Source: Bacteroidota bacterium
Lineage (GTDB): Bacteria; Bacteroidota; Bacteroidia; Cytophagales; Cyclobacteriaceae
DNA: 64,000 nucleotides
Direction: 5' to 3'
Assembly (NCBI GenBank): GCA_024280115.1
Contig: JAJRQT010000203.1
Span: forward strand, 1 to 64,000
Below the pieces are notes generated by a model. That model did not search any database. It was not told where the DNA came from and saw nothing but the letters and a program-made list of their open reading frames with translations. Position 1 is the first letter of the stretch. Every line of letters begins with the position of its first letter. Shown here piece after piece: positions 1 to 64,000 of this stretch. Position numbers and translations under genes: made by a program.

Positions 1-134
1 AGAGGGTCAGCATGCTCCGGTGGCATTACTGATTTTCAAAACCAGGGGGTCAACATGTGCCGGATTGGCAAGAGCTAATTCGCTCAAAAACAACCGCCTT
101 TTGTCCGGATTTCAGGGGGTCAGCTTAATCCGGA
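1..134. repeat. Insertion-sequence end: three direct repeats (IS21-like style)
   Basis: Three copies of a motif of the form GGGTCAnC....TCCGG/GCCGG occur at about 2-20, 45-64 and 115-133, with spacings of 43 and 70 bases. Several short direct repeats at a terminus are characteristic of IS21-family ends, and I infer that the rest of the element lies upstream of the window. No transposase is visible, so the family is uncertain. The last repeat runs directly into the open frame of a broken hydrolase gene, which places the element's edge at about 125-134. Confidence 0.5.
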
Positions 135-333
135 TTATCCACCAATACATTGGGGAGCTTTTACATTAGCATTTCACGATTGGACTGATCCAGTTGAAAG
201 AGTAATAAAAAAAGCCCATGAATTAAATTTGCCTATAACCACCCCAAAAATCGGAGAACCTGTAATAATTGGACAAAGAACTTATCCGACAGAAAAATGG
301 TGGAGAAAATATATGATGGAAAATGATAATTAA
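127..333 (+). pseudogene. C-terminal remnant of an MBL-fold metal-dependent hydrolase
   Basis: An open frame of 69 codons begins inside the insertion-sequence edge and ends at TAA 331-333. Its product contains IHWGAFTLAFHDWTDPVER followed by KIGEPVIIG and ends EKWWRKY. This is the C-terminal signature of the UlaG/NAPE-PLD-like metallo-beta-lactamase hydrolases, in which the His of the HWG motif is a metal ligand. The N-terminal metal-binding HxHxDH half is absent and no start codon fits, so this is a truncated gene. The upstream half may survive on the other side of the insertion element, outside this window. Confidence 0.7.
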
Positions 334-589
334 TAAGAGTTATATCGATTCAAACCCATGTGGGTTCTGTGGATTTCACTAAATTTTGTTGAATGTGAAA
401 CCCGATCAATAGCTGTGTAGGTTAAACATATTGATGACTATATGGCGACAATATGTGTATTTTTTGGAGGAGCTTTTGATTTGTTTTAAACTGGCATTTT
501 AATGTTTGCGTGATCACCACATATCTACAGCAACCTATACAAACACCTGAAATGATCCCTACACCAGGCTTTACAAGTAACCTATGGTG

Positions 590-1807
590 CTATTCTTTCT
601 CGAATACTCTGATATAATCTACTAACAATTGCTGTGGAAAAATAGTAGTTTCATCTGGATTACCCGGCCAGTTACCACCAATAGCGACATTAAAAATGAA
701 GAAAAATTGTTCATTAAATGGATTGGGTTGTCCTTGCAGATCTTCGGATGAAAAATTAAAAATCAAAATATCATCTACATAAAACCACATTTGATTAAAC
801 TCCCGAACCAGGCTAAATACATGAAAACGATCATTAAATATCTCATTGGATAACTTATAAGATTTACCGATATACTTGTAATTATTTGTAAAATCACTTC
901 CAAAGTGAACGGTGGCATGACTGGTCGAAGGCAAATTGCCAATTAATTCCATGATGTCTATCTCACCACATGCAGGCCATCCTTTTTCATCGATATTATT
1001 TCCCAACATCCAAAGTGCCGGCCAAATTCCCTGGCCCTTAGGCAGTTTTGCCCGTATGTCGGTTCTGCTGTAGCCAAATGTTTTTATGTCCTTAGTAATC
1101 ACCCTGGCAGATGTATATTTTTTGCCATTCCAGGAATCATCCCTTGCTATAATTACCAAATTACCATTTTCAATTTTGGAGTTTTCCGGTGCATCAGTGT
1201 AATATTCCAATTCATTATTTCCCCAACCATTGTCCCCTTTGCCTATTTCATGAGTCCACCAATCTGTATTTATTTCAGGCCCATCAAATTCATCCGCCCA
1301 GGAAAGTTTCCATCCCTGATATGAGGTTGGAGTTTCATAATCCTCAGAATCATAGGGCAGTTTGCTGTCATCATTGATGATTAATATGGAAGCTGAATTT
1401 TTATTCATTTCCAATTCCATATCCGAGTTAAAAACTAAGTGAAACACTTCACTACCCTCTATAATGTCATCTGAAATGATTTCTATGGGTATGCTTGCTT
1501 CCAGTGTTCCGGCAGGAATTGTGAGCTGACCTGTTGCTTTTTTATAATCCAAATTCTGAAAAGCAGAACCATCATCAGTTGTATAAGATAGTATGATATC
1601 CTTGTCATAGACTTCTTTAAGAGAAATAGAAAAATTAATCAAAATGGTCCCGTCATCTCCTTCGATTTTTTCAACGTCTTGAATACTTACGGATGGGATT
1701 ATTTCTTTTATATCCTCAGAAGCGGAACAGGCAGACATAAAAAATATCCATAAAATGGATATAGTATAATTTTTTAAATTACAATACATAAAACGACAAA
1801 ACATCAA
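590..1807 (-). CDS. GH16 endo-beta-1,3-glucanase-like lipoprotein with Calx-beta domain
   Basis: This is a secreted glycoside hydrolase of family 16, probably cleaving beta-1,3 (laminarin-type) or related glucans at the cell surface. A signal peptide ends in a lipobox with Cys27 (FMSAC). Residues about 36-147 form a Calx-beta repeat with the typical GSAFQNLDY and EGSEVF segments. Residues about 165-403 are the GH16 domain, with the active-site motif GEIDIMELIG placing nucleophile Glu282, Asp284 and acid/base Glu287. The extra Met after Asp is the form seen in laminarinases. Three in-frame Met codons (1, 2, 7) make the start ambiguous. The gene stands alone and faces away from the sulfatase cluster. 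The fold is certain; the exact glucan specificity is inference. Confidence 0.9.
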   Translation of the reverse strand: MMFCRFMYCNLKNYTISILWIFFMSACSASEDIKEIIPSVSIQDVEKIEGDDGTILINFSISLKEVYDKDIILSYTTDDGSAFQNLDYKKATGQLTIPAGTLEASIPIEIISDDIIEGSEVFHLVFNSDMELEMNKNSASILIINDDSKLPYDSEDYETPTSYQGWKLSWADEFDGPEINTDWWTHEIGKGDNGWGNNELEYYTDAPENSKIENGNLVIIARDDSWNGKKYTSARVITKDIKTFGYSRTDIRAKLPKGQGIWPALWMLGNNIDEKGWPACGEIDIMELIGNLPSTSHATVHFGSDFTNNYKYIGKSYKLSNEIFNDRFHVFSLVREFNQMWFYVDDILIFNFSSEDLQGQPNPFNEQFFFIFNVAIGGNWPGNPDETTIFPQQLLVDYIRVFEKE

Positions 1808-1866
1808 TCTTAAACATTATCTATAAATATCAAATAAATCAAGTGGAAGTGGTCTGTAAGGATGAA

Positions 1867-2029
1867 TTGATACAAATTTAATCAACAATATTTATAATTC
1901 CATTATAAATGAATTAGCTTCATGATAATTTATATTTCATAATTCTATTTCTGATTTTTATGAAAAAACATCTATTAATTTTAGTTTCACTTCTGTGCTC
2001 ATTGTATGTTTTTTATTCTTGTAATACTC
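1867..2029 (+). repeat. Leader cassette copy A (upstream region plus lipoprotein signal peptide)
   Basis: This block aligns almost without gaps to 3534-3698, from about 93 bases before the start codon to the lipobox region of the coding sequence. It includes a perfect 23-bp match (1908-1930 with 3575-3597) and the shared coding end reading VFYSCNT. The two downstream genes are otherwise unrelated. I read it as a duplicated promoter/5'UTR/signal-peptide unit. Confidence 0.7.
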
Positions 2030-3390
2030 AGAGCGATCTTACAAGAAAAGAGATAAATCAAGAATATGGGAATATTCAAGCTGAATTGATTGACTCATTA
2101 AATGTAATTAAAGGAAGAGGAAAATCAATCAAAATAGATCCTTCTATATCAAATACAGTAGTTGGAGAAAAAGGAACAATTTTAATTATCCCTCAAAATA
2201 CAATTGTTGACCAAAAAGATAATGCGATTGAAAGAGAGGTATTTATCCGTTTAAAAGAGAGTTTCAGTATTTCAGATTATATACTTTCCAATCTACAAAC
2301 TGTTCATAATGATAGGTTATTGGAATCAAATGGGATGATATATTTCACTGCCCATGATAAAAGTGGAAATAAATTGAAAATTGCGGATAATAAAACTATT
2401 CGAATACAGATTCCGCAACCAAGTTTAGTTATTAATTCGAAAATATTTTTAGGAAATCGAGATAATGAAGGTCTTATTAATTGGGAGCAATTTAGAGATC
2501 CTGCTAAAACGTTGATTCCATATCCAATCAAATTTATTAGTAAAAACCGTTTTCCTACAGAGTGCTTTGATTATTATGGAATTACAACTGATACAATAAA
2601 ATATAAATACTATAATTATTACGGAAATATTACTGATTTTGAAAACACTTTACTTGCAACAAAGGAATTTGCAGATAGATTTAATTCAACATGCTGGAAA
2701 GAAATATTGGAAATTTACATAAATAACCTTGGTAAAAATCTATGGGAAATCGATGAAATGGTAGTTCAATATTTCATTAAAGATTCAATAGAAAACGTTG
2801 AATCCGTACTTTACAATATTCCACCAAATCCTTATGGCAGTGAAAGAACACAAGACCAAAAAAATGCGCATAAGCAGATATTAAACCGGGCAAAGACCAC
2901 GGGACATACTTTCATTGAATTATACAAATCTTTTGCACTGCAGAAATTAGGAGATATTGATACGACAAAGCATATTGATACAACCAGACTTGGCAATATC
3001 GATAAAGTATTCATTTCCTATGATGCGATGAAATTTGGATGGGTCAATGTTGATTTTTTCTATGATGATCCTAAAGCTATTCCTATAAAGCTAATTGCTA
3101 CGACAAATGAAAGAGCATCTTTAATTAATTTAGTTTTAGAAGGAAGAAATGTGATTCTAAGTGGGTTTGAGTATTCAAATAATGAATATTGGTTTACAAA
3201 GAATAAAGATGGATTTAACAAATTGCCAAAAGGAGAAAAGGCGACTTTAATTGCAATAGGCTTAGATGGGGATAAATTAATCTTTGGAACGAAAGAGATA
3301 GTCATAGGAGAAAATGAGTTAGAAAAAATTCAATTGTCAGCAATCACAGGAGAAGAATTAATAGCAATATTAGAGAAGTATGAAAGCTAA
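1960..3390 (+). CDS. Lipoprotein with ZU5-like region, function unknown
   Basis: This 476-residue lipoprotein has a signal peptide ending in a lipobox (VFYSC, Cys21). Residues about 60-150 carry the pattern GTILIIPQNTIVD...REVFIRLKE...ESNGMIYFTA. That is the layout of the ZU5-like beta domain common in Bacteroidota surface lipoproteins (a constant GT.v.iP.n, then an ester/collar strand, then ES.Gm). The remaining 300 residues are Lys/Asn-rich and show no motif I recognise. Its promoter and signal peptide are near-copies of those of the sulfatase gene downstream, which hints at shared expression. The function is unknown; a structural or glycan-binding surface role is only a guess. Confidence 0.8.
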   Translation: MKKHLLILVSLLCSLYVFYSCNTQSDLTRKEINQEYGNIQAELIDSLNVIKGRGKSIKIDPSISNTVVGEKGTILIIPQNTIVDQKDNAIEREVFIRLKESFSISDYILSNLQTVHNDRLLESNGMIYFTAHDKSGNKLKIADNKTIRIQIPQPSLVINSKIFLGNRDNEGLINWEQFRDPAKTLIPYPIKFISKNRFPTECFDYYGITTDTIKYKYYNYYGNITDFENTLLATKEFADRFNSTCWKEILEIYINNLGKNLWEIDEMVVQYFIKDSIENVESVLYNIPPNPYGSERTQDQKNAHKQILNRAKTTGHTFIELYKSFALQKLGDIDTTKHIDTTRLGNIDKVFISYDAMKFGWVNVDFFYDDPKAIPIKLIATTNERASLINLVLEGRNVILSGFEYSNNEYWFTKNKDGFNKLPKGEKATLIAIGLDGDKLIFGTKEIVIGENELEKIQLSAITGEELIAILEKYES

Positions 3391-3533
3391 TATGACCCAT
3401 CCCCGCGTATAATTATTTCTCTCTCCGAGCGTGGAATTAATCTACACCCGAATATCAAAAATAGCCAATCGGTAAAGTGCGAAATCTAAATCAACAGTAA
3501 GACAGTGCAAGGTCAGAAAGATGTTTAAGCGTA

Positions 3534-3698
3534 TTGATTCAATTTTATTTGACAATATTTATAAATGCATAGAAAATGAATTAGCTTCATGATAATTAAT
3601 GAATATTAAATCTACCTCAATTTTTTTATGAGAAATCATCTATCAATTTCTGCATTTGTTTTGCTCTCGTTTTGTGTTTTTTATTCTTGCAATACTAC
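3534..3698 (+). repeat. Leader cassette copy B (upstream region plus lipoprotein signal peptide)
   Basis: This is the partner of the block at 1867-2029. The distance from the start of similarity to the ATG is 94 bases here against 93 there, so the whole untranslated leader is preserved in length. Similarity stops just after the lipobox Cys codon, where the sulfatase domain begins. Confidence 0.7.
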
Positions 3699-5151
3699 CA
3701 AGGATGAAAAGAGTAAAGACCTGCCAAATATAGTTTACATTCTTGCCGATGACCTTGGCTATGGTGATGTGTCTGCCTACAACCAAGATTCTAAAATATC
3801 TACACCAAATATTGATAAATTGGCCGGAGAAGGGATGCGATTTACTGATGCCCATTCGCCGTCATCAGTATGTACGCCAACGAGGTATGGAATTATGACA
3901 GGGCGATATTGCTGGCGATCTAAATTACCTCGGGGAGTATTGAATGGCTATGGACAGTCACTTATAGAACATAAAGAAACTACAGTTGCTGAGTTATTAA
4001 AAAGAAACGGATACACAACCGGTGTTGTTGGAAAGTGGCATTTGGGTCTTGATTGGGTTGTGAAGGCATCATGTAAAGATTCCCTTAAGATATATGGTGA
4101 TGTGCCAATATTAAAGAACATGAAATCCGATTGGATTGATTTCAATAAACCACCGAAAAAGGGACCTCTGACTCATGGATTTGATTATTCTTACATTTTA
4201 CCGGCCTCTTTGGATATGGAGCCATATTGCTATTTGGAGAATGATGTTTTGGTAAGTTTGCCTGATCAGTACACTCCAGGGAATGATCTTGACGCCGAAA
4301 GCTGGGCTACCGGAGCCTTCTGGAGAGCGGGGAGAATTTCTAAAGATTTTGATTTTTATGAAGTCTTGCCAACCTTTATAGATAAGGCCAAAAAATTTGT
4401 CAATGCGCATGCAATGGATGACGAGCCATTTTTCCTGTATTTGCCTTTGGCTGCTCCACATACGCCATGGGTACCAAAGAATAATTATCAGGGAAAATCC
4501 AAGGCCGGTCAATACGGTGATTTTGTACAAATGGTTGATGCAGCTGTTGGCGATTTTTTAAACACTCTTGAAAATGCTGGTATTTCAGAAAATACAATGG
4601 TTGTTTTTGCCAGCGATAACGGTCCTTTTTGGAAACCGGAATTTATCGAGAAATTTGATCATCGGGCTGCACACATTTATCGGGGCATGAAAGCAGATAT
4701 CTGGGATGGAGGTCACAGAATCCCTTTTATTGTTAAATGGCCAGGAAAAGTTAGAGCAAATTCACAAAGCAATCAACTTACCACACTCACAAATCTAATT
4801 GCCACGGCATCCGTAGTGGTTGGAGATCAACTGAAAGAGGGTGAAGGCATGGATAGCCAAAGTATTTTACCTGTGCTGTTGGGAGGTGCATCAGACAACT
4901 CCAACTACGTTGTCCACCACAGCTCGAGGGGGATGTTTGCAATTAGAACCGGCAATTGGAAGCTTATTGAAGGCCTGGGTTCCGGGGGATTTTCCAAGCC
5001 TTCTTCGATCTTTCCAAAAGAAGGAGACCCTGAAGGCCAAATGTATAATTTGAAGGATGATCCGGGAGAAAAAACTAATCTATTTATAGACAGACCTGAA
5101 AAAGTTAAAGAATTGAAACAAAGACTTTTGGAGATCAAAAATATGAAATAA
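3628..5151 (+). CDS. S1-family sulfatase, lipoprotein
   Basis: This 507-residue sulfatase of the alkaline-phosphatase-like fold removes sulfate esters, here probably from an algal or other sulfated polysaccharide. The lipobox Cys is residue 21. The Ca-binding pair DD41-42 sits in ADDLGYGD. The formylglycine signature is CTPTR with Cys82 as the residue to be oxidised. GKWHLG supplies Lys136 and His138, His278 follows, and ASDNG supplies Asp330/Asn331. All key residues are present and the length is normal. It is the first gene of a one-direction run to 14467 with a glycan propeller enzyme, an esterase and two rhamnosidases, which favours sulfated rhamnose or its uronate neighbour as substrate. 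The sulfatase subfamily cannot be set by eye. Confidence 0.93.
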   Translation: MRNHLSISAFVLLSFCVFYSCNTTKDEKSKDLPNIVYILADDLGYGDVSAYNQDSKISTPNIDKLAGEGMRFTDAHSPSSVCTPTRYGIMTGRYCWRSKLPRGVLNGYGQSLIEHKETTVAELLKRNGYTTGVVGKWHLGLDWVVKASCKDSLKIYGDVPILKNMKSDWIDFNKPPKKGPLTHGFDYSYILPASLDMEPYCYLENDVLVSLPDQYTPGNDLDAESWATGAFWRAGRISKDFDFYEVLPTFIDKAKKFVNAHAMDDEPFFLYLPLAAPHTPWVPKNNYQGKSKAGQYGDFVQMVDAAVGDFLNTLENAGISENTMVVFASDNGPFWKPEFIEKFDHRAAHIYRGMKADIWDGGHRIPFIVKWPGKVRANSQSNQLTTLTNLIATASVVVGDQLKEGEGMDSQSILPVLLGGASDNSNYVVHHSSRGMFAIRTGNWKLIEGLGSGGFSKPSSIFPKEGDPEGQMYNLKDDPGEKTNLFIDRPEKVKELKQRLLEIKNMK

Positions 5152-5156
5152 AAAAT

Positions 5157-6593
5157 ATGAGTCCAGTGTCAGCACCCAGAGTTCAGCACCCAGCACCTGT
5201 AATTAGATTGTTTTTATTTTTTGTGATAATTGCGCTTTCACTTCCGTCATTTGCCCAGTCCACCCTGAACAATCAAAAAATTGATGGCTACAAGGGCATT
5301 TGGTTTACACTAGGTCAGTTTTCAGAATATGGAGATAAATACTCCGGGGGATTAGGAACCTACACTGCAAAACACAGGCCACTGGCAATTTATACTCCTG
5401 AGGTTAAGAAAACATTTTTCGTCTATGGAGGAACTACCGGACCGGATGAGAAACACCTATTATGCATGATATCATATTTTGACCATAAAACGGGGAAAGT
5501 ACCAAAACCAACAGTTGTTTACGACAAAGGAGGAGTCGAAGATCCTCATGATAATCCAAGTCTTGCCATTGATAAAGATGGATACCTTTGGGTTTTCGTT
5601 AGCGGGAGGGGAAGAAAACGTCCAGGATTTAAATATAAAAGCGACAAACCCTTTGATATCGAATCCTTTTCAAAAATCACTGAAGAAGAAATGACTTATC
5701 CTCAACCTTTGTGGGATGATGACATGGGATTTTTTCACTTCTTTACTAAATACACGGGTGTCAGAGAACTGTACTTTGAAACCAGCAAAGACGGCATTTC
5801 ATGGGTTGAGGATAAAAAGTTAGCTGGGATCATCGAGGAAGGCGCTACCAAGAGCGGACATTATCAGGTAAGTGGCAAACATGAAAATTTGATTTGTACG
5901 TTTTTCAATCGCCACCCAAATGGCAATGTTGATAAAAGAACGGATTTGTATTATGCACAGACAACGGATTTTGGCAAGACTTGGACGGATATCTTCAGGA
6001 AAAACATCGATTTACCTATGACCACTGTCAATTGTGGCGCCCGCCTGATTGATTATGCAAGTCCTGGAAAAAATGTGTATTTAAAGGATTTGAATTTTGA
6101 CCGGAATGGAAACCCTGTTTGCCTGTATATTACAAGTGACGGCTATGAACCGGGGCCAAAAAATAATCCAAGAGATTGGAAGGTGACATACTTTGATGGA
6201 AGTGAATGGAAAACATCAATTGTTTGCCAATCAGATCACAACTACGATATGGGGAGTCTTTACATCAAAGGAAATCATTGGACTGTAATTGCACCGACAG
6301 GCGATGGACCACAGATATACCAAACCGGGGGAGAGGTAGAAATTTGGCAAAGTGTAGATTCCGGGAAAACATGGAAAATAAAGAAAACCGTTACGCAGGG
6401 TAGCAGAAACAACCACACTTATGTGCGACGTCCGGTAAATGCGAAAGATCCATTTTTCAGCTTTTGGGCTGATGGTGATCCTACAAGTTTTTCGAGTTCG
6501 TTTTTGTATTTTTCAGATTCAAAGGGCCGGAGGGTATATCAATTACCATACAAAATGGATGCAGAATTTATAAAACCAATAAAACTCAAATAG
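5157..6593 (+). CDS. BNR-4 beta-propeller glycan-active enzyme (lyase/rhamnosidase-like)
   Basis: This 478-residue exported protein is built of BNR/Asp-box blades (SKDGISWVE, TTDFGKTWTD, SVDSGKTWKI) in the BNR_4 style. The conserved N-terminal stretch GYKGIWF...YSGGLGTY and the segment DPHDNPSLAIDKDGYLWVF support the assignment. Propellers of this type include the PL24/PL25 ulvan lyases, PL42 and the GH145 rhamnosidase class, all acting at rhamnose-glucuronate linkages; which one applies here is inference. The signal peptide ends in LPSFAQ. The first 16 residues (SAPRVQHPAP) are odd and come from a small repeat of cagcaccca, so translation may start later, for example at TTG 5208. Six bases separate it from the sulfatase gene. 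Its last bases are duplicated downstream of a RAYT insertion. Confidence 0.85.
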   Translation: MSPVSAPRVQHPAPVIRLFLFFVIIALSLPSFAQSTLNNQKIDGYKGIWFTLGQFSEYGDKYSGGLGTYTAKHRPLAIYTPEVKKTFFVYGGTTGPDEKHLLCMISYFDHKTGKVPKPTVVYDKGGVEDPHDNPSLAIDKDGYLWVFVSGRGRKRPGFKYKSDKPFDIESFSKITEEEMTYPQPLWDDDMGFFHFFTKYTGVRELYFETSKDGISWVEDKKLAGIIEEGATKSGHYQVSGKHENLICTFFNRHPNGNVDKRTDLYYAQTTDFGKTWTDIFRKNIDLPMTTVNCGARLIDYASPGKNVYLKDLNFDRNGNPVCLYITSDGYEPGPKNNPRDWKVTYFDGSEWKTSIVCQSDHNYDMGSLYIKGNHWTVIAPTGDGPQIYQTGGEVEIWQSVDSGKTWKIKKTVTQGSRNNHTYVRRPVNAKDPFFSFWADGDPTSFSSSFLYFSDSKGRRVYQLPYKMDAEFIKPIKLK

Positions 6594-6611
6594 CTATGAA
6601 AATTTTACACA
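6542..6611 (+). repeat. 70-bp direct repeat, left copy
   Basis: This copy is identical base for base to 7245-7314. It holds the last codons and stop of the BNR gene and the first 16 bases of an esterase-like start (ATG at 6596) that then runs into the inserted DNA. Confidence 0.95.
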
Positions 6612-6636
6612 CTCTCATATTTTTTCCCGTAAGGCC

Positions 6637-6660
6637 CTTGTTGGTCTTGTGACCAACAAG
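6637..6660. repeat. REP-like palindrome, left of RAYT
   Basis: This is a perfect inverted repeat: a 10-bp stem CTTGTTGGTC with loop TTGT. The stem core TTGGTC/GACCAA is the same as in the right-hand palindrome, and the loop is its reverse complement, so the two form an inverted REP pair around the transposase gene. Confidence 0.9.
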
Positions 6661-6683
6661 CTCATTTGTTAAATTAGCAATTG

Positions 6684-7205
6684 ATGGGAAATGACAAAAT
6701 CTACTTTTTTACTGCATCAACACTAAATTGGACACCTCTATTTTTCGATTCAGGGTTGAAATTAATTATCCTTAATAGTATAAAATTCCTTTCCGTAGAA
6801 AAGGCTATAAGAATTTACGGGTTTGTTATTATGCCAAACCATATCCATTTAATTTTAATGCCATTGGCCAACCCGAAATTTAAAAATATACAGTTAAGCT
6901 TTATGCGGTTTACAGCTCAAAAAATCAAATTTTACCTTATAGATAATTCTCCTGAAAAACTTGATGACCTTCTTGTAAATAAGATGGATAGGACATATCA
7001 GATTTGGCAACGTAATTCTTTAGCTATAGAATTGTATTCAAGAAAAATGGTTGAACAAAAATTGGATTATATTCATAATAATCCTTGTCAGGGAAAGTGG
7101 ATGTTGGGAGATTCTCCATTGGATTACCCATGGAGTTCGTTCAAATTTTATGAGGAGAAAAATGATCGATATAATTTTTTAACTCATTATATGGATGATG
7201 TGTAA
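6684..7205 (+). CDS. REP-associated tyrosine transposase (RAYT, Y1/HUH type)
   Basis: This single-strand DNA transposase of the IS200/IS605-related RAYT group acts on REP palindromes. The HUH metal motif is in MPNHIHLIL, preceded by YGFVI as in the family. The C-terminal region has the conserved KLDYIHNNPCQGKW and DYPWSSFKFY segments. The length of about 173 residues is normal and no frame is broken, so it may be active. A TTG at 6681 is followed at once by ATG 6684, and a stop codon lies just upstream at 6675, so ATG is the simplest start. Matching palindromes sit 23 bp upstream and 11 bp downstream of the gene, as expected for a RAYT with its own substrate. Confidence 0.9.
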   Translation: MGNDKIYFFTASTLNWTPLFFDSGLKLIILNSIKFLSVEKAIRIYGFVIMPNHIHLILMPLANPKFKNIQLSFMRFTAQKIKFYLIDNSPEKLDDLLVNKMDRTYQIWQRNSLAIELYSRKMVEQKLDYIHNNPCQGKWMLGDSPLDYPWSSFKFYEEKNDRYNFLTHYMDDV

Positions 7206-7216
7206 ATGTGGGCATT

Positions 7217-7240
7217 CCAGTTGGTCACAAGACCAACTGG
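7217..7240. repeat. REP-like palindrome, right of RAYT
   Basis: This is a perfect inverted repeat: a 10-bp stem CCAGTTGGTC with loop ACAA, followed by a run of G. It is the inverted counterpart of the hairpin at 6637-6660. Confidence 0.9.
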
Positions 7241-7244
7241 GGGG

Positions 7245-7314
7245 ATTACCATACAAAATGGATGCAGAATTTATAAAACCAATAAAACTCAAATAGCTAT
7301 GAAAATTTTACACA
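7245..7314 (+). repeat. 70-bp direct repeat, right copy
   Basis: This is a perfect copy of 6542-6611. It ends inside the fifth to sixth codon of the real esterase gene. The BNR C-terminal codons it carries are non-functional here because no frame leads into them. Confidence 0.95.
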
Positions 7315-8153
7315 GACTAACTATTATTTTACTTTTAGTATTTTCAATATTCCAATCTTACGCCCAGGATAAGCCATACGATGAATTAGAAGGAGCAGAT
7401 ATTCGGGTTTATAAAACGGTGGATGGTTTTGACTTAAAATTAAATATTATCTACCCTGAGCAATATAAGAAAGGAAAGAAATATCCGACCATAGTTTTCT
7501 TTTTCGGCGGCGGCTGGAATGCAGGAAATGTACATCAATTCGAGCAACATTGCCATTACCTTGCATCGAAGGGCATGATAGCCATGGCAGCCAATTATCG
7601 CGTAAAATCCAGAAACAATTCAACTCCATTTGACGCGGTAGAAGATGCGAAGTCAGCAATCAGGTGGATACGGGAGAATGCAAAGGAACTGGGTGTAAAT
7701 AAGAAGAAAATCGTTGCTGCCGGAGGATCAGCAGGTGGACACTTAGCCGCTTGTACGGCAATAATTCCCGGTTATAATGCGGCAAATGAAAATAAAAATA
7801 TTAGTTCTAAGCCCAATGCTTTGGTATTGTTCAATCCTGTAGTTAATACTTTGCAGGAAAGATTTATTAAGCGTTTTGGAGATAATGCCAAATCCATTTC
7901 TCCAGCTCACCATGTAATTTCAAAACTTCCGCCTACAATCATATTTCATGGAACAGCGGACACGACAGTCCCATTTGAAACCATCACAGATTTTCAATCG
8001 AAAATGGAGGCTTCGGGAAATACATGTTATGTGGTGCCTTTCGAGGGTCAGGGTCATGGCTTTTTCAATTATGGGAGAAGTGAGCATAAATATTATGAGT
8101 TGACCATCGAAAAGACAGAGTCATTTTTACGTGAATTGAAGTATATTAAATGA
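7299..8153 (+). CDS. Secreted alpha/beta-hydrolase, carbohydrate esterase-like
   Basis: A 284-residue exported esterase with signal peptide MKILHRLTIILLLVFSIFQS and cleavage near YAQ. The oxyanion motif FFGGGW is at 68-73, the nucleophile Ser144 is in AGGSAGG, the acid is Asp221 in HGTAD, and the base is His253 in GQGHGF. This is the BD-FAE/acetyl-xylan-esterase-like group of the alpha/beta fold, and it probably removes acetyl or similar groups from the glycan processed by its neighbours. I chose ATG 7299 because the preceding open frame comes from the RAYT insertion, whereas this start yields a clean signal peptide and restores the pre-insertion operon. Its stop overlaps the next start (ATGA at 8150-8153), showing translational coupling with the rhamnosidase. 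Confidence 0.9.
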   Translation: MKILHRLTIILLLVFSIFQSYAQDKPYDELEGADIRVYKTVDGFDLKLNIIYPEQYKKGKKYPTIVFFFGGGWNAGNVHQFEQHCHYLASKGMIAMAANYRVKSRNNSTPFDAVEDAKSAIRWIRENAKELGVNKKKIVAAGGSAGGHLAACTAIIPGYNAANENKNISSKPNALVLFNPVVNTLQERFIKRFGDNAKSISPAHHVISKLPPTIIFHGTADTTVPFETITDFQSKMEASGNTCYVVPFEGQGHGFFNYGRSEHKYYELTIEKTESFLRELKYIK

Positions 8154-11100
8154 GATTATTTGGAATAACTCTTCAAACGATTGTCAGGATGGTAATAATA
8201 CTATCCTCCATACTATCAAGCTGTAACATACCTTCGAATGATAAGCTAAAAGAAAACTTTGAGAATCCTCCTGATTCTGCCCGGCCCGGTGTCTATTGGT
8301 ATTTCATGGATGGCAACCTTAGCAAGGAGGGAATGACGGCCGATCTGGAATCAATGAAAGAAGCTGGTATAGGTAATGTCCTTTTCCTTGAAGTAAATGT
8401 TGGCGTGCCGCGTGGCCCGGTCGATTTTCTTAGTGAAGAGTGGCAGGAGTTGTATAAACATGCGGTAAGGGAAGCAGAGAGATTGGGCATCGAAATCACC
8501 TTAGGTTCAGGGCCCGGATGGGCTGGTAGTGGAGGGCCTTGGGTAAAACCGGAACAATCCATGCAACACCTTGTTGCAGCGACTTTAGAAGTTAAAGGCC
8601 TCTTAAACTATAAAGGGTTATTACCAAAACCCGCTCCAAAAAAGCCGTATTTTGGAGAAAGGGCCCTGACAGAAACGTTGCGAAAAAAATGGGAAGCATA
8701 CTATGAAGATGTAGCAGTATTGGCTTTTCCGACACCTGAAACGGAAAACGAAATTAAGGATATAGATGAAAAAGCCCTTTACTATCGAGCTCCCTACACA
8801 TCACGAAAAAATGTAAAACCTTTCCTCCCTGCACCTGCTCACTTCAGCGAGATTCCCGGTGCAGCTATTTTTACAGATAAGATTATAGACATCACAAGCA
8901 AATTGCAAGCTGACGGCAAGTTGGAATGGACAGTCCCTCCCGGGAATTGGACAATTATGCGTTTTGGGAAGCGGAACAATGGCGCTGTTACCCGTCCAGC
9001 CCCCGAACCGGGATTGGGCTTTGAAGCTGATAAATTTGATACTACTGCATTCAATGCACATTTCGATGAATACATTGGAAAACTAATTCGAAAAGTTGGC
9101 CCTCGAAAAAAAGGGGTAAAAGGAGGATGGACAATGATTCATATCGATAGCTGGGAGATGGGGGCACAAAACTGGACAGGGAAATTTCGGGAAGAATTTC
9201 AAAAACGACGAGGTTACGACTTGCTACCTTTCCTTCCTGTTTATGCCGGGCGTATTGTAGGCAGCGCCGAAATAAGTGAACGTTTCCTTTGGGATTTACG
9301 CCAGACGTCCCAGGAACTTATCCTTGAAAACCATGCCGGACATTTCAAAGAATTGGGGCGTCGTCATGGATTCAAGCTTTCCATCGAACCTTACGATATG
9401 AACCCCACTTCCGACCTCGATCTGGGAGCAGTGGCCGATGTGCCGATGTGCGAGTTTTGGACTAAGGGTCTTGGATTTAATTCGTCATTTAGTTGTATTG
9501 AGGCAACCTCTATCGCTCATGTGCACGGACTGCCTGTCGTAGCCGCAGAGGCATTTACAGCCGGAAGTAAAGAAGCATGGAGAAAGTACCCCGGAAATGT
9601 TAAGAATCAGGGAGATTGGGCATTTTGTATGGGTATAAACAAGTTTGTATATCACACTTTTGCTCATAAACCATTGGGAGAGGAGTATCGCCCGGGCATG
9701 ACCATGGGGCCGTATGGTGTGCATTGGGATCGTGGACAGACATGGTGGTCAATGGCTTCGGCCTATCATCGTTATGTCGCACGGTGTCAGTATGTTTTAC
9801 GGCAGGGACGTACCGTCGCAGATATATTATATCTGACCCCGGAAGGTGCGCCTCATGTATTTCGACCACCAATGTCGGCGTTGGAAGGTGACGATGTATT
9901 GCCAGATAAGAAGGGCTATAATTTCGATGGTTGCTCCCCATTAGCTTTGATTGAAAAAGCTGATGTGAAGGATAATAAAATTGTTTTTCCAGGAGGGGCA
10001 ACATACATGATTTTGGTATTGCCGGATTTCGAAACCATGACTCCTGGATTAATGGAAAAAATTGAGTATTTGTCACAAAAAGGTGCAGTTATTATTGGTA
10101 ATCCTCCTCTTAAATCACCAAGCCTGACAGGTTATCCTGAGTGTGATCAGAAAGTTCGATCATTAGCAGAAAAAGTGTGGGGTAGCTTGATCGTTCCGGG
10201 AAATGCAACATTAAGGAATTATGGGAAGGGAAAAATCCATTGGGGAGGCCACTTTTCGCAAGCAGATACAGCCGGACTTTATCCTGAATATGAAGTTGTT
10301 TCAGATTTATTGAAAGAAATGGAAATTGGGGAAGATTTCAGCGCATCAGGATCTATACGTTATACCCATCGGACAACAACTGACTGGGACATATATTTTA
10401 TCTCCAACCGAACGGGCTTGCCGGTTCAGGATAATTGTACATTCCGGATAGAACAAGGAACACCTGAGCTATGGGATCCTGTTACGGGAGAAACTCGGTT
10501 ATTATCCGAATATAGCCATCAAGAGGGTCGCACATCGATTCCGGTAAAACTGGATAAAGACCAGAGTTATTTTATTGTTTTTCCCAAGAACAGGAAAAAA
10601 GAATCTGAGCAAGTCTCAGGAATTAAGAACTTTCCGGAAGTTGAAACAATTGGTGATATTAAAGGAAAGTGGATGGTTTCTTTTGATTCTGCCTGGGGTG
10701 GCCCTGAAAAAATTATTTTTGATAAATTAGGTGACTGGTCAAAACGACCGGAAGAGGGTATAAAGTATTATTCAGGTATTGCCACTTATAATAAAGATTT
10801 TGATATTCCCGGAGTCAATAAAATTAGAAATGATTCAGAGCTTTATCTCAACTTAGGCACAGTGAAAAACCTTGCCAGGGTCAGACTTAATGGTAAAGAT
10901 CTCGGAATTATCTGGACCTCGCCATGGCGTGTGAAGATAACAGATGTGGTTAAGGCCAAAGGGAACCAACTTGAAATCGAAGTAGCAAACTTATGGGGAA
11001 ACAGGCTTATTGGAGATGAAAATCTGCCAGATGATGGAGTTAAAGATCACCTTTGGCCAGAATGGCTACTTGAGGGTAAACCGCGTACCAGTGGACGCTA

Positions 11101-11200
11101 TACTTTTACAACACACAGGTTCTATAAGAAAGATATGCCTTTGCAGCCTTCAGGACTTCTCGGCCCTGTTACACTGCAAACCATGTTGAAAACTGACTAA
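8150..11200 (+). CDS. GH106 alpha-L-rhamnosidase, lipoprotein (first copy)
   Basis: This 1016-residue lipoprotein (lipobox SSC, Cys25) has the full GH106 layout. The N-terminal TIM-barrel start reads RPGVYWYFMDGNLSKEGMTADL, with the glycine-rich GPGWAGSGGPWV. The conserved DSWEMGAQNWTGKF segment and AAEAFTAGSKEAW, a probable active-site Glu region, follow. The C-terminal beta-sandwich contains LNLGTVKNLARVRLNGKDLG. GH106 enzymes release L-rhamnose by inversion from pectic, arabinogalactan or ulvan-type chains. It overlaps the esterase by four bases and sits 9 bp before a second GH106. It is about 70 residues shorter than its neighbour because it lacks that protein's inserted sandwich at about 185-350. 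Confidence 0.93.
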   Translation: MRLFGITLQTIVRMVIILSSILSSCNIPSNDKLKENFENPPDSARPGVYWYFMDGNLSKEGMTADLESMKEAGIGNVLFLEVNVGVPRGPVDFLSEEWQELYKHAVREAERLGIEITLGSGPGWAGSGGPWVKPEQSMQHLVAATLEVKGLLNYKGLLPKPAPKKPYFGERALTETLRKKWEAYYEDVAVLAFPTPETENEIKDIDEKALYYRAPYTSRKNVKPFLPAPAHFSEIPGAAIFTDKIIDITSKLQADGKLEWTVPPGNWTIMRFGKRNNGAVTRPAPEPGLGFEADKFDTTAFNAHFDEYIGKLIRKVGPRKKGVKGGWTMIHIDSWEMGAQNWTGKFREEFQKRRGYDLLPFLPVYAGRIVGSAEISERFLWDLRQTSQELILENHAGHFKELGRRHGFKLSIEPYDMNPTSDLDLGAVADVPMCEFWTKGLGFNSSFSCIEATSIAHVHGLPVVAAEAFTAGSKEAWRKYPGNVKNQGDWAFCMGINKFVYHTFAHKPLGEEYRPGMTMGPYGVHWDRGQTWWSMASAYHRYVARCQYVLRQGRTVADILYLTPEGAPHVFRPPMSALEGDDVLPDKKGYNFDGCSPLALIEKADVKDNKIVFPGGATYMILVLPDFETMTPGLMEKIEYLSQKGAVIIGNPPLKSPSLTGYPECDQKVRSLAEKVWGSLIVPGNATLRNYGKGKIHWGGHFSQADTAGLYPEYEVVSDLLKEMEIGEDFSASGSIRYTHRTTTDWDIYFISNRTGLPVQDNCTFRIEQGTPELWDPVTGETRLLSEYSHQEGRTSIPVKLDKDQSYFIVFPKNRKKESEQVSGIKNFPEVETIGDIKGKWMVSFDSAWGGPEKIIFDKLGDWSKRPEEGIKYYSGIATYNKDFDIPGVNKIRNDSELYLNLGTVKNLARVRLNGKDLGIIWTSPWRVKITDVVKAKGNQLEIEVANLWGNRLIGDENLPDDGVKDHLWPEWLLEGKPRTSGRYTFTTHRFYKKDMPLQPSGLLGPVTLQTMLKTD

Positions 11201-11209
11201 ACAAAAATC

Positions 11210-14200
11210 ATGAATAATAAACGTTTATTGGGCAGGTTATCAGTGCTCCTGTTGATTATTATTGGATTGCTTCAATGTACCGAAGTTGATAAGGTTGCTG
11301 ATGTTGATATGAAAAGTATTCAATTGGGTTTTATCACCCCAAATGAAAATAACAAGGTATGGTGTTACTGGTACTGGATCAACGATGATATCTCAAAGGA
11401 AGGAATTACCAAAGACCTGGAAGCGATGAAAGAGGCTGGAATAGGTGCTGCTTTCATTGGCAACATCAATCCCAAAGGAGTCGATGGACCTGTTCCTTTG
11501 TTTAGCGATGAGTGGTGGGGATGCATGGTGCACGCTGTAAATGAGGGCAAGCGAATTGGAGTTGATATCGGCATGTTTAATTGTCCTGGCTGGAGCCAGT
11601 CGGGAGGTCCGTGGGTAAAACCGGAAATGGCCATGCGTCACCTGACATATTCAGAAACCATGGTCAAAGGCCCTCAAAATGTTAGTATAAAATTAATACA
11701 ACCTAAAAAAGAGTTTCAGGATACCCATGTATTGGCTTTTCCAAAACTAAAAGCAGAAGAAAACAGGTTGACAAAATCAAATTCCAAAATTTCTACAGAT
11801 CCTGTTATCAAAGGAGCACTGAACCTGATAGATGGTGATACTTCCACAGTTGGTTTTTTTAAAGCAGGAGCAAGAACGCAGATGATTGATATCACTTCCA
11901 ACGAAACTATTGTAGCGAGGAGTATTCGTTTATATCCCGGCAAGGAAAGATTTAAAGCCGAATGTGAATTGAGTGCGCTGATTGACGGAAAATATGTGCC
12001 CATAAAATCATTTACCTATGACAGGAGCAACAATAATGTAAATGTAGGCCCGGAAGTTTATGGGCCGGTTGCCATTTCACTGTCAGACACAAAGTCTGAT
12101 AGTTTTAGATTATCGTGTAAAAGTGCAGGGAAATGGAGCAATGAGGCAGGATTTTCTGGAATAATTATTTCCGAAGAAGCAGTTTTGGAAATGTATGTGG
12201 AAAAGAATCTGGGGAAGATGTTTCCAAGTCCTCTTCCCGCCTGGAATAGCTATATCTGGGAATATCAGAAAGAAGTAAATAATAATGAGCTAATGATAAG
12301 CAAGCGAGAGGTTATCGACCTTTCTGATAAAATAGATTCGACCGGATTGCTCCATTGGGATGTGCCTGATGGGGATTGGACAGTGATGCGTTTTGGGACG
12401 ACACCAACCGGCACTAAAAATTCTCCATCTGCACCACAGGGTAGGGGATATGAAATTGATAAGGCCAGCCATAAGCTTGCACGATACCATTTTGAGCAGT
12501 TTATTGGTAAACTGCTGGAGCGCATCCCCGAAGAAAACAGAAGTGCTTTTAAATATGTGATTGCGGATAGCTATGAGATGGGGTCTCAAAACTGGACAGA
12601 TGATTTCGAACAGGATTTTGAAGTCAAATTCGGCTATAATCCCACCAGATATCTTCCTGTTTTTTCAGGTAGAATCGTAGGCAGTATTGAGGAGTCCAAT
12701 AGGTTTTTGTGGGATTTAAGAAGGTCGGTTGCAGATGCTGTGGCTTACGAATACGTTGGAGGATTGCGTGAAATCAGCAATGAACACAAACTCAAACTCT
12801 GGCTCGAAAATTACGGTCACTGGGGATTCCCATCTGAATTCCTGATGTATGGCGGGCAATCGAACCTTGTGTCCGGCGAATTCTGGAATGAAGGAACACT
12901 GGGCAATATCGAGTGTAAATCCGGTTCGTCAGCAGCGCACATTTATGGGAAACCTGTTACTTCAGCCGAGGCATTTACTGCGGCAGGAAAAGCCTTCCTT
13001 CGCCATCCGGCCATGCTGAAAAAGCGGGGTGACTGGAGTTTTACCGAAGGGATCAATCATTTTGTACTTCATGTCTATATTCATCAACCGGATGATAAAA
13101 GAGTGCCGGGCGTAAATGCGTGGTTTAGTACGGAATTCAATCGTCATAACACCTGGTTTGGCCAGTCGAAGACTTGGATTGATTATTTGAGAAGATGCCA
13201 GCACCTTTTGCAGCAAGGGAAGTACGCAGCCGACGTATGTTATTTTATCGGCGAGGATGCCCCGATGATGACCGGCGCCAGAAACCCTGAATTGCCCAAA
13301 GGGTATTCCTACGACTATATTAATGCTGAAGTAATTTTGAATAGATTGTCGGTGAAGAATGGAAAATTTGTATTGCCTGACGGAATGAGTTACAGCATCA
13401 TGGTATTGCCTCCAATAAAGACTATGCGTCCGGAGTTGTTGGCAAAGATTGAAAACCTGGTAGCACAAGGAGGTGTCATTTTCGGACAAGCGCCGGAGAA
13501 ATCGCCAAGCCTTGAGAATTATCCCGCAAGTGACCACCATGTAAAAGAACTGGCACAAAAACTTTGGGGTTCTGCCAAAGATGAAGACATGCAAATTAAA
13601 AAATATGGAGAAGGGTATGTGATCGACGAACTGGACCTGGATTCAGCTATGGAAAAACTTGGTATCTCTAAAGATGTGGATATAATGGAAAACCTACCCG
13701 TACTCTGGACGCATCGTACCGCACCGGGAATGGAGATTTATTTTCTTACCAATCAAAGTGAAGAGGAGATCAGCTTTACACCATCATTCAGGGTAAATGG
13801 GCTGAAACCCCAACTGTGGGATGCTGTTACAGGAGAAATCAGGGCGTTAAACAATTATAAAGAAGAAAACGGACGTACCCTGGTTCCCATTAAAATGCAG
13901 CCACTGCAAAGCTGGTTTATCGTATTTACTAATTCTGGAGAAGGAAATATTGGCAAAGGGGCTAAAGCAAATTTCCCTGAGACACAAACGCTTCAAACCA
14001 TCAGAAGCACCTGGACAGTTGATTTTCAAAATAAGGACATCGGACCAAAAACACTTGTTATACTTGAATCATTAAGCGATTGGGCAAAGTCTGAAAATGA
14101 AAAGATAAAATACTATTCGGGCACAGCCACATACAAAACCACCTTTGAGCTTGGCCATTTTCCGGAGGCGCAAGAACTGTTTATCAATCTCGGGGATGTT

Positions 14201-14467
14201 GGGGTTATGGCCCGGGTTAAGCTAAATGGGATTGATATTGGCGGTGTATGGATAGCGCCATACCGATTGAATGTGGCCGAAAGCCTGAAAGAAGGAGAGA
14301 ACACCATCGAAATTGAGGTCGTCAACCTTTGGAGGAACCGCTTGCTGAAGGACAGGCAATTGCCAATAGACAAGAGATATACGTGGCACCTTGTAGATGA
14401 TATTAAAGATGGTGAGGAGCCACATTCTTCAGGTTTGATCGGGCCTGTGCGTATTGAATATTATTGA
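11210..14467 (+). CDS. GH106 alpha-L-rhamnosidase, lipoprotein (second copy)
   Basis: This 1085-residue lipoprotein (lipobox LLQC, Cys23) is clearly related to the preceding gene but diverged. It has VWCYWYWINDDISKEGITKDL and CPGWSQSGGPWVKPE near the N terminus, then DSYEMGSQNWTDDF, TSAEAFTAAGKAF, and a C-terminal jelly-roll with INLGDVGVMARVKLNG. An extra stretch of about 160 residues (roughly 185-350: DGDTSTVGF, IRLYPGKERF) looks like an inserted beta-sandwich of discoidin style. Two GH106 enzymes in tandem usually differ in the rhamnose linkage or decoration they accept, and I infer that here. It is the last gene of the run that starts at 3628; no strong terminator follows. Confidence 0.93.
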   Translation: MNNKRLLGRLSVLLLIIIGLLQCTEVDKVADVDMKSIQLGFITPNENNKVWCYWYWINDDISKEGITKDLEAMKEAGIGAAFIGNINPKGVDGPVPLFSDEWWGCMVHAVNEGKRIGVDIGMFNCPGWSQSGGPWVKPEMAMRHLTYSETMVKGPQNVSIKLIQPKKEFQDTHVLAFPKLKAEENRLTKSNSKISTDPVIKGALNLIDGDTSTVGFFKAGARTQMIDITSNETIVARSIRLYPGKERFKAECELSALIDGKYVPIKSFTYDRSNNNVNVGPEVYGPVAISLSDTKSDSFRLSCKSAGKWSNEAGFSGIIISEEAVLEMYVEKNLGKMFPSPLPAWNSYIWEYQKEVNNNELMISKREVIDLSDKIDSTGLLHWDVPDGDWTVMRFGTTPTGTKNSPSAPQGRGYEIDKASHKLARYHFEQFIGKLLERIPEENRSAFKYVIADSYEMGSQNWTDDFEQDFEVKFGYNPTRYLPVFSGRIVGSIEESNRFLWDLRRSVADAVAYEYVGGLREISNEHKLKLWLENYGHWGFPSEFLMYGGQSNLVSGEFWNEGTLGNIECKSGSSAAHIYGKPVTSAEAFTAAGKAFLRHPAMLKKRGDWSFTEGINHFVLHVYIHQPDDKRVPGVNAWFSTEFNRHNTWFGQSKTWIDYLRRCQHLLQQGKYAADVCYFIGEDAPMMTGARNPELPKGYSYDYINAEVILNRLSVKNGKFVLPDGMSYSIMVLPPIKTMRPELLAKIENLVAQGGVIFGQAPEKSPSLENYPASDHHVKELAQKLWGSAKDEDMQIKKYGEGYVIDELDLDSAMEKLGISKDVDIMENLPVLWTHRTAPGMEIYFLTNQSEEEISFTPSFRVNGLKPQLWDAVTGEIRALNNYKEENGRTLVPIKMQPLQSWFIVFTNSGEGNIGKGAKANFPETQTLQTIRSTWTVDFQNKDIGPKTLVILESLSDWAKSENEKIKYYSGTATYKTTFELGHFPEAQELFINLGDVGVMARVKLNGIDIGGVWIAPYRLNVAESLKEGENTIEIEVVNLWRNRLLKDRQLPIDKRYTWHLVDDIKDGEEPHSSGLIGPVRIEYY

Positions 14468-14937
14468 ACAATGTGATAATTCATTTACTTGTTGACCATC
14501 AACTAGTAATCAAAGTAGGAAAAAGCTTTCTTTTCCATGAAATCAACATCATATTTTTAAATGCTGAGAAGAAGGGTAGGTGGGTAAAGATTTCGGTCGC
14601 AATGCAATTGCGACCGAGCTGAACGTGTATCCCTCCTCAGAGTCTCATTTTTTGGACTCTGAGCTTCAACTGACATTCCTATCCCTATCTTAGTCTCAGC
14701 GGGGTCTTCTGCAAGAGACCCCACGAAAGCCCAAACGAGCTACCATCTTACTTTCACCAAATCATACAAAAAACTCTCTTTTCCCTTAGTCGTTGGCAGA
14801 GTGTCAAGAGTTCAACATTGCATTGTAAATTCAAAAGTAGATGGGCACGCATTACAAATGCCGTGCCAGCAGCAGATAATGTTCACCCCGCTGGAACCGA
14901 GCGAATGTTAAAAATCTGCCTTGCGACTTCCATCTTC
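14468..14937. other. 470-bp intergenic region with a cluster of palindromes
   Basis: There is no credible gene here. The space between the convergent rhamnosidase and cysM genes is filled by at least four hairpins (listed separately) and the AT-rich DNA around them. I see no tRNA-like or coding signal. Confidence 0.7.
14593..14894. repeat. REP-like palindrome array
   Basis: Successive hairpins are visible. A 10-bp perfect stem TCGGTCGCAA lies at 14593-14617 (loop TGCAA). A 9-bp stem CTCAGAGTC lies at 14636-14663, and a 7-bp stem GGGGTCT at 14701-14722. A bulged stem around GGCACG/CGTGCC with CATT/AATG lies at 14844-14867, overlapping a wider CCAGC/GCTGG pair that ends at 14894. Their style (short G/C stems, different cores) resembles RAYT-associated palindromes in other Bacteroidota. 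Only 14701-14722 shares the GGTCTT...GACC theme with the RAYT at 6684. Confidence 0.7.
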
Positions 14938-15816
14938 TTACCCAAACAAATCCGAACTCAGGTACCGGTCTCCAATATCGCAAACAATGAATACAATGAC
15001 TCCTGAGTCCAATTCTTTGGCGATTTCCATGGCTCCATAAAATGCACCTCCACTGCTCATACCGGAAAGAATGCTTTCTTCTTTACCAAGTCTTCTGGCC
15101 ATCTGGGTAGCATTTTCAGTACTGATATCCACTATTCTGTCAACGCGTTCTGGTTCGAAGATTTTTGGCAAAAATTCCGGCGACCATCTACGGATTCCCG
15201 GAATGCTACTTCCCTCTGTTGGTTGGCATCCGACGATCTGAATGTCAGGATTTTTTTCTTTTAAAAATCGCGAAACCCCCATGATTGTGCCGGTAGTACC
15301 CATGGCAGAGACAAAATGCGTGATTTTCTCGTTGGTTTGCCTCCAGATTTCGGGGCCGGTAGTTTGATAATGCATTAAAGAGTTATCGTGATTGGCAAAT
15401 TGGTTGAGCATGTGATACCCTTCATTTGCTTCCATAGATTCAGCCAATTCCCTGGAGTATTCGATTGTTTTTTCCGCAGGTGTTAAAATCACCTTAGCTC
15501 CATAAGCTTCCATGGATAAAATGCGCTCTTTGGTGGCGTTGTCAGGCATCACAAGTGTCATTTCTACACCCATAGACCTGGCAATCATCGCCAGCGCGAT
15601 TCCTGTATTTCCACTGGTTGCTTCCACAAGACGATCACCCTTTTTTATTTCTCCACGGTCCAGCGCACCCTTGATCATCCCCAGAGCGGCGCGATCCTTC
15701 ACACTTCCCCCAGGGTTCATCCCCTCGAGTTTTGCGTAAATTTTTACATTTTTATTTTGTGGTATGTTGATCAACTCTACAGTTGGAGTATTACCGATCA
15801 GGTCGAATATGGTCAT
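14938..15816 (-). CDS. cysM: Cysteine synthase B (O-acetylserine sulfhydrylase)
   Basis: This PLP enzyme condenses O-acetyl-L-serine with sulfide (or thiosulfate in CysM) to give cysteine in the cytosol. The 292-residue protein has the PLP lysine at position 40 in NPGGSVKDRA, the substrate loop TSGNTG around 68-72, and the phosphate-binding GTTGT. The segment EGSSIPGIRRW and the short C terminus are more like CysM than CysK, but the B-type call is by motif only. It begins two bases after the stop of the serine acetyltransferase gene, so the two steps of cysteine synthesis form one operon. Confidence 0.92.
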   Translation of the reverse strand: MTIFDLIGNTPTVELINIPQNKNVKIYAKLEGMNPGGSVKDRAALGMIKGALDRGEIKKGDRLVEATSGNTGIALAMIARSMGVEMTLVMPDNATKERILSMEAYGAKVILTPAEKTIEYSRELAESMEANEGYHMLNQFANHDNSLMHYQTTGPEIWRQTNEKITHFVSAMGTTGTIMGVSRFLKEKNPDIQIVGCQPTEGSSIPGIRRWSPEFLPKIFEPERVDRIVDISTENATQMARRLGKEESILSGMSSGGAFYGAMEIAKELDSGVIVFIVCDIGDRYLSSDLFG

Positions 15817-15818
15817 GG

Positions 15819-16649
15819 TTATTTGAATATTATAACATCTGGTTTTTCACGTCCGTTGTCTGTGTGCATTTGGGCCTTATAATAGACTTTTGAGTTTGGA
15901 GGAATACTTTTTGTGAGCCATACATTTCCTCCTACTATAGAATTTTTTCCAATAACTGTATTTCCTCCAAGAATGGTAGCACCTGCATAAATCACCGCAT
16001 TATCTTCAATGGTCGGGTGCCTCTTTACCTTGGCATCTTCCTTATTTACACTCAGCGCCCCAAGCGTAACTCCCTGGTAGATTTTCACGTGTTGACCAAT
16101 ATCTGTGGTTTCTCCGATAACAACTCCGGTTCCATGGTCAATGCAGAAATAATCACCTATATTGGCATTTGGATGAATGTCAATACCTGTTTTTCCATGT
16201 GCATGTTCTGTAATCATTCTGGGAATATTGCTTACCCCTAGTTTGCTTAGCGAATTCGCAATTCTGTAAGCTGCAATTGCATAAAACCCCGGATAGGATC
16301 TGATGACTTCTTCCCGTGTTTTCGCAGCAGGGTCTCCAGCAAACATGGCATCTATATCTAATTGAAGATTATCATATACAACCGGTAAGTTTTTAAAAAA
16401 AGCTTCTGATAATTCCATGGGGTCAGATAGCTCAGAACCAGAATTCTTTGAAAGCATCTGAGCCATTTCCATATTGATCATTTGTGTTCTTTTCTGAAAT
16501 TCCATAAAATCTAACACAGGGGAGCTGGCGAAATTTGGAAAAAGAATACCTAATAGATCAGTGAAAAACTTCGGTACCAACACTGTGGAAGGACACCTGG
16601 TACAGTTCTTATGTTTTTGATATATTTTTTGAACAAATGATGGTTCCAT
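15819..16649 (-). CDS. cysE: Serine O-acetyltransferase
   Basis: This enzyme makes O-acetylserine from serine and acetyl-CoA, the substrate of the cysteine synthase encoded next. The protein is 276 residues. It has an N-terminal helical region (1-140) with an unusual Cys pair in CTRCP, then a left-handed hexapeptide-repeat domain with GKTGIDIHPNANIGDYF and the catalytic IDHGTGVVIGET stretch (active-site Asp-His). Further hexapeptide turns run to the C terminus. The long N-terminal form is the type common in Bacteroidota and plants. No binding site for a regulator is apparent in the 148 bp upstream. Confidence 0.92.
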   Translation of the reverse strand: MEPSFVQKIYQKHKNCTRCPSTVLVPKFFTDLLGILFPNFASSPVLDFMEFQKRTQMINMEMAQMLSKNSGSELSDPMELSEAFFKNLPVVYDNLQLDIDAMFAGDPAAKTREEVIRSYPGFYAIAAYRIANSLSKLGVSNIPRMITEHAHGKTGIDIHPNANIGDYFCIDHGTGVVIGETTDIGQHVKIYQGVTLGALSVNKEDAKVKRHPTIEDNAVIYAGATILGGNTVIGKNSIVGGNVWLTKSIPPNSKVYYKAQMHTDNGREKPDVIIFK

Positions 16650-16797
16650 AAAATCAAAATTACAAAGAAAATTAAACTAACTATACAATAGAACTAAGAT
16701 GATGTATATTGGTTTTATAAAATTAATATATATGGAAGACAGATGACAAATTTCTCATGAAATAGAGCCGGAATTCGAAGCCCGATAATATGGAAAT

Positions 16798-17313
16798 TCA
16801 TGAATTTGCCAATGCTTTCAATATTTTTTTACCCCTGCTTTGAAAACCTGCCGAACTAAATGGCATTTGTTCTTCGATAGAGATTTTAAGCTCTTCACCG
16901 AGTTCGGGATATACTTTAACAATATTGTAAAGATTAGTCATCGCAAATACTTTCACTGCAACTGGTTCTTTACCTGAATTGAGGTATTGAAAACATATAT
17001 CTGCTGTGATCCCCATTAAATCTTCCGGGATGTCAATGAATTGAAGAATACGGAGAGTATTGCGTTTTACAGCCACATGAACAGGTTTTTGCAGATTTTC
17101 AATAATGGATTTCAGATGTTTTTCTATCAGCCAGGGATGAGCTTCTGCGCAATGACTCACCACCCAGGCAGCTCTTTGAGTTATGCGGTAATCGTCTCCC
17201 AGGAAAAGCTCCAATAATTCATCAAAGGCCTCCTGGTTCGGACCAATTTTATTACATAAATATATAGCATGGGGTTTTGAATGTTCCTTAAGTATTTCTT
17301 CTCGGAGTGTCAT
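16798..17313 (-). CDS. HEAT-repeat-like protein, function unknown
   Basis: This 171-residue soluble protein is made of paired helices. Phrases such as DYRITQRAAWVVSHCAEAHP and VKRNTLRILQFIDIP are typical of HEAT/ARM repeats. It has no signal peptide, catalytic motif or membrane segment. Homologues in Bacteroidota are sometimes labelled adenylosuccinate lyase in databases, but none of the lyase signature residues are present, so I do not accept that name. It stands alone between the cys operon and an exported small protein. Confidence 0.75.
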   Translation of the reverse strand: MTLREEILKEHSKPHAIYLCNKIGPNQEAFDELLELFLGDDYRITQRAAWVVSHCAEAHPWLIEKHLKSIIENLQKPVHVAVKRNTLRILQFIDIPEDLMGITADICFQYLNSGKEPVAVKVFAMTNLYNIVKVYPELGEELKISIEEQMPFSSAGFQSRGKKILKALANS

Positions 17314-17534
17314 AGTTAAAATTATATAGGATATTAATTACCACGATTTATTACCATCATTCAAATGCCAAATTAGAAAATACTTAATTAAAAAGTAGGT
17401 AAAATTTTTCCTGGTCCTCAACATTCCATTAGTGAAAATATAAAAGTCACAGCCTTGACATTGGGTTGAAAAAAAGGAATCAGTTAAAAGTTAAGGCAGA
17501 ATTTTCTTATATTGACCTTGAATAAAATATAGCT

Positions 17535-17954
17535 ATGAAATATTTGGCATTTTTTCTCTTGTTCAATATAATTGGTCAGGCAACGGCTCAGGAAAATTTA
17601 TTAACTGCAAAATCAATATATGCTCCTACCTACCAATTCCCTCCTACCAATAAATATATAGCTTCAAATAAAGATTTTCTATCCTTTACTAAAGATCTGA
17701 AATTAGTTTCTATCAGCACTGTTGATTCGGAATTTCATCGAACTTATATGATAAACAAAGATGGTGAAACTGTATCCTCAGGGTTTATGTCATCGTCTTA
17801 TTTTTTACCGAATAATAATTTTATTGTAATAACTGGTAAAAACACAAAGAATAAAGATTCCTTTAATCCTTATGGAGCGTATGATATGGCTTCTGCTATT
17901 ATTTTTGGCACCTTTAATAATTTTATTTCCAGGATTAAAAAAATCAAGCGATAA
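17535..17954 (+). CDS. Small exported protein of unknown function
   Basis: A 139-residue protein with a clear signal peptide (MKYLAFFLLFNIIGQATAQ) and a mature part rich in Ser, Asn and aromatic residues. No domain is recognisable. A tract near the C terminus (MASAIIFGTFNNFISRI) is hydrophobic and is followed by a basic end, KKIKR. It is flanked by about 200 bp of AT-rich spacer on each side and appears to be its own transcription unit. It could equally be a lineage-specific orphan gene. Confidence 0.6.
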   Translation: MKYLAFFLLFNIIGQATAQENLLTAKSIYAPTYQFPPTNKYIASNKDFLSFTKDLKLVSISTVDSEFHRTYMINKDGETVSSGFMSSSYFLPNNNFIVITGKNTKNKDSFNPYGAYDMASAIIFGTFNNFISRIKKIKR

Positions 17955-18091
17955 CCTCGGTATTCAATCAGGTATCATGAAATTCGATAATATTCCGGTT
18001 GATATCGTCATCTTTTAGACTATTTAAACCAAACATCATTTACCTGTAATATTTCCTCCCAATATCAATTATTAATCAGTGCATTATATTT

Positions 18092-18099
18092 TATGTTTG
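18092..18099 (+). promoter_or_regulatory. Candidate Bacteroidota -7 promoter element
   Basis: TATGTTTG matches the TAnnTTTG consensus of Bacteroidota housekeeping promoters and sits about 33 bases before the start of the OmpA/PD40 gene. No clear TTTG element is found at the usual -33 distance, so confidence is low. Confidence 0.3.
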
Positions 18100-18124
18100 A
18101 AGCTTTAATTCAAGTAATTGAAAT

Positions 18125-20449
18125 ATGATCATGAAGCACAGGATAAGGGAAATGGTAGTGATGGTAGTGCTCCTTGCAGTTGTCATCCAATCTTTTGCAC
18201 AAGACATTAATGTTTTGAAAACCAGTAATAAGGCGGAAAAGCTTTTTCAAGTCAGGAATTATTCTGATGCTCTTCCGCTCTATTTACAATTGGAAAATGT
18301 AGGATCTGAAATCGAATATTTAAATTATAAAATCGCAAAATGTCTGAAGGAATCAAAGGAAGTGAATGACAGGGTGAGATCTTTGACATATTTCGAAAGG
18401 ATAAAAGTTGCAGAGTTTAAGCATATCCCATTTCACTACTACCTCGATATTGCGGATGCTTATTACGATAACGAACAACTTGAACAGGCATTGGTATTTT
18501 ATAACAAACAGTTTGAATTTGCCGGAAGTGATCGCCGCGAGCAAAGGATTCTCGAAATTAAGATTCAGCAAACCAAGAATGCTTATAATATTATGCGCAT
18601 TCCAAAAAATGTAACTATAAAAAGCGTTGGCAACGGAATAAATTCAGAATATACGGAGTATAATCCTGTGGTATCCGTTGATGAAAGAATATTAGCGTTT
18701 ACGGTATTAAAACCAATCAGTGGAAAGCCCGGTGCACAGCTCACTGAAGAGATTAACATTGCCTATAATGAGACAGGTTCGTGGTCAATGCCCAAGAAAA
18801 TCACGGTTCAAACTCAAAATAACTATGGAACCGCTGGTATTTCAGCAGACGGTAACCAAATGCTGATTTTTATCGGAGATCATTCCAGTGGTTCTATTTA
18901 TAAAATCAAAAAAGAGGGAAATGAATGGAGCAGGCCTTCTCCTTTAGGGGCAAACGTGCAGTCAAAATATCTTGAAAGTACTGCCAGTCTTACCCCTGAT
19001 AATAAAACCATTTATTTTGCCAGCAACAGACCTGGTGGTTATGGAGGTATGGATATTTATAAATCAGTCAGAAAGGATGATGGTACCTGGGGAAGGGCGG
19101 AAAATCTTGGCAAAACAATTAATTCTAAAGCAAATGAAGATGCACCATTTATCCATCCGGGTAAACAATTATTGTTTTTCACAACTGATGGTCACAGTGG
19201 CATGGGGGGGAATGACATTTACAAGTCAGAATTGAAAAATGGACAATGGTCAACGCCAAAAAATATGGGTTATCCTATCAATACCACTGCAAACGATAAC
19301 TATTTCACACTGATCGCAGACGGTTCGAGGGGGTATTTTTCATCAGATCGTAAAGGCGGTTTGGGCGGTCAGGATATTTATGTGATGGATATGCCCGACG
19401 ATTACGAAACTATTCCTTTGACCATGATTAAAGGAAGAATACTAAATACAGATACGGGGAAACCGCTACCTACAAAAATTTATCTGATTGATACAGAATC
19501 TAATGAGAAGGTGGATTATGTCTATCATCCGAATCAGAAAACAGGAGATTATTTAGTGATTCTGCCACCAAATAAAAGTTACGATATGATCATTGAGTCG
19601 GAGGGATTTTTACCTTACACACTCAATATTGATGTTCCAAACCAGACAGAATTCTATGAGCTTTATCAAAAAATATATTTAAAGACCATCAAGCATTTCG
19701 ATATTGTAGTAGGGCAGGAGGTTGAGATAAAAAATGCTTTTTATGATACACATGAACAAAGCGTAGAAAGAATGCGAATGGAGCATGAGGCAGCTTTAAT
19801 TGAACATGACAGTATTGATGTATATGAATTGATGGGCAATTTAATGGATGCCGGTGACCAGGCAGGGATTGATTATCTGCTTGAATTGTTGCTCTTAGAA
19901 AATCCGATTGATGAGTTAGATTTTAAAGACAGTAATGAAAAGCTGCAGACGGCAAAAAGAGTATATTACTATGATGAAAGTGATGAAAGCAAATTTGAAA
20001 AGAAATTTGTTGGTGATAAAAAAATATACTCGCTTCCGACAATGTTCGTGACAAAAATAGCCGAAGAACAAAAGTTAGCATCAAAAACGAAATCAGCAAA
20101 TTATGATAAAAATGTATTGTCAGAAAGTGTGAAAATTTATTTTGATGGAGGAAAGAGCGATTTAGCAAAGAAATATGAGTCGGATCTGGATAAGATATTA
20201 GTGGAACTGAAGGAGTATCCTGGCCTTGGCGTTGAGATATCCGGTTATGCTTCTTCTGAAGGTGATGAAGAATACAATAAAAAATTGTCGAATCAAAGGG
20301 CAATATCGGTACTGGACTATGTAAATCACAGGGGTGTGGTTAGGCGAAGAATTGTAGCCAAAGGTTATGGCGCTTCGGAAAATGAAGGGGCAAGCAAAGA
20401 AGAGAGTCGCAGAGTAGAATTAAAAATTATAGACCTCAACGAAATTTAA
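18125..20449 (+). CDS. TPR / PD40-propeller / OmpA-domain outer-membrane-associated protein
   Basis: A 774-residue exported protein with domains in this order: signal peptide ending SFAQ, TPR-like helices (about 30-160), a PD40/WD40-like propeller (about 165-440, with repeats such as TIYFASNRPGGYGGMDIY and GYFSSDRKGGLGGQDIY), a carboxypeptidase-regulatory-like beta domain (about 440-520), a linker, and a C-terminal OmpA peptidoglycan-binding domain (about 670-770: IYFDGGKSDLA, ISGYASSEGDEEYNKKLSNQRA). The same order occurs in PorE-type proteins of type IX secretion and gliding, and in many related Bacteroidota envelope proteins, so PorE identity is only a possibility. A hairpin terminator follows. 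Confidence 0.88.
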   Translation: MIMKHRIREMVVMVVLLAVVIQSFAQDINVLKTSNKAEKLFQVRNYSDALPLYLQLENVGSEIEYLNYKIAKCLKESKEVNDRVRSLTYFERIKVAEFKHIPFHYYLDIADAYYDNEQLEQALVFYNKQFEFAGSDRREQRILEIKIQQTKNAYNIMRIPKNVTIKSVGNGINSEYTEYNPVVSVDERILAFTVLKPISGKPGAQLTEEINIAYNETGSWSMPKKITVQTQNNYGTAGISADGNQMLIFIGDHSSGSIYKIKKEGNEWSRPSPLGANVQSKYLESTASLTPDNKTIYFASNRPGGYGGMDIYKSVRKDDGTWGRAENLGKTINSKANEDAPFIHPGKQLLFFTTDGHSGMGGNDIYKSELKNGQWSTPKNMGYPINTTANDNYFTLIADGSRGYFSSDRKGGLGGQDIYVMDMPDDYETIPLTMIKGRILNTDTGKPLPTKIYLIDTESNEKVDYVYHPNQKTGDYLVILPPNKSYDMIIESEGFLPYTLNIDVPNQTEFYELYQKIYLKTIKHFDIVVGQEVEIKNAFYDTHEQSVERMRMEHEAALIEHDSIDVYELMGNLMDAGDQAGIDYLLELLLLENPIDELDFKDSNEKLQTAKRVYYYDESDESKFEKKFVGDKKIYSLPTMFVTKIAEEQKLASKTKSANYDKNVLSESVKIYFDGGKSDLAKKYESDLDKILVELKEYPGLGVEISGYASSEGDEEYNKKLSNQRAISVLDYVNHRGVVRRRIVAKGYGASENEGASKEESRRVELKIIDLNEI

Positions 20450-20473
20450 AATTAATTAGTCTTGTTTCCATGG

Positions 20474-20507
20474 AAAAGCCTGAATACTAAATTCAGGCTT
20501 TTTTTTT
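20474..20507 (+). terminator. Rho-independent terminator
   Basis: A perfect 12-bp stem (AAAAGCCTGAAT with its complement), a 5-base loop and a run of T follow the OmpA/PD40 gene by 24 bases. Confidence 0.9.
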
Positions 20508-20537
20508 GGTTTCATTTTATATTTCATTTTCTCAATC

Positions 20538-20545
20538 TATCTTTG
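20538..20545 (+). promoter_or_regulatory. Candidate -7 promoter element for the SDR gene
   Basis: TATCTTTG fits TAnnTTTG and lies 20 bases before the SDR start, after the terminator. The -33 element is not evident. Confidence 0.35.
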
Positions 20546-20564
20546 AATAATTTTTTTACGAACA

Positions 20565-21365
20565 ATGATTTTTATGAAATCCGGAAAGGATTATGCACTG
20601 ATTACCGGGGCTAGTTTGGGTATTGGTAGAGCAATTGCAAGAGAATTGTCAGAAAGGAATTTTAATACCCTCCTGGTTGCTTTAGACACTCCTGAATTGA
20701 AGCAGTTGGAGATTGAGATTAGAGAAACTTACAGGACCAAAACAGACTCCTTCGGCATTGACCTGACAGACAAAAACTCAGCTCAACAAATTTATGACTG
20801 GTGTAAAAATAACGCTTACAACGTTTCTATTCTCATCAACAATGCAGGTTTTGGGGAAGGTGGATATTTTGAAGATATCTCCCTCGAAAAATATTGCAAG
20901 ATGATTGATCTGAACAATAAATCTTATGTCTCAATTATACATAAGTTCCTGCCTGACATGAAGAGGCTGAAGGAAAGCCATATTATGAATACAAGTAGTA
21001 TGGAGGCAACACTTCCTCTACCTTACAAAGCCGTTTATACGGGAACTAAAAATTTCATTTATGCATACTCCCTGGCACTCAACGAAGAAGTTAGACAATT
21101 TGGTGTAAAGGTAAGTATTCTTTGTCCTGGCAGTGTATTGACAAATAAAGATGGTTTAGAAAGGTTGAAATCCCAGGGTAGAAAAGCAAAATTACTTTTA
21201 TATATGCCGGACGAGGTGGCGAGAATAGCTGTAAAAAATATGCTAAAAGGTATGTTGATAATTAATCCGGGGATTATGAACTGGTGGATTACTAAAATTG
21301 CGAAATTTATTCCAACCAGAATTAAAATGAGAATATTGGAAAAAATATTCAAGGTCTATAAATAG
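20565..21365 (+). CDS. Short-chain dehydrogenase/reductase
   Basis: This 266-residue NAD(P)-dependent oxidoreductase of the classical SDR type has the cofactor motif TGASLGIG at 14-21, NNAG at 92-95, a catalytic Ser at about 144, and Tyr158/Lys162 in YTGTK. The C terminus ends in a hydrophobic and basic stretch (WWITKIAKFIPTRIKM) that may associate with membrane, as in SDRs that act on lipids. No neighbour indicates the substrate. An ATG at 20574 (MKSGKD) is an equally plausible start. Confidence 0.88.
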   Translation: MIFMKSGKDYALITGASLGIGRAIARELSERNFNTLLVALDTPELKQLEIEIRETYRTKTDSFGIDLTDKNSAQQIYDWCKNNAYNVSILINNAGFGEGGYFEDISLEKYCKMIDLNNKSYVSIIHKFLPDMKRLKESHIMNTSSMEATLPLPYKAVYTGTKNFIYAYSLALNEEVRQFGVKVSILCPGSVLTNKDGLERLKSQGRKAKLLLYMPDEVARIAVKNMLKGMLIINPGIMNWWITKIAKFIPTRIKMRILEKIFKVYK

Positions 21366-21690
21366 AGGCCTTCCTAAAATCGGAAAAATTCGAAAAAAAT
21401 AAATAACTTTTTATATAGACGGATTTAAGTAATGTCTGAACCGGGAAATTATAGAGTATCACAAATGCGTTTAGTTCTGTTATTATAATGGAAATGGACT
21501 TTATTCTGAGCCGGAGTTCTTTTTCCAATGAATTCGAAATGGCTATAAACCCATTGATTCCAATCTTTCAGAATTCTCAACAATCCAACAGCTTCGGTCT
21601 TCCGAGCTCCCGGCTTCGGTCTTTTTCAAGTAACATCAATTAAATCCAACCACCGCAGGTGGATTCGTGATAGAGAGCTGCATTTTCTTT
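21366..21690. other. 325-bp intergenic region with small hairpins
   Basis: Between two convergent genes there is no gene. The stretch holds a twice-repeated GCTTCGGTCTT (21591 and 21613) that makes a bulged hairpin with CCGAGCT at 21602-21608. A second hairpin at 21643-21665 has the stem CCACC/GGTGG. Either may act as terminator or be a palindromic repeat. Confidence 0.5.
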
Positions 21691-22716
21691 TTAACTAACG
21701 CCAATAGGTTTTACAAGTACCTTTCCAAGCGTCATATTATCCAAATATGTTGATATCCCTTCAACAGCGTTATCCAGAGACACCCTCTTGTGAATTGTAG
21801 TATGATTTCCACTGGAAATGTATTTTTGAATCTTGTTGAAGGTCAAGAGTAAATTGACAATGTTTTGTTGATTGATCCACTCAGAGGCCCAAAATCCACT
21901 TAGTTTTTTCTTTTCAAAAATCAACTTCCCCGGATTCGTTATGCAAGCTTGCTCTGACAACCCCCCATATACCATTACTTCTCCACTTACCGGAAGGGCT
22001 TCAATAAGATTAAAAGTCATATCTCCGGAAACGGCATCAAACGCAATTGTAACATTGAGTTCATGGAAAATTTTTGAAAGCTTAGTTAGAAAATCATTAT
22101 CTGAGCTATTGACAATGTATTTGGCTCCTTGTTGTTTTAATAGCGTCACCTGTTCTTCTCTTCTAACAATATTGACAATAGGCAGCTTCTTTTCGAGGCA
22201 TAATTTATTCATCATTTGACCCAAAGCACTGGCCGCTGCTGTATTTGCAATGGCTCTGTGTTTTCCCTTTTTAGCGATATCGAGCATGGCAACGACGGAT
22301 AATGGATTTACCATGAGCATTGAACCTTGCTCCAAATCAACACCCTTTTTAAGTGGAATTACAAAATTGTTCCTGGTGACCATATATTCCGCCCAGGTTC
22401 CATTGCCATCGATAGGAGCAAAGCAGGCTACTCTCTTCCCAAGTAGTCTTTTAGACATGAAACCATTTCCTGTAGCTACAACAGTGCCACTCGCTTCAAA
22501 ACCGGGAATGACCGGCAAGGATTTTTTACTGGAATACATACCCCGTATGAAGCTGCTATCAGAAGGATTTACAGGAGAACTGTCAATTTTTATCAATACT
22601 TCACTTTTAGTTGGGGTGGGTGTGTCAACTTCGGTGAGTTCGGGTTTGGCATTAAACTCTGTTAAAACCAATGCCTTCATTTTATTGGGGATGTTCAATA
22701 AGGAACTATTATTCAT
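21691..22716 (-). CDS. Zinc-independent MDR alcohol dehydrogenase / quinone oxidoreductase-like
   Basis: This 341-residue medium-chain reductase has the GroES-like opening (VLIKIDSSPVNPSDSSFIRG, IPGFEASGTVVA) typical of NADPH:quinone oxidoreductases. The nucleotide-binding region is NTAAASALGQMM in place of the usual glycine-rich loop, and the catalytic-zinc ligands are absent. It probably reduces quinones or activated alkenes with NADPH. Translation could begin at the second Met (MKALVL). It lies downstream of the molybdenum cofactor genes on the same strand but is separated by a hairpin, so linkage is doubtful. Confidence 0.85.
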   Translation of the reverse strand: MNNSSLLNIPNKMKALVLTEFNAKPELTEVDTPTPTKSEVLIKIDSSPVNPSDSSFIRGMYSSKKSLPVIPGFEASGTVVATGNGFMSKRLLGKRVACFAPIDGNGTWAEYMVTRNNFVIPLKKGVDLEQGSMLMVNPLSVVAMLDIAKKGKHRAIANTAAASALGQMMNKLCLEKKLPIVNIVRREEQVTLLKQQGAKYIVNSSDNDFLTKLSKIFHELNVTIAFDAVSGDMTFNLIEALPVSGEVMVYGGLSEQACITNPGKLIFEKKKLSGFWASEWINQQNIVNLLLTFNKIQKYISSGNHTTIHKRVSLDNAVEGISTYLDNMTLGKVLVKPIGVS

Positions 22717-22751
22717 TCAGTTTAAAGTTTAAATTAATCTGGATTAATCGT

Positions 22752-22774
22752 GCAATTGTTATTTTAACAATTGC
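22752..22774 (-). terminator. Perfect hairpin at the end of the MobA-type gene
   Basis: The 10-bp stem GCAATTGTTA with loop TTT overlaps the stop codon of the reverse-strand cofactor gene. It lacks a T-run, so it may be a weak terminator or an mRNA 3'-end stabiliser. Confidence 0.45.
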
Positions 22775-23907
22775 ATTACTTTTTCATATTCATCCGGGCT
22801 GTTCGCATTTAAAAGCGCTGTTGCATCAGTTGCCTTCAATACTTCTGTATTTGAATTAATTAATACCTTCCTGGGACAGGAGTACCCTAATGAAAGAAAA
22901 TGTAATAGGGCAGGGTAGGCCTTTGGTTCCCAGATGGTAATCAATGGTTCTGGAAATTTAGTTTCTGGGTTATAAAAAGTAGAGGCAATTTTTGATGGAT
23001 TTCTACCATCGATCAATTCCATAATGGTCCCTTCATTAACTAATGGCAAATCACAAGCCACTACTATCCATGCACGATTTGGAAAAGCCCTGAATGCGCT
23101 GATAATAGCTCCAAATGGCCCTAAACCAGAAATGCTGTCAGGAATGGTAAGATATTCACTCCCCATTTCATCTACTTGTTCCGGGCGGCATGAGATATAA
23201 GTGTTTTCCGTAAAATTTTCAAGGATATGATACAGGTATGATCTTTGGGGAATTCCATGATAATCAATCAGGCCTTTATCTTTTCCCATGCGTTCGCTTT
23301 TTCCCCCTGCCAATACTAATCCATTTAATCCCGGGACATTCATTAATAGCAAATCATGTATAAGACCAGAGACTTTAGATAGCTCATTTATATTATAAAT
23401 TGGTTGAATATCAAGCTCTTTACCAAGATGGTCTTCAAGATATTTTGGCAGAAAATCATCATCATTTTGTCTTAAAATAGCTATCGGATGTTTGATTTTT
23501 TCCAGCTTTTTCTCCAGGGGTTTTCTATCATCTACAATCACAATTTGCATCGCAGCCTCAAAATGATTCCCATTCACCAAGACCAGGTCAAACTCATTGA
23601 ACAGCCTATTTCTTTCAAATTTATCCAGCGAACCTGCGAAATCAATTCTGTTAAATTTTATCTTATTAGTATAAATAAAATTAGCGCCGGAATTCATGTG
23701 AACCGGGACATCCTCTTTTTCGGTTTTGTGGTCTGCGTCCACATAGGCGATATTAAACCCATTCAAATCCTCAATCAGTCGTTGGGCAATTTTCTTAATT
23801 TCACTGCATGGAGTCCCCATGATGGCAATTTCCATTCTGCCAAAATTTCCAAAATTTGCCTTTGCTGTTTTGGCGTGTTTTCTATGTTTATTTTGTTTCA
23901 AAGTCAC
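22759..23907 (-). CDS. mobA: MobB-like / MobA fusion: molybdenum cofactor guanylyltransferase
   Basis: The C-terminal half (about 193-382) is a MobA nucleotidyltransferase: LVLAGGKSERMGKDKG binds GTP, and ACDLPLV is the metal-binding segment. It would attach GMP to molybdopterin. The N-terminal half (about 25-190) follows the MobB layout (AYVDADHKTE, DLVLVNGNHF), but where MobB has its Walker A loop this protein reads GTPCSEIKK, so it probably does not bind GTP in the usual way. The chosen start overlaps the end of moaC by 20 bases. A shorter start at 23835 (MEIAIMG) is possible, though the upstream NKHRKHAKTAK.NFGNFGR segment reads like a real conserved N terminus. Confidence 0.87.
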   Translation of the reverse strand: MTLKQNKHRKHAKTAKANFGNFGRMEIAIMGTPCSEIKKIAQRLIEDLNGFNIAYVDADHKTEKEDVPVHMNSGANFIYTNKIKFNRIDFAGSLDKFERNRLFNEFDLVLVNGNHFEAAMQIVIVDDRKPLEKKLEKIKHPIAILRQNDDDFLPKYLEDHLGKELDIQPIYNINELSKVSGLIHDLLLMNVPGLNGLVLAGGKSERMGKDKGLIDYHGIPQRSYLYHILENFTENTYISCRPEQVDEMGSEYLTIPDSISGLGPFGAIISAFRAFPNRAWIVVACDLPLVNEGTIMELIDGRNPSKIASTFYNPETKFPEPLITIWEPKAYPALLHFLSLGYSCPRKVLINSNTEVLKATDATALLNANSPDEYEKVMQLLK

Positions 23908-24364
23908 TTTTACCTCCGGATTTTGATAATAGCTTTATTTCTTTTATAACGATGTCATGCGATAGTCCTTTACACATATCATAGACGGTAAGCGCTGCTA
24001 TAGAGGCTGCGGTAAGCGCTTCCATTTCAACCCCGGTTTTTGATTCAATACTGGTTTCGGTCAGGATAATCATCTCATCTTTTTCATTTATATGAATATC
24101 AATAGCGCAATTATCCAATGCCAGTGGATGGCATAACGGGATCAGATCGCTTGTTTTTTTTGCACCCATAATTCCAGCCAAAATCGCAGTCTGAAACACA
24201 CCACCCTTCTTAGTTTCTACTTCAGATCCGTTAAAATGTTTCAAAACTTCATCCGGCAGCATCACAGTAGCCCGGGCCCTGGCAACTCTTTTTGTTGCTT
24301 TTTTATTTCCCACATCCACCATCTTTGCTTTCCCCGCTTCATCAAGATGACTAAATTCTCTCAT
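23888..24364 (-). CDS. moaC: Cyclic pyranopterin monophosphate synthase MoaC
   Basis: This is the second half-reaction of molybdenum cofactor synthesis, forming cyclic pyranopterin monophosphate after MoaA. The 158-residue protein has the family blocks VDVGNKKATKRVARA, GVFQTAILAGIMGAKKTSDLIPLCHPL (with the catalytic CHP), SIESKTGVEMEALTAAS and TVYDMCKG. It is full length. It is the first gene of a reverse-strand pair with the MobA fusion and is divergent from moeA, with 59 bases between the two starts that must hold both promoters. Confidence 0.96.
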   Translation of the reverse strand: MREFSHLDEAGKAKMVDVGNKKATKRVARARATVMLPDEVLKHFNGSEVETKKGGVFQTAILAGIMGAKKTSDLIPLCHPLALDNCAIDIHINEKDEMIILTETSIESKTGVEMEALTAASIAALTVYDMCKGLSHDIVIKEIKLLSKSGGKSDFETK

Positions 24365-24423
24365 GTTTAATGTTTTTAATGAGACGATAATTAGCTTATT
24401 TTAACCAATAATCCAAATGAGAA

Positions 24424-25632
24424 ATGATTGAAGTAAAAGAAGCCGTTAAAATAATTGAATCATCAATTCCTGAATTACCCAAAATCACTGTGCCACTCGT
24501 AAAATCTCTTGGGCGTGTACTTCGGCAGGAAATTGTTGCTGACACGGATTTTCCACCATTCAATAGGGTTATGATGGATGGCATCGCTGTAAAATATGAA
24601 GATTTACAAAAAGGCCTAACTTCATTTAGTATCACTGGGGTTCAAGCTGCCGGAAGTCCTCAGTTGACTTTGTCAGGAAATGGTAATTGCTTCGAAGTTA
24701 TGACGGGATCGGTTGCTCCTACAAATGCCGATGTAGTCATTCCTTATGAAGATGTTAGCATTGATTCGGAAAAAAAGCTGGCTGTCGTCAATATTCCGGA
24801 TATAAAAAAAGGTAAAAATATTCATAGGAAAGGAACTGATAAAAAGAAAGGAGATTTATTGATTTCAGAAGGTACTACAATCGGTCCGCCTGAAATCGCG
24901 GTTGCGGCATCTGTTGGAATGACGGAGTTGTGGGTCACGAAAAATCCCTCAGTAGCCATCATTTCTACCGGTGATGAATTAGTTGATATAAGCGATCAAC
25001 CATTACCTCATCAAATCCGAAAATCAAATGTTTATGCCATTGCTGCTGAACTGAAGATGTTTGGGATAAAATCCGATATTTTTCATATTAAGGATGAGGA
25101 AGAAAGGTTGGTCGTTGAACTGGGAGCAGTCTTAGATAGCCATGATGTGCTCATTTTAAGTGGTGGCGTTTCAAAGGGTAAATTTGATTTTATCCCGGAT
25201 GTACTTGAAAAATTAGGGGTGGATAAACTTTTTCATAGAATCAAACAAAAGCCCGGGAAACCATTTTGGTTTGGAGTAAAAGGAGATGAAAAAGTGGTGT
25301 TCGCCTTCCCTGGTAATCCGGTTTCTACATTTCTGTGCTTTTATAAATATTTTGTCCCGTGGGTAAAAAATGCTTTGGGAATGAAAGTTACCGTAGATAA
25401 AAAAGCATTATTATCTGAAGATTTTAACATTAAAACCGGTCTCACATATTTTTTACAAGTTTATGCGAAAATTGATGAATTCGGGAAATTAATAGCATTC
25501 CCAAATGTAGGTCGTGGTTCCGGAGATCATGCCAATTTACTGAACAGCAATGCATTTCTCGAGTTGCCCGGTAATACGTTTGAATTTAAAAAAGGGGAGG
25601 TGTTTCCTTTAATTCCTTTTAGAAGTTTATAA
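24424..25632 (+). CDS. moeA: Molybdopterin molybdotransferase MoeA
   Basis: This enzyme inserts molybdate into adenylylated molybdopterin. The 402-residue protein is full length, with the MoeA N-terminal region (DTDFPPFNRVMMDGIAV), the VMTGSVAPTNADVVIPYE segment, the MoCF-binding core TGDELV and SGGVSKGKFDF, and the KPGKPFWFG and FPGNPVSTFLCF motifs. The divergent moaC/moeA layout suggests shared control. moaA, moaE and mogA are not in the window, so the rest of the pathway must be elsewhere. Confidence 0.96.
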   Translation: MIEVKEAVKIIESSIPELPKITVPLVKSLGRVLRQEIVADTDFPPFNRVMMDGIAVKYEDLQKGLTSFSITGVQAAGSPQLTLSGNGNCFEVMTGSVAPTNADVVIPYEDVSIDSEKKLAVVNIPDIKKGKNIHRKGTDKKKGDLLISEGTTIGPPEIAVAASVGMTELWVTKNPSVAIISTGDELVDISDQPLPHQIRKSNVYAIAAELKMFGIKSDIFHIKDEEERLVVELGAVLDSHDVLILSGGVSKGKFDFIPDVLEKLGVDKLFHRIKQKPGKPFWFGVKGDEKVVFAFPGNPVSTFLCFYKYFVPWVKNALGMKVTVDKKALLSEDFNIKTGLTYFLQVYAKIDEFGKLIAFPNVGRGSGDHANLLNSNAFLELPGNTFEFKKGEVFPLIPFRSL

Positions 25633-25670
25633 ATCGCGGTCTAATGATCAAGCAGGAAACAAATAAGTGA

Positions 25671-26576
25671 CTAAGCCGCTTTTACAGTTTCCTTAATTTC
25701 TGCAGCCCGCTCTTCTTCCGTTTTTTTACGCTTCCATCTTTTATGAGACCACAACCAGTATTGAGGCTTGTCAATGATCATTTTTTCCAGGATCTTTGTG
25801 TGCAATTCAGTGATTTTACCTTTTATTGCGCCAGCCGGATTTTCTTCAATAACTTCAAATACGCCTTCATAATAACCTCTTTTTACTTTGTTGACCTTAA
25901 TATAAAGGACCGGATAATTGTATTTTACAGCAAAGACCTCTGGCCCGGCATGCACCGCTGTTTCCTGGTTGAGGAAGGTTGTCCAATACAATTGATTGCT
26001 GTAAGTAGGTGACTGATCTGCACCAAACACTGTCATGGTGAGCTTGTTTTTATTTGAGATGAACGACCTGGGAACAAGTCCTTTACTAAGAAGCTGCACT
26101 CCATATTTGCTTCTTGACTTTGAAAATTTATTATTAAAGAATTTGTTTGATAGTGGAGCAACTATTCCAATTACCTGGTGCCTGGTATAGACGTCAATAG
26201 CCATTCCGGTCAATTCATAATTATTGTAATGACCTCCAACTAAAATGATACTTCGGCCTTGATTATAAAAATCATCGAGGATTTCTGTATTAACAATCTT
26301 GAATCGCTTTTTAACTTCTTTGAGCGGCATACTAAAAAGCCTGATATTCTCGACAATGAGGTCGCACAGATGAATGTAAAACTCTCTTTGAATTGCCTCT
26401 ATTTCATCCTTTGTTTTATTGGGAAACGAGTTTTTCAGGTTGTCATATACTACTGACTTTCGATAGCCGACTACATGATAGACAAAGAAATAAATCAGTT
26501 CAGATATAAAATACAGAAATGAAAGAGGTAAATAAGATAATGGTTTTAATACCAAATAATACAATAGTCGGCTCAT
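25671..26576 (-). CDS. LpxL/HtrB-type lipid A or lysophospholipid acyltransferase
   Basis: This 301-residue membrane-associated acyltransferase of the LpxL family adds a secondary acyl chain to lipid A or a similar lipid on the inner leaflet. An N-terminal hydrophobic segment (residues 5-37) anchors it. The HX4E motif is His116-Glu121 in GGHYNNYE, followed by VFGADQSP and a C-terminal PQYWLWSHKRWK, which is the family's conserved ending (WxHxRWK). The ~38-bp gap to moeA, which is convergent, holds no clear terminator. Confidence 0.9.
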   Translation of the reverse strand: MSRLLYYLVLKPLSYLPLSFLYFISELIYFFVYHVVGYRKSVVYDNLKNSFPNKTKDEIEAIQREFYIHLCDLIVENIRLFSMPLKEVKKRFKIVNTEILDDFYNQGRSIILVGGHYNNYELTGMAIDVYTRHQVIGIVAPLSNKFFNNKFSKSRSKYGVQLLSKGLVPRSFISNKNKLTMTVFGADQSPTYSNQLYWTTFLNQETAVHAGPEVFAVKYNYPVLYIKVNKVKRGYYEGVFEVIEENPAGAIKGKITELHTKILEKMIIDKPQYWLWSHKRWKRKKTEEERAAEIKETVKAA

Positions 26577-26918
26577 TGATAAACATTAATAGATGGTTAC
26601 AAAAGAATTTTTGCATTTATACTTTACAGCATAATATTCAGAACCCATGATGATTTTCAATGATTTCAATAAAACCAGAAATTAAATAACAATAAGGCTC
26701 ATATTCCCCTCAAGCTAAACACCGCGCAGATTCAGGTTGCAAATATAGGCATTATTGTGATAATAGAATTTTGAGTCCACTCCGAAAAGTATAATACCCC
26801 TAAATCCCCTGAAGGGGACTTTGCATAGTTTGTTGATTTTCAACGATTTCCCCTTTAGGGGATAGGGGTAGAAAAGTTAAAAATCACCAAACTATGACTT
26901 TTCGGAGCGGACTCAATT
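26577..26918. other. 342-bp intergenic region holding a large inverted repeat
   Basis: There is no gene. The left half is plain AT-rich upstream DNA of the acyltransferase gene, while 26771-26916 is a nested inverted repeat that ends two bases from the stop codon of the adjoining OmpA gene. Confidence 0.8.
26771..26916. repeat. 146-bp nested inverted repeat (MITE-like)
   Basis: The outer 20-bp arms (26771-26790 and 26897-26916) match with one mismatch. Inner 17-bp arms (26824-26840 and 26880-26896) also match with one mismatch. Between outer and inner arms each side carries a CCCCTAAATCCCC-type block that is itself palindromic (26796-26820 and about 26850-26870), and these two blocks are inverted relative to each other. 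The whole unit can fold into one long hairpin or a cruciform with side stems. Confidence 0.9.
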
Positions 26919-27647
26919 TTAAAAAATTTTAAAATCCACCCGACGATTTTTTTGTCGTCCCTCTTCTGTTGAGTTGTCATATTTTGGTATGGACTCCCCG
27001 TATCCAATTACCGATACATTCTGTGGTGGAACACCAATATCGTGCATAAGCGTTTCTATCTGTCTGACGCGTTTCATTGATAATTTGAGATTATGATCTC
27101 TATCTCCTCGATCATCAGTATGTCCCTCAACCAGCACCATCTTGCCCTGGAGCGCAAACTCAACGGCCAACAAAAATGGGTCGAAATCCACATATGCAAA
27201 TTCAGCTTCATCAGTAATAAAATATAATGACTCGAGAAGGGGTTCATTAGCTGTTCCATCGCTCATTTTTTCTTTGACCAGCTTTCTGATTTCAGAATGA
27301 CGATCATTGATCGGTGTAGGTAAGGTAATGGATGCAAGATGATCTTTCTGATTTGAAGCTGTAAACTCCGATAAATTTAGTATTTCTTCATTGTTATCCG
27401 GTTCAGTTTGTGAGTTAGATTTCTTATAATGAGATTCGTATGGTTGTGAGCGAATCCTTGAAAAGTCATTATTCCTTTTTCTGAACCTGGTTTTTCTTTT
27501 GAATTTCTTGGTGCGCTTTCTATCCAGTTTATAACACATTTTTGCCGGAGACAATGGTTTGCTTGAAAACAATTGTGCATGAGTGGGTACTATTATAACA
27601 CATAAAAATATGGTAATAAAAAAAATGGCCGGATACCTGTTTATCAC
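26919..27647 (-). CDS. OmpA-family envelope protein
   Basis: This 242-residue exported protein has a signal peptide ending near PTHAQ. A basic middle (RKRTKKFKRKTRFRKRN) is followed by a low-complexity linker. A C-terminal OmpA peptidoglycan-binding domain (about 150-242) contains LVEGHTDDRGDRDHNLKLSMKRVRQIE and GYGESIPKYDNSTEEGRQKNRRVDF. The Asp and Arg that grip diaminopimelate are present. No N-terminal beta-barrel is visible, so it is probably periplasmic or tethered to a partner. The strongly basic segment is unusual and may bind polyanions such as LPS or peptidoglycan. Confidence 0.88.
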   Translation of the reverse strand: MINRYPAIFFITIFLCVIIVPTHAQLFSSKPLSPAKMCYKLDRKRTKKFKRKTRFRKRNNDFSRIRSQPYESHYKKSNSQTEPDNNEEILNLSEFTASNQKDHLASITLPTPINDRHSEIRKLVKEKMSDGTANEPLLESLYFITDEAEFAYVDFDPFLLAVEFALQGKMVLVEGHTDDRGDRDHNLKLSMKRVRQIETLMHDIGVPPQNVSVIGYGESIPKYDNSTEEGRQKNRRVDFKIF

Positions 27648-27793
27648 TTTATAAAATTATAAGACTCTGTTTCATACACACCGATTTGCATTGCTCCGGT
27701 ATATATATGAAAATTAATCCACAGGTAAACCTAATTTTTAATTTATGAAATATTAATGATTACCAGTGTAAGAATATTTTTAATTTTAAATTA

Positions 27794-28417
27794 TTATACA
27801 TCCCAGATCATCTTTACTCCTTCATAAATCATCATGCCGGAAAGCAGGAGTAGGACTGCGCCCGTAATTTTCATGATTTTTCCATATACATTGGAATTTA
27901 GAAATCCCTTTGCCTTATTGGTAATCAAAGCTATGATTACTTTGGATCCTACGAGCAGTAAATAAAATCCAATAATAAAAGCAAAAGAAGTTGTAGCTCC
28001 TGATTTACTAGCTTTGAGAAAGACCGGAGCGCCTATGGTAATCCAGAAAAGATAAGGATGAGGGCTTAAAATATTGGCAATTATGCCGTACTTCATTGAG
28101 GATCTATAATCAGCGGCTGAGCGATTAGTAATAGGATTATATCTGAAATTCCCGATAGCGAGGTAAATTAAAAACAACCCACCCATTACAGATAAAATTC
28201 CGGGAATCAATTCATTGGTCGAAACAGATTTTAGAATATAAATGGAGAAAAGAACAATTGGTAAATCGGTAATAAGTGGCGCTATGGCTATGAATATTCC
28301 ATTTATTTTATTGCCTTTCAAGGTTTCTGAAATGACCATAGTCAACAAAGGCCCCGGAGCGATTCCCGCTGCAAGGCCTAAGGTGATTCCATATATGAAA
28401 AATTCCGTTTTTTCCAG
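27794..28417 (-). CDS. LysE-family transporter with no ATG start
   Basis: This inner-membrane exporter of the LysE/RhtB type has about six helices. The family's first helix and its APGP signature are encoded in frame upstream of the first usual start codon (EFFIYGITLGLAAGIAPGP), so starting at TTG 28348 would remove conserved sequence. In that upstream frame no ATG, GTG or TTG occurs before a stop, and the best candidate is CTG at 28415-28417, just after the stop of the preceding gene (28425-28427). Translational coupling to that gene is likely. Alternatively an original start has been mutated. The solute is unknown; amino acids are usual for the family. Confidence 0.75.
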   Translation of the reverse strand: MEKTEFFIYGITLGLAAGIAPGPLLTMVISETLKGNKINGIFIAIAPLITDLPIVLFSIYILKSVSTNELIPGILSVMGGLFLIYLAIGNFRYNPITNRSAADYRSSMKYGIIANILSPHPYLFWITIGAPVFLKASKSGATTSFAFIIGFYLLLVGSKVIIALITNKAKGFLNSNVYGKIMKITGAVLLLLSGMMIYEGVKMIWDV

Positions 28418-28424
28418 ATTAGAG

Positions 28425-29213
28425 CTAAATTTGAGAACAAGAAGCCGGTTTCATGATAATATCTGTAATATTTGAAACAGTGTCTTTGTACTGCTCAAGG
28501 TTTTTAATAGCATTCCAGCCCGGACTTTTTCCGAATACATTCCATTTTAAATCCCTGTCAGCCATATCCTTGAAAACAACCATATAAGTTAGATTGGGTA
28601 CTAACTCACCAAATAGTGTTTCTCCAAAAAATACCGGCTGTAAGCCTGTATCCTTGAAAACCTTTATCTCGCCACCTTCATTGAACATACTTATCTTCCT
28701 CTGACCTTTGAGGTAATTATGGCTTTCGTAAATCCTCATTTCCAGAATTCGCTGATCTCCCATGCTTTCCTTAGGTGATACTAATTTTGGCATGTTTTTA
28801 AACGCCTTCATCAATCCACGCTCTATGCGAATATATGCAGGATTATCCATGGTCGATTCAAGATAATCACTCCCGGCCTTTCGATAATTATCGTCCTCCA
28901 ATAATCTATCGCGGTAAGTCATCACGGAGTCCATATCATCGTGAGGAATAATAACGAGGAGTGTTGGATCATTTGGACCGTACATTATCTTGAATACACC
29001 AATATCCTTAATGCCAAGTTTATTTAAAGCGGGTATAGCAGCATCTGCATAATACTTTTCAACTCTGCCTTTATTGGAGCCATGAGGTAATTTATATTTT
29101 AACACTTCAATATATTGCTGATTTTCGGCTGATGCATTCTTTACGTTTGAATACGCTGCCATAGGAGCAATTGCCAATGGCCCGAGACCGGCTAAAAAAT
29201 TTCTTCTTTTCAT
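28425..29213 (-). CDS. NIPSNAP-domain protein with Tat signal
   Basis: This 262-residue exported protein begins MKRRNFLAGLGPLAIAPMAA, a twin-arginine signal. Two ferredoxin-like alpha-beta repeats follow, each with the NIPSNAP pattern (YIEVLKYKLPHGS...IPALNKLGIKDIGVF and RILEMRIYESHNYLKGQRKISMF). Family members bind small ligands as dimers, but no general reaction is established. In Bacteroidota such genes often lie next to exported sugar isomerases, and one is the next upstream gene here. It precedes the LysE transporter with an 8-base gap to that gene's likely start. Confidence 0.85.
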   Translation of the reverse strand: MKRRNFLAGLGPLAIAPMAAYSNVKNASAENQQYIEVLKYKLPHGSNKGRVEKYYADAAIPALNKLGIKDIGVFKIMYGPNDPTLLVIIPHDDMDSVMTYRDRLLEDDNYRKAGSDYLESTMDNPAYIRIERGLMKAFKNMPKLVSPKESMGDQRILEMRIYESHNYLKGQRKISMFNEGGEIKVFKDTGLQPVFFGETLFGELVPNLTYMVVFKDMADRDLKWNVFGKSPGWNAIKNLEQYKDTVSNITDIIMKPASCSQI

Positions 29214-29336
29214 GATTTTGGATTTATTGTTAAATAAAAATATAAAGTATAGGTCAAAGTCGATTATACAACCTGGTGAATTGCCAAATTAAAGCTATAC
29301 AATAATCAGTTTCATTCTTAGATAGCAAAGCGAATT

Positions 29337-30173
29337 TTATGCAATTGAATCGAGACAGCCGTGCACATATCCGACTGATTCGCATAAACCAGGCAAAGGA
29401 TCTTCAGCATCTTTCTCGTATTCAAAACTGACAACACCTTCATACCTCATGTCAACCAACAATGTTAAAAATTTAGGTATATTGATTACCCCTCGTCCGA
29501 TTTCTACAGTTTTTCCATCCTCTTTCGCCTTATCTACATCTTTTATGTGAATGTCAAGCAATCTTGAAAAGTACTTTTTAACAACCTGTAATGGATCAAC
29601 ACCGATTCTTTGAGTATGACCAATATCCATACACAATCCAAACCTGGGGTCCATATCTTTAATTTTTTCAATAACACTTTCAGGACTTGGATATTTTTTA
29701 TCACCTGGTCCGTGATTATGAATAGCAACCTTAATGTCATATTCCTTTATTTTCTCATTGGTATAGTTTATTAGTTCATGTTCCGGGACACCTACGATCA
29801 AAGACATACCGGCATTTTTTGCATATTCAAAAGCCTGATCAACTTCCTCTTTACTTTTCATATAAATAACACCACCACCGTACAGATTCATCCCTGCATC
29901 ACTCACCGCTTTTGCTCCTTCTTTCAAATCTTCCACGGAAGCATCCAATGGTAAGTGCATGCTTTTGAAACATATATAATCAAGTCCTGCACGTTTTGTC
30001 ATGGCAATGGTTTGTGCCTGATCGAATTTTCTAAAGCTGTATGATGCCAGGCCAAGATTAAGTTTATAGGATTTGACATTTGGTATTGCCTCTACCGGAT
30101 TGATAGCAACAAATGACGCCGCAGCAGTTATGCCCGATATTTTTAAAAAATCTCTTCTCGTTGTTCCTTTCAT
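29337..30173 (-). CDS. Exported sugar phosphate isomerase/epimerase-like TIM barrel (Tat)
   Basis: This 278-residue xylose-isomerase-like TIM-barrel protein has a clear Tat signal, TTRRDFLK, near its start. I therefore choose ATG 30173 (MKGTTRRDFLK) over an earlier Met at 30206 that would bury the signal. Metal-site residues are visible in AIHNHGPGD, CMDIGHTQRIG, DIHIKDVD and SFEYEKD (Glu/Asp/His set). Substrates in this family are sugars, inositols or keto-sugars; the periplasmic location suggests processing of imported or released sugars. It is transcribed towards the NIPSNAP gene, 123 bases away. Confidence 0.88.
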   Translation of the reverse strand: MKGTTRRDFLKISGITAAASFVAINPVEAIPNVKSYKLNLGLASYSFRKFDQAQTIAMTKRAGLDYICFKSMHLPLDASVEDLKEGAKAVSDAGMNLYGGGVIYMKSKEEVDQAFEYAKNAGMSLIVGVPEHELINYTNEKIKEYDIKVAIHNHGPGDKKYPSPESVIEKIKDMDPRFGLCMDIGHTQRIGVDPLQVVKKYFSRLLDIHIKDVDKAKEDGKTVEIGRGVINIPKFLTLLVDMRYEGVVSFEYEKDAEDPLPGLCESVGYVHGCLDSIA

Positions 30174-30335
30174 GAGTACTTTAATTTTTGGGTATAATAA
30201 AAACATGAATGTAATATTTATTCTCCATTTTTATGATACTATTTTGGGAAAAATTAATTGATCCCAATGCTCTTTTTGATTTGCCCAACCAGCATTATTG
30301 ATTAAATTGCAATCACTCAATTTTTAAACGCATCT

Positions 30336-32645
30336 ATGAAATCGATCCATTTTTTTTATAAGAATAAAGTTACTTTTCTTATTGTCACCTTTTTCTGTTT
30401 ATGGGCGAGTGCAGCAACTCTATATAGTTGCCGTGAACAACCAAAACGCATTGATGATGAATTAATTAATGAGTCGGATAGAGTGCATCCAGAACTGGTA
30501 AACGCTGACTATGTTGGGAGTGAATCATGCAAATCCTGTCATGAACAGGAATATGACGATTGGGAAGGTTCTCACCATGATAAGGCAATGATGACAGCAG
30601 ATGCAAACTCTGTACTGGCAAATTTCGATACTACTTTTGCTAACCAGGGAGTCACATCTAAATTTTATACCAAAGACGGCAAATACTTCGTAAATACCGA
30701 AGGTTCTGATGGCCAATATTATGATTATGAGATTATTTATACCTTCGGATTTACACCGCTTCAGCAGTATATCGTTGAATTTCCCAGAGGTAAATTTCAA
30801 TGTTTAAGAACTGCATGGGATACTGAAAAGAAAGTTTGGTTTGACCTATATCCGAATATGAAGGTGGTTCATGATGAATGGATTCACTGGACAAAAGGTG
30901 GATTGAACTGGAATACGATGTGTTCGGATTGCCACTCCACCCTGGTAAAGAAAAATTACAATCCGGTAAAAGATTCCTACAATACTACGTTTTCAATTAT
31001 TAATGTTAGCTGTGAGTCGTGCCATGGTCCCGGAAAAGAGCATGTGCAAATCGCGGAAACTGAAGAATTCAAGAATAATCCGGACACTACCAAATATCTC
31101 GGCAATTTATACATGGGTAAATATACACTCCCAAAACAGATGGTGGACGAATGTGCGCGATGCCATTCCTTGAGAACTCAATACACTGAATTTTATGATC
31201 ATGAAGGGATATATATGGATCATTATGCCCCGGATTTGTTGAGGGATGAAATATATTACGCTGATGGACAGATACTTGGAGAGGTATATGTATATGGTTC
31301 CTTTATGCAGAGTAAAATGTATTCACTGAATATAAAATGTAATGATTGTCATAATGTACACTCTCTTCAATTGAAATTTCAGGGCAATGAATTGTGCCTT
31401 CAATGTCATGAAGTAGAAAAATACGATACTAAAAAGCATCATTTTCATCTAATGGAAACTGACGCTGCGGAATGCATTAGTTGCCACATGCCAGGTAGAA
31501 TTTACATGGGGAATGATTTCAGAAGAGATCATAGCCTCAGGGTTCCAAGGCCTGATTTAAGTGCGAGATATGGTGTTCCAAATACTTGTAACGAATCAGG
31601 CTGTCACGATGATCAGTCAGCAGAATGGGCAGCGGAAGCTGTAAAAGAATGGTATGGACCAGAAAGAGTCAAGCATTTCTCAGATGTGCTGACATTTGGT
31701 CGAACAAGGGTTCCTGAAGCTATTCCCGGGTTAATCGAGTTGGCAAAGGATAAGAGTGAGCCGGTTATAGCCAGGTCAACAGCCATTTTGTATCTTGGAG
31801 AGACCATAGATCCACAGGCTTTTGAGGCCATTGCTTCATTGCTGAACGACAATGATCCGCTGGTAAGATATACTTCTGCAAAATATTTGGATGTGTTACC
31901 TCCGCAGGATAAAGCTCCGTTGCTGGCTCCGCTGCTTGTTGATAATGTGAGATCTGTTAGAATTTCAGCATTGGGCTCATTAGTGGGAGTACCCAAAAAT
32001 CTCATGAGCAGCCTGGATCAGGCAAACTACGATAATGTTTTTAAAGAGTATTGGACAGGGATTCAAATAAGGTCTGATTTTCCCGGAGGGCAAATGGAAA
32101 TTGCTCAGTATTATGAGAAAACCGGTAATCCATCTTTGGCAGAACAAGCCTATGTAAAAGCAATAGAATTAGACAGTTACTATAATCCTGCGCGAGTTAA
32201 TCTTGCCAACTTATATTATAATCAGAATAGATTTAAAGAGGCTGAGGATCTGTTTAAAAAAGTAATCGAATTAGAACCGGCCTTTGGTCAGGCCTACTAT
32301 TCGTTGGGGTTGTTATATGCAGAACAAAATAAAATGCTCGAGGCCGTTGATTATCTTAAAGAGGCTACGGATAAAATTGATTATAATGATAGAGTGCCAT
32401 ACAATTATGGTCTTATCCTACAAAGACTTGGTAAAAGGACTGAAGCAGAAGCTGCCTTTAAGAAAGGGCTTAAAATCAATCCAAACTCACCTTCCAACCT
32501 GTATGCGTTGGGTTATTTGTACTTCGAACAGAAAAGATTTCAGGAAGCATCTTCGGTTTTAAGCAGGCTGGTAACAATAGATCCTAATAATCAACAATAC
32601 CAGCAGCTTTACCAGGGGGTTCAGCAAGCTTTAGGTCAAAATTGA
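30336..32645 (+). CDS. Multihaem c-type cytochrome with HEAT and TPR repeats, lipoprotein
   Basis: A 769-residue lipoprotein (lipobox LYSC, Cys32). Seven CXXCH haem sites are at residues 65, 196, 226, 273, 335, 354 and 380, and an eighth possible site of the CX4CH form is at 418 (CNESGCH). The first half resembles the cytochrome c554 / multihaem NapC-like fold group. Residues about 440-560 contain HEAT-like repeats (IPGLIELAKDKSEPVIARST, DNDPLVRYTSAKYL) and residues about 580-769 are five TPR units. It probably moves electrons in the periplasm and docks partner proteins through its repeats. The gene stands alone, without a recognisable reductase subunit beside it. Confidence 0.9.
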   Translation: MKSIHFFYKNKVTFLIVTFFCLWASAATLYSCREQPKRIDDELINESDRVHPELVNADYVGSESCKSCHEQEYDDWEGSHHDKAMMTADANSVLANFDTTFANQGVTSKFYTKDGKYFVNTEGSDGQYYDYEIIYTFGFTPLQQYIVEFPRGKFQCLRTAWDTEKKVWFDLYPNMKVVHDEWIHWTKGGLNWNTMCSDCHSTLVKKNYNPVKDSYNTTFSIINVSCESCHGPGKEHVQIAETEEFKNNPDTTKYLGNLYMGKYTLPKQMVDECARCHSLRTQYTEFYDHEGIYMDHYAPDLLRDEIYYADGQILGEVYVYGSFMQSKMYSLNIKCNDCHNVHSLQLKFQGNELCLQCHEVEKYDTKKHHFHLMETDAAECISCHMPGRIYMGNDFRRDHSLRVPRPDLSARYGVPNTCNESGCHDDQSAEWAAEAVKEWYGPERVKHFSDVLTFGRTRVPEAIPGLIELAKDKSEPVIARSTAILYLGETIDPQAFEAIASLLNDNDPLVRYTSAKYLDVLPPQDKAPLLAPLLVDNVRSVRISALGSLVGVPKNLMSSLDQANYDNVFKEYWTGIQIRSDFPGGQMEIAQYYEKTGNPSLAEQAYVKAIELDSYYNPARVNLANLYYNQNRFKEAEDLFKKVIELEPAFGQAYYSLGLLYAEQNKMLEAVDYLKEATDKIDYNDRVPYNYGLILQRLGKRTEAEAAFKKGLKINPNSPSNLYALGYLYFEQKRFQEASSVLSRLVTIDPNNQQYQQLYQGVQQALGQN

Positions 32646-32794
32646 TAAAATGTCGTAGCAATCTTTTATAAGAACAACTTTTATTACTCCCTCCACAATG
32701 ATATTTCGATTCATTGATTATCGATATATGATTAAATTTTTGAGAGAAGTAAAGATTTCTTTAATTTCAATAAAAATGGTTGATTAGTCATAGA

Positions 32795-34987
32795 ATGTCT
32801 TTAATCTTAAAAAGGAATGTTGCAACAGGGATAGTTTGGGTTTCCATACCAGAGGCAGATCTTTATTTATGCTGTGGTTGCCCTGCTGACACTGTGAAGC
32901 ATTTGAGAAAAGCGGGATTAATTAACACCATAAATAGCACAGGAACAGAAGATGGGCCAAATGCCGTATTATTGTCAGACACGCTCATACAAAATGGTCA
33001 GGTATCTAATCTTACCGAGTTTCCTATTCTACAAATGCTGTACCTACAGGGAATGAATCTGCCCAATCACCCCAATTATCAAAATAATCAGCCAATTTTA
33101 ATCGGCAATGAAGAACAGATAAATGCCCAGCTAGATTATGCTACAATTGGTAATCACGGACTTTCTTCAATAGAAGAAATTATGGAAGCCGGGATTTCAT
33201 TGAAAAATGCGGAGAAAATTTTTGCAACCAAGCTTCACTATTCCAATGGGGCACTCACCTATATGAAGGATATTGTGTCTTCTGTAAAGCTTGATGACGA
33301 CCATGCTGAAATTAAAAATAGTGTATTCATCACAAGAATAGATATCAATGTATTTCAAATAAAATATAAGGGGGAACAGGTTGAAGTTGATCTAAATATA
33401 AATCCGAACGAACATTACAGACCTCCATATCAATTGCCATTTAGAGAAATAAAACCTGAGTATTTTACCATTGTTCATACAGGGGAGGGAAACGGTTGGG
33501 ACCAGCATCGTCCCTGCATGGCAAGTGTTATTTTCTTTAAAGATAAAACCTACCTGATCGATGCAGGTCCGAATATTTTAAATAATCTATCTTATCTCGG
33601 CATTGGTCTTTCTGAAATTGACGGGATTTTTCTGAGCCACATACATGATGACCATTTTGCAGGGATTACCGAACTTTTAAACGTTGAGAAAAAGCTTAAT
33701 CTTTATCTTACTAAAGTTGTATTGAAAACCGCTGAAAAAAAACTCAAGGCGTTGTTGATGTCAGATTATAACTTGCTCAATGTTGCGTTCAATTGTATAG
33801 AACTTGAATTCAATGAATGGAGGAATATCGAAGGCCTTGAAGTAAAACCTGTTTATTCTCCACATACGGTAGAGACGAGTATATTTAACTTTAGAGTGTT
33901 AACAGATAATAATTATAAAACATATACTCATCTGTCAGACACCATTAACCTATCGGAATTTAAAGTAATCATTGATGAATCGCCAAATATTTTTTCTTCG
34001 GCTGATTTCTCCTCGGTGAAAAATAACTATTTGACAAAAGTAGATTTAAAAAAAATTGATGTTGGTGGAGGGCTTATTCACGGGCATTTGTCAGATTATA
34101 TCGATGATGAATCCAAGCTTTTAGTTGCAGCTCATACCACTAAATTTATAGAATCAGAAAGTGAAAATATAGTAAATGTAAATTTCGGAGACGCTCATAA
34201 TCTAATTGAAGACAGTGAGTATAATCTATTGAAAAAGAAGGCATTAAAATTTTTAGAACTATATTTTAGTACACTTGAGGCTAATGATTTAGATCTTTTG
34301 GCAAGCCAGCAGATTAAGAAAGCAGCACCCGGAGAAAAAATCATTTCTAAAGATAATAATTCAAATAAAATTATATTGATTTTATGCGGATTGGTAGAGT
34401 TTGAATCTAAAAATGGAGATAAGCATTATATAGACACGGGCAATTTTATTGGATACTCCCTGCGTTACTTTCGTTATGATCTCCCTGCAAAATATGAAGC
34501 ATGGAGTAATGTGAAATATATTGAATATGATGACCAATTTATAAATAAATTTATAAGAGAATTCAGCCTTGTAAATGAATTTATTGATCGTATTCATATT
34601 GCCAAAATCCTGAGAAATTCGTGTTTAATTGAAGGCTCGGTAAATAATGCGGTATTATACGAAATCAGTAAATTTTCGACTGTAAAAGTTATTGAGGAAG
34701 GTGAATTTAATGAAAAAGATCTCCCTGAAAACCTGTTCATAATTTCTGAAGGAGAGGTGGAAATCAGGTTTGAGAATAAATCAAAGTTGAATATTTTTCC
34801 TAATGAACATTTCGGAGGTACTGAGCTATTAAAAGGGTACAGAAGGAAACAATCTTATGAATGTAAAGGGAAAGTAGAAGTTTTGTCCATTCCTGTTGAA
34901 AGTATTGAAAATGTACCTCAGTTGATGTGGAGATTGATTGAAATAGAAAAAATAAGGTATCAGTTAAGTATTTTTAGGGCCAAATAA
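32795..34987 (+). CDS. MBL-fold hydrolase fused to cyclic-nucleotide-binding-like domains
   Basis: A 730-residue cytosolic protein. Residues 1-225 are an N-terminal region with a CCGCP cluster and no family I know. Residues about 225-490 are a metallo-beta-lactamase fold with the metal motif SHIHDDH (282-288), the ligand DAGP, and later YSPH, THLSD and LIHGHLSD. About 505-730 contains two cupin-like CNB modules. The second has a phosphate cassette reading FGGTELLKGYRRKQSYECKG that lacks the standard Arg-Ser/Thr-Ala ending, so ligand binding is doubtful. I use ATG 32795, because the earlier TTG adds five unsupported residues. It lies 9 bp before another CNB gene, so the two act together. Confidence 0.85.
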   Translation: MSLILKRNVATGIVWVSIPEADLYLCCGCPADTVKHLRKAGLINTINSTGTEDGPNAVLLSDTLIQNGQVSNLTEFPILQMLYLQGMNLPNHPNYQNNQPILIGNEEQINAQLDYATIGNHGLSSIEEIMEAGISLKNAEKIFATKLHYSNGALTYMKDIVSSVKLDDDHAEIKNSVFITRIDINVFQIKYKGEQVEVDLNINPNEHYRPPYQLPFREIKPEYFTIVHTGEGNGWDQHRPCMASVIFFKDKTYLIDAGPNILNNLSYLGIGLSEIDGIFLSHIHDDHFAGITELLNVEKKLNLYLTKVVLKTAEKKLKALLMSDYNLLNVAFNCIELEFNEWRNIEGLEVKPVYSPHTVETSIFNFRVLTDNNYKTYTHLSDTINLSEFKVIIDESPNIFSSADFSSVKNNYLTKVDLKKIDVGGGLIHGHLSDYIDDESKLLVAAHTTKFIESESENIVNVNFGDAHNLIEDSEYNLLKKKALKFLELYFSTLEANDLDLLASQQIKKAAPGEKIISKDNNSNKIILILCGLVEFESKNGDKHYIDTGNFIGYSLRYFRYDLPAKYEAWSNVKYIEYDDQFINKFIREFSLVNEFIDRIHIAKILRNSCLIEGSVNNAVLYEISKFSTVKVIEEGEFNEKDLPENLFIISEGEVEIRFENKSKLNIFPNEHFGGTELLKGYRRKQSYECKGKVEVLSIPVESIENVPQLMWRLIEIEKIRYQLSIFRAK

Positions 34988-34996
34988 TTTTTTGAT

Positions 34997-36400
34997 GTGA
35001 AAGATTTGAATGAGAGTAAAATATTAAGAGGACTAAATGAATCTGTTATTTTTAAAAACGTACCAGATGATACTTTGATTAACCTTTCAAAGAAAGCTGG
35101 TTTTGAAGCGTTTAAACAAGACGAAGTTATTGTCTGGGAGGGAGAACCAAGTGACAGGTTATTTGTAATTATCAATGGGATAGTAACTGTAAAGAAGGTG
35201 GTTCCAAATAAAGCGGACAAAGTCTATGCTTACTTACTTCCCGGAAATTCATTTGGAGAAGTTGGGATTCTGGACAATAAGCCACGTTCGGCTACTGTTG
35301 TTGCAATAACTGATGTTGAGGTATTAATATTTGACCGGAATTATTTTCTTAAAATTCTCAATGACCACCCAACAGTTACCATTGAGTTGGCAAAACTTTT
35401 AGGATATTACCTTACAGAATCAAATAAAAGGCTTACAAGAGGAGATAAGGAAAAAAAGGTTGTGCTCGTTTTTGACCTTTTTAATACACACGGAGCAGCG
35501 GAACTTGGAAAAAGACTAGCGATAAGACTTAGAAAAGGAACCGACAAGAGTACAATTTATAGTGAGTATCCAAATCGACAAACCCTTTCAGCAGAACTTG
35601 ACCTTGATAAGGTGAGATCAGATATTTTCCATCATGAAAGCGGCCTGGATATTCTTTTGGAGAAAGATTCTTCAATATTGCCAAAGAATACAAAAATGGC
35701 ATTAATGGTAGATGATCTTTTGAATAATTATGAAAATCTGATCGTTTATTTAAATGATGATTTTGACGAAAGTCTCTCACAGATTCTCGAAAATATTGAC
35801 CAGGTAATTGTTGTTGGATCGGGAGATAAGGTCCAATGGAAAAAGATATCCGATTTGCATAGGACCATAAAATCCCAGGTAAAGAACAGCAAAACAAAGA
35901 TCTTTACAATTCTTATCAATAGCACTCCATATGATAATGTTAATATTTATCCACCACCGGATTTTAAAGTAGTGTTTTCCAATGAAACAACTGACTATCA
36001 GCTTTGGTCGGAGGACAGTTCAAAATTGGCTTCAGAGTCACTTGATGAAGCTGTTGAAACCTTTGTTGACCGGCTTCAACGAAATAATCATATCGGGATT
36101 TTTATACCGACAACATTCAATGTCAATAATTATTTTGATACGACACCATACATAGATAAAACATTGGCCTTCCTTGGAGAAAGGTTTGGAGGAGCTACAA
36201 GTGAAGAGGCAAAAGGCATCTGGAATAGTGAGGACATTGGCCTGGTAGGAGAGAAGCTCTTCAAAGTACACACCTATGCTACTTCAAAAGACCTGAAAAA
36301 GTTCCTGGATGAGGTTGTAGAATTTGTGCGAACTATGAAAGAAGAATTGCAGCAGGAGGCTATGGCAATGGAAATAAATCAGAAACTAACTTTGATATAA
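34997..36400 (+). CDS. Cyclic-nucleotide-binding domain + ParA-like domain protein
   Basis: A 467-residue cytosolic protein. Residues about 15-135 are a CNB domain with an intact phosphate-binding cassette, FGEVGILDNKPRSATVVA, so it could bind cAMP or a related nucleotide. Residues about 150-330 resemble the P-loop ParA/MinD-like domain found behind CNB domains in NTE-type proteins, but the expected GK[ST] is replaced (DLFNTHGAAELGKRLA). The last 110 residues (FGGATSEEAKGIW, VEFVRTMKEELQQEAMAMEINQKL) form a small alpha-beta module seen in DUF3574-like proteins. No patatin domain is present. The start appears to be GTG. It is paired with the MBL-CNB gene and ends at a strong bidirectional terminator. 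Confidence 0.82.
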   Translation: MKDLNESKILRGLNESVIFKNVPDDTLINLSKKAGFEAFKQDEVIVWEGEPSDRLFVIINGIVTVKKVVPNKADKVYAYLLPGNSFGEVGILDNKPRSATVVAITDVEVLIFDRNYFLKILNDHPTVTIELAKLLGYYLTESNKRLTRGDKEKKVVLVFDLFNTHGAAELGKRLAIRLRKGTDKSTIYSEYPNRQTLSAELDLDKVRSDIFHHESGLDILLEKDSSILPKNTKMALMVDDLLNNYENLIVYLNDDFDESLSQILENIDQVIVVGSGDKVQWKKISDLHRTIKSQVKNSKTKIFTILINSTPYDNVNIYPPPDFKVVFSNETTDYQLWSEDSSKLASESLDEAVETFVDRLQRNNHIGIFIPTTFNVNNYFDTTPYIDKTLAFLGERFGGATSEEAKGIWNSEDIGLVGEKLFKVHTYATSKDLKKFLDEVVEFVRTMKEELQQEAMAMEINQKLTLI

Positions 36401-36434
36401 TAAAAAACCCGGCATAATCCGGGTTTTTTATTAT
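36397..36434. terminator. Bidirectional terminator
   Basis: A perfect 16-bp stem ATAATAAAAAACCCGG with a 6-base loop, with A and T runs on the two sides. It lies between the convergent CNB/ParA-like gene and the exported-protein gene and can serve both. Confidence 0.93.
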
Positions 36435-36456
36435 TATTCTTTAATCAGAAGGCTCT

Positions 36457-37281
36457 CTAATTTTTATTCTTAAAATCAGTGCAATTATTTTTATAGAGAT
36501 CTAGCCTGATAATATTTAAAACAGCCTCGTATTCGTCAATGGCTGATCCTATTACGTGTTCAGGTTGACTGCCTTTTGCCAATTTAGTGATTGGGCCATC
36601 TTTTACCCAAGAATAGCTATTTTCACTATCTAACTTTATAAAGATCACATCGTTACCCGGATTAAACTCAAAATTATTTACGTTGGTTTTGTAAGTGCCG
36701 CCCATAGGGACAATGGTTTTAACCATATAACTACCGGAAGAAGCTTTGAATACTTCTGTAAGACATGTTCCTTTATTTTGCTCCTCTTCTAAGCTCACCA
36801 CATTAAAACTCAATATTTTCCATCCATCGGTGAATTTCTTTAATGTGAAGGTAGTGAGCTCAGTTCCTTTACTCCATATTTCTCCTTTTGATGAAACCTG
36901 AACAGCAATCTCACACAGCACAACTCCGGATTTTCCTCTTAATATAGATCTCAGTATATTCTTCACTTTATACTGCACCTCCATTCCGTCGGCTTTTAGT
37001 AACTGGTCAAGATAGGCATCGAAATCAGCATAAGAACTTTGGATTAGACCAAAATCATCTACAACATTGGATTTAATAATTGTTGAAAAAAGATCCTTTG
37101 AAACAAAATTTAAAACACTTTGCTTGTCCCTGCTTTTGGTAATGTTCTCATACGTTTTTGCATAGTCTTTAATAAATTGTTCAATCTCAGCTTCCGGTTT
37201 TTGACCATATCCTGTTTGAAACATTAAAACAGCTAAGAATAAAAACAAAAATGCGGTGATACTTCTTTTGAATAGATTCAT
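36457..37281 (-). CDS. Exported protein with NTF2-like domain, function unknown
   Basis: A 274-residue protein with a signal peptide cleaved near GYGQ. Residues about 30-165 follow the cystatin/NTF2-like pattern used in SnoaL-type and limiting-nutrient proteins (helix, then a curved sheet ending GWKILSFNVV). The C-terminal 100 residues form a second beta-rich module with two Cys residues (GTCLTEV and NNCTDF) that could pair. No active-site motif is seen. ATG 37281 (MNLFKRS) gives the better signal peptide than the Met three codons upstream. It shares the bidirectional terminator with the nucleotide-signalling pair but is not co-transcribed with it. Confidence 0.75.
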   Translation of the reverse strand: MNLFKRSITAFLFLFLAVLMFQTGYGQKPEAEIEQFIKDYAKTYENITKSRDKQSVLNFVSKDLFSTIIKSNVVDDFGLIQSSYADFDAYLDQLLKADGMEVQYKVKNILRSILRGKSGVVLCEIAVQVSSKGEIWSKGTELTTFTLKKFTDGWKILSFNVVSLEEEQNKGTCLTEVFKASSGSYMVKTIVPMGGTYKTNVNNFEFNPGNDVIFIKLDSENSYSWVKDGPITKLAKGSQPEHVIGSAIDEYEAVLNIIRLDLYKNNCTDFKNKN

Positions 37282-37466
37282 TTTATACATACTTATTTAA
37301 ACAAGGGATAAAATAAATGAAATTCGTGGTTAATATGAAATTGATTTACAATTGAATCCCACATGAATTGTCCATCCAATGTAATAAAAAAGCATAGTAT
37401 CGATATTTTTAAATACATACTAAGTTCTTTTTATTATTATTGCGATTTATAAAAAATATGAATTGA

Positions 37467-37937
37467 ATGAAAACGATAGATTCACTAAATCAAGTTGCTG
37501 AATTTCATAGAACATTTAAACATCCTATTGAGGATACACCAATTATTCCCTCAAAGAAAAGATGTGATTTGAGAGTAGCGCTCATTAGAGAAGAACTCGA
37601 AGAGCTTCAGGCGGCAATAGAGGATAATGATCTGGTGGAAATAGCCGATGCATTATGTGATATTCAATATGTGCTTAGCGGGGCTGTTTTAGAGTTTGGG
37701 ATGGGTGATAAATTTAGAGAGCTTTTTGATGAAGTACAAAGGTCAAACATGAGCAAAAGCTGTATTTCAAAAGAAGATGCGGAGGCTACTATCAAACATT
37801 ACAAAGAAACCAAAGGGTTCGATTGTTACTATAAAGAAATTGACGGCCATTTTCCCGTTTATAGAACAGAAGACAATAAAACTTTGAAATCCATCAATTA
37901 TTCACCGGCTGATTTAAAAAGAATACTAAATCAATAG
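37467..37937 (+). CDS. MazG/PRA-PH-like nucleoside triphosphate pyrophosphohydrolase
   Basis: A 156-residue all-alpha NTP pyrophosphohydrolase. The metal motif EELEEL (EExxE) is at about 44-49, and the second acidic pair is in EIADALCDIQYVL (ExxD). These are the hallmarks of the PRA-PH/MazG superfamily, which hydrolyses noncanonical or surplus NTPs to NMP and pyrophosphate. A C-terminal tail (GFDCYYKEIDGHFPVYRTED) is shared with phage and bacterial HisE-like homologues. Its stop codon abuts that of the convergent ATPase gene with no base between. Confidence 0.87.
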   Translation: MKTIDSLNQVAEFHRTFKHPIEDTPIIPSKKRCDLRVALIREELEELQAAIEDNDLVEIADALCDIQYVLSGAVLEFGMGDKFRELFDEVQRSNMSKSCISKEDAEATIKHYKETKGFDCYYKEIDGHFPVYRTEDNKTLKSINYSPADLKRILNQ

Positions 37938-39095
37938 TTACTTTTCAAGAATTACTGAAAGCCATGGATCTTCATATTCAGAAGATTTCAATTTATAAAA
38001 ATTTACAAACCTGGGCAGGAATATATTTTTTCGCCTGTTGCCAATTTGTAAAACGATCTCATCTCCATATTTATTGATTTGATACTTTTTATCCCTGAGA
38101 AAAGGTAATTTGATTTTAATATGATAACCTCCTTCAATTTCTTTCAATATATAGGGAGATTCATTGTACAATACATCAGTAGGATTGATGCCTGCATATA
38201 ATCTATCGGCAAATTCATGAAGTTTTTCCAGTCCAAAAATCTCTTCGCCAGCGTGCTTTGCTTTTAATATCGGTAATTCAGAAAAGCTATCTTCAATGTC
38301 TTTAAGGTATATTTTTTGTGATTTTATATAGTTGGAGAAAAGAGTATTTTGAGTTTTTTCTTCGATGATTCTATTTACAATTACAGCATCAACATTGTAG
38401 CCATACAAGTTTAAATAAGTAAAAGCCCGCTTCGATTCGTTGATCACCATTTTTTCAGGGTTGGTCACCAATCTAATGGAGCATATGTCATGATTGGAAA
38501 AAATCTTCTGTATAACTTCCAGCTTGTCAAATATCTTTTCCAATTCCTCATAGCCTTTATCGATGGGAATTCCGGTGGTAATTCTGGCGACTTTACCTAT
38601 ATTTCTGATAGCAAACCTCTGGAATGGCACTGCCTTGGTAACCCACCATTTGGTGACTTGAGGCAAAGTGAGGAGCGTTAATGTTTCTCCTGTCGGCGCA
38701 CTGTCAATGATGATGAGGTCAAATAATTTTTCTGTATAATATTTTTCTATCCATAAAAATGCCGAAGCCTCTTCCATTCCCGGCAATGCTGACATCTCCT
38801 CTGCTAAGACGTGCTCTACACCTTGCCATCGAAAAACTGTGAGCATTAACTGACGTATGTTTTGCCAGTATTTTTGCATAGAATAATAAACATCCAATTC
38901 CTGTGCAAACAGATTTTCCTGAACTTCCAGCGGTTCCGGCTCAAGACTATAACCTAGTGCATCGGACAAGCTATGGGCAGGGTCAGTAGAGATAATAAGG
39001 GTTTTCAATCCACTTTTAGCTGCTTTTATTGCCGTTGCAGCCGCAACCGTAGTTTTACCCACACCACCTTTTCCTGTAAATAGAATGATTCTCAT
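37938..39095 (-). CDS. ArsA/Get3-family ATPase
   Basis: A 385-residue P-loop ATPase with the deviant Walker A GKGGVGKTT at residues 8-16, switch I in STDPAHSLSDALG, and the switch II/ASAPTGETL segment (IIDSAPTGETLTLL), all typical of ArsA/Get3. A C-terminal beta domain of the alpha-crystallin-like ArsA_HSP20 type (PYILKEIEGGYHIKIKLPFL...YGDEIVLQIGNRRKNIFLP) is present, as in many bacterial ArsA homologues that are not linked to arsenic resistance. No arsB, arsC or arsR lies nearby, so an arsenite pump role is unlikely; targeting or chaperone-like work is possible. The symbol is left empty for this reason. Confidence 0.9.
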   Translation of the reverse strand: MRIILFTGKGGVGKTTVAAATAIKAAKSGLKTLIISTDPAHSLSDALGYSLEPEPLEVQENLFAQELDVYYSMQKYWQNIRQLMLTVFRWQGVEHVLAEEMSALPGMEEASAFLWIEKYYTEKLFDLIIIDSAPTGETLTLLTLPQVTKWWVTKAVPFQRFAIRNIGKVARITTGIPIDKGYEELEKIFDKLEVIQKIFSNHDICSIRLVTNPEKMVINESKRAFTYLNLYGYNVDAVIVNRIIEEKTQNTLFSNYIKSQKIYLKDIEDSFSELPILKAKHAGEEIFGLEKLHEFADRLYAGINPTDVLYNESPYILKEIEGGYHIKIKLPFLRDKKYQINKYGDEIVLQIGNRRKNIFLPRFVNFYKLKSSEYEDPWLSVILEK

Positions 39096-39110
39096 AAAAA
39101 TTCTATTATA

Positions 39111-39140
39111 ATAAAAAAGCCCGGAACAGGCCCAGGCTTT
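39111..39140 (-). terminator. Rho-independent terminator for the GDSL lipoprotein gene
   Basis: Read on the reverse strand, the stem AAAGCCTGG/CCGGGCTTT (one G-U pair) with a 7-base loop is followed by a T-run, 20 bases after the stop of the GDSL gene. Confidence 0.85.
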
Positions 39141-39160
39141 AAATTTAACTTCTAATTAAT

Positions 39161-40591
39161 TTAAGGCAATATCACCGCACGGTAATTATTGAGATTTACG
39201 GGAGATATCCTGGCATTAAACTCTGTATTTATGGTTTGAATAATATCGTTAGCAATCAGAGCATATCCACGGGGAGTCAAATGCACTCCATCCAATGAAA
39301 AAGCGCCACCAGAAATAAAACCACCACTTACATTCACTCCGTCAATGAATACGCCATTATTTATGTCTTCGAGCAGGTCGTTGATTTCTACAACACCAAT
39401 ATTCTGATCAGCGCCATATCCTAGAATAATCTGATTGTATTGATCAGTATAATCATTGACATTTTTAATTTCACTTTCTGTTAAAGAATATTCATCACCC
39501 ATTGGAACAACAACTCCTATAGCAGATAAAGGATTTCCCGGATCTGCTAACTCGCCAAGTACACCTAAAGCAGTTAAAAGTATTAAATCATTGCTGTCCG
39601 TCTGCCTGACTTGACCGTACATTGCCAAAGCCGGATTAATTGAACCAAGAATTGGTCCGATATCGTCTAATGCCTTATCTACAATCAATACTGGATTTAT
39701 TCCTTCTCCATATGTTACCTTTCTTCTTTCAGCATCTTCGGCTGTAATAATATTTTGTGCAACCAGGCCGGCGAGAACAGCATTATAACCTCCAAAAGCA
39801 GTAATACCCATTAAGGCAGATGCAGTTTGCTCATCCAAAGGAATTGATAAATATGGTACCGTTGTAAAAAAAGGAGATAGAGTTACCTTTGGAATTGTAA
39901 TTAGGACTCCTTTAGCATTTGTTGATGTTAGAGCAGACATCAATTGACCATAAAAATTATCAAATACATCAACCGGAGTCAAACCACCTAATCCCAGTTG
40001 ACCTCCGTCAATACCAGCAGAACCACCGGATGATGCATAGCCCAATACATCATTGCTGCCTATCCAACAAGTGAAGAAAGTTGGATTACTATCCTCAACC
40101 ACTTTTAGATAAGTGGTTATTGGAGATTGTCCACCGAGCATTCGATAAAAAAACGGGTTTACCTGCGGGCTGGAACCATATCCTGGAAAATTGATATCTC
40201 TGACTCTTATGCCAGGAACGCCAAGGTTATTAAAAGGTCCTTCAAGTTGTACGAGCCAATCGGGGTCAGCGTCAATAGTACCAATTTCCGGTGCTAATGA
40301 TTTTAAGTATAAATATCCTGAACCGTTGCCAGGGATATCCGGTTGCCTGAAATTAATAGGTGAAATTGCACTCATTTGCTGAGCGATTTGATTAGGATAA
40401 GACTGTAGCTGACCATCTGCGTACAGACCTCTGTCAGCATATCCTGCGGTTAATGAATTTCCAACTGCGATGTAATTACTAAAATCTATCCCACCAGCCG
40501 AAGGAGCGGGAACATCAATTTCCGGAGTACATGCATAAAAAATTATTAATGCAGGTAGTATATATATTATTCTTTTTGTCCAATTTTTCAT
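39161..40591 (-). CDS. SGNH/GDSL-hydrolase lipoprotein
   Basis: A 476-residue lipoprotein (lipobox FYAC) of the SGNH hydrolase fold. The nucleophile Ser is in VGNSLTAGY, the oxyanion Gly/Asn blocks are in the middle (SNDVLGY), and the catalytic Asp-His pair is in SLDGVHLTPRGY close to the C terminus. It is longer than simple GDSL esterases, with inserts around residues 240-400. It begins 18 bases after the FadL-type porin stop, so the two form an operon. I infer surface hydrolysis of a lipid or ester whose fatty acid enters through the porin. Confidence 0.92.
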   Translation of the reverse strand: MKNWTKRIIYILPALIIFYACTPEIDVPAPSAGGIDFSNYIAVGNSLTAGYADRGLYADGQLQSYPNQIAQQMSAISPINFRQPDIPGNGSGYLYLKSLAPEIGTIDADPDWLVQLEGPFNNLGVPGIRVRDINFPGYGSSPQVNPFFYRMLGGQSPITTYLKVVEDSNPTFFTCWIGSNDVLGYASSGGSAGIDGGQLGLGGLTPVDVFDNFYGQLMSALTSTNAKGVLITIPKVTLSPFFTTVPYLSIPLDEQTASALMGITAFGGYNAVLAGLVAQNIITAEDAERRKVTYGEGINPVLIVDKALDDIGPILGSINPALAMYGQVRQTDSNDLILLTALGVLGELADPGNPLSAIGVVVPMGDEYSLTESEIKNVNDYTDQYNQIILGYGADQNIGVVEINDLLEDINNGVFIDGVNVSGGFISGGAFSLDGVHLTPRGYALIANDIIQTINTEFNARISPVNLNNYRAVILP

Positions 40592-40609
40592 TGTATCGTT
40601 ATTTAAGTA

Positions 40610-41920
40610 TTAAAACTTGTATGCTATTGAAAAGCCAGGAATAACTGCATTTAACTTATATGTACCGGGTAATACATCCCGTGTCCCAGATTGTTGTGGA
40701 GTTGACAGTGTATATGTTCCTGCGGCGATAGCTTGCTCTATTGTTTGCTCTCGCTGAGCGCTATGGATATAGAGGAACGAAAGATCCAGTTGGAAGTGCT
40801 CTCCAATGGCAAACCCTATTCCGGCAGTCAATCCAAGCCTGTCATTATCAGGGGTTTCTGGTGTCATGTACCCATCCTGAACAGGTGTCTTATCATAGTA
40901 CAATCCTGCTCTTAGCTGCAAATTGTTTTCTAATACATATTCTCCTCCAAGGTGTATTACCCATGAATCTTCATAGTTTCTTGGCGAACTGCTGTCTTCT
41001 AATCCGGGAGTATTTGTTTTAAAATCAAAATCAAGAGATTTATAGGCGCTCCATCCAACCCAATCGAATTGAGTGCCAATTTCAAAATTCTCACTTATAT
41101 GATAAGTCAGACCAGCGCTAATCACAGAAGGCAAAGGCAGGCTTGCATTGAATGTATTTCCGTCAGGGAACAGTCCTGCAATAGATGATGGAACAACAAA
41201 TTCAGCATCGCCATCTTCAATTTTCATATCAACTTTAGATCTGTAACTCAAACCTAAATCAATTTTTTCTGAAGCGGCATATAATATTCCAATGTTATAT
41301 CCATAAGCCAGAGAGGCACTGCCCTCCAGGCTTACCGAGCCTTCGCTATAATTATTCCCATCTTGCCTGGCATCTAATAAGAGTGTCCGCATTAAATTCA
41401 CACTTCCAAGAGTTATGTCCAGTCCGGCGCCTATTGAAAGTTTGTCACTAATTCTAAAGGCTACGGTTGGTTGAATCTGAATTGCTTTCAGTGTCAACTC
41501 ATTCAGCATATCACGGCCATCCCAGGTATTCCCCCAATTTACTCCGGAACCAAAAGGAGTCATTGCGCCAATTCCGAATTTAAATTTTCCATCCTTGGGT
41601 CCCCAAACAGCATAAAAATGAAAAGGCGTTCCGGTAGGATTGTCAGTTTCCGCAGTGTAACTGCTGTTACTAGTTTCAGAATTCCAATAGGTATTACTGG
41701 CAAAAATCGGGTTAGTCCCAATGAGGATGCTATTGTGATCCATAAATCCCATAGCACCGGGGTTAAAGAACAAACTTGATGCATCGCTATACATCATTAC
41801 TCCTAAATTGCCCATGCCAGTTGTTCTGTTGCCCTGCAATAGAACCTGGTAACCAGAGCCATAGCTAAATGGACTGATAAGCGTACTAAGAAAACAAATA
41901 GTTAATAGTTTTTTCATCAT
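40610..41920 (-). CDS. FadL/OmpP1-family outer-membrane porin
   Basis: An outer-membrane beta-barrel transporter for long-chain fatty acids or other hydrophobic compounds. After a signal peptide ending FSYGS, the mature N terminus GYQVLLQGNRTTGMGNLGVMMYSDASSLFFNPG contains the family's conserved NPA/NPG-type plug segment. Later strands (GIGAMTPFGSGVNW, GLSYRSKVDMKI, FQLDLSFLYIHSAQRE) and a C-terminal Phe (IAYKF) are typical of the barrel. Start codons at 41920 or 41917 (MMKKLL) give the cleaner signal peptide. An earlier Met at 41947 adds nine residues of little merit. It is the first gene of an operon with the GDSL lipoprotein. Confidence 0.9.
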   Translation of the reverse strand: MMKKLLTICFLSTLISPFSYGSGYQVLLQGNRTTGMGNLGVMMYSDASSLFFNPGAMGFMDHNSILIGTNPIFASNTYWNSETSNSSYTAETDNPTGTPFHFYAVWGPKDGKFKFGIGAMTPFGSGVNWGNTWDGRDMLNELTLKAIQIQPTVAFRISDKLSIGAGLDITLGSVNLMRTLLLDARQDGNNYSEGSVSLEGSASLAYGYNIGILYAASEKIDLGLSYRSKVDMKIEDGDAEFVVPSSIAGLFPDGNTFNASLPLPSVISAGLTYHISENFEIGTQFDWVGWSAYKSLDFDFKTNTPGLEDSSSPRNYEDSWVIHLGGEYVLENNLQLRAGLYYDKTPVQDGYMTPETPDNDRLGLTAGIGFAIGEHFQLDLSFLYIHSAQREQTIEQAIAAGTYTLSTPQQSGTRDVLPGTYKLNAVIPGFSIAYKF

Positions 41921-42180
41921 AGTAAAAATTTTGTTTATCAAACACAAAAATATGCTTAAACTTAAATAAGTTTTGATTGGTTAATAGTAATAATAATTAC
42001 ACGGTTCCGAGGTCGTCTAATTGTCAGTTTATACTTATTGCAATAATAAAAACTACTGACGGTTTTCCATTTCAATAAATCATCTTCAATAAAGAATAGT
42101 TATCGAAATGCATTTATAAATCATTTTACAAAAAAAATATTCTATGAAATATCGTAAACTTTTCCGAATTAAAAGAAGAT

Positions 42181-43781
42181 TTATGCAATTTTCAATTCTT
42201 CGAGTGGTTTTTTTGTATTCCCTTTTTTTTCTGAAATTTGGGCCATTGCATATTCTGCCAATGCTGTAATACTTAAACTTGGATTGACGCCCAGGTTACA
42301 TGGAATTATAGAACCGTCTAAAACATACATATTCTTATACCCATGAACTTCGAAAAATTCATCTACAACACCTTCATTATCGGTTTTCCCCATTGGGCAA
42401 CCGCCTAAAATATGAGCTGTCATGGGCATATCCAGTAATATCTCAGGCCACGCATTTTGAGCTATCCCATTTACCTTCTTTGCATATCTATGCATAACAT
42501 CCTGCCCAATGGAGATAAAGGCCGGCACCCTGGAATTTTTATCATTTTTAATGGTCATTTTTCCGCCGAATATCCTATTACTCCATATCATTCTCATCGA
42601 ATTATCCAATGACTGCATCACCAGGAATATAATTGACTTTTTACCCCAATTTTTAAAAGTAAATGTCAGTTTCAAAAATTTTATAGGATGCCGGATCGCA
42701 GTTAATATCCATTTCAAAAATCGTATGATTCCCTTACCTTCTCCAACCGCCAGGGTGGCGAGCTTTCCCATAGCACCGGATTCATCATTATACTTTACTA
42801 TTTCAACATGTGTATGATCATCCGGATTGAAATAGGATGAAATGGCTACTCCATTATTTAGTTTTCTATCTGCATTGCTGATGCCACATAGCGACTCTGA
42901 GTTGGTAAGTATATTTTCTCCAAGATGGTCTGAAAGATTTGGCATTGTCCCAAATTTGTATTTTTGTTTCAATAGCAAATCCATCGTGCCCAATACGCCT
43001 CCACAAACTATTAATCCTTTTGCAGTATAAGTTCTTTTATTTTGCCAAACCAGGATGTGCTGTCTTTTGTCTGGATAGAATACAATTCATTCTCTACGGT
43101 TATTTTTGTGACGATGCAACTGTCTATTACATCTGCCCCGTATTGTTCGGCAAAGTAAAGGTAGTTTTTATCCAACGTGTTTTTGGCATTGTATTTACAA
43201 CCAACCAGGCAACCGCCACATTCCCGGCAACCTTGCCTAAGAGGTCCTTTACCATTGAAATAGGGGTCTGTTTCTTCATCAATATCACCATAATATACTC
43301 CCACATTTACGCCTTTAAATGAGCTCTCAACACCCATATCAGCCGCGACTTCCTTCAGAAGCAAATCTTCCTCGTGGAAGTTCACCAATGTCTTCGTCCC
43401 CAGCATGTGTCTGGCGAGGTCATAATAAGGTGTTAAAACTTTTTTCCAATCTTTAATATGAGACCAGATCGGATTTTTAAAAAATTCATCCGGTGGAAAC
43501 ATGTGGGTATTACCATATACAATAGAGCCCCCGCCAACGCCAACACCACTGAGTATGGTTACTTGCCTGAAGAAGGTGACATTTTGAAAACCAAACCATT
43601 TTAATTTCGGCATCCACAAAAACTTTTTCAAATTCCAGTCAGATTTTGGAAAATCAGTCGATTTGAATCTTTTGCCTTTTTCGATGACCAGCACAGAATA
43701 ACCTTTTTCTGATAACCTCATAGCTGAGACACTGCCGCCAAACCCGGAACCAATCACAATATAATCGTAAGTCTTATTCAT
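42181..43781 (-). pseudogene. GMC-family FAD oxidoreductase, broken by a frameshift
   Basis: Two adjacent reading frames encode the two halves of one protein. The first half (43011-43781) has the FAD motif GSGFGGSVSAMRL, the GVGVGGGSIVYGNT segment, and a Cys-rich stretch (CRECGGCLVGCKYNAKNTLD) typical of cholesterol-oxidase-like GMC enzymes. The second half (42181-43004 in the other frame) reads on as TYTAKGLIVCGGVLGTMDLL and ends with the active-site GGCPMG, the conserved GVNPSLSITALAEYA and a normal C terminus. The break is at the A-run complementary to 43040-43043 (GGCAAAATAAAA); adding one A joins the frames as FGKNKRTYTAKG. It may be a true pseudogene, a recent mutation or a sequencing error. 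Confidence 0.88.
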
Positions 43782-43979
43782 TTTTATATGCTATTGACTT
43801 CATGAAATGCTTTGAATACTATAAAAATTATAGCTTTTTTACTAAATTAAAATTGGTAGGTTGGATTATAAAATTAAATGTTTTAAGGATGAATTATTGA
43901 ATTATTTCAAAATAAATATCTTTATACGTAGATTTATTATCAAAGTAATGATTTTACTAAAGATTGAATAAAATTATCA

Positions 43980-45140
43980 ATGAGTAAAGAAGCTAATTCA
44001 CCGGCGATAAAAAATGATTGGTACACTGACCTCTCAGATCAGGCACTAAATAACAAACATATCGTGCATGAATATTTTAATCTGAGATTCACAAAACTTG
44101 TCGTCCGGGAAGTTATAAAATATCTTAGTGATTATTATTTCAGAGCAAAATTCGTTGGTTTTGAAAATATGCCAAAGAGGAACAATCCCGACGCTCCACT
44201 GATTTTTGCAAGCAATCATTCAGGAATGGCTTTTCCCTGGGATGGGATCATTTTGGCATCCGGAATTTATGAGATGTTTGATTACGGTCCTAAAAGTATG
44301 AGGCCGCTGGCATCTCCAATGCTTTCTGAATCAGTGCTGATGAATCCATATCTCTATGAAAATCTATGGAAAATAGTTGGTTCTGTTGACGCATCATTTC
44401 TGAATTTTGAAACCATGATGCTTCAAAATGAACATAATTTGCTGATATATCCTGAAGGGGTTCCGGGAATCGGAAAAGGATTTAATAAGCGCTATCAGTT
44501 GCAGCGGTTTTCTTCGTCATTCATTACCATGTCGATTAAATATAAAACGGATATAGTTCCTTTATTAACCGTAAATGGAGAATTTATCAACCCCTATGCA
44601 TACCGGTCAGGCTGGTTAAATAAATTAGTCAATAAAATCGGTGTTCCGTTTTTACCTCTGGGATTAGTTTCACTATTCATACCCTTTCAACCATGGATAT
44701 TTTATATGGGATTTCCGGCAAAATTGACTTACGTTCTCGGAAAACCAATAAAAGTTCATGAGATGACCGATAAGCCAATCGATGAAATTTCGTATGAAGA
44801 ATTAGTGGATATCAAAGAGCGGGTGAGGACAGAAATGCAACAACAATTAAATAATGCCGTTGAGAAATATGGAAAAAAGCCATTTTATTTCAGAGAATTT
44901 TTGTCCTTGACATTTAAAAATTTAGATAAATTGCCATATTCAATGCCATTTGGTTGGCCGCTATTATTTGAACAGTTTAATTTATCATGGAAAAAAATTA
45001 AAGTAGATGATCAGCCTTTAAAATTAGGATTTTTATCCACTTTTAAAATAATATTGAAATCTCCAAAACAACTCTTCTTCTACCTTCCAATTATTGGATG
45101 GATACCTTTATTAATGAAAGGATTAAAAAGGAAAACCTGA
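43980..45140 (+). CDS. PlsC-like glycerolipid acyltransferase
   Basis: A 386-residue membrane-associated acyltransferase. The catalytic His is in ASNHSGMAFPWDG, a wider-spaced form of the HX4D motif, and the substrate block YPEGVPGIGKGFNKRYQLQRF is characteristic of a distinct phospholipid/glycerol acyltransferase clade. A hydrophobic segment (FLPLGLVSLFIPFQPWIFYMGF) follows. The last 70 residues (KIILKSPKQLFFYLPIIGWIP) are also apolar. It is divergent from the broken GMC gene and lies 37 bp before an HSL-type hydrolase, so acyl-lipid metabolism is the likely theme. The particular lipid made is unknown. Confidence 0.88.
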   Translation: MSKEANSPAIKNDWYTDLSDQALNNKHIVHEYFNLRFTKLVVREVIKYLSDYYFRAKFVGFENMPKRNNPDAPLIFASNHSGMAFPWDGIILASGIYEMFDYGPKSMRPLASPMLSESVLMNPYLYENLWKIVGSVDASFLNFETMMLQNEHNLLIYPEGVPGIGKGFNKRYQLQRFSSSFITMSIKYKTDIVPLLTVNGEFINPYAYRSGWLNKLVNKIGVPFLPLGLVSLFIPFQPWIFYMGFPAKLTYVLGKPIKVHEMTDKPIDEISYEELVDIKERVRTEMQQQLNNAVEKYGKKPFYFREFLSLTFKNLDKLPYSMPFGWPLLFEQFNLSWKKIKVDDQPLKLGFLSTFKIILKSPKQLFFYLPIIGWIPLLMKGLKRKT

Positions 45141-45177
45141 ACGGCAACTTGAAGATATTTTTATAACGTGAAGGAGC

Positions 45178-46092
45178 ATGGCATCATTGAAACATAACTT
45201 CTTAAAGGGAGTCCTTAATACTTTGAGTCTTCCAATGTATTGGAAGTTGCCCCCTGTCGATCATTTGAGGAGCATACTAGAAACTTCCACCATGATGGCA
45301 ACATTGCCATGGGGTGTTACTTTTGAGAAAATAGAGTTAAACGAAGCAGGTGCTGAATGGCTTACGCCAAACAATGCCGAAGATGGGCATATATTGCTTT
45401 ATATACATGGTGGCGGATATGTAATTGGCTCTCCTCATACACATCGTGCGATCGCAGGCAAGATCGCTAAGGGGATCCATGCAAATTGCCTGTTAATAGA
45501 TTATAGAAAAGCGCCGGAATATCCATTTCCTGCGGCATTAAATGATGCATATTACTCTTATAATTATTTGCTTGAAAAAGGGTACGATCCGAAAAGAATA
45601 GTCATTGTTGGTGATTCGGCCGGAGGAGGATTGACTTTAGCAATGCAATTCAAGCTTCGTTCAGAAGGTTTACCGCTACCGCTTTGTTCTGTGTTACTCT
45701 CCCCATATCTGGATTTACACGGCTCCGGGGAATCAGTAGAGAAGAATGCTAAGAATGATCGTTTTCTCGATGTATTTGAAATGAGAAAGTGGGCTGATAT
45801 GTATGCAGGTGATCATGATTTCTCGAATCCATTGATTTCTCCATTATTTGGTAATTTCAGAGGGCTACCTCCAATTCTTGTTCAGTCGAGTGAAAGTGAG
45901 GTACTTTACAATGATTCTACAAGATTTGTAAGCAAGGCCAAAAAACAAGGAGTGAAAATTACATTTCAAACATGGCATGGCCTAATTCACTGGTGGCATA
46001 TGTTTGGAGGGATGCCTGAAGCCAAGGAGGCGATTGATAAAATAATACAATTCATCGCTGAGCATTACGGTTCTGCTAAAACAAAACCTTAG
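45178..46092 (+). CDS. HSL-family alpha/beta-hydrolase (esterase/lipase, family IV)
   Basis: A 304-residue cytosolic ester hydrolase of the hormone-sensitive-lipase family. The oxyanion motif YIHGGGYVIGS is followed by the nucleophile Ser in VGDSAGGG. The acid is in the QSSESEVLYNDS region, where Glu or Asp fills the role, and the His is in HGLIHWWH. A short amphipathic N-terminal helix (KHNFLKGVLNTLS) caps the site, as in the family. It lies in one unit with the preceding acyltransferase gene, suggesting that the two act on related acyl esters. The preferred chain length cannot be read from sequence. Confidence 0.9.
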   Translation: MASLKHNFLKGVLNTLSLPMYWKLPPVDHLRSILETSTMMATLPWGVTFEKIELNEAGAEWLTPNNAEDGHILLYIHGGGYVIGSPHTHRAIAGKIAKGIHANCLLIDYRKAPEYPFPAALNDAYYSYNYLLEKGYDPKRIVIVGDSAGGGLTLAMQFKLRSEGLPLPLCSVLLSPYLDLHGSGESVEKNAKNDRFLDVFEMRKWADMYAGDHDFSNPLISPLFGNFRGLPPILVQSSESEVLYNDSTRFVSKAKKQGVKITFQTWHGLIHWWHMFGGMPEAKEAIDKIIQFIAEHYGSAKTKP

Positions 46093-46295
46093 AATTTTAT
46101 ATTCAACATGGATTATAAATTTTGAATTTTATTCATCGTTATACCATTTCATAACCATCATTTAAATCCTCCAACCTTCTGCAAATGAGCGGAATTTGAG
46201 TGCAATTTTTTTTTTTAATCATAATTGAATCTTTTAGATGAATAAAACGTTTTTCTTATGTAAATTGTGCTATTACAAACAAGAGTTAAAATAAC

Positions 46296-46784
46296 ATGGA
46301 AGATCTATTTAAAAAATTTTTGTACACTGGAGTAGGATTGGTAGCAATGACTGCCGAAAAAATTCAGAAATCAGTTAATAATCTGGTAAATGAGGGTAAA
46401 CTCTCCATTGAGGAGGGGAAAAAGGTAGTTGATAAGCTGGTCAGTGATGGCAAGCTATCGGCGGAAGAAGGTAAAAAAGTAGTTGAAGATTTCGTAGCAA
46501 AAGGTAAAGTCTCAACAGAAGAAGGCAAAAAACTTGTTGATGATTTTTTTAAGAATGCAAAGACAAAAAAAGACGAAGTTGAAACACAGCTTAAAAGTAT
46601 TGTTGAGCGAGTTTTAAGTAATTTTGATTTTGCAACAACTAAGGAATTAGATGCGCTTAAAAAGAAGGTTGCCGCTTTGGAGGCAAAGCAAAAAACTGTT
46701 AAAAAACCGGTGACTAAAACAACGGCAAAAGCGGTTAAAAAACCTGTAGCTCAGGCTACTAAGAAAGTAACGGCTACTGTTTAA
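46296..46784 (+). CDS. Phasin-like protein with three 18-residue repeats and a basic tail
   Basis: A 162-residue protein. After a short apolar N terminus (FLYTGVGLVAMTAEK) come three tandem 18-residue repeats at 34-51, 52-69 and 70-87, each beginning GK(L/V)S.EEGKK. Then follow a coiled-coil stretch (ATTKELDALKKKVAALEAKQ) and a Lys/Ala/Thr/Pro tail like that of PhaF and histone H1-like proteins. Phasins coat storage granules, and the tail can bind DNA. No polyhydroxyalkanoate synthase is in the window, so the granule link is open; it may instead organise membrane or nucleoid. A terminator follows. Confidence 0.75.
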   Translation: MEDLFKKFLYTGVGLVAMTAEKIQKSVNNLVNEGKLSIEEGKKVVDKLVSDGKLSAEEGKKVVEDFVAKGKVSTEEGKKLVDDFFKNAKTKKDEVETQLKSIVERVLSNFDFATTKELDALKKKVAALEAKQKTVKKPVTKTTAKAVKKPVAQATKKVTATV

Positions 46785-46808
46785 TAAGTGAAAATATTGC
46801 TAATTAAA

Positions 46809-46849
46809 AAATGCCAAAGTCAATTTTGATTTTGGCATTTATTTTTTTT
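46809..46849 (+). terminator. Rho-independent terminator
   Basis: The stem AAATGCCAAA/TTTGGCATTT followed by a run of T lies 25 bases after the phasin-like gene. Confidence 0.9.
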
Positions 46850-46904
46850 AATGCAGACCAAATGAATAGTTTTTTTAACTTGGTCAAAAAATACAAATCA
46901 ATTT

Positions 46905-48602
46905 ATGTTCTTCAATAAGACTATTGACAATATAGGCAGGATCAGAAAACTTGTAGAGGTTTTGCTAAAATATGGATTTGAAGATATAGTAGTAAATACA
47001 GGCTTGCGAAATCTTCTTTCACCTAATAAAAAAACTAAAGGCCGAATATCAGCGGAAGAAGAGTTGTTTTCTCAAACCCGTTGGGAACGAATCCGGCTAA
47101 TTATGGAAGAGCTTGGTCCTACTTATATCAAATTAGGGCAAATGCTTAGCAACAGACCCGATTTATTGCCTGAGCCGCTGATAAAGGAATTTGAAAAGCT
47201 GCTTGATAAAGTACCGCCATTCGAAATAGAGAAGGTTAAAGAGATTATCGAGGGAGAGTTCGACAAATCCATTGAAGACTTATTTATTTATTTTGATGAA
47301 AAACCCATTGGTTCTGCAAGTATTGGACAGGTTCACAGAGCCAGGTTGTCTGATGGCGAAGATGTTGTTGTTAAAGTGCAAAGGCCAAATGCTAAAAGAC
47401 AGGTAGTCGCTGACCTTTCCTTGCTTAAAGAATTTGTAAAGCTTACGGAAAATTACTTTTTCAAGGCCGGCATACTCAATCCAATAGAAATCGTTGACAC
47501 ATTCGCGAAAAGCTTACAAAATGAACTGGATTACACTACCGAAGCCAGAAATCTGAGTCAATTCAGGACATTGTATAGTGATTTTAATAGTTTATATATT
47601 CCAAAGCCATATCGTGAATTGACAACTAAAAAGGTGCTCACCATCGAATTTATTAGTGGCTGCAGAGTTAATGATATTCCAATAATAAAATCCTGGGGTT
47701 TAAGGCCTGCGGATATTGCTAAAAAAGGACTGGATATTTATTTAAAGCAAATTTTTGAAGTTGGAGTATTTCATGCAGATCCGCATCCTGGAAATATTCT
47801 CATCAAACCAAATGGAAAAATAGGGCTCATAGATTTTGGTATGGTCGGTAAACTTGTGCAGTCTCAACGGTTTGCATTTGCCGGTGTATTTATCAGCCTT
47901 GCAAAAAAAGATGCCAAAAGTATGGCGACAAATCTGCGCAGATTGGCTATTGACCATGAGATCAATGACATGCGTGCATTTGAATACGATTTGAATGACC
48001 TGATTCAGGATTTTGTGGTCCTGTCCCAGGAAGATATTGGCGTTCGGGACTTAACAGCGAGATTACAAAAACTTGCGTATAAATATAAACTTCAAATACC
48101 AGGTGTTATATTTTTGGTACTGAGAGCCTTAGCAATCCTGGAAAGCACTGCCAAATCCCTGGATCCTAAATTTGATGTACTTGAGAATATTAAACCGTAT
48201 GGTATAAAATTGATTGCCGAGCAGTACAGTATTAAAAATATATCGAGTGAAGTAAGCCATTCTGTAGCTCAGACTTTTGCTTTACTTTCTAATTTGCCAT
48301 TGGATATTCGGGATATTGTAAAGCAAGTGAGGAAAGGTAAAATTGTATTAAATACCCGACAGGTAGGATATGAAAAATATCAACGCCAAATGGATTTCAT
48401 TGCCAACAGAATTGTAATGGCAGTCATTATCGGGGCTTTGATCATTTCTTCTGCCTTAAGCTATGGAATTGCAATTGGGAAGGATGTAGCTGGTTTTCTT
48501 GGGATGCCTTATTTTAGCATAGTTTGCATATTAATCGCGGGCTTTCTGACTTTTGTAATTTTTATTAATGACTACAGAAGCGGAAGAAACAGGCATCAAT
48601 AA
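46905..48602 (+). CDS. ABC1/UbiB/AarF-family atypical kinase
   Basis: A 565-residue protein kinase-like ATPase of the UbiB family. The hallmark KxGQ motif is in PTYIKLGQMLSNRPDLLP. The Ala-rich loop reads PIGSASIGQVHRA and the catalytic Lys is in VVVKVQRP. HADPHPGN and the metal DFG form the active site (GLIDFGMVGKL). Two C-terminal membrane helices (about 505-555) anchor it. In proteobacteria the protein supports ubiquinone synthesis. Bacteroidota use menaquinone, so the role here is likely general quinone or isoprenoid lipid handling; an HMG-CoA reductase gene lies nearby. Its end overlaps the convergent DUF445 gene by 7 bases. Confidence 0.9.
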   Translation: MFFNKTIDNIGRIRKLVEVLLKYGFEDIVVNTGLRNLLSPNKKTKGRISAEEELFSQTRWERIRLIMEELGPTYIKLGQMLSNRPDLLPEPLIKEFEKLLDKVPPFEIEKVKEIIEGEFDKSIEDLFIYFDEKPIGSASIGQVHRARLSDGEDVVVKVQRPNAKRQVVADLSLLKEFVKLTENYFFKAGILNPIEIVDTFAKSLQNELDYTTEARNLSQFRTLYSDFNSLYIPKPYRELTTKKVLTIEFISGCRVNDIPIIKSWGLRPADIAKKGLDIYLKQIFEVGVFHADPHPGNILIKPNGKIGLIDFGMVGKLVQSQRFAFAGVFISLAKKDAKSMATNLRRLAIDHEINDMRAFEYDLNDLIQDFVVLSQEDIGVRDLTARLQKLAYKYKLQIPGVIFLVLRALAILESTAKSLDPKFDVLENIKPYGIKLIAEQYSIKNISSEVSHSVAQTFALLSNLPLDIRDIVKQVRKGKIVLNTRQVGYEKYQRQMDFIANRIVMAVIIGALIISSALSYGIAIGKDVAGFLGMPYFSIVCILIAGFLTFVIFINDYRSGRNRHQ

Positions 48603-49813
48603 AACGCTATAAAATATTGTAAAAGACCCGCAACTCCTCCGAGAATTGCACCAATAACAATTAGCTTAGTTTCGTCTTCTTTAAAAACAGGTCTTAAAAA
48701 TGCTTCAAATTCTACAGGAGGAAGTTCTGCCATTTTAGTTCTGAGTATGTGTTCCAGGTCAAGTGCATTTTCAGCGTATCCAAATACATTTCTTATGTTC
48801 ATGGGTAATTCCTGCATAAACCTGAAGCATGCAATATTCCGGATATGAGTAAATAGTTGACTACCGGTTGTTATTTCCACGAGAGACTTGATCAATCCCG
48901 CCATTTCATTGATGGTTTGTTCTATTTGTTTTTGAACAATCTTTTCTAATTTTTCAGATCCCGGGCCCCTGATAATGTATTCAAATATGTTTTCAATAGT
49001 TATTATTTTTGAAGCCACAATATTGGAATATTCTGTAGAGACCTCTTTTTGTCTTTTAATAAACATCCCCTGAATAGTTAATTTCCCAATTTTGATTGGG
49101 TTCAAAGGGCGGAATATCAGCTTCAATGCCAGAAAATTAGTGAAATATCCAACAAGAACTCCAAATAATGGTAATATCCACCAAAATGGGAAATAATACC
49201 ACACCACCATTTGGGTGAGTCCGAATATGAACCCAAAGTACAATCCCGATTTCATAATAAATTTAAACTCAGCTTCTCCGCATTTTAAAAACATCTGGTT
49301 GAGTAACTTTTTATTTTGGGTGAGCGAGCTTACGGCCAGGTATTTCAGATCGAGCATGCCGGAAAAATCTTTTTCGACATCTTTCATCATTTCTTCAACA
49401 ATAACCGGCAGATTGGCACTTACATTTTTATAAACATTTTCTTTTAAACTATGTGGGGCATTCTGCCAGATCCTGTGAAGTTTAGCGTCCATTACCTCGT
49501 CTATTATCTGTTTAGATAAATTTTCGATGGAAGGCGCCATCTCTTCCGCGACCTTGCTTGGTTTTATTTTAGAAAACTGCACTCCGATGTCCAGAAGTTT
49601 GGTAGTCCACAAATCAACAGCGGTTTCTGCCATCTTCCTGGCTTTGGAAGGGATAATACCCTGCCACCCGAAAGGTTTTACACCAAAATATTCAATGGGA
49701 TAAAAAGTCATTTTTATGGCCAGCACATTGGTAATCCAACCAACCAATGCACTAACCAGAGGTATAGTGAGGTACGGTAGGTATCCTAATATCTCATCAA
49801 AATTTATGGCCAT
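48596..49813 (-). CDS. DUF445-family membrane protein
   Basis: A 405-residue inner-membrane protein of the DUF445 (YheB/YjiN) family. The N-terminal segment PLVSALVGWITNVLAIKMTFYPIEYFG, with G.P.GWQGIIPSKARKMAE-like sequence after it, is the family signature. It is repeated in the middle (FGVLVGYFTNFLALKLIF, MFIKRQKEVS). A terminal helix (VIGAILGGVAGLLQYFIAFY) closes it. The family's biochemical role is unknown; the internal duplication and membrane anchors suggest a scaffold or lipid-linked role. Confidence 0.88.
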   Translation of the reverse strand: MAINFDEILGYLPYLTIPLVSALVGWITNVLAIKMTFYPIEYFGVKPFGWQGIIPSKARKMAETAVDLWTTKLLDIGVQFSKIKPSKVAEEMAPSIENLSKQIIDEVMDAKLHRIWQNAPHSLKENVYKNVSANLPVIVEEMMKDVEKDFSGMLDLKYLAVSSLTQNKKLLNQMFLKCGEAEFKFIMKSGLYFGFIFGLTQMVVWYYFPFWWILPLFGVLVGYFTNFLALKLIFRPLNPIKIGKLTIQGMFIKRQKEVSTEYSNIVASKIITIENIFEYIIRGPGSEKLEKIVQKQIEQTINEMAGLIKSLVEITTGSQLFTHIRNIACFRFMQELPMNIRNVFGYAENALDLEHILRTKMAELPPVEFEAFLRPVFKEDETKLIVIGAILGGVAGLLQYFIAFY

Positions 49814-49944
49814 TGAACAGAAATCTAAAAAAACTTAATTATGAAGCTAATATCGTGTAAATTCAAGGCAATTAACTTTAATTTTTTCAAAGTGTTTCAT
49901 ATAATTATTAAAATTTAAATTCAATCTAACCAAAACCTGAGCAC

Positions 49945-51489
49945 ATGTTAGTTCCACAATTAATTTTACGACAACTCTATACCAATGGCAGTCTTCAAAA
50001 TATTGATGACGGGATTCAGTTTTCCTTAAAAAACCGTTTGGCGAATACCAAGCTTTTATCAATTAAGGAAATAAAGATTGATGATGAAAAAATTGACTTG
50101 GCAAGGGTAAATATCGTTTTTGAAGATGATTCTGAAATAGCTGCCTCAATGGTGCCAGACAATCCTGTGGACTTTCCTCTGAAAAAAATAATTAATATAA
50201 AAATCGATGATCTTAATCTATCTGAAGCAAAACATAAAATAGGAATTAAGTTTTTAACAGATACTTTTGGGAAATTGTCACTGAAAGTTGAAGATTCGAT
50301 TGCTGCAGATACTGCTCATATAATCAGGATTCCAAGAAATTCTAAAGACGATTATAGTGAATCTATCATCGCTGAGCGCCAGTCGTTTATAGAAAAATAC
50401 TCAAAGAAAAAGTACGATAACCTTTTCAAATATTCATTTGACCCCCATATCACAGAAGGTAATATAGAAAACTTTACAGGTGTAATACAGGTACCATTGG
50501 GTTTTGCCGGCCCTATAACCATAAATGGTGAACATGCTAAAGGTGAATTCATTGTGCCTCTGGCAACAACTGAAGGAACTCTTGTGGCTTCGTACAATCG
50601 TGGTATTAAGGTAATTAATTTGTGTGGCGGAGTAAAGGTGACTGTTGTCGGGGATGCTATGCAAAGAGCTCCGGTTTTTGTATTTGAAGATGCGAGAGGA
50701 TCAAGAGATTTTATTAAATGGGTTGAAGAGCACAATGATAAAATTAGGCAAGAGGCGGAAGCGACTTCATCAGTTGCAAAGCTTCAATACATCGATCATT
50801 TTTTATCCAATAAATTCGCTTATCTGAGATTCAATTACAGTACTGGGGATGCAGCTGGTCAGAATATGTCAGGACGAGCCACTTTTGCCGCTTGTAGCTG
50901 GATTATAGATAATTATAAAAAAGGAGAGATTAAAAATTTCTATCTGGAATCGAATCTGGCAACAGATAAAAAAGCTTCACAGATCAACGTTATGCGCAGT
51001 AGGGGAAAGAGAGTAACTGCCGAAGCCACAATTGAGCGAGATGTACTCATTCAGCATATGCGTGTAGAACCGGAAAAAATAAATTATCACTCAAATATTT
51101 CCAACATCGGGGCTTTTTTAAGCGGCGCCAATCACAATGGAGCTCACTCACCCAATGCTATTACAGCGATGTTTATTGCCACAGGTCAGGATGTGGCCAA
51201 TGTTTCTGAATCTTCCGCTGGAATTTTATATACAGAAATGACTCCTGAAGGTAATTTGTATATCTCTTTAACAATACCCTCACTGATAGTTGCATCCTAT
51301 GGAGGAGGAACAGGGTTGCCATCTCAAAAGGAATGTCTGGAAGTGATGGATTGCTACGGGAAAGGAAAAGTAAATAAGCTTGCAGAAATAATAGGTGCTG
51401 TTGCGCTTGCAGGAGAAATTTCATTAGGAAGTGCTATTTCCTCATCGGATTGGGTATCAAGCCATGAAACTTATGGAAGAAACCGGTGA
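49945..51489 (+). CDS. Hydroxymethylglutaryl-CoA reductase with an N-terminal extension
   Basis: This enzyme reduces HMG-CoA to mevalonate for isoprenoid synthesis. The 514-residue protein shows the family blocks: ENFTGVIQVPLG, PLATTEGTLVAS with catalytic Glu210, GDAAGQNMSGRATF with Asp302, DKKASQINVMRSRGKRVTAEA with the catalytic Lys at 342-343, and GANHNGAHSPNAITAMFIATGQD. It lacks the membrane anchor of eukaryotic class I enzymes. It has about 125 extra N-terminal residues, predicted beta-rich, that I do not recognise. No other mevalonate gene is in the window. Its stop codon abuts that of the convergent TPR gene. Confidence 0.93.
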   Translation: MLVPQLILRQLYTNGSLQNIDDGIQFSLKNRLANTKLLSIKEIKIDDEKIDLARVNIVFEDDSEIAASMVPDNPVDFPLKKIINIKIDDLNLSEAKHKIGIKFLTDTFGKLSLKVEDSIAADTAHIIRIPRNSKDDYSESIIAERQSFIEKYSKKKYDNLFKYSFDPHITEGNIENFTGVIQVPLGFAGPITINGEHAKGEFIVPLATTEGTLVASYNRGIKVINLCGGVKVTVVGDAMQRAPVFVFEDARGSRDFIKWVEEHNDKIRQEAEATSSVAKLQYIDHFLSNKFAYLRFNYSTGDAAGQNMSGRATFAACSWIIDNYKKGEIKNFYLESNLATDKKASQINVMRSRGKRVTAEATIERDVLIQHMRVEPEKINYHSNISNIGAFLSGANHNGAHSPNAITAMFIATGQDVANVSESSAGILYTEMTPEGNLYISLTIPSLIVASYGGGTGLPSQKECLEVMDCYGKGKVNKLAEIIGAVALAGEISLGSAISSSDWVSSHETYGRNR

Positions 51490-51810
51490 TTATAAGTCCA
51501 TCATAAACTCATCATAGGCATTTTTGATTTCTCTGAGCGCCAGGGCATCATTCTTTTTTGTCGCTAAAGTTATACCTGTCTCAAATATATTTTTGGCCTT
51601 TTCCTCCTTTCCTAAATCTAAATAAAGCTGAGCAAGATGGTAATAGGTAGGTACGTAATCCGGAAATTTTACTATTAACAATTCAAAATAATAAAGCGCT
51701 TTCTCCGGTTCAGAGCTTTTATATTCATTGGCTAACGCATAAATAATGAATGGGTCATTTTGATCCTCATTGTAATATTCTAAAAGTTGTTTTAGTCGCA
51801 GATCATTCAT
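51490..51810 (-). CDS. Small TPR protein
   Basis: A 106-residue soluble protein made of about two and a half tetratricopeptide repeats (PFIIYALANEYKSSEPEKALYYF, PTYYHLAQLYLDLGKEEKAKNIFETGI). It has no signal peptide or enzyme motif. It is probably an adaptor. It is transcribed away from the etf operon and converges on HMG-CoA reductase. Confidence 0.85.
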   Translation of the reverse strand: MNDLRLKQLLEYYNEDQNDPFIIYALANEYKSSEPEKALYYFELLIVKFPDYVPTYYHLAQLYLDLGKEEKAKNIFETGITLATKKNDALALREIKNAYDEFMMDL

Positions 51811-51897
51811 TTTTCTTTATTGATTTTTATTTTTTGAATTTAGTACTAACTTGGACGCAATAATTGAGTTACAAATTTTAGAATTATTAATTGAATT

Positions 51898-52635
51898 ATG
51901 AAGATATTAGTTTGCATAACTCACGTGCCGGATACTACGGCAAAAATTACTTTCATTGACAATAATACAAAGTTAAATGAATCGGGCATTCAATTTATCA
52001 TTGGTCCCTATGATGATTTTGCTTTGGCACGCGCCATTGAACTTAAAGAAACACATGGTGCCACAGTCACAGTTTTGAATGTCGGGGAAGCCAATACCGA
52101 ACCGACAATCAGAAAAGCTCTGGCTATTGGAGCAGATGATGCTATAAGAATTAATACTGCACCTACGGATTCGATGTATGTCGCTCATCAGATCGCTGAC
52201 GCTATTAAACAAGAGGCCTACGATCTGATATTAATGGGCAGAGAATCAATAGATTATAATAGTGGAGTTGTCCATGGTATAGTAGGGGCCTTACTCGATA
52301 TCCCATCGGTATCGCCGGTGATGGTTTTAGATATTGAAGGAACTACCGTTAAAATATCCAGAGAAATTGAAGGCGGCAAGGAGTTTTTAGAAGTAGAGCT
52401 TCCGATTGTGGCAGGATGCCAGGAACCGATTGCTGAATGGAAAATCCCGAATATGAGGGGAATCATGACAGCTAGATCAAAACCTTTGAAAGTGGTGGAA
52501 CCTGTGGCATTTAATCATTCAACTGAAACGGTTTCATATGAAAATCCACCTGAAAAAGGTTCTGTAAAATTGGTTGATGCTGAAAATGCCGAAGATCTGA
52601 TTGATTTGTTAAAAAATGAAGCTAAGGTCCTTTAA
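51898..52635 (+). CDS. etfB: Electron transfer flavoprotein subunit beta
   Basis: Beta subunit of the heterodimeric electron carrier that takes electrons from acyl-CoA and other flavin dehydrogenases. The 245-residue protein has the ETF-beta pattern: DDFALARAIELKE, VLNVGEANTEPTIRKALAIGADDAIRI, LILMGRESIDYNSG and VAGCQEPIAEW with NMRGIM. It is followed after 28 bases by the alpha subunit. The presence of ETF implies fatty-acid or amino-acid oxidation, consistent with the FadL porin and lipid enzymes upstream, although none is in this operon. Confidence 0.95.
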   Translation: MKILVCITHVPDTTAKITFIDNNTKLNESGIQFIIGPYDDFALARAIELKETHGATVTVLNVGEANTEPTIRKALAIGADDAIRINTAPTDSMYVAHQIADAIKQEAYDLILMGRESIDYNSGVVHGIVGALLDIPSVSPVMVLDIEGTTVKISREIEGGKEFLEVELPIVAGCQEPIAEWKIPNMRGIMTARSKPLKVVEPVAFNHSTETVSYENPPEKGSVKLVDAENAEDLIDLLKNEAKVL

Positions 52636-52663
52636 TAATTTTTGAGATTTAAAATAGTATAAG

Positions 52664-53626
52664 ATGTCCATATTAGTATTTATCGAAGGTTCAGAAGGTG
52701 TTTTAAAAAAATCATCAAAAGAGGCCATCAGCTATGCGGCCCAAGCTGGGTCTATTCTTAATGATCAGGAAATCGTAGCAGTTGTTCTTGGAAGTTATGA
52801 TGAATCCATACTTTCTAATCTGGGTAGCAATGGTGCAACAAAAGTCATCAATGTAGAAGGTGACGTATTTGCTGAAAACCAGATCGGTGTATTTTCTGAC
52901 AGCATTCAGGGAATCATGACTGACAATGATATCAAATTGCTGGTTATGATAAAATCTTCCTTTAGTGATAACATAGGAGGGAGGATTGCGGGTAAAACAG
53001 GCGCATCTGTCGTGTCAAGCGTGATATCTCTTCCTGATGTATCTAATGGTTTCAAAGTGAATAAAAGTATTTTTACTGGTAAAGCTGCCACTACTGTGTC
53101 TGTCAATGGTGATATAAAGGTGCTTATTGTAAATAAAAATACTGTTGAACTGCAGGAATCAGGAGATATTGCACCTGTTGAAAAAATTCAAGTTTCTTCA
53201 GACATCGAAGTTAAAATAAAAATTACGGGCAAGGAAAAGGCAGAAGGAGATATACTCTTAGAGGATGCAGATATTGTGGTTTCTGGTGGCAGGGGACTCA
53301 AAGGACCTGAAAATTGGGGAATAATAGAAGATCTCGCCAAGGCTTTGGGTGCAGCTACCGGTTGCTCGAAGCCTGTTTCAGATGTTGGGTGGAGACCACA
53401 TCACGAACATGTTGGTCAAACAGGTGTAAAAGTTAGTCCAAACCTTTATATTGCCGTCGGGATATCGGGAGCAATCCAGCATTTGGCAGGTGTTAATTCT
53501 TCAAAAGTGCTGGTTGCAATAAATAATGACCCGGAAGCGCCATTTTTTAAAGCAGCTGACTATGGAATTGTAGGAGATGCGTTTGAGGTTCTTCCAAAAC
53601 TAACTGAAAAGATAAAATCGTTATAA
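52664..53626 (+). CDS. etfA: Electron transfer flavoprotein subunit alpha
   Basis: The alpha subunit carries the FAD. The 320-residue protein ends with the ETF-alpha FAD domain: VVSGGRGLKGPENWGIIEDLAKALGAA, the RPHHEHVGQTGVKVSPNLYIAVGISGAIQHLAG dinucleotide motif, and NNDPEAPFFKAADYGIVGD. The N-terminal alpha/beta lobe is short but complete. It is co-transcribed with etfB and, from its spacing of 13 bases, with the following nuclease gene. Confidence 0.96.
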   Translation: MSILVFIEGSEGVLKKSSKEAISYAAQAGSILNDQEIVAVVLGSYDESILSNLGSNGATKVINVEGDVFAENQIGVFSDSIQGIMTDNDIKLLVMIKSSFSDNIGGRIAGKTGASVVSSVISLPDVSNGFKVNKSIFTGKAATTVSVNGDIKVLIVNKNTVELQESGDIAPVEKIQVSSDIEVKIKITGKEKAEGDILLEDADIVVSGGRGLKGPENWGIIEDLAKALGAATGCSKPVSDVGWRPHHEHVGQTGVKVSPNLYIAVGISGAIQHLAGVNSSKVLVAINNDPEAPFFKAADYGIVGDAFEVLPKLTEKIKSL

Positions 53627-53639
53627 ACTGAGTTTCTAA

Positions 53640-54245
53640 GTGGATAAAATAAGACTGGAAATATTAGGACTTTCATCAAGTCAATCACAAAGTGGATCCT
53701 TTGCATTGGTTTTGGGAGAAAAACCAGGCATTAGAAGATTGCCAATTATTATAGGAATGTTCGAAGCTCAGGCCATTGCCATTGAAATTGAGAAAATCAT
53801 CCCAAACAGACCAATGACACATGACCTGTTTAAATCCTTTGCAGGAAGTTTTAATTTTTCCATCAAGGAAATTATTATTTCTGATCTGAAAGAAGGCGTC
53901 TTTTTTGCGAAAATTGTTTGTGAGAACAATCAAAATACCATAGAAATAGACTCAAGGCCTTCGGATGCAATTGCTATTGGACTGAGATTTAATGCCCCCA
54001 TTTATACTTATGAAACCATCCTTTCAGAGGCAGGCATTGAATTATCTGAAGAGGAGGATGAAGGACCAGATATTCAAAAGGAAATAGAAAAGATTAAACC
54101 AAAAACAGAAAAACCCGGACAGAGTTCTGAAAAACTAAAGCATAGTTCAATGGAAAAATTGAAAGAAATGCTTGATAAAGCTATTGCGCAGGAAGATTAC
54201 GAAAAAGCTGCTAAAATTCGTGATGAAATAAACAAGCGGAATTAG
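53640..54245 (+). CDS. Bifunctional nuclease (BFN/DUF151) with C-terminal UVR motif
   Basis: A 201-residue protein. The BFN/DUF151 domain (about 3-130) has LVLGEKPGIRRLPIIIGMFEAQAIA, RPMTHDLF and DSRPSDAIAIGLR, as in proteins reported to have DNase and RNase activity. An acidic linker leads to a UvrB/UvrC-type helix pair at about 165-201 (LDKAIAQEDYEKAAKIRDEINK). The start is GTG at 53640. Position between the etf genes and a nucleoside transporter suggests a link to nucleic-acid turnover, which is inference. Confidence 0.9.
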   Translation: MDKIRLEILGLSSSQSQSGSFALVLGEKPGIRRLPIIIGMFEAQAIAIEIEKIIPNRPMTHDLFKSFAGSFNFSIKEIIISDLKEGVFFAKIVCENNQNTIEIDSRPSDAIAIGLRFNAPIYTYETILSEAGIELSEEEDEGPDIQKEIEKIKPKTEKPGQSSEKLKHSSMEKLKEMLDKAIAQEDYEKAAKIRDEINKRN

Positions 54246-54257
54246 CTTAATTTTTTT

Positions 54258-55547
54258 ATGAGTATCCTCAGGGCAGCTATTGGACTTTTATTTATTGTTG
54301 GGGTTGCCTGGATTTTTTCTAATAATAAAAAATCAATTAACTGGAGACTGGTTGCAGGTGGTCTATTTCTTCAAATAACATTTGGGGTTTTAATCACACA
54401 AGTTGAATTTGTCAGTATTGCATTTGGGTTTGCCAGTAAATTTTTTGTAAAAGTCATAGATTTCACCAACGAGGGAACTGCATTCCTATTTGGTGATTTT
54501 CTCAATACTGAAAAATATGGGTTTATTTTTGCGATAAACGTATTGCCTACAATTATCTTCTTCTCAACACTTTCCGCAGGTTTATATTATTTAGGCGTAT
54601 TACAAAAGATAGTTTATGGATTTGCCTGGTTGATGTCGAAAACCATGAAATTATCGGGAGCCGAAAGTTTATCCGCCGCCGGGAATATATTTCTCGGTCA
54701 AACGGAGGCCCCACTTTTGGTCAGGCCATTTATCCCCGACATGACAAAATCTGAAATTATGTGCCTGATGACTGGTGGAATGGCAACAATAGCAGGTGGG
54801 GTGTTGGCAGGATATGTAGCTTTTTTGGGTGGGGGAGACCCTGTAGAGCAAGCGAAATATGCTAAATTTTTGTTAGGAGCTTCTGTGATGAATGCCCCGG
54901 CGGCAATTGTTATGGCTAAATTATTGGTTCCGGAGAGAGATTATGACAAACTCAATCACGAATTACAGATTAATGAGGAAAAAACCGGAGTTAATTTGAT
55001 TGATGCCCTGGCGAGAGGAGCATCAGATGGCTTAAAATTAGCGCTGAATGTCGGAGCTATGCTGTTGGCATTCATAGCCGTAATCGCAGCGGTGAATTAT
55101 GTATTAAGAGATATATTCGGTGATCTTACAGGACTAAATCAGTTTGTCGTAGAAGCTACAGATGGAACATTCGATGGCTTTTCGTTACAGTATATTCTTG
55201 GAAATATATTCAGAGTGTTTGCATTTATGATGGGAGTTGAATGGGGTGAAGCTCTGCAAGTTGGAAGTTTGTTGGGGCAAAAAACTGTCATCAACGAATT
55301 TGTCGCCTATCTGGATTTGGCTGAAATGAAATCTCTGGGATTATTGAATGACAAATCTTTAATTATCGCAACATTCTCGTTATGCGGATTCTCGAATTTC
55401 AGCTCAATAGCTATACAAATTGGGGGTATTGGGGGTATGGCTCCAAATCGGCAGGGTGATATATCTAAATTAGGATTCCGGGCATTACTTGGCGCCTCTC
55501 TTGCTACAATGCTCACAGGAACGCTTGCCGGAGTGTTGTTGGGTTAA
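54258..55547 (+). CDS. Concentrative nucleoside transporter (CNT/NupC family)
   Basis: A 429-residue inner-membrane protein that imports nucleosides with Na+ or H+. Its N-terminal helix is followed by the Nucleos_tra2 regions. The conserved GQTEAPLLVRPFIPDMTKSEIMCLMTGGMATIAGGVLAGYV segment contains the substrate-site Gln-Thr-Glu, and the C-terminal core has GFSNFSSIAIQIGGIGG. It is of normal length for CNT proteins. It is the last gene of the etfB-etfA-bfn operon with a 12-base gap to the nuclease. REP-like hairpins downstream may end the transcript. Confidence 0.93.
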   Translation: MSILRAAIGLLFIVGVAWIFSNNKKSINWRLVAGGLFLQITFGVLITQVEFVSIAFGFASKFFVKVIDFTNEGTAFLFGDFLNTEKYGFIFAINVLPTIIFFSTLSAGLYYLGVLQKIVYGFAWLMSKTMKLSGAESLSAAGNIFLGQTEAPLLVRPFIPDMTKSEIMCLMTGGMATIAGGVLAGYVAFLGGGDPVEQAKYAKFLLGASVMNAPAAIVMAKLLVPERDYDKLNHELQINEEKTGVNLIDALARGASDGLKLALNVGAMLLAFIAVIAAVNYVLRDIFGDLTGLNQFVVEATDGTFDGFSLQYILGNIFRVFAFMMGVEWGEALQVGSLLGQKTVINEFVAYLDLAEMKSLGLLNDKSLIIATFSLCGFSNFSSIAIQIGGIGGMAPNRQGDISKLGFRALLGASLATMLTGTLAGVLLG

Positions 55548-55592
55548 TAGACAGGATAATTTTGAAATTATTGGGTTTTAGATTGTTGAAAG

Positions 55593-55648
55593 GTCACGGA
55601 AGTAACTTCCGTGACTATGGCTATAATTGCGGAAGTAACTTCTGCAAT
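55593..55648. repeat. Pair of REP-like hairpins sharing a core
   Basis: Hairpin one (55593-55615) has a perfect 10-bp stem GTCACGGAAG with loop TAA. Hairpin two (55626-55648) has a 10-bp stem ATTGCGGAAG with one mismatch and the same loop. Both share GGAAGTAACTTC, and they are in the same orientation 10 bases apart, between two convergent genes. Confidence 0.85.
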
Positions 55649-55671
55649 GGTGTATAAACTTTTTGTCGAGC

Positions 55672-56481
55672 TTAGTTCCGTGTTCGATTGCTTTTCAAAG
55701 CATATTCCAGCCAAAACTTCACTTCCTGAATATGCAGCTCATAGTCGCTTATTGTTTCTGGCAAGTTTAGATTATTTTCCATATTAGATGCGAAAGTTTC
55801 AACATCTTCTATGGAATTGAAAAAACCTTCCTCAATCAGATTCCCTGCCATATTACGGGAAATATAAGCCATATCTGACACCGTGAATTCAGGATGATAC
55901 TGAACCCCAAAAAATTCAGATTTCCGATACTTGAAGGTTAGTGCCTGAATTTTTGAATGCTTATTTTTTGCTAGGATAGTGGAATTCTCTGGTGTTTTTA
56001 TAACTTCATCCCTGTGAATAGATAGCACATGGAATCTATCATTTCTACCCTGAAAGCAAGGATGATTTTTCCCAGCTTCTGTCAATTCGATTGGATCAGA
56101 AATACCGAATTCCATCCCATTCGAACATTTACCCACTTTCCCGCCTGCCACGACTGTGGCAATTTGCAATCCCCAACAACTTCCATAAAATGGAACACCC
56201 CTTTTAAACACGTCTTCAGCAAATGAAAGCTGACGACTGACAGCAGGCGAAGAGTCATTTACATGTAAACCGCTACCTGTCCACAGTACGCCATCGAACT
56301 CCACAAGCTTTCGGGTTGATGGCAGTATGTCATTATCTGCTGGAAATGCAAAGTCAACCTTAGCCTGCGGTTGCAGTAAACGTAACATGGTTTTAAAACG
56401 CTTGTGATAGGGGACGCCCCCTTGTACCGCTCGTTTTTCCCAATTTTCTCTTCTATTTCCCTCTACCACTAAAAACTGCAT
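55672..56481 (-). CDS. Class I glutamine amidotransferase (gamma-glutamyl hydrolase-like)
   Basis: A 269-residue class I GATase. The nucleophile elbow GSCWGLQ carries Cys102, and His196/Glu198 are in QYHPEFT. No synthetase domain is attached, so it is a free-standing amidase. In amine-utilisation gene sets such a protein cleaves gamma-glutamyl-amines or gamma-glutamyl-GABA, and the adjoining glutamine-synthetase-like ligase and ethanolamine-type permease support that. The alternative is a GMP-synthase-like detoxifying amidotransferase. A 61-base gap separates it from the ligase gene. Confidence 0.88.
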   Translation of the reverse strand: MQFLVVEGNRRENWEKRAVQGGVPYHKRFKTMLRLLQPQAKVDFAFPADNDILPSTRKLVEFDGVLWTGSGLHVNDSSPAVSRQLSFAEDVFKRGVPFYGSCWGLQIATVVAGGKVGKCSNGMEFGISDPIELTEAGKNHPCFQGRNDRFHVLSIHRDEVIKTPENSTILAKNKHSKIQALTFKYRKSEFFGVQYHPEFTVSDMAYISRNMAGNLIEEGFFNSIEDVETFASNMENNLNLPETISDYELHIQEVKFWLEYALKSNRTRN

Positions 56482-56542
56482 ATTGTCAATTATGGGGATT
56501 TTAAATTTTGTAAAAAATGATTTGTCGTTTTAGCCTAACAGT

Positions 56543-57898
56543 TTAAATAATTTCGAAATATCTTTCCATCTGCCAATCCGTAATCGCTTTGCGCTGTTGC
56601 AAATCTTCCCACTCCCTGGTATATGCATAATGATCGACAAATTGATCCCCGAATAGCGCTCTTGCCGGTTTAGATTTTTTCAACCGGGCCGCTGCCTCAG
56701 ATAGCGTTGCAGGAAGTTTTAGCACATCTGCATATTGCTTTTCATAGGCATTTCCTTCAACTGGCTTATCCGGTTCAATTTGATTTTCAATCCCCCAAAT
56801 ACCCGAACCAATTGCTGCAGCAAGCGCCAGATATGGATTTATATCCGCTGCGCTTATGCGATATTCTACTCTTTGCGATTTTTCACTTCCGGGTATGGCC
56901 CGAATTGCACAAGTTCTGTTGTCCAATCCCCAGGATGCTGCTGTTGGAGCCCAAAATCCTGGAATAAGCCTTGTATAGCTATTACATGATGATGCAACCA
57001 TTGATAGAAATTCCGGCATCAGTTTCTGTTGCCCTCCGATAAACCAACGCATAGCATCGGAGATATTATGTTCATTTTTTTCGTCATAAAAAGCTGCGGA
57101 GCCTTTACTATCCTGCAAAGACATATGGAGGTGACCGGACTGCCCGGCATGATCTGCAGACCATTTGGCCATAAAGGTGGCCATCAAATTATTTTGTTGA
57201 GCCAGTACTTTCATAAAAGTCTTGAATAATACCGCATTATCAGCGGCGCGAAGGGCATCGCAATGTTCAAGCGAGGCCTCCAGCACACCTGGGCCAGTCT
57301 CTGTGTGTAGCCCTTCAATGGGCATATCCATATCAATGGCCATTTGCATGATTTGTTGATATAGGTCTGCATGGCTTGAATTTCGCAGAATAGAATACCC
57401 AAAATTTCCCGGAGTAACTGTTTTTAGGTTCCGGTAACCTTTCTCCCTGATACTATCCGGTGTTTCATCAAAAAGAAAAAACTCAAACTCAGAGGATGCA
57501 GTAGCAGAAAATCCAATTTTATTTAATCGAGACAATACTTTCTTTAAAATGGACCTTGGGCAAACTGCTTCCGCAGAATCTCCGGAAAAGTCAGCTAAAA
57601 ACAGAACGGATTTATTATTTTCAGTCGGAAGCATTCTACAGCTCGATGCATCTATTTGTGCCCATGCATCAGGAAAGGCAGTTTGCCAACCGGTGTAAGA
57701 ATCTTTGCCGTATAGCTCATCATTCGAATCCCAGCCAAAAATAACATCACAAAAGCCAAAACCTTTTTCCAATGCAGAATTGAATTTCTTCTTTTGAACG
57801 TATTTCCCACGTAATACACCATCAATATCCGTGACCGCAAGTTTTATATTTTGAATCTGATTTTCTTCGATAAACTTCCTGGCATCTTTAATATCCAT
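56543..57898 (-). CDS. Glutamine-synthetase-family gamma-glutamyl-amine ligase
   Basis: A 451-residue ligase of the GlnA/PuuA superfamily that activates glutamate gamma-carboxyl with ATP and joins it to an amine. The short beta-grasp N terminus (NIKLAVTDIDGVLRGKYV) is as in PuuA and GlnA3/GlnA4 rather than true glutamine synthetase. Active-site metal and ATP segments follow: ASSEFEFFLFDE, EGLHTETGPGVLEASLE, HAGQSGHLHMSL and CAIRAIPG with RVEYRISAADINPYLALAAAIGSG. The adenylylation Tyr loop is absent. The neighbouring permease points to ethanolamine or a polyamine as the amine. Confidence 0.9.
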   Translation of the reverse strand: MDIKDARKFIEENQIQNIKLAVTDIDGVLRGKYVQKKKFNSALEKGFGFCDVIFGWDSNDELYGKDSYTGWQTAFPDAWAQIDASSCRMLPTENNKSVLFLADFSGDSAEAVCPRSILKKVLSRLNKIGFSATASSEFEFFLFDETPDSIREKGYRNLKTVTPGNFGYSILRNSSHADLYQQIMQMAIDMDMPIEGLHTETGPGVLEASLEHCDALRAADNAVLFKTFMKVLAQQNNLMATFMAKWSADHAGQSGHLHMSLQDSKGSAAFYDEKNEHNISDAMRWFIGGQQKLMPEFLSMVASSCNSYTRLIPGFWAPTAASWGLDNRTCAIRAIPGSEKSQRVEYRISAADINPYLALAAAIGSGIWGIENQIEPDKPVEGNAYEKQYADVLKLPATLSEAAARLKKSKPARALFGDQFVDHYAYTREWEDLQQRKAITDWQMERYFEII

Positions 57899-58005
57899 TC
57901 TCTATTCAGTTTTTAATTCTATTCAACCTAAGCAATAGTCGGCTGGTAAGCATTCTTTCATTGTCGCATTTTAGCATTCTCTCATTCACTCAATGTCTCA
58001 TTCTC

Positions 58006-59484
58006 CTATTTCTTACTCATAGCAAACTCTTCTTCCGGCGACAAAATTAATTGGTGCCGACCATGTATCCCAAAATAAATTAACCCAATCATTAAATATG
58101 CCATCGCACTAAAAACAGCAACCCTATAAGACACATCCTGCAATTGGAAATATATGGTTACCAAGGCAATTATGATGGTAACCCAAGCCCCTGTTTTTCC
58201 TAATGGGCTCACATATGGGCGTTCCAATTTTGGTCGTTTTATGCGCAACAATAAAAATGACGCACTCTGTAAAACATAGGAAAGCATGGCGCTAAATACT
58301 GCCATATTGAGCAATGCTCCACCAATAAATATTTCACTTTGCTCTGCGCCGGCTAAAAAGCGTGTAATCATCAGTACTACAAAACCTATGATCGACCCGG
58401 TGATTAAAGCAGTATATGGTGTCTTTCTTTTACTATGCGTGACAGATAATAAAACAGGGAAATATCCCGCCCGGGACAGTGAATAGATTTGTCTTCCAAA
58501 CGCAAATATAATCGTATGAAAGGAGGCAATTAACCCGATAACCGCTACAAGGGTCAATCCTTTTGCTATTCCTGTTCCGTACAAATATTTAAATCCATCC
58601 AGTAACGGTTCCCCTGATTGTGAGAGTGCATATGCCCCTAAGGGTATGGACGAATTCAACCATAATATCATAAAAGCTGATATGATCAGGGTAATCATTC
58701 CATAGGTAAGGCCTAATGGCATATCCTTTTTTGGATCGACCGATTCCTCAGCGGCAAGTGGTAATTGTTCGATAGCCAGAAAAAGCCATACGGCAAATGG
58801 CATAGCGCTTAGGGCGCCCACAATGCCCATTGGGAGAAATTTGCCATGACCACCGGGGAGAAGTTCAACTTTCCCATCTACTCCCGCTTTTATATTCAAG
58901 GCATTTGTCATAAAATCTATATTTCCTATGGATGAAATCCAGAAAACAACCAGGCAAAGCAATGCAAGTATGGTGATCACCACGGTGAGGCGGAATGACA
59001 ATTCGACGCCAACAATGTTTAGAACGGTAAAAAATGCATAGAATCCAAACCACCAGTAGGGGAGGCTGTCCGGGCCCGTATCGAATATCCCGCTCATATA
59101 GGAACTGATAAAAAAAACAATAACCGCCGGGGTGAGTATAAATTCCATATTCTCCACCAGACCTGTAAAAAAACCACCCCAGGGTCCCATTGACGCACGT
59201 GCGAATGAATAGGCCCCACCCGTATGCGGCAACGCCGGGGACATTTCTGCTACACTTTGCGTTAGTCCGATATACATGATGGCAATGATGATCGTGGCGA
59301 TGAGCATGCCTCCCCAGCCTCCGGAAGCAAGTCCTAAATTCCACCCTGAAAAATGTCCTGAAATGACGGCTCCAACTCCAAGAGCCCAGAGTGACCATAC
59401 TCCGGCGTGTCGCTTCAGCTCGCGGGATTTAAAATACGATTTGTCCTTTTTTTGATAGGAGACGCCCTTTACCTTGCTATTCAT
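58006..59484 (-). CDS. APC-family permease, ethanolamine permease-like
   Basis: A 492-residue inner-membrane transporter with about twelve helices. The opening LKRHAGVWSLWALGVGAVISGHFSGWNLGLASGGWGG, followed by PHTGGAYSFARASMGPWGGFFTGLVENMEF, is the pattern of the EAT subgroup (ethanolamine permeases) of the APC superfamily. It is the first gene of a reverse-strand set with the glutamate-amine ligase and amidotransferase, so substrate import followed by gamma-glutamylation is a coherent reading. There is no eutBC ammonia lyase nearby, so if ethanolamine is the substrate it would not be used by the standard Eut route. A polyamine or amino acid is the alternative. Confidence 0.9.
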   Translation of the reverse strand: MNSKVKGVSYQKKDKSYFKSRELKRHAGVWSLWALGVGAVISGHFSGWNLGLASGGWGGMLIATIIIAIMYIGLTQSVAEMSPALPHTGGAYSFARASMGPWGGFFTGLVENMEFILTPAVIVFFISSYMSGIFDTGPDSLPYWWFGFYAFFTVLNIVGVELSFRLTVVITILALLCLVVFWISSIGNIDFMTNALNIKAGVDGKVELLPGGHGKFLPMGIVGALSAMPFAVWLFLAIEQLPLAAEESVDPKKDMPLGLTYGMITLIISAFMILWLNSSIPLGAYALSQSGEPLLDGFKYLYGTGIAKGLTLVAVIGLIASFHTIIFAFGRQIYSLSRAGYFPVLLSVTHSKRKTPYTALITGSIIGFVVLMITRFLAGAEQSEIFIGGALLNMAVFSAMLSYVLQSASFLLLRIKRPKLERPYVSPLGKTGAWVTIIIALVTIYFQLQDVSYRVAVFSAMAYLMIGLIYFGIHGRHQLILSPEEEFAMSKK

Positions 59485-59872
59485 AAATTATACAATTGGT
59501 TCATTGATATATTTTTATTTTAGAATCAAACTTAAACGGCGAATATAACTTATGGAATGGAGTGTACCAAAAAGAAGGAATTCCCTGTCAGGGCAATCGG
59601 GGTTAAAAAAAATATTAACAACCCCTGCCTCGGCTTGTGGCTCACAGGCCGAAAATTTGAATTGTTTAATGGTCTGTGAGTCACAGACCATGGCTTTTTT
59701 ATTTATTTGTCTTAAACCCGATTGCCATGAATTCCCTACAAGAATAAAACCTGCAATATTTTCTCAATTCAAACAATAACCGGTATTTTTGCATTTTATT
59801 TAGTTAAGCAGGTGATACTGCTGTTAACTATCTTGAAAGTCAGGCTTTTAACCTGATGAAAAAAAGAATAAT
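59485..59872. other. 388-bp intergenic region with an inverted REP pair
   Basis: Divergent starts of the permease and mnmA flank this stretch. Between them lies the palindromic element at 59577-59737; the remainder is AT-rich and must contain the promoters of both genes. No coding frame in it is credible. Confidence 0.75.
59577..59737. repeat. REPIN-like element: two hairpins inside longer inverted arms
   Basis: The outer arms GGAATTCCCT...GGCAATCGGGGTTAA (59577-59606) and their inverted copy at 59712-59737 share GGCAATCGGG.TTAA and GGAATTC. Inside are two hairpins. That at 59630-59652 (core TGTGGCTCACA) has one wobble pair, and that at 59669-59691 is a perfect 10-bp stem ATGGTCTGTG with loop AGT. 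The cores are near reverse complements, so the hairpins face each other as in a REPIN. Confidence 0.8.
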
Positions 59873-60988
59873 ATGAGTAAAAAAGGAAGAGTCTTAGTAG
59901 CAATGAGTGGCGGTATTGATAGTTCACTTGCAGCTGTGCTGCTACACGAACAAGGGTATGAGGTGATTGGGATGACAATGAAAACCTGGGATTATGCTTC
60001 TTCTGGTACATCAAAAAAAGAAACAGGTTGCTGTAGTCTCGACTCTATCAATGACGCCAGAGATATTGCTGTAAACTTAGGTTTCCCTCATTATATTTTG
60101 GATATCCGGAATGAATTTGGCGACTATGTAATTGATTATTTCACAGATGAATATATCGCCGGGAGAACGCCTAATCCGTGTGTTTTGTGCAATACACATA
60201 TTAAATGGGATGCTTTATTGAAGCGGGCAGATAAATTGGGATGTGAATTCATCACCACAGGTCATTATGCCAGGTTACGATTTGAGAATGGAAGGTATAT
60301 TATATCAAAAGGAATAGACCCTCTGAAGGATCAGTCCTATGCTTTGTGGGGTGTTTCTCAACAGAGTCTTAGCCGTACTATTTTTCCTTTAGGGGAGTTA
60401 ACCAAAAAGGAAATTTATAAGATGGCCACAGATAAAGGTTTTACTGAATTGGTTAAAAAATCTGAGTCTTATGAAATCTGTTTTGTCCCCGATAATGACT
60501 ATCGCGGATTTCTGAAAAGAAGGGTAAACGGGCTTGAAGAAAAGGTGAAAGGTGGTGAATTTGTTATGGAAGATGGCACCGTAGTTGGAAATCATGAAGG
60601 TTATCCATTTTATACCATAGGACAGCGAAAAGGTTTAGGGATAGCTTTAGGTTATCCTGTGTATGTTACTGAAATTCAAAAAGATAAAAACAGAGTTGTG
60701 CTTGGAGCTTTCGATGAATTATCACGGGATGGCATGTATGTAAATAAACTGATTATGGGAAAGTATGTATCTATAAAAGAGAAAATGGATACAATTACAA
60801 AGGTGAGGTACAATGATCCCGGGCATCCCGCCGTTATTGAACAGACCGAAGATACAATGAAAGTTTTCTTTGGAAATGGCGTAAATGCCATCGCACCAGG
60901 TCAGGCTGCTGTTTTTTATGAGGGGAATGATATTATTGGAGGGGGATGGATTTTATCCAGTTTTAGACAAAATGAGTATAAAAATTAA
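59873..60988 (+). CDS. mnmA: tRNA-specific 2-thiouridylase MnmA
   Basis: This enzyme makes 2-thiouridine at position 34 of tRNA for Lys, Glu and Gln. The 371-residue protein has the PP-loop MSGGIDSS (11-18), the catalytic Cys in NPCVLCN with a second in SYEICFVP, and TTGHYAR and KDQSYALWG, all conserved. The C-terminal part contains FYTIGQRKGLG and the beta-barrel ending. It is full length. Its last 17 bases overlap the start of the downstream lipoprotein gene in another frame, an unusual coupling of a tRNA-modification gene to an envelope gene. Confidence 0.96.
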   Translation: MSKKGRVLVAMSGGIDSSLAAVLLHEQGYEVIGMTMKTWDYASSGTSKKETGCCSLDSINDARDIAVNLGFPHYILDIRNEFGDYVIDYFTDEYIAGRTPNPCVLCNTHIKWDALLKRADKLGCEFITTGHYARLRFENGRYIISKGIDPLKDQSYALWGVSQQSLSRTIFPLGELTKKEIYKMATDKGFTELVKKSESYEICFVPDNDYRGFLKRRVNGLEEKVKGGEFVMEDGTVVGNHEGYPFYTIGQRKGLGIALGYPVYVTEIQKDKNRVVLGAFDELSRDGMYVNKLIMGKYVSIKEKMDTITKVRYNDPGHPAVIEQTEDTMKVFFGNGVNAIAPGQAAVFYEGNDIIGGGWILSSFRQNEYKN

Positions 60989-61670
60989 AAATATATTTTT
61001 ATTAGCTGGGATGGTTTTGGCTTTTTGGCAATGTTCAGAAACCAAAGACCTGGACCCCAATGATCTGGGAAGTAATTTCTTTCCTTTGAAGGTGGGAACA
61101 TTCAGCATTTACCAGGTGAATGGCGTCAGGTACAATTCTATGATTGACAGCACAGAGTTTTCATATTTACTGAAAGAAATCGTATTGGACTCTTTTCAAA
61201 ATCTTGAATCGGGAATTTCTTATAAAATCCAGAGACAGAAAAAGTATCCAGAAAGTAGCGTGTGGGAAATCGACTCCTTATGGACTGCTAGAAAGGATTC
61301 CCGGACTGCCGTGTTGGTTGAAAACAATGTGCCGTCGGTCAGGTTGACATTTCCTCTTGAAGAGATGAAAGTCTGGGATGCCAATAAATTGAACAGCAAC
61401 GGTGAAGACGAATTTCAAATGATAAATGTAGATAAACCATTTGCTGATGACTTTGGTTCTTATGAAAAAACCGTAACAGTTATCCAGGAAGATATACCTG
61501 ATTTAATCGTTAATACAATTTCAAAAAAAGAGGTTTTTTCAGAGGACCTGGGATTGGTTTATAAAGAAAACATTGTATTGAAATATAAACAAGATGAGTT
61601 TATCGGACTTGAAATTATAGAAACCGGGATAAAATATTTCCAGCATTTAATAGAAAATGGTAAAGAATAG
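60972..61670 (+). CDS. Lipoprotein of unknown function
   Basis: A 232-residue lipoprotein with signal peptide MSIKIKNIFLLAGMVLAFWQC and lipobox Cys21. The mature part is beta-rich with the phrases FFPLKVGTFSIYQVNGVRY and EVFSEDLGLVYKENIVLKY, a pattern common to Bacteroidota lipoproteins, but I know no function. I chose ATG 60972 over an upstream start at 60885 because only this yields a lipobox signal peptide. It overlaps mnmA by 17 bases and the next gene, a subtilase, by 14, so the three genes form one tightly coupled operon. Confidence 0.85.
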   Translation: MSIKIKNIFLLAGMVLAFWQCSETKDLDPNDLGSNFFPLKVGTFSIYQVNGVRYNSMIDSTEFSYLLKEIVLDSFQNLESGISYKIQRQKKYPESSVWEIDSLWTARKDSRTAVLVENNVPSVRLTFPLEEMKVWDANKLNSNGEDEFQMINVDKPFADDFGSYEKTVTVIQEDIPDLIVNTISKKEVFSEDLGLVYKENIVLKYKQDEFIGLEIIETGIKYFQHLIENGKE

Positions 61671-63294
61671 GATTTTGACATTAACCTTATTGATTGTATT
61701 GGCTTTTCCGGCATTTGGAAAAGTTAATCGATATATGGTCTTTTTAAAGGATAAAGAAGGCAATTCCTACTCAATCAACAATCCAGACGCCTTTCTATCT
61801 CAACGGTCTTTAAACCGGAGGAATAACCAAAATATCCGTATCACCACGGAAGATCTTCCCGTTACGGAAATGTATATTGATGAGCTTTCCGGTTTAGTTG
61901 ATGTGCGCGTACATTTTACAACAAAATGGATGAATGGTGTTTTGGTGGAAATGGATGAAACAAGTATTGAGAGCGTTCAGAATTTGTCATTTGTAAAAGA
62001 AGTTTTATATATAGCACCTGGCACAAAACTCATTAATGACCAAAGTGGTGGACGTGTGGCACAGCCCGATAAAACTGATCAAAGTGAAATCGAATTCTCA
62101 GAATCAGGTCCCCAAAATGAATTTATTGGTGTGGATGCAATGCATGAAAAGGGTTTTAAAGGCGAAGGAATGCTTATTGCCGTTTTTGATTCGGGGTTTA
62201 AATATGTAAATCAATCTTCCTATTTTTCACATCTCTTTAATGAAGACAGAGTGGTTGGAACAAGAGATTTTATCAGAAATTCTCCTGATGTTTATCAATA
62301 TGATACGCATGGTTCCAAAGTGATTTCATGTATTGGAGCATTTAAGGAAGGGGAGTATTCGGGAACCGCCCCTGAAGCTGATTATTTACTCTGCGTAACA
62401 GAAGATATTGATAATGAATACAGAATAGAAGAATTCAATTGGTTGTTCGCAGCCGAATATTCGGACAGTATCGGTGTGGACGTAATAAATAGCTCTGTTG
62501 GCTACTCCTATTTTGATGATGAGCGTATGGATTACACCTATGAAGATCTTAATGGAAAAACAGCGATTATATCAATTGCAGCAACAACAGCAGCTTCTAA
62601 AGGTTTACTTGTTGTGAGCAGCAATGGAAATGAAGGAAATAGTTCATGGTTATACCTGAATGCCCCAGCCGATGCAGATTCTATTTTGTCTGTTGGCGCC
62701 GTAAATTATGACAGGGAAAGATCGAGTTTCAGCTCTTTTGGGCCATCGAGTGATGGTAGAATAAAACCCGATATTTCAGCGCTGGGAACGTTGGCGAAAG
62801 TTGTGAGCAATGAAGAAGTTACTTTTGCAAACGGGACTTCTTTTTCAACTCCGATGGTTGCCGGTTTAGCAGCGGGCTTGTGGCAGGCATTCCCAGAGCT
62901 CACAAATATGGAGATTATGCAATATTTGAAGATGACCGCAAGCCAAAGCGATGCACCCGACACGATCATCGGATATGGCATCCCAAATTTTATTAATGCT
63001 TATAACAGGATAAAAATCAATGAAGGCGATGTGGTGAATAAATTCGTTGTGTTTCCAAATCCTGTGACAAATAAACGGATCATATATTTTTATGTTGAAG
63101 AAGCAGGGGATACGGAAGATTCGAATCTCAGGTTTTATGATTTAAAAGGAAGTTTTATTAGATCTGAGGAATTGATTGTGGAAAACCCATTAAATCCCGT
63201 TGAAGTGGATGTATCATTTTTAACCCCAGGTTCATATATTCTCACTTATATGAGTATGGATGGACTAAAAAAATCAAAACTTATAGTACTTTAA
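61657..63294 (+). CDS. Subtilisin-family (S8) serine protease with T9SS sorting domain
   Basis: A 545-residue secreted protease. After a signal peptide comes an inhibitor-like prodomain (about 22-150), then the S8 catalytic domain with Asp178 (AVFDSGF), His218 (DTHGSK), the oxyanion Asn323 (SSNGNEG) and Ser395 (GTSFSTP). The C-terminal 80 residues (FVVFPNPVTNKR...GSYILTYMSMDGLKKSKLIVL) form a type A sorting domain for type IX secretion, so it is exported across the outer membrane. It overlaps the lipoprotein gene by 14 bases. The mature protease is likely about 300 residues. Confidence 0.93.
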   Translation: MVKNRILTLTLLIVLAFPAFGKVNRYMVFLKDKEGNSYSINNPDAFLSQRSLNRRNNQNIRITTEDLPVTEMYIDELSGLVDVRVHFTTKWMNGVLVEMDETSIESVQNLSFVKEVLYIAPGTKLINDQSGGRVAQPDKTDQSEIEFSESGPQNEFIGVDAMHEKGFKGEGMLIAVFDSGFKYVNQSSYFSHLFNEDRVVGTRDFIRNSPDVYQYDTHGSKVISCIGAFKEGEYSGTAPEADYLLCVTEDIDNEYRIEEFNWLFAAEYSDSIGVDVINSSVGYSYFDDERMDYTYEDLNGKTAIISIAATTAASKGLLVVSSNGNEGNSSWLYLNAPADADSILSVGAVNYDRERSSFSSFGPSSDGRIKPDISALGTLAKVVSNEEVTFANGTSFSTPMVAGLAAGLWQAFPELTNMEIMQYLKMTASQSDAPDTIIGYGIPNFINAYNRIKINEGDVVNKFVVFPNPVTNKRIIYFYVEEAGDTEDSNLRFYDLKGSFIRSEELIVENPLNPVEVDVSFLTPGSYILTYMSMDGLKKSKLIVL

Positions 63295-63396
63295 ACTATG
63301 TTTGGGTTGAATAAAGTATATCCAAAATGGACATTGATAGTATTCACATTTATTCAACTTTATTAAATTAACAGTATAACCGATAATTTTTTTTAT

Positions 63397-64000
63397 ATGT
63401 CATTAATTGCTCCATCCATCCTCAATTCAGATTTTTTAGAGTTAGGAAATACGATAAAAATGATCAATGAAAGTCAGGCAGACTGGGTCCATCTGGATGT
63501 GATGGACGGTTCATTTGTGCCTAATATTTCTTTTGGAATTCCAATTGTAGAAGCTGCAAAAAAAATCACAAAAAAGACATTAGATGCGCACCTGATGATT
63601 GTAAACCCTGAAAAATATATTGAGGGATTCAGGAAAGCCGGTGCAGATCTGATCAACATTCACTATGAAGCATGCAAGAACAAGGATCTGGCTTCCATTT
63701 TACAAGAAATTAAATCTTTAGGGGCAAGGCCCGCAATTGCAATAAATCCAGATACACCCGTTGAGGCTATTTATGAATATACAGAATATATTGATATGGT
63801 TCTTGTGATGTCGGTTTTTCCGGGGTTTGGGGGTCAAAAATTTATTGAAGATACCTATGGCAGGATCCAAACTCTAAAACAGTTTTTTATAAAGAATAAC
63901 ATGAACACACTCATACAGGTGGACGGAGGCGTTTCTCCACAGAATGCTAAAAAACTCAAGGATTCGGGAGCTGATGTAATGGTGGTTGGTAGTGTCATAT
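63397..64000 (+). CDS. rpe: Ribulose-phosphate 3-epimerase, cut by window end
   Basis: An enzyme of the pentose phosphate pathway that interconverts ribulose 5-phosphate and xylulose 5-phosphate in the cytosol. The visible 201 residues begin MSLIAPSILNSDFLELG and contain the TIM-barrel motifs WVHLDVMDGSFVPNISFG (metal ligands), DAHLMI, VMSVFPGFGGQKFI and QVDGGVSPQNAKKLKDSGAD. About the last 15-20 residues lie beyond the window. The ATG at 63397 gives the usual N terminus. About 100 bases separate it from the subtilase. Confidence 0.95.
   Translation, partial: MSLIAPSILNSDFLELGNTIKMINESQADWVHLDVMDGSFVPNISFGIPIVEAAKKITKKTLDAHLMIVNPEKYIEGFRKAGADLINIHYEACKNKDLASILQEIKSLGARPAIAINPDTPVEAIYEYTEYIDMVLVMSVFPGFGGQKFIEDTYGRIQTLKQFFIKNNMNTLIQVDGGVSPQNAKKLKDSGADVMVVGSVI

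Follow-up and report, generated by a model that had tools for sequence, protein, structure and literature searches.

A gene for a RAYT, a Y1 transposase of the HUH class, lies between a BNR-repeat gene and an esterase gene in the 64,000-nucleotide stretch of Bacteroidota DNA that we analysed (the window), and its segment is enclosed by two identical copies of the junction that joins these neighbours. How did it come to stand between two copies of its own site? In the literature text accessible to us, RAYT genes figure as domesticated transposases, which spread REPs but are themselves immobile. The accessible text of one paper finds "no evidence of tnpAREP mobility" and compares these genes with housekeeping genes (PMC8266576), and according to that of another, larger duplications of the target site are not produced by IS200/IS605 elements (PMC2817692). 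The literature searched, at the level of titles and abstract openings and with few subscription papers, contained no report of long target duplications at RAYT genes.

The original prediction had described a perfect 70-bp direct repeat around a 633-bp RAYT segment, with the left copy completing the BNR gene and the right copy supplying the start of the esterase gene, and both statements are borne out by the coordinates (Table 1). The 70-nt copies are 100% identical at a spacing of 703 nt; the BNR stop at 6593 falls in the left copy and the esterase ATG at 7299 in the right. The chance expectation for a 70-mer repeat in the window is near 1e-31, and every one of the 41 30-mers that recur within 5 kb in the window comes from this pair. 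The 633-nt insert (6612-7244) consists, in order, of a palindrome, the RAYT gene and an inverted palindrome. Homologues of the esterase in L075 and L076 align from residue 1 of a protein that starts at 7299. The mechanically called esterase reading frame reaches back to 7206, inside the insert, by way of an in-frame upstream start (window 7206-7298), and automatic annotation may lengthen the protein by 31 codons into the insert.

Table 1. Features of the occupied junction, in window coordinates.
Feature	Position	Strand	Remarks
BNR-repeat gene (BNR_4, PF15892)	5157..6593	+	last codons and stop inside left repeat copy
Left copy, duplicated target, 70 bp	6542..6611	+	single junction in congeners
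Left insert tip, 25 nt, target copy to left palindrome	6612..6636	.	read directly
Left REP-like palindrome CTTGTTGGTC-TTGT-GACCAACAAG	6637..6660	+	inverted repeat
RAYT / TnpA_REP-like Y1 transposase, 173 aa, intact	6684..7205	+	NHIH ... WQ ... YIHNNP; NF047646 73.4 bits
Right REP-like palindrome, same core, inverted relative to left	7217..7240	-	inverted repeat
Right insert tip, 4 nt	7241..7244	.	read directly
Right copy, duplicated target, 70 bp	7245..7314	+	direct repeat
BD-FAE-type esterase gene	7299..8153	+	ATG 7299 inside right repeat copy

The protein encoded by the insert carries NHIH (His53, His55) and Tyr129 within YIHNNP, corresponding to the HUH motif and a single catalytic tyrosine, and columns H53, H55, W108, Y129, N133 and P134 are invariant in eight aligned sequences. 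Its score against the NCBIfam RAYT model lies below the cut-off of 80. With a profile built from eight relatives, the TnpArep chain 4er8 is matched at an E value of 2.2e-5; the window protein as a single sequence reaches 0.23, short of significance. The NHIH, WQ and YIHNNP motifs fit subclass 2.6 as set out in the accessible text of Quentin et al. 2018 (PMC6006769), and the protein is probably a RAYT / TnpA_REP (REPtron) of that subclass. The gene lies between palindromes of inverted orientation, beside neither of which the GT[AG]G foot of gammaproteobacterial REPs could be found by eye; that foot is not defining for subclass 2.6, because the structures of this subclass are called atypical in the same accessible text (PMC6006769). 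With one mismatch at most, the window palindrome occurs at 14 other places in the genome, 13 of which we read, and with two mismatches at most it occurs at 39 places versus 28 for a reversed control pattern, so that only the close matches carry weight. Several of the REP copies in the window's own genome (L128-L140) show the start of a second GTTGGTGACA-type palindrome some 50-60 nt downstream, and these copies are possible non-autonomous units.

We considered whether the 70 bp belongs to the element or to the host. A search for the BNR gene in 98 genomes, the window's own included, gave a match in 15. In the two best relatives, the congeners G001 and G002, whose BNR proteins are 76% and 73% identical to that of the window, the esterase gene follows directly after the BNR gene with one junction and no RAYT, as had been predicted for the same operon lacking the insert. 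The junction has diverged in these genomes yet aligns through, and since it is single and alignable, the 70 bp is host DNA and both ancestral junctions have been kept at the occupied site. With X standing for the 70 bp, the site has changed from A-X-B to A-X-R-X-B. Doubled copies in RAYT-less relatives, or dispersed copies elsewhere, were named in advance as signs that the repeat is no insertion product; neither was found in the relatives, the window's own genome or the collected loci. The 25-mers of the repeat occur in no other collected locus, same-place loci aside, and when 6542-7314 was searched as DNA against the window's own genome, it gave its own place and two short matches to the left-palindrome region. 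We rejected the ideas of a dispersed repeat and of a part of the element, since no further copy was found and the 70 bp aligns with congener host sequence. The RAYT is present once in the draft genome by DNA search, the same search found no donor copy there, and the closest relative among the matches listed from 245 genomes is 55% identical; the insertion event was therefore not watched between two known states.

Five RAYT insertions, that of the window among them, have relatives in which the site is empty, and their duplications measure 70, 67, 79, 117 and 142 bp. At L124 (G003) a different RAYT, 31% identical to that of the window, lies between two genes; its duplication measures 67 nt, is 95.5% identical and begins with the ATG of the second gene. 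This gene is present in five of the six other genomes of the genus, with no RAYT at any of the five loci; the two genes are adjacent in G000 and G006 and lie about 290-540 nt apart in G001, G002 and G004. A third RAYT, at L113 (G005), has a 79-nt duplication (88.6% identical) that spans an intergenic stretch and the first codons of the next gene, which is found in five of the six other genomes, none of these five with a RAYT. The duplicated stretch gave no blastn match in the five congeners; in G000 and G002 the genes lie about 40-50 nt apart and the alignment runs across the junction. A single junction at this site, as gene spacing and global alignment suggest, is the weakest of these readings. 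At L284 (G212) two genes converge, and a duplication of 117 nt (94% identical) runs across their 3' ends; in G284 the site is single, and its alignment breaks off on the left with the final base of copy 1 and resumes on the right with the first base of copy 2. At L297, in an assembly of about 10 contigs (G108), the duplication is 142 nt long and 98.6% identical, and G193 has the stretch once, together with the degenerate REP-like palindrome that the stretch holds. G233 (L376) also has the stretch once, with a short REP doublet inside it and no long duplication; the doublet, of some 75 nt at about 1390-1465 of L376, lies in the intergenic stretch that holds the RAYT in L297, and a second long match in L376 falls by its coordinates in a paralogous neighbour gene. 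As judged from these alignments, each of the five insertions placed a unit in a site that was single-copy and kept both ancestral junctions.

The same relatives allow two other histories of these sites to be weighed. If a tandem X had existed first and the RAYT had landed exactly at its seam, the resulting geometry would be possible, but none of the 22 relatives over the five loci shows a tandem, 12 of them having a detectable X, and a repeated landing exactly at the seam is improbable; we regard this order of events as very unlikely. Of the two routes originally put forward, then, the coupling of insertion to duplication fits, and recombination through a pre-existing tandem duplication is disfavoured. 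An assembly artefact might be suspected in a draft genome of 236 contigs, but the same architecture is found in independent assemblies, including the one of about 10 contigs, and diverged copies (88.6-98.6% identical) are not expected from a graph artefact, which makes this explanation scarcely credible.

Long direct repeats are present at other RAYT loci too. Our survey sample comprises 198 of the RAYT loci, taken down the lists of matches from the window's own genome and from two overlapping genome sets (98 relatives and 245 genomes of the family), after removal of duplicates (L096, identical to L008; L156, to L005; L186, to L111) and of 8 of 126 loci that gave no tblastn match (L009-L016). 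One script took the best repeat of at least 44 bits within about 300 nt on either side of the RAYT and further required that it occur in two copies and no more, be 35 nt or longer and have 30 nt or more outside hairpins; overlap with a host gene was counted for reading frames of at least 120 codons. By this test 25 of the 198 loci have a two-copy, largely non-palindromic direct repeat, several of them doubtful on inspection, and in 11 of the 198 the repeat overlaps a neighbouring host gene. Of the 48 loci whose RAYT is at least 43% identical to that of the window, 13 pass and 7 show host-gene overlap. Random 520-nt segments of other loci (drawn from L020-L095, among them the window's own locus, L074, and L085 with part of a RAYT) passed in 1 of 304 cases and overlapped a host gene in none, giving Fisher p values of 5e-10 for passing and 3e-5 for host-gene overlap, and of 360 segments taken from the RAYT loci themselves at a distance from the gene, 2 passed, again with no host-gene overlap. 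When upstream flanks were compared with downstream flanks, REP arrays included, matches of at least 60 bits were found in 21 of 116 cases at the same locus versus 1 of 13,340 cross-locus pairs. The enrichment of such repeats around RAYTs is strong, and their recurrence rejects a single lucky event. The identity of the two copies ranges from 75% (L287, L359) to 100% in the window, as would follow from events that recurred at different times.

The remaining 173 loci do not pass, and we suggest that they lack a clean duplication owing to age or to another route. Six of the 25 passes are doubtful, L325 being a RAYT tandem and L122, L141, L162, L301 and L324 having hairpins inside the repeat. Among the 11 host-gene overlaps, REP hairpins lie in or against the repeat at L292 and L293, and L326 and L331 were counted by the script alone. 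The flanking repeats of L099, L117, L155, L205, L214 and L325 were rejected as target duplications, these being REP arrays or RAYT tandems; at L155 (G011), from 1201-1260 and again downstream, about 60 nt of the 3' end of a host gene is repeated several times in the REP array around the RAYT. Left out of the 11 are L104, L335 and L357, where the end of a host reading frame is doubled across the RAYT with 579-673 nt from RAYT to right copy, and with an extra reading frame in that interval at L104. A phylum-wide draw, kept out of the 198, added 27 RAYT loci, 26 of them from other families; 6 have a flank repeat of at least 44 bits, 3 pass (L388, L389, L404) and none of the 27 overlaps a host gene. 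REP units that lack a transposase gene have a duplication in 1 of 13 cases. RAYTs are also found near a BNR gene in another genus, at a different spot of the cluster, about 0.6 kb downstream at L299 (G146; by eye), which has a repeat of its own of 113 bp, and about 1.3 kb downstream at L085/L105 (G038; by tblastn).

Other Y1 transposases served as controls. When all matches to the IS200 model NF033573 were fetched and taken unsplit, with a repeat threshold of at least 40 bits, 10 of 28 loci had a flanking repeat, all ten with low-scoring proteins (L244 and later). Low-scoring Y1 proteins are thus also flanked by repeats, and a flanking repeat by itself does not set RAYTs apart. Inspection of L246, L250, L253, L254, L256 and L262 found palindrome-rich repeats or arrays. 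Four of these (L246, L250, L253, L262) combine a low score against the IS200 model with long palindrome-rich flanking repeats, and their proteins are possibly of subclass 1.2, which is listed as lacking such structures in the accessible text of PMC6006769. A second control, with the split chosen after the first result, was confined to high-scoring copies, of which 20 were added for a total of 29; six of these, in which no reading frame was found, were dropped. Among the 23 tested, most of which belong to a few elements of three genomes, a repeat of at least 44 bits was present in one (L281), and it lies 49 nt from one IS end and 70 nt from the other, as compared among the copies of G092.

The borders of the duplications, defined as those of the maximal repeats, indicate what moved. 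Between each palindrome and the nearby end of the duplication lie 5-6 nt at L284 and L297, which identifies REP-RAYT-REP as the unit that moves, and L290 has gaps of 2 and 6 nt; borders this close at the three loci suggest enzyme-made ends. Gaps are looser elsewhere (left and right: 25 and 4 nt in the window, 6 and 24 at L113, 8 and 17 at L124, 96 and 18 at L299, 47 and 15 at L296), and they range over all from 2 to 96 nt on the left and from 4 to 24 nt on the right, one overlapping. The length of the duplication varies from 67 to 142 bp in the five insertions for which a relative has the empty site and from 35 to 160 nt in the 11 host-gene overlaps, so that over all candidates it is perhaps 35-160 bp. 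The repeats at L290, L296 and L141 overlap no gene of at least 110 codons, which tends to argue against mere selection for intact neighbours.

In another conceivable history the unit was inserted beside X without duplication, a REP-driven tandem duplication of X and RAYT followed, and the second RAYT was precisely lost. Tandem REP arrays abound near RAYTs and a tandem RAYT remnant was seen (L325, L155, L099), and the L297 stretch holds its degenerate REP-like palindrome; but the duplicated stretches of the window, L113 and L124 contain no REP palindrome, and five or more independent loci would each have had to pass through three steps that were all precise at the ends of the element. We consider it improbable.

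The best reading is that REP-RAYT-REP units of Bacteroidota are mobile and that their insertion leaves a long target duplication of variable length. For the window, we put at roughly 70% the probability that insertion of the unit at the BNR-esterase junction itself duplicated the 70-bp target, in a mode that recurs among RAYTs of the family; the gene-less REP doublet in G233, inserted with no long duplication, counts against it. We infer that the RAYT protein carried out the insertion. The two ends of the unit would be joined to opposite strands of the target, tens of nucleotides to about 150 nt apart, and the single-stranded stretches between the joining points would then be filled in; the variable length of the duplication suggests that the second joining is loosely positioned.

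The main rival to such staggered joining with fill-in is replication-coupled template switching, in which the nascent strand copies A and X, jumps to a single-stranded RAYT unit and rejoins the old template behind its exit point. X would be copied twice, with the RAYT merely supplying the single-stranded unit. This yields exactly A-X-R-X-B with X of variable length, and for relatives in the IS200/IS605 group single-stranded circular intermediates and a lagging-strand template are described in the accessible text of PMC6006769. Template switching should produce deletions as well as duplications, however, and our survey is blind to deletions; the position of both borders 2-6 nt from the palindromes at L284, L297 and L290 also speaks against it. 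We regard this route as unlikely, though it deserves more weight than the histories considered above.

The unit joins familiar traits to less familiar ones. As in RAYT / TnpA_REP systems, so far as the accessible literature describes them, a Y1 HUH transposase with NH[LIV]H, WQ and YIH[QN]NP lies between inverted palindromes, related palindromes occur elsewhere in the genome, and the RAYT of the window is present in one copy; in contrast to those systems, units of the window type stand at sites that are empty in relatives and have a long target duplication around them. With IS200/IS605 elements it shares related Y1 chemistry and subterminal hairpins, but those elements have several near-identical copies per genome where the own draft genome here has one, and the window unit differs further in its 70-bp duplication and in the empty congener site. 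Retroelements that insert by target-primed reverse transcription produce target duplications of variable length from two nicks made apart. The insert of the window, unlike these, has no reverse transcriptase and encodes a DNA transposase of the HUH class.

Repeated insertion scars together with unoccupied relatives indicate that the RAYT gene unit does move. More tentatively, and at somewhat less than even odds, Bacteroidota RAYTs may be active transposons with a route of their own, in which a palindrome end would be joined to a nicked strand and the other end captured on the opposite strand about 35-160 nt away, fill-in then producing the long and variable duplication. If so, they would be an HUH counterpart of target-primed insertion, the unit would land inside operons without breaking genes, and the direct repeats would allow its later clean loss by recombination. 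The long duplication is a signature that makes the mechanism of RAYT insertion testable, and as a simple genomic criterion for recent RAYT insertions it offers direct repeats, from tens of bp to about 150 bp long, on either side of the unit. The duplication also explains how RAYT genes can settle harmlessly inside operons.
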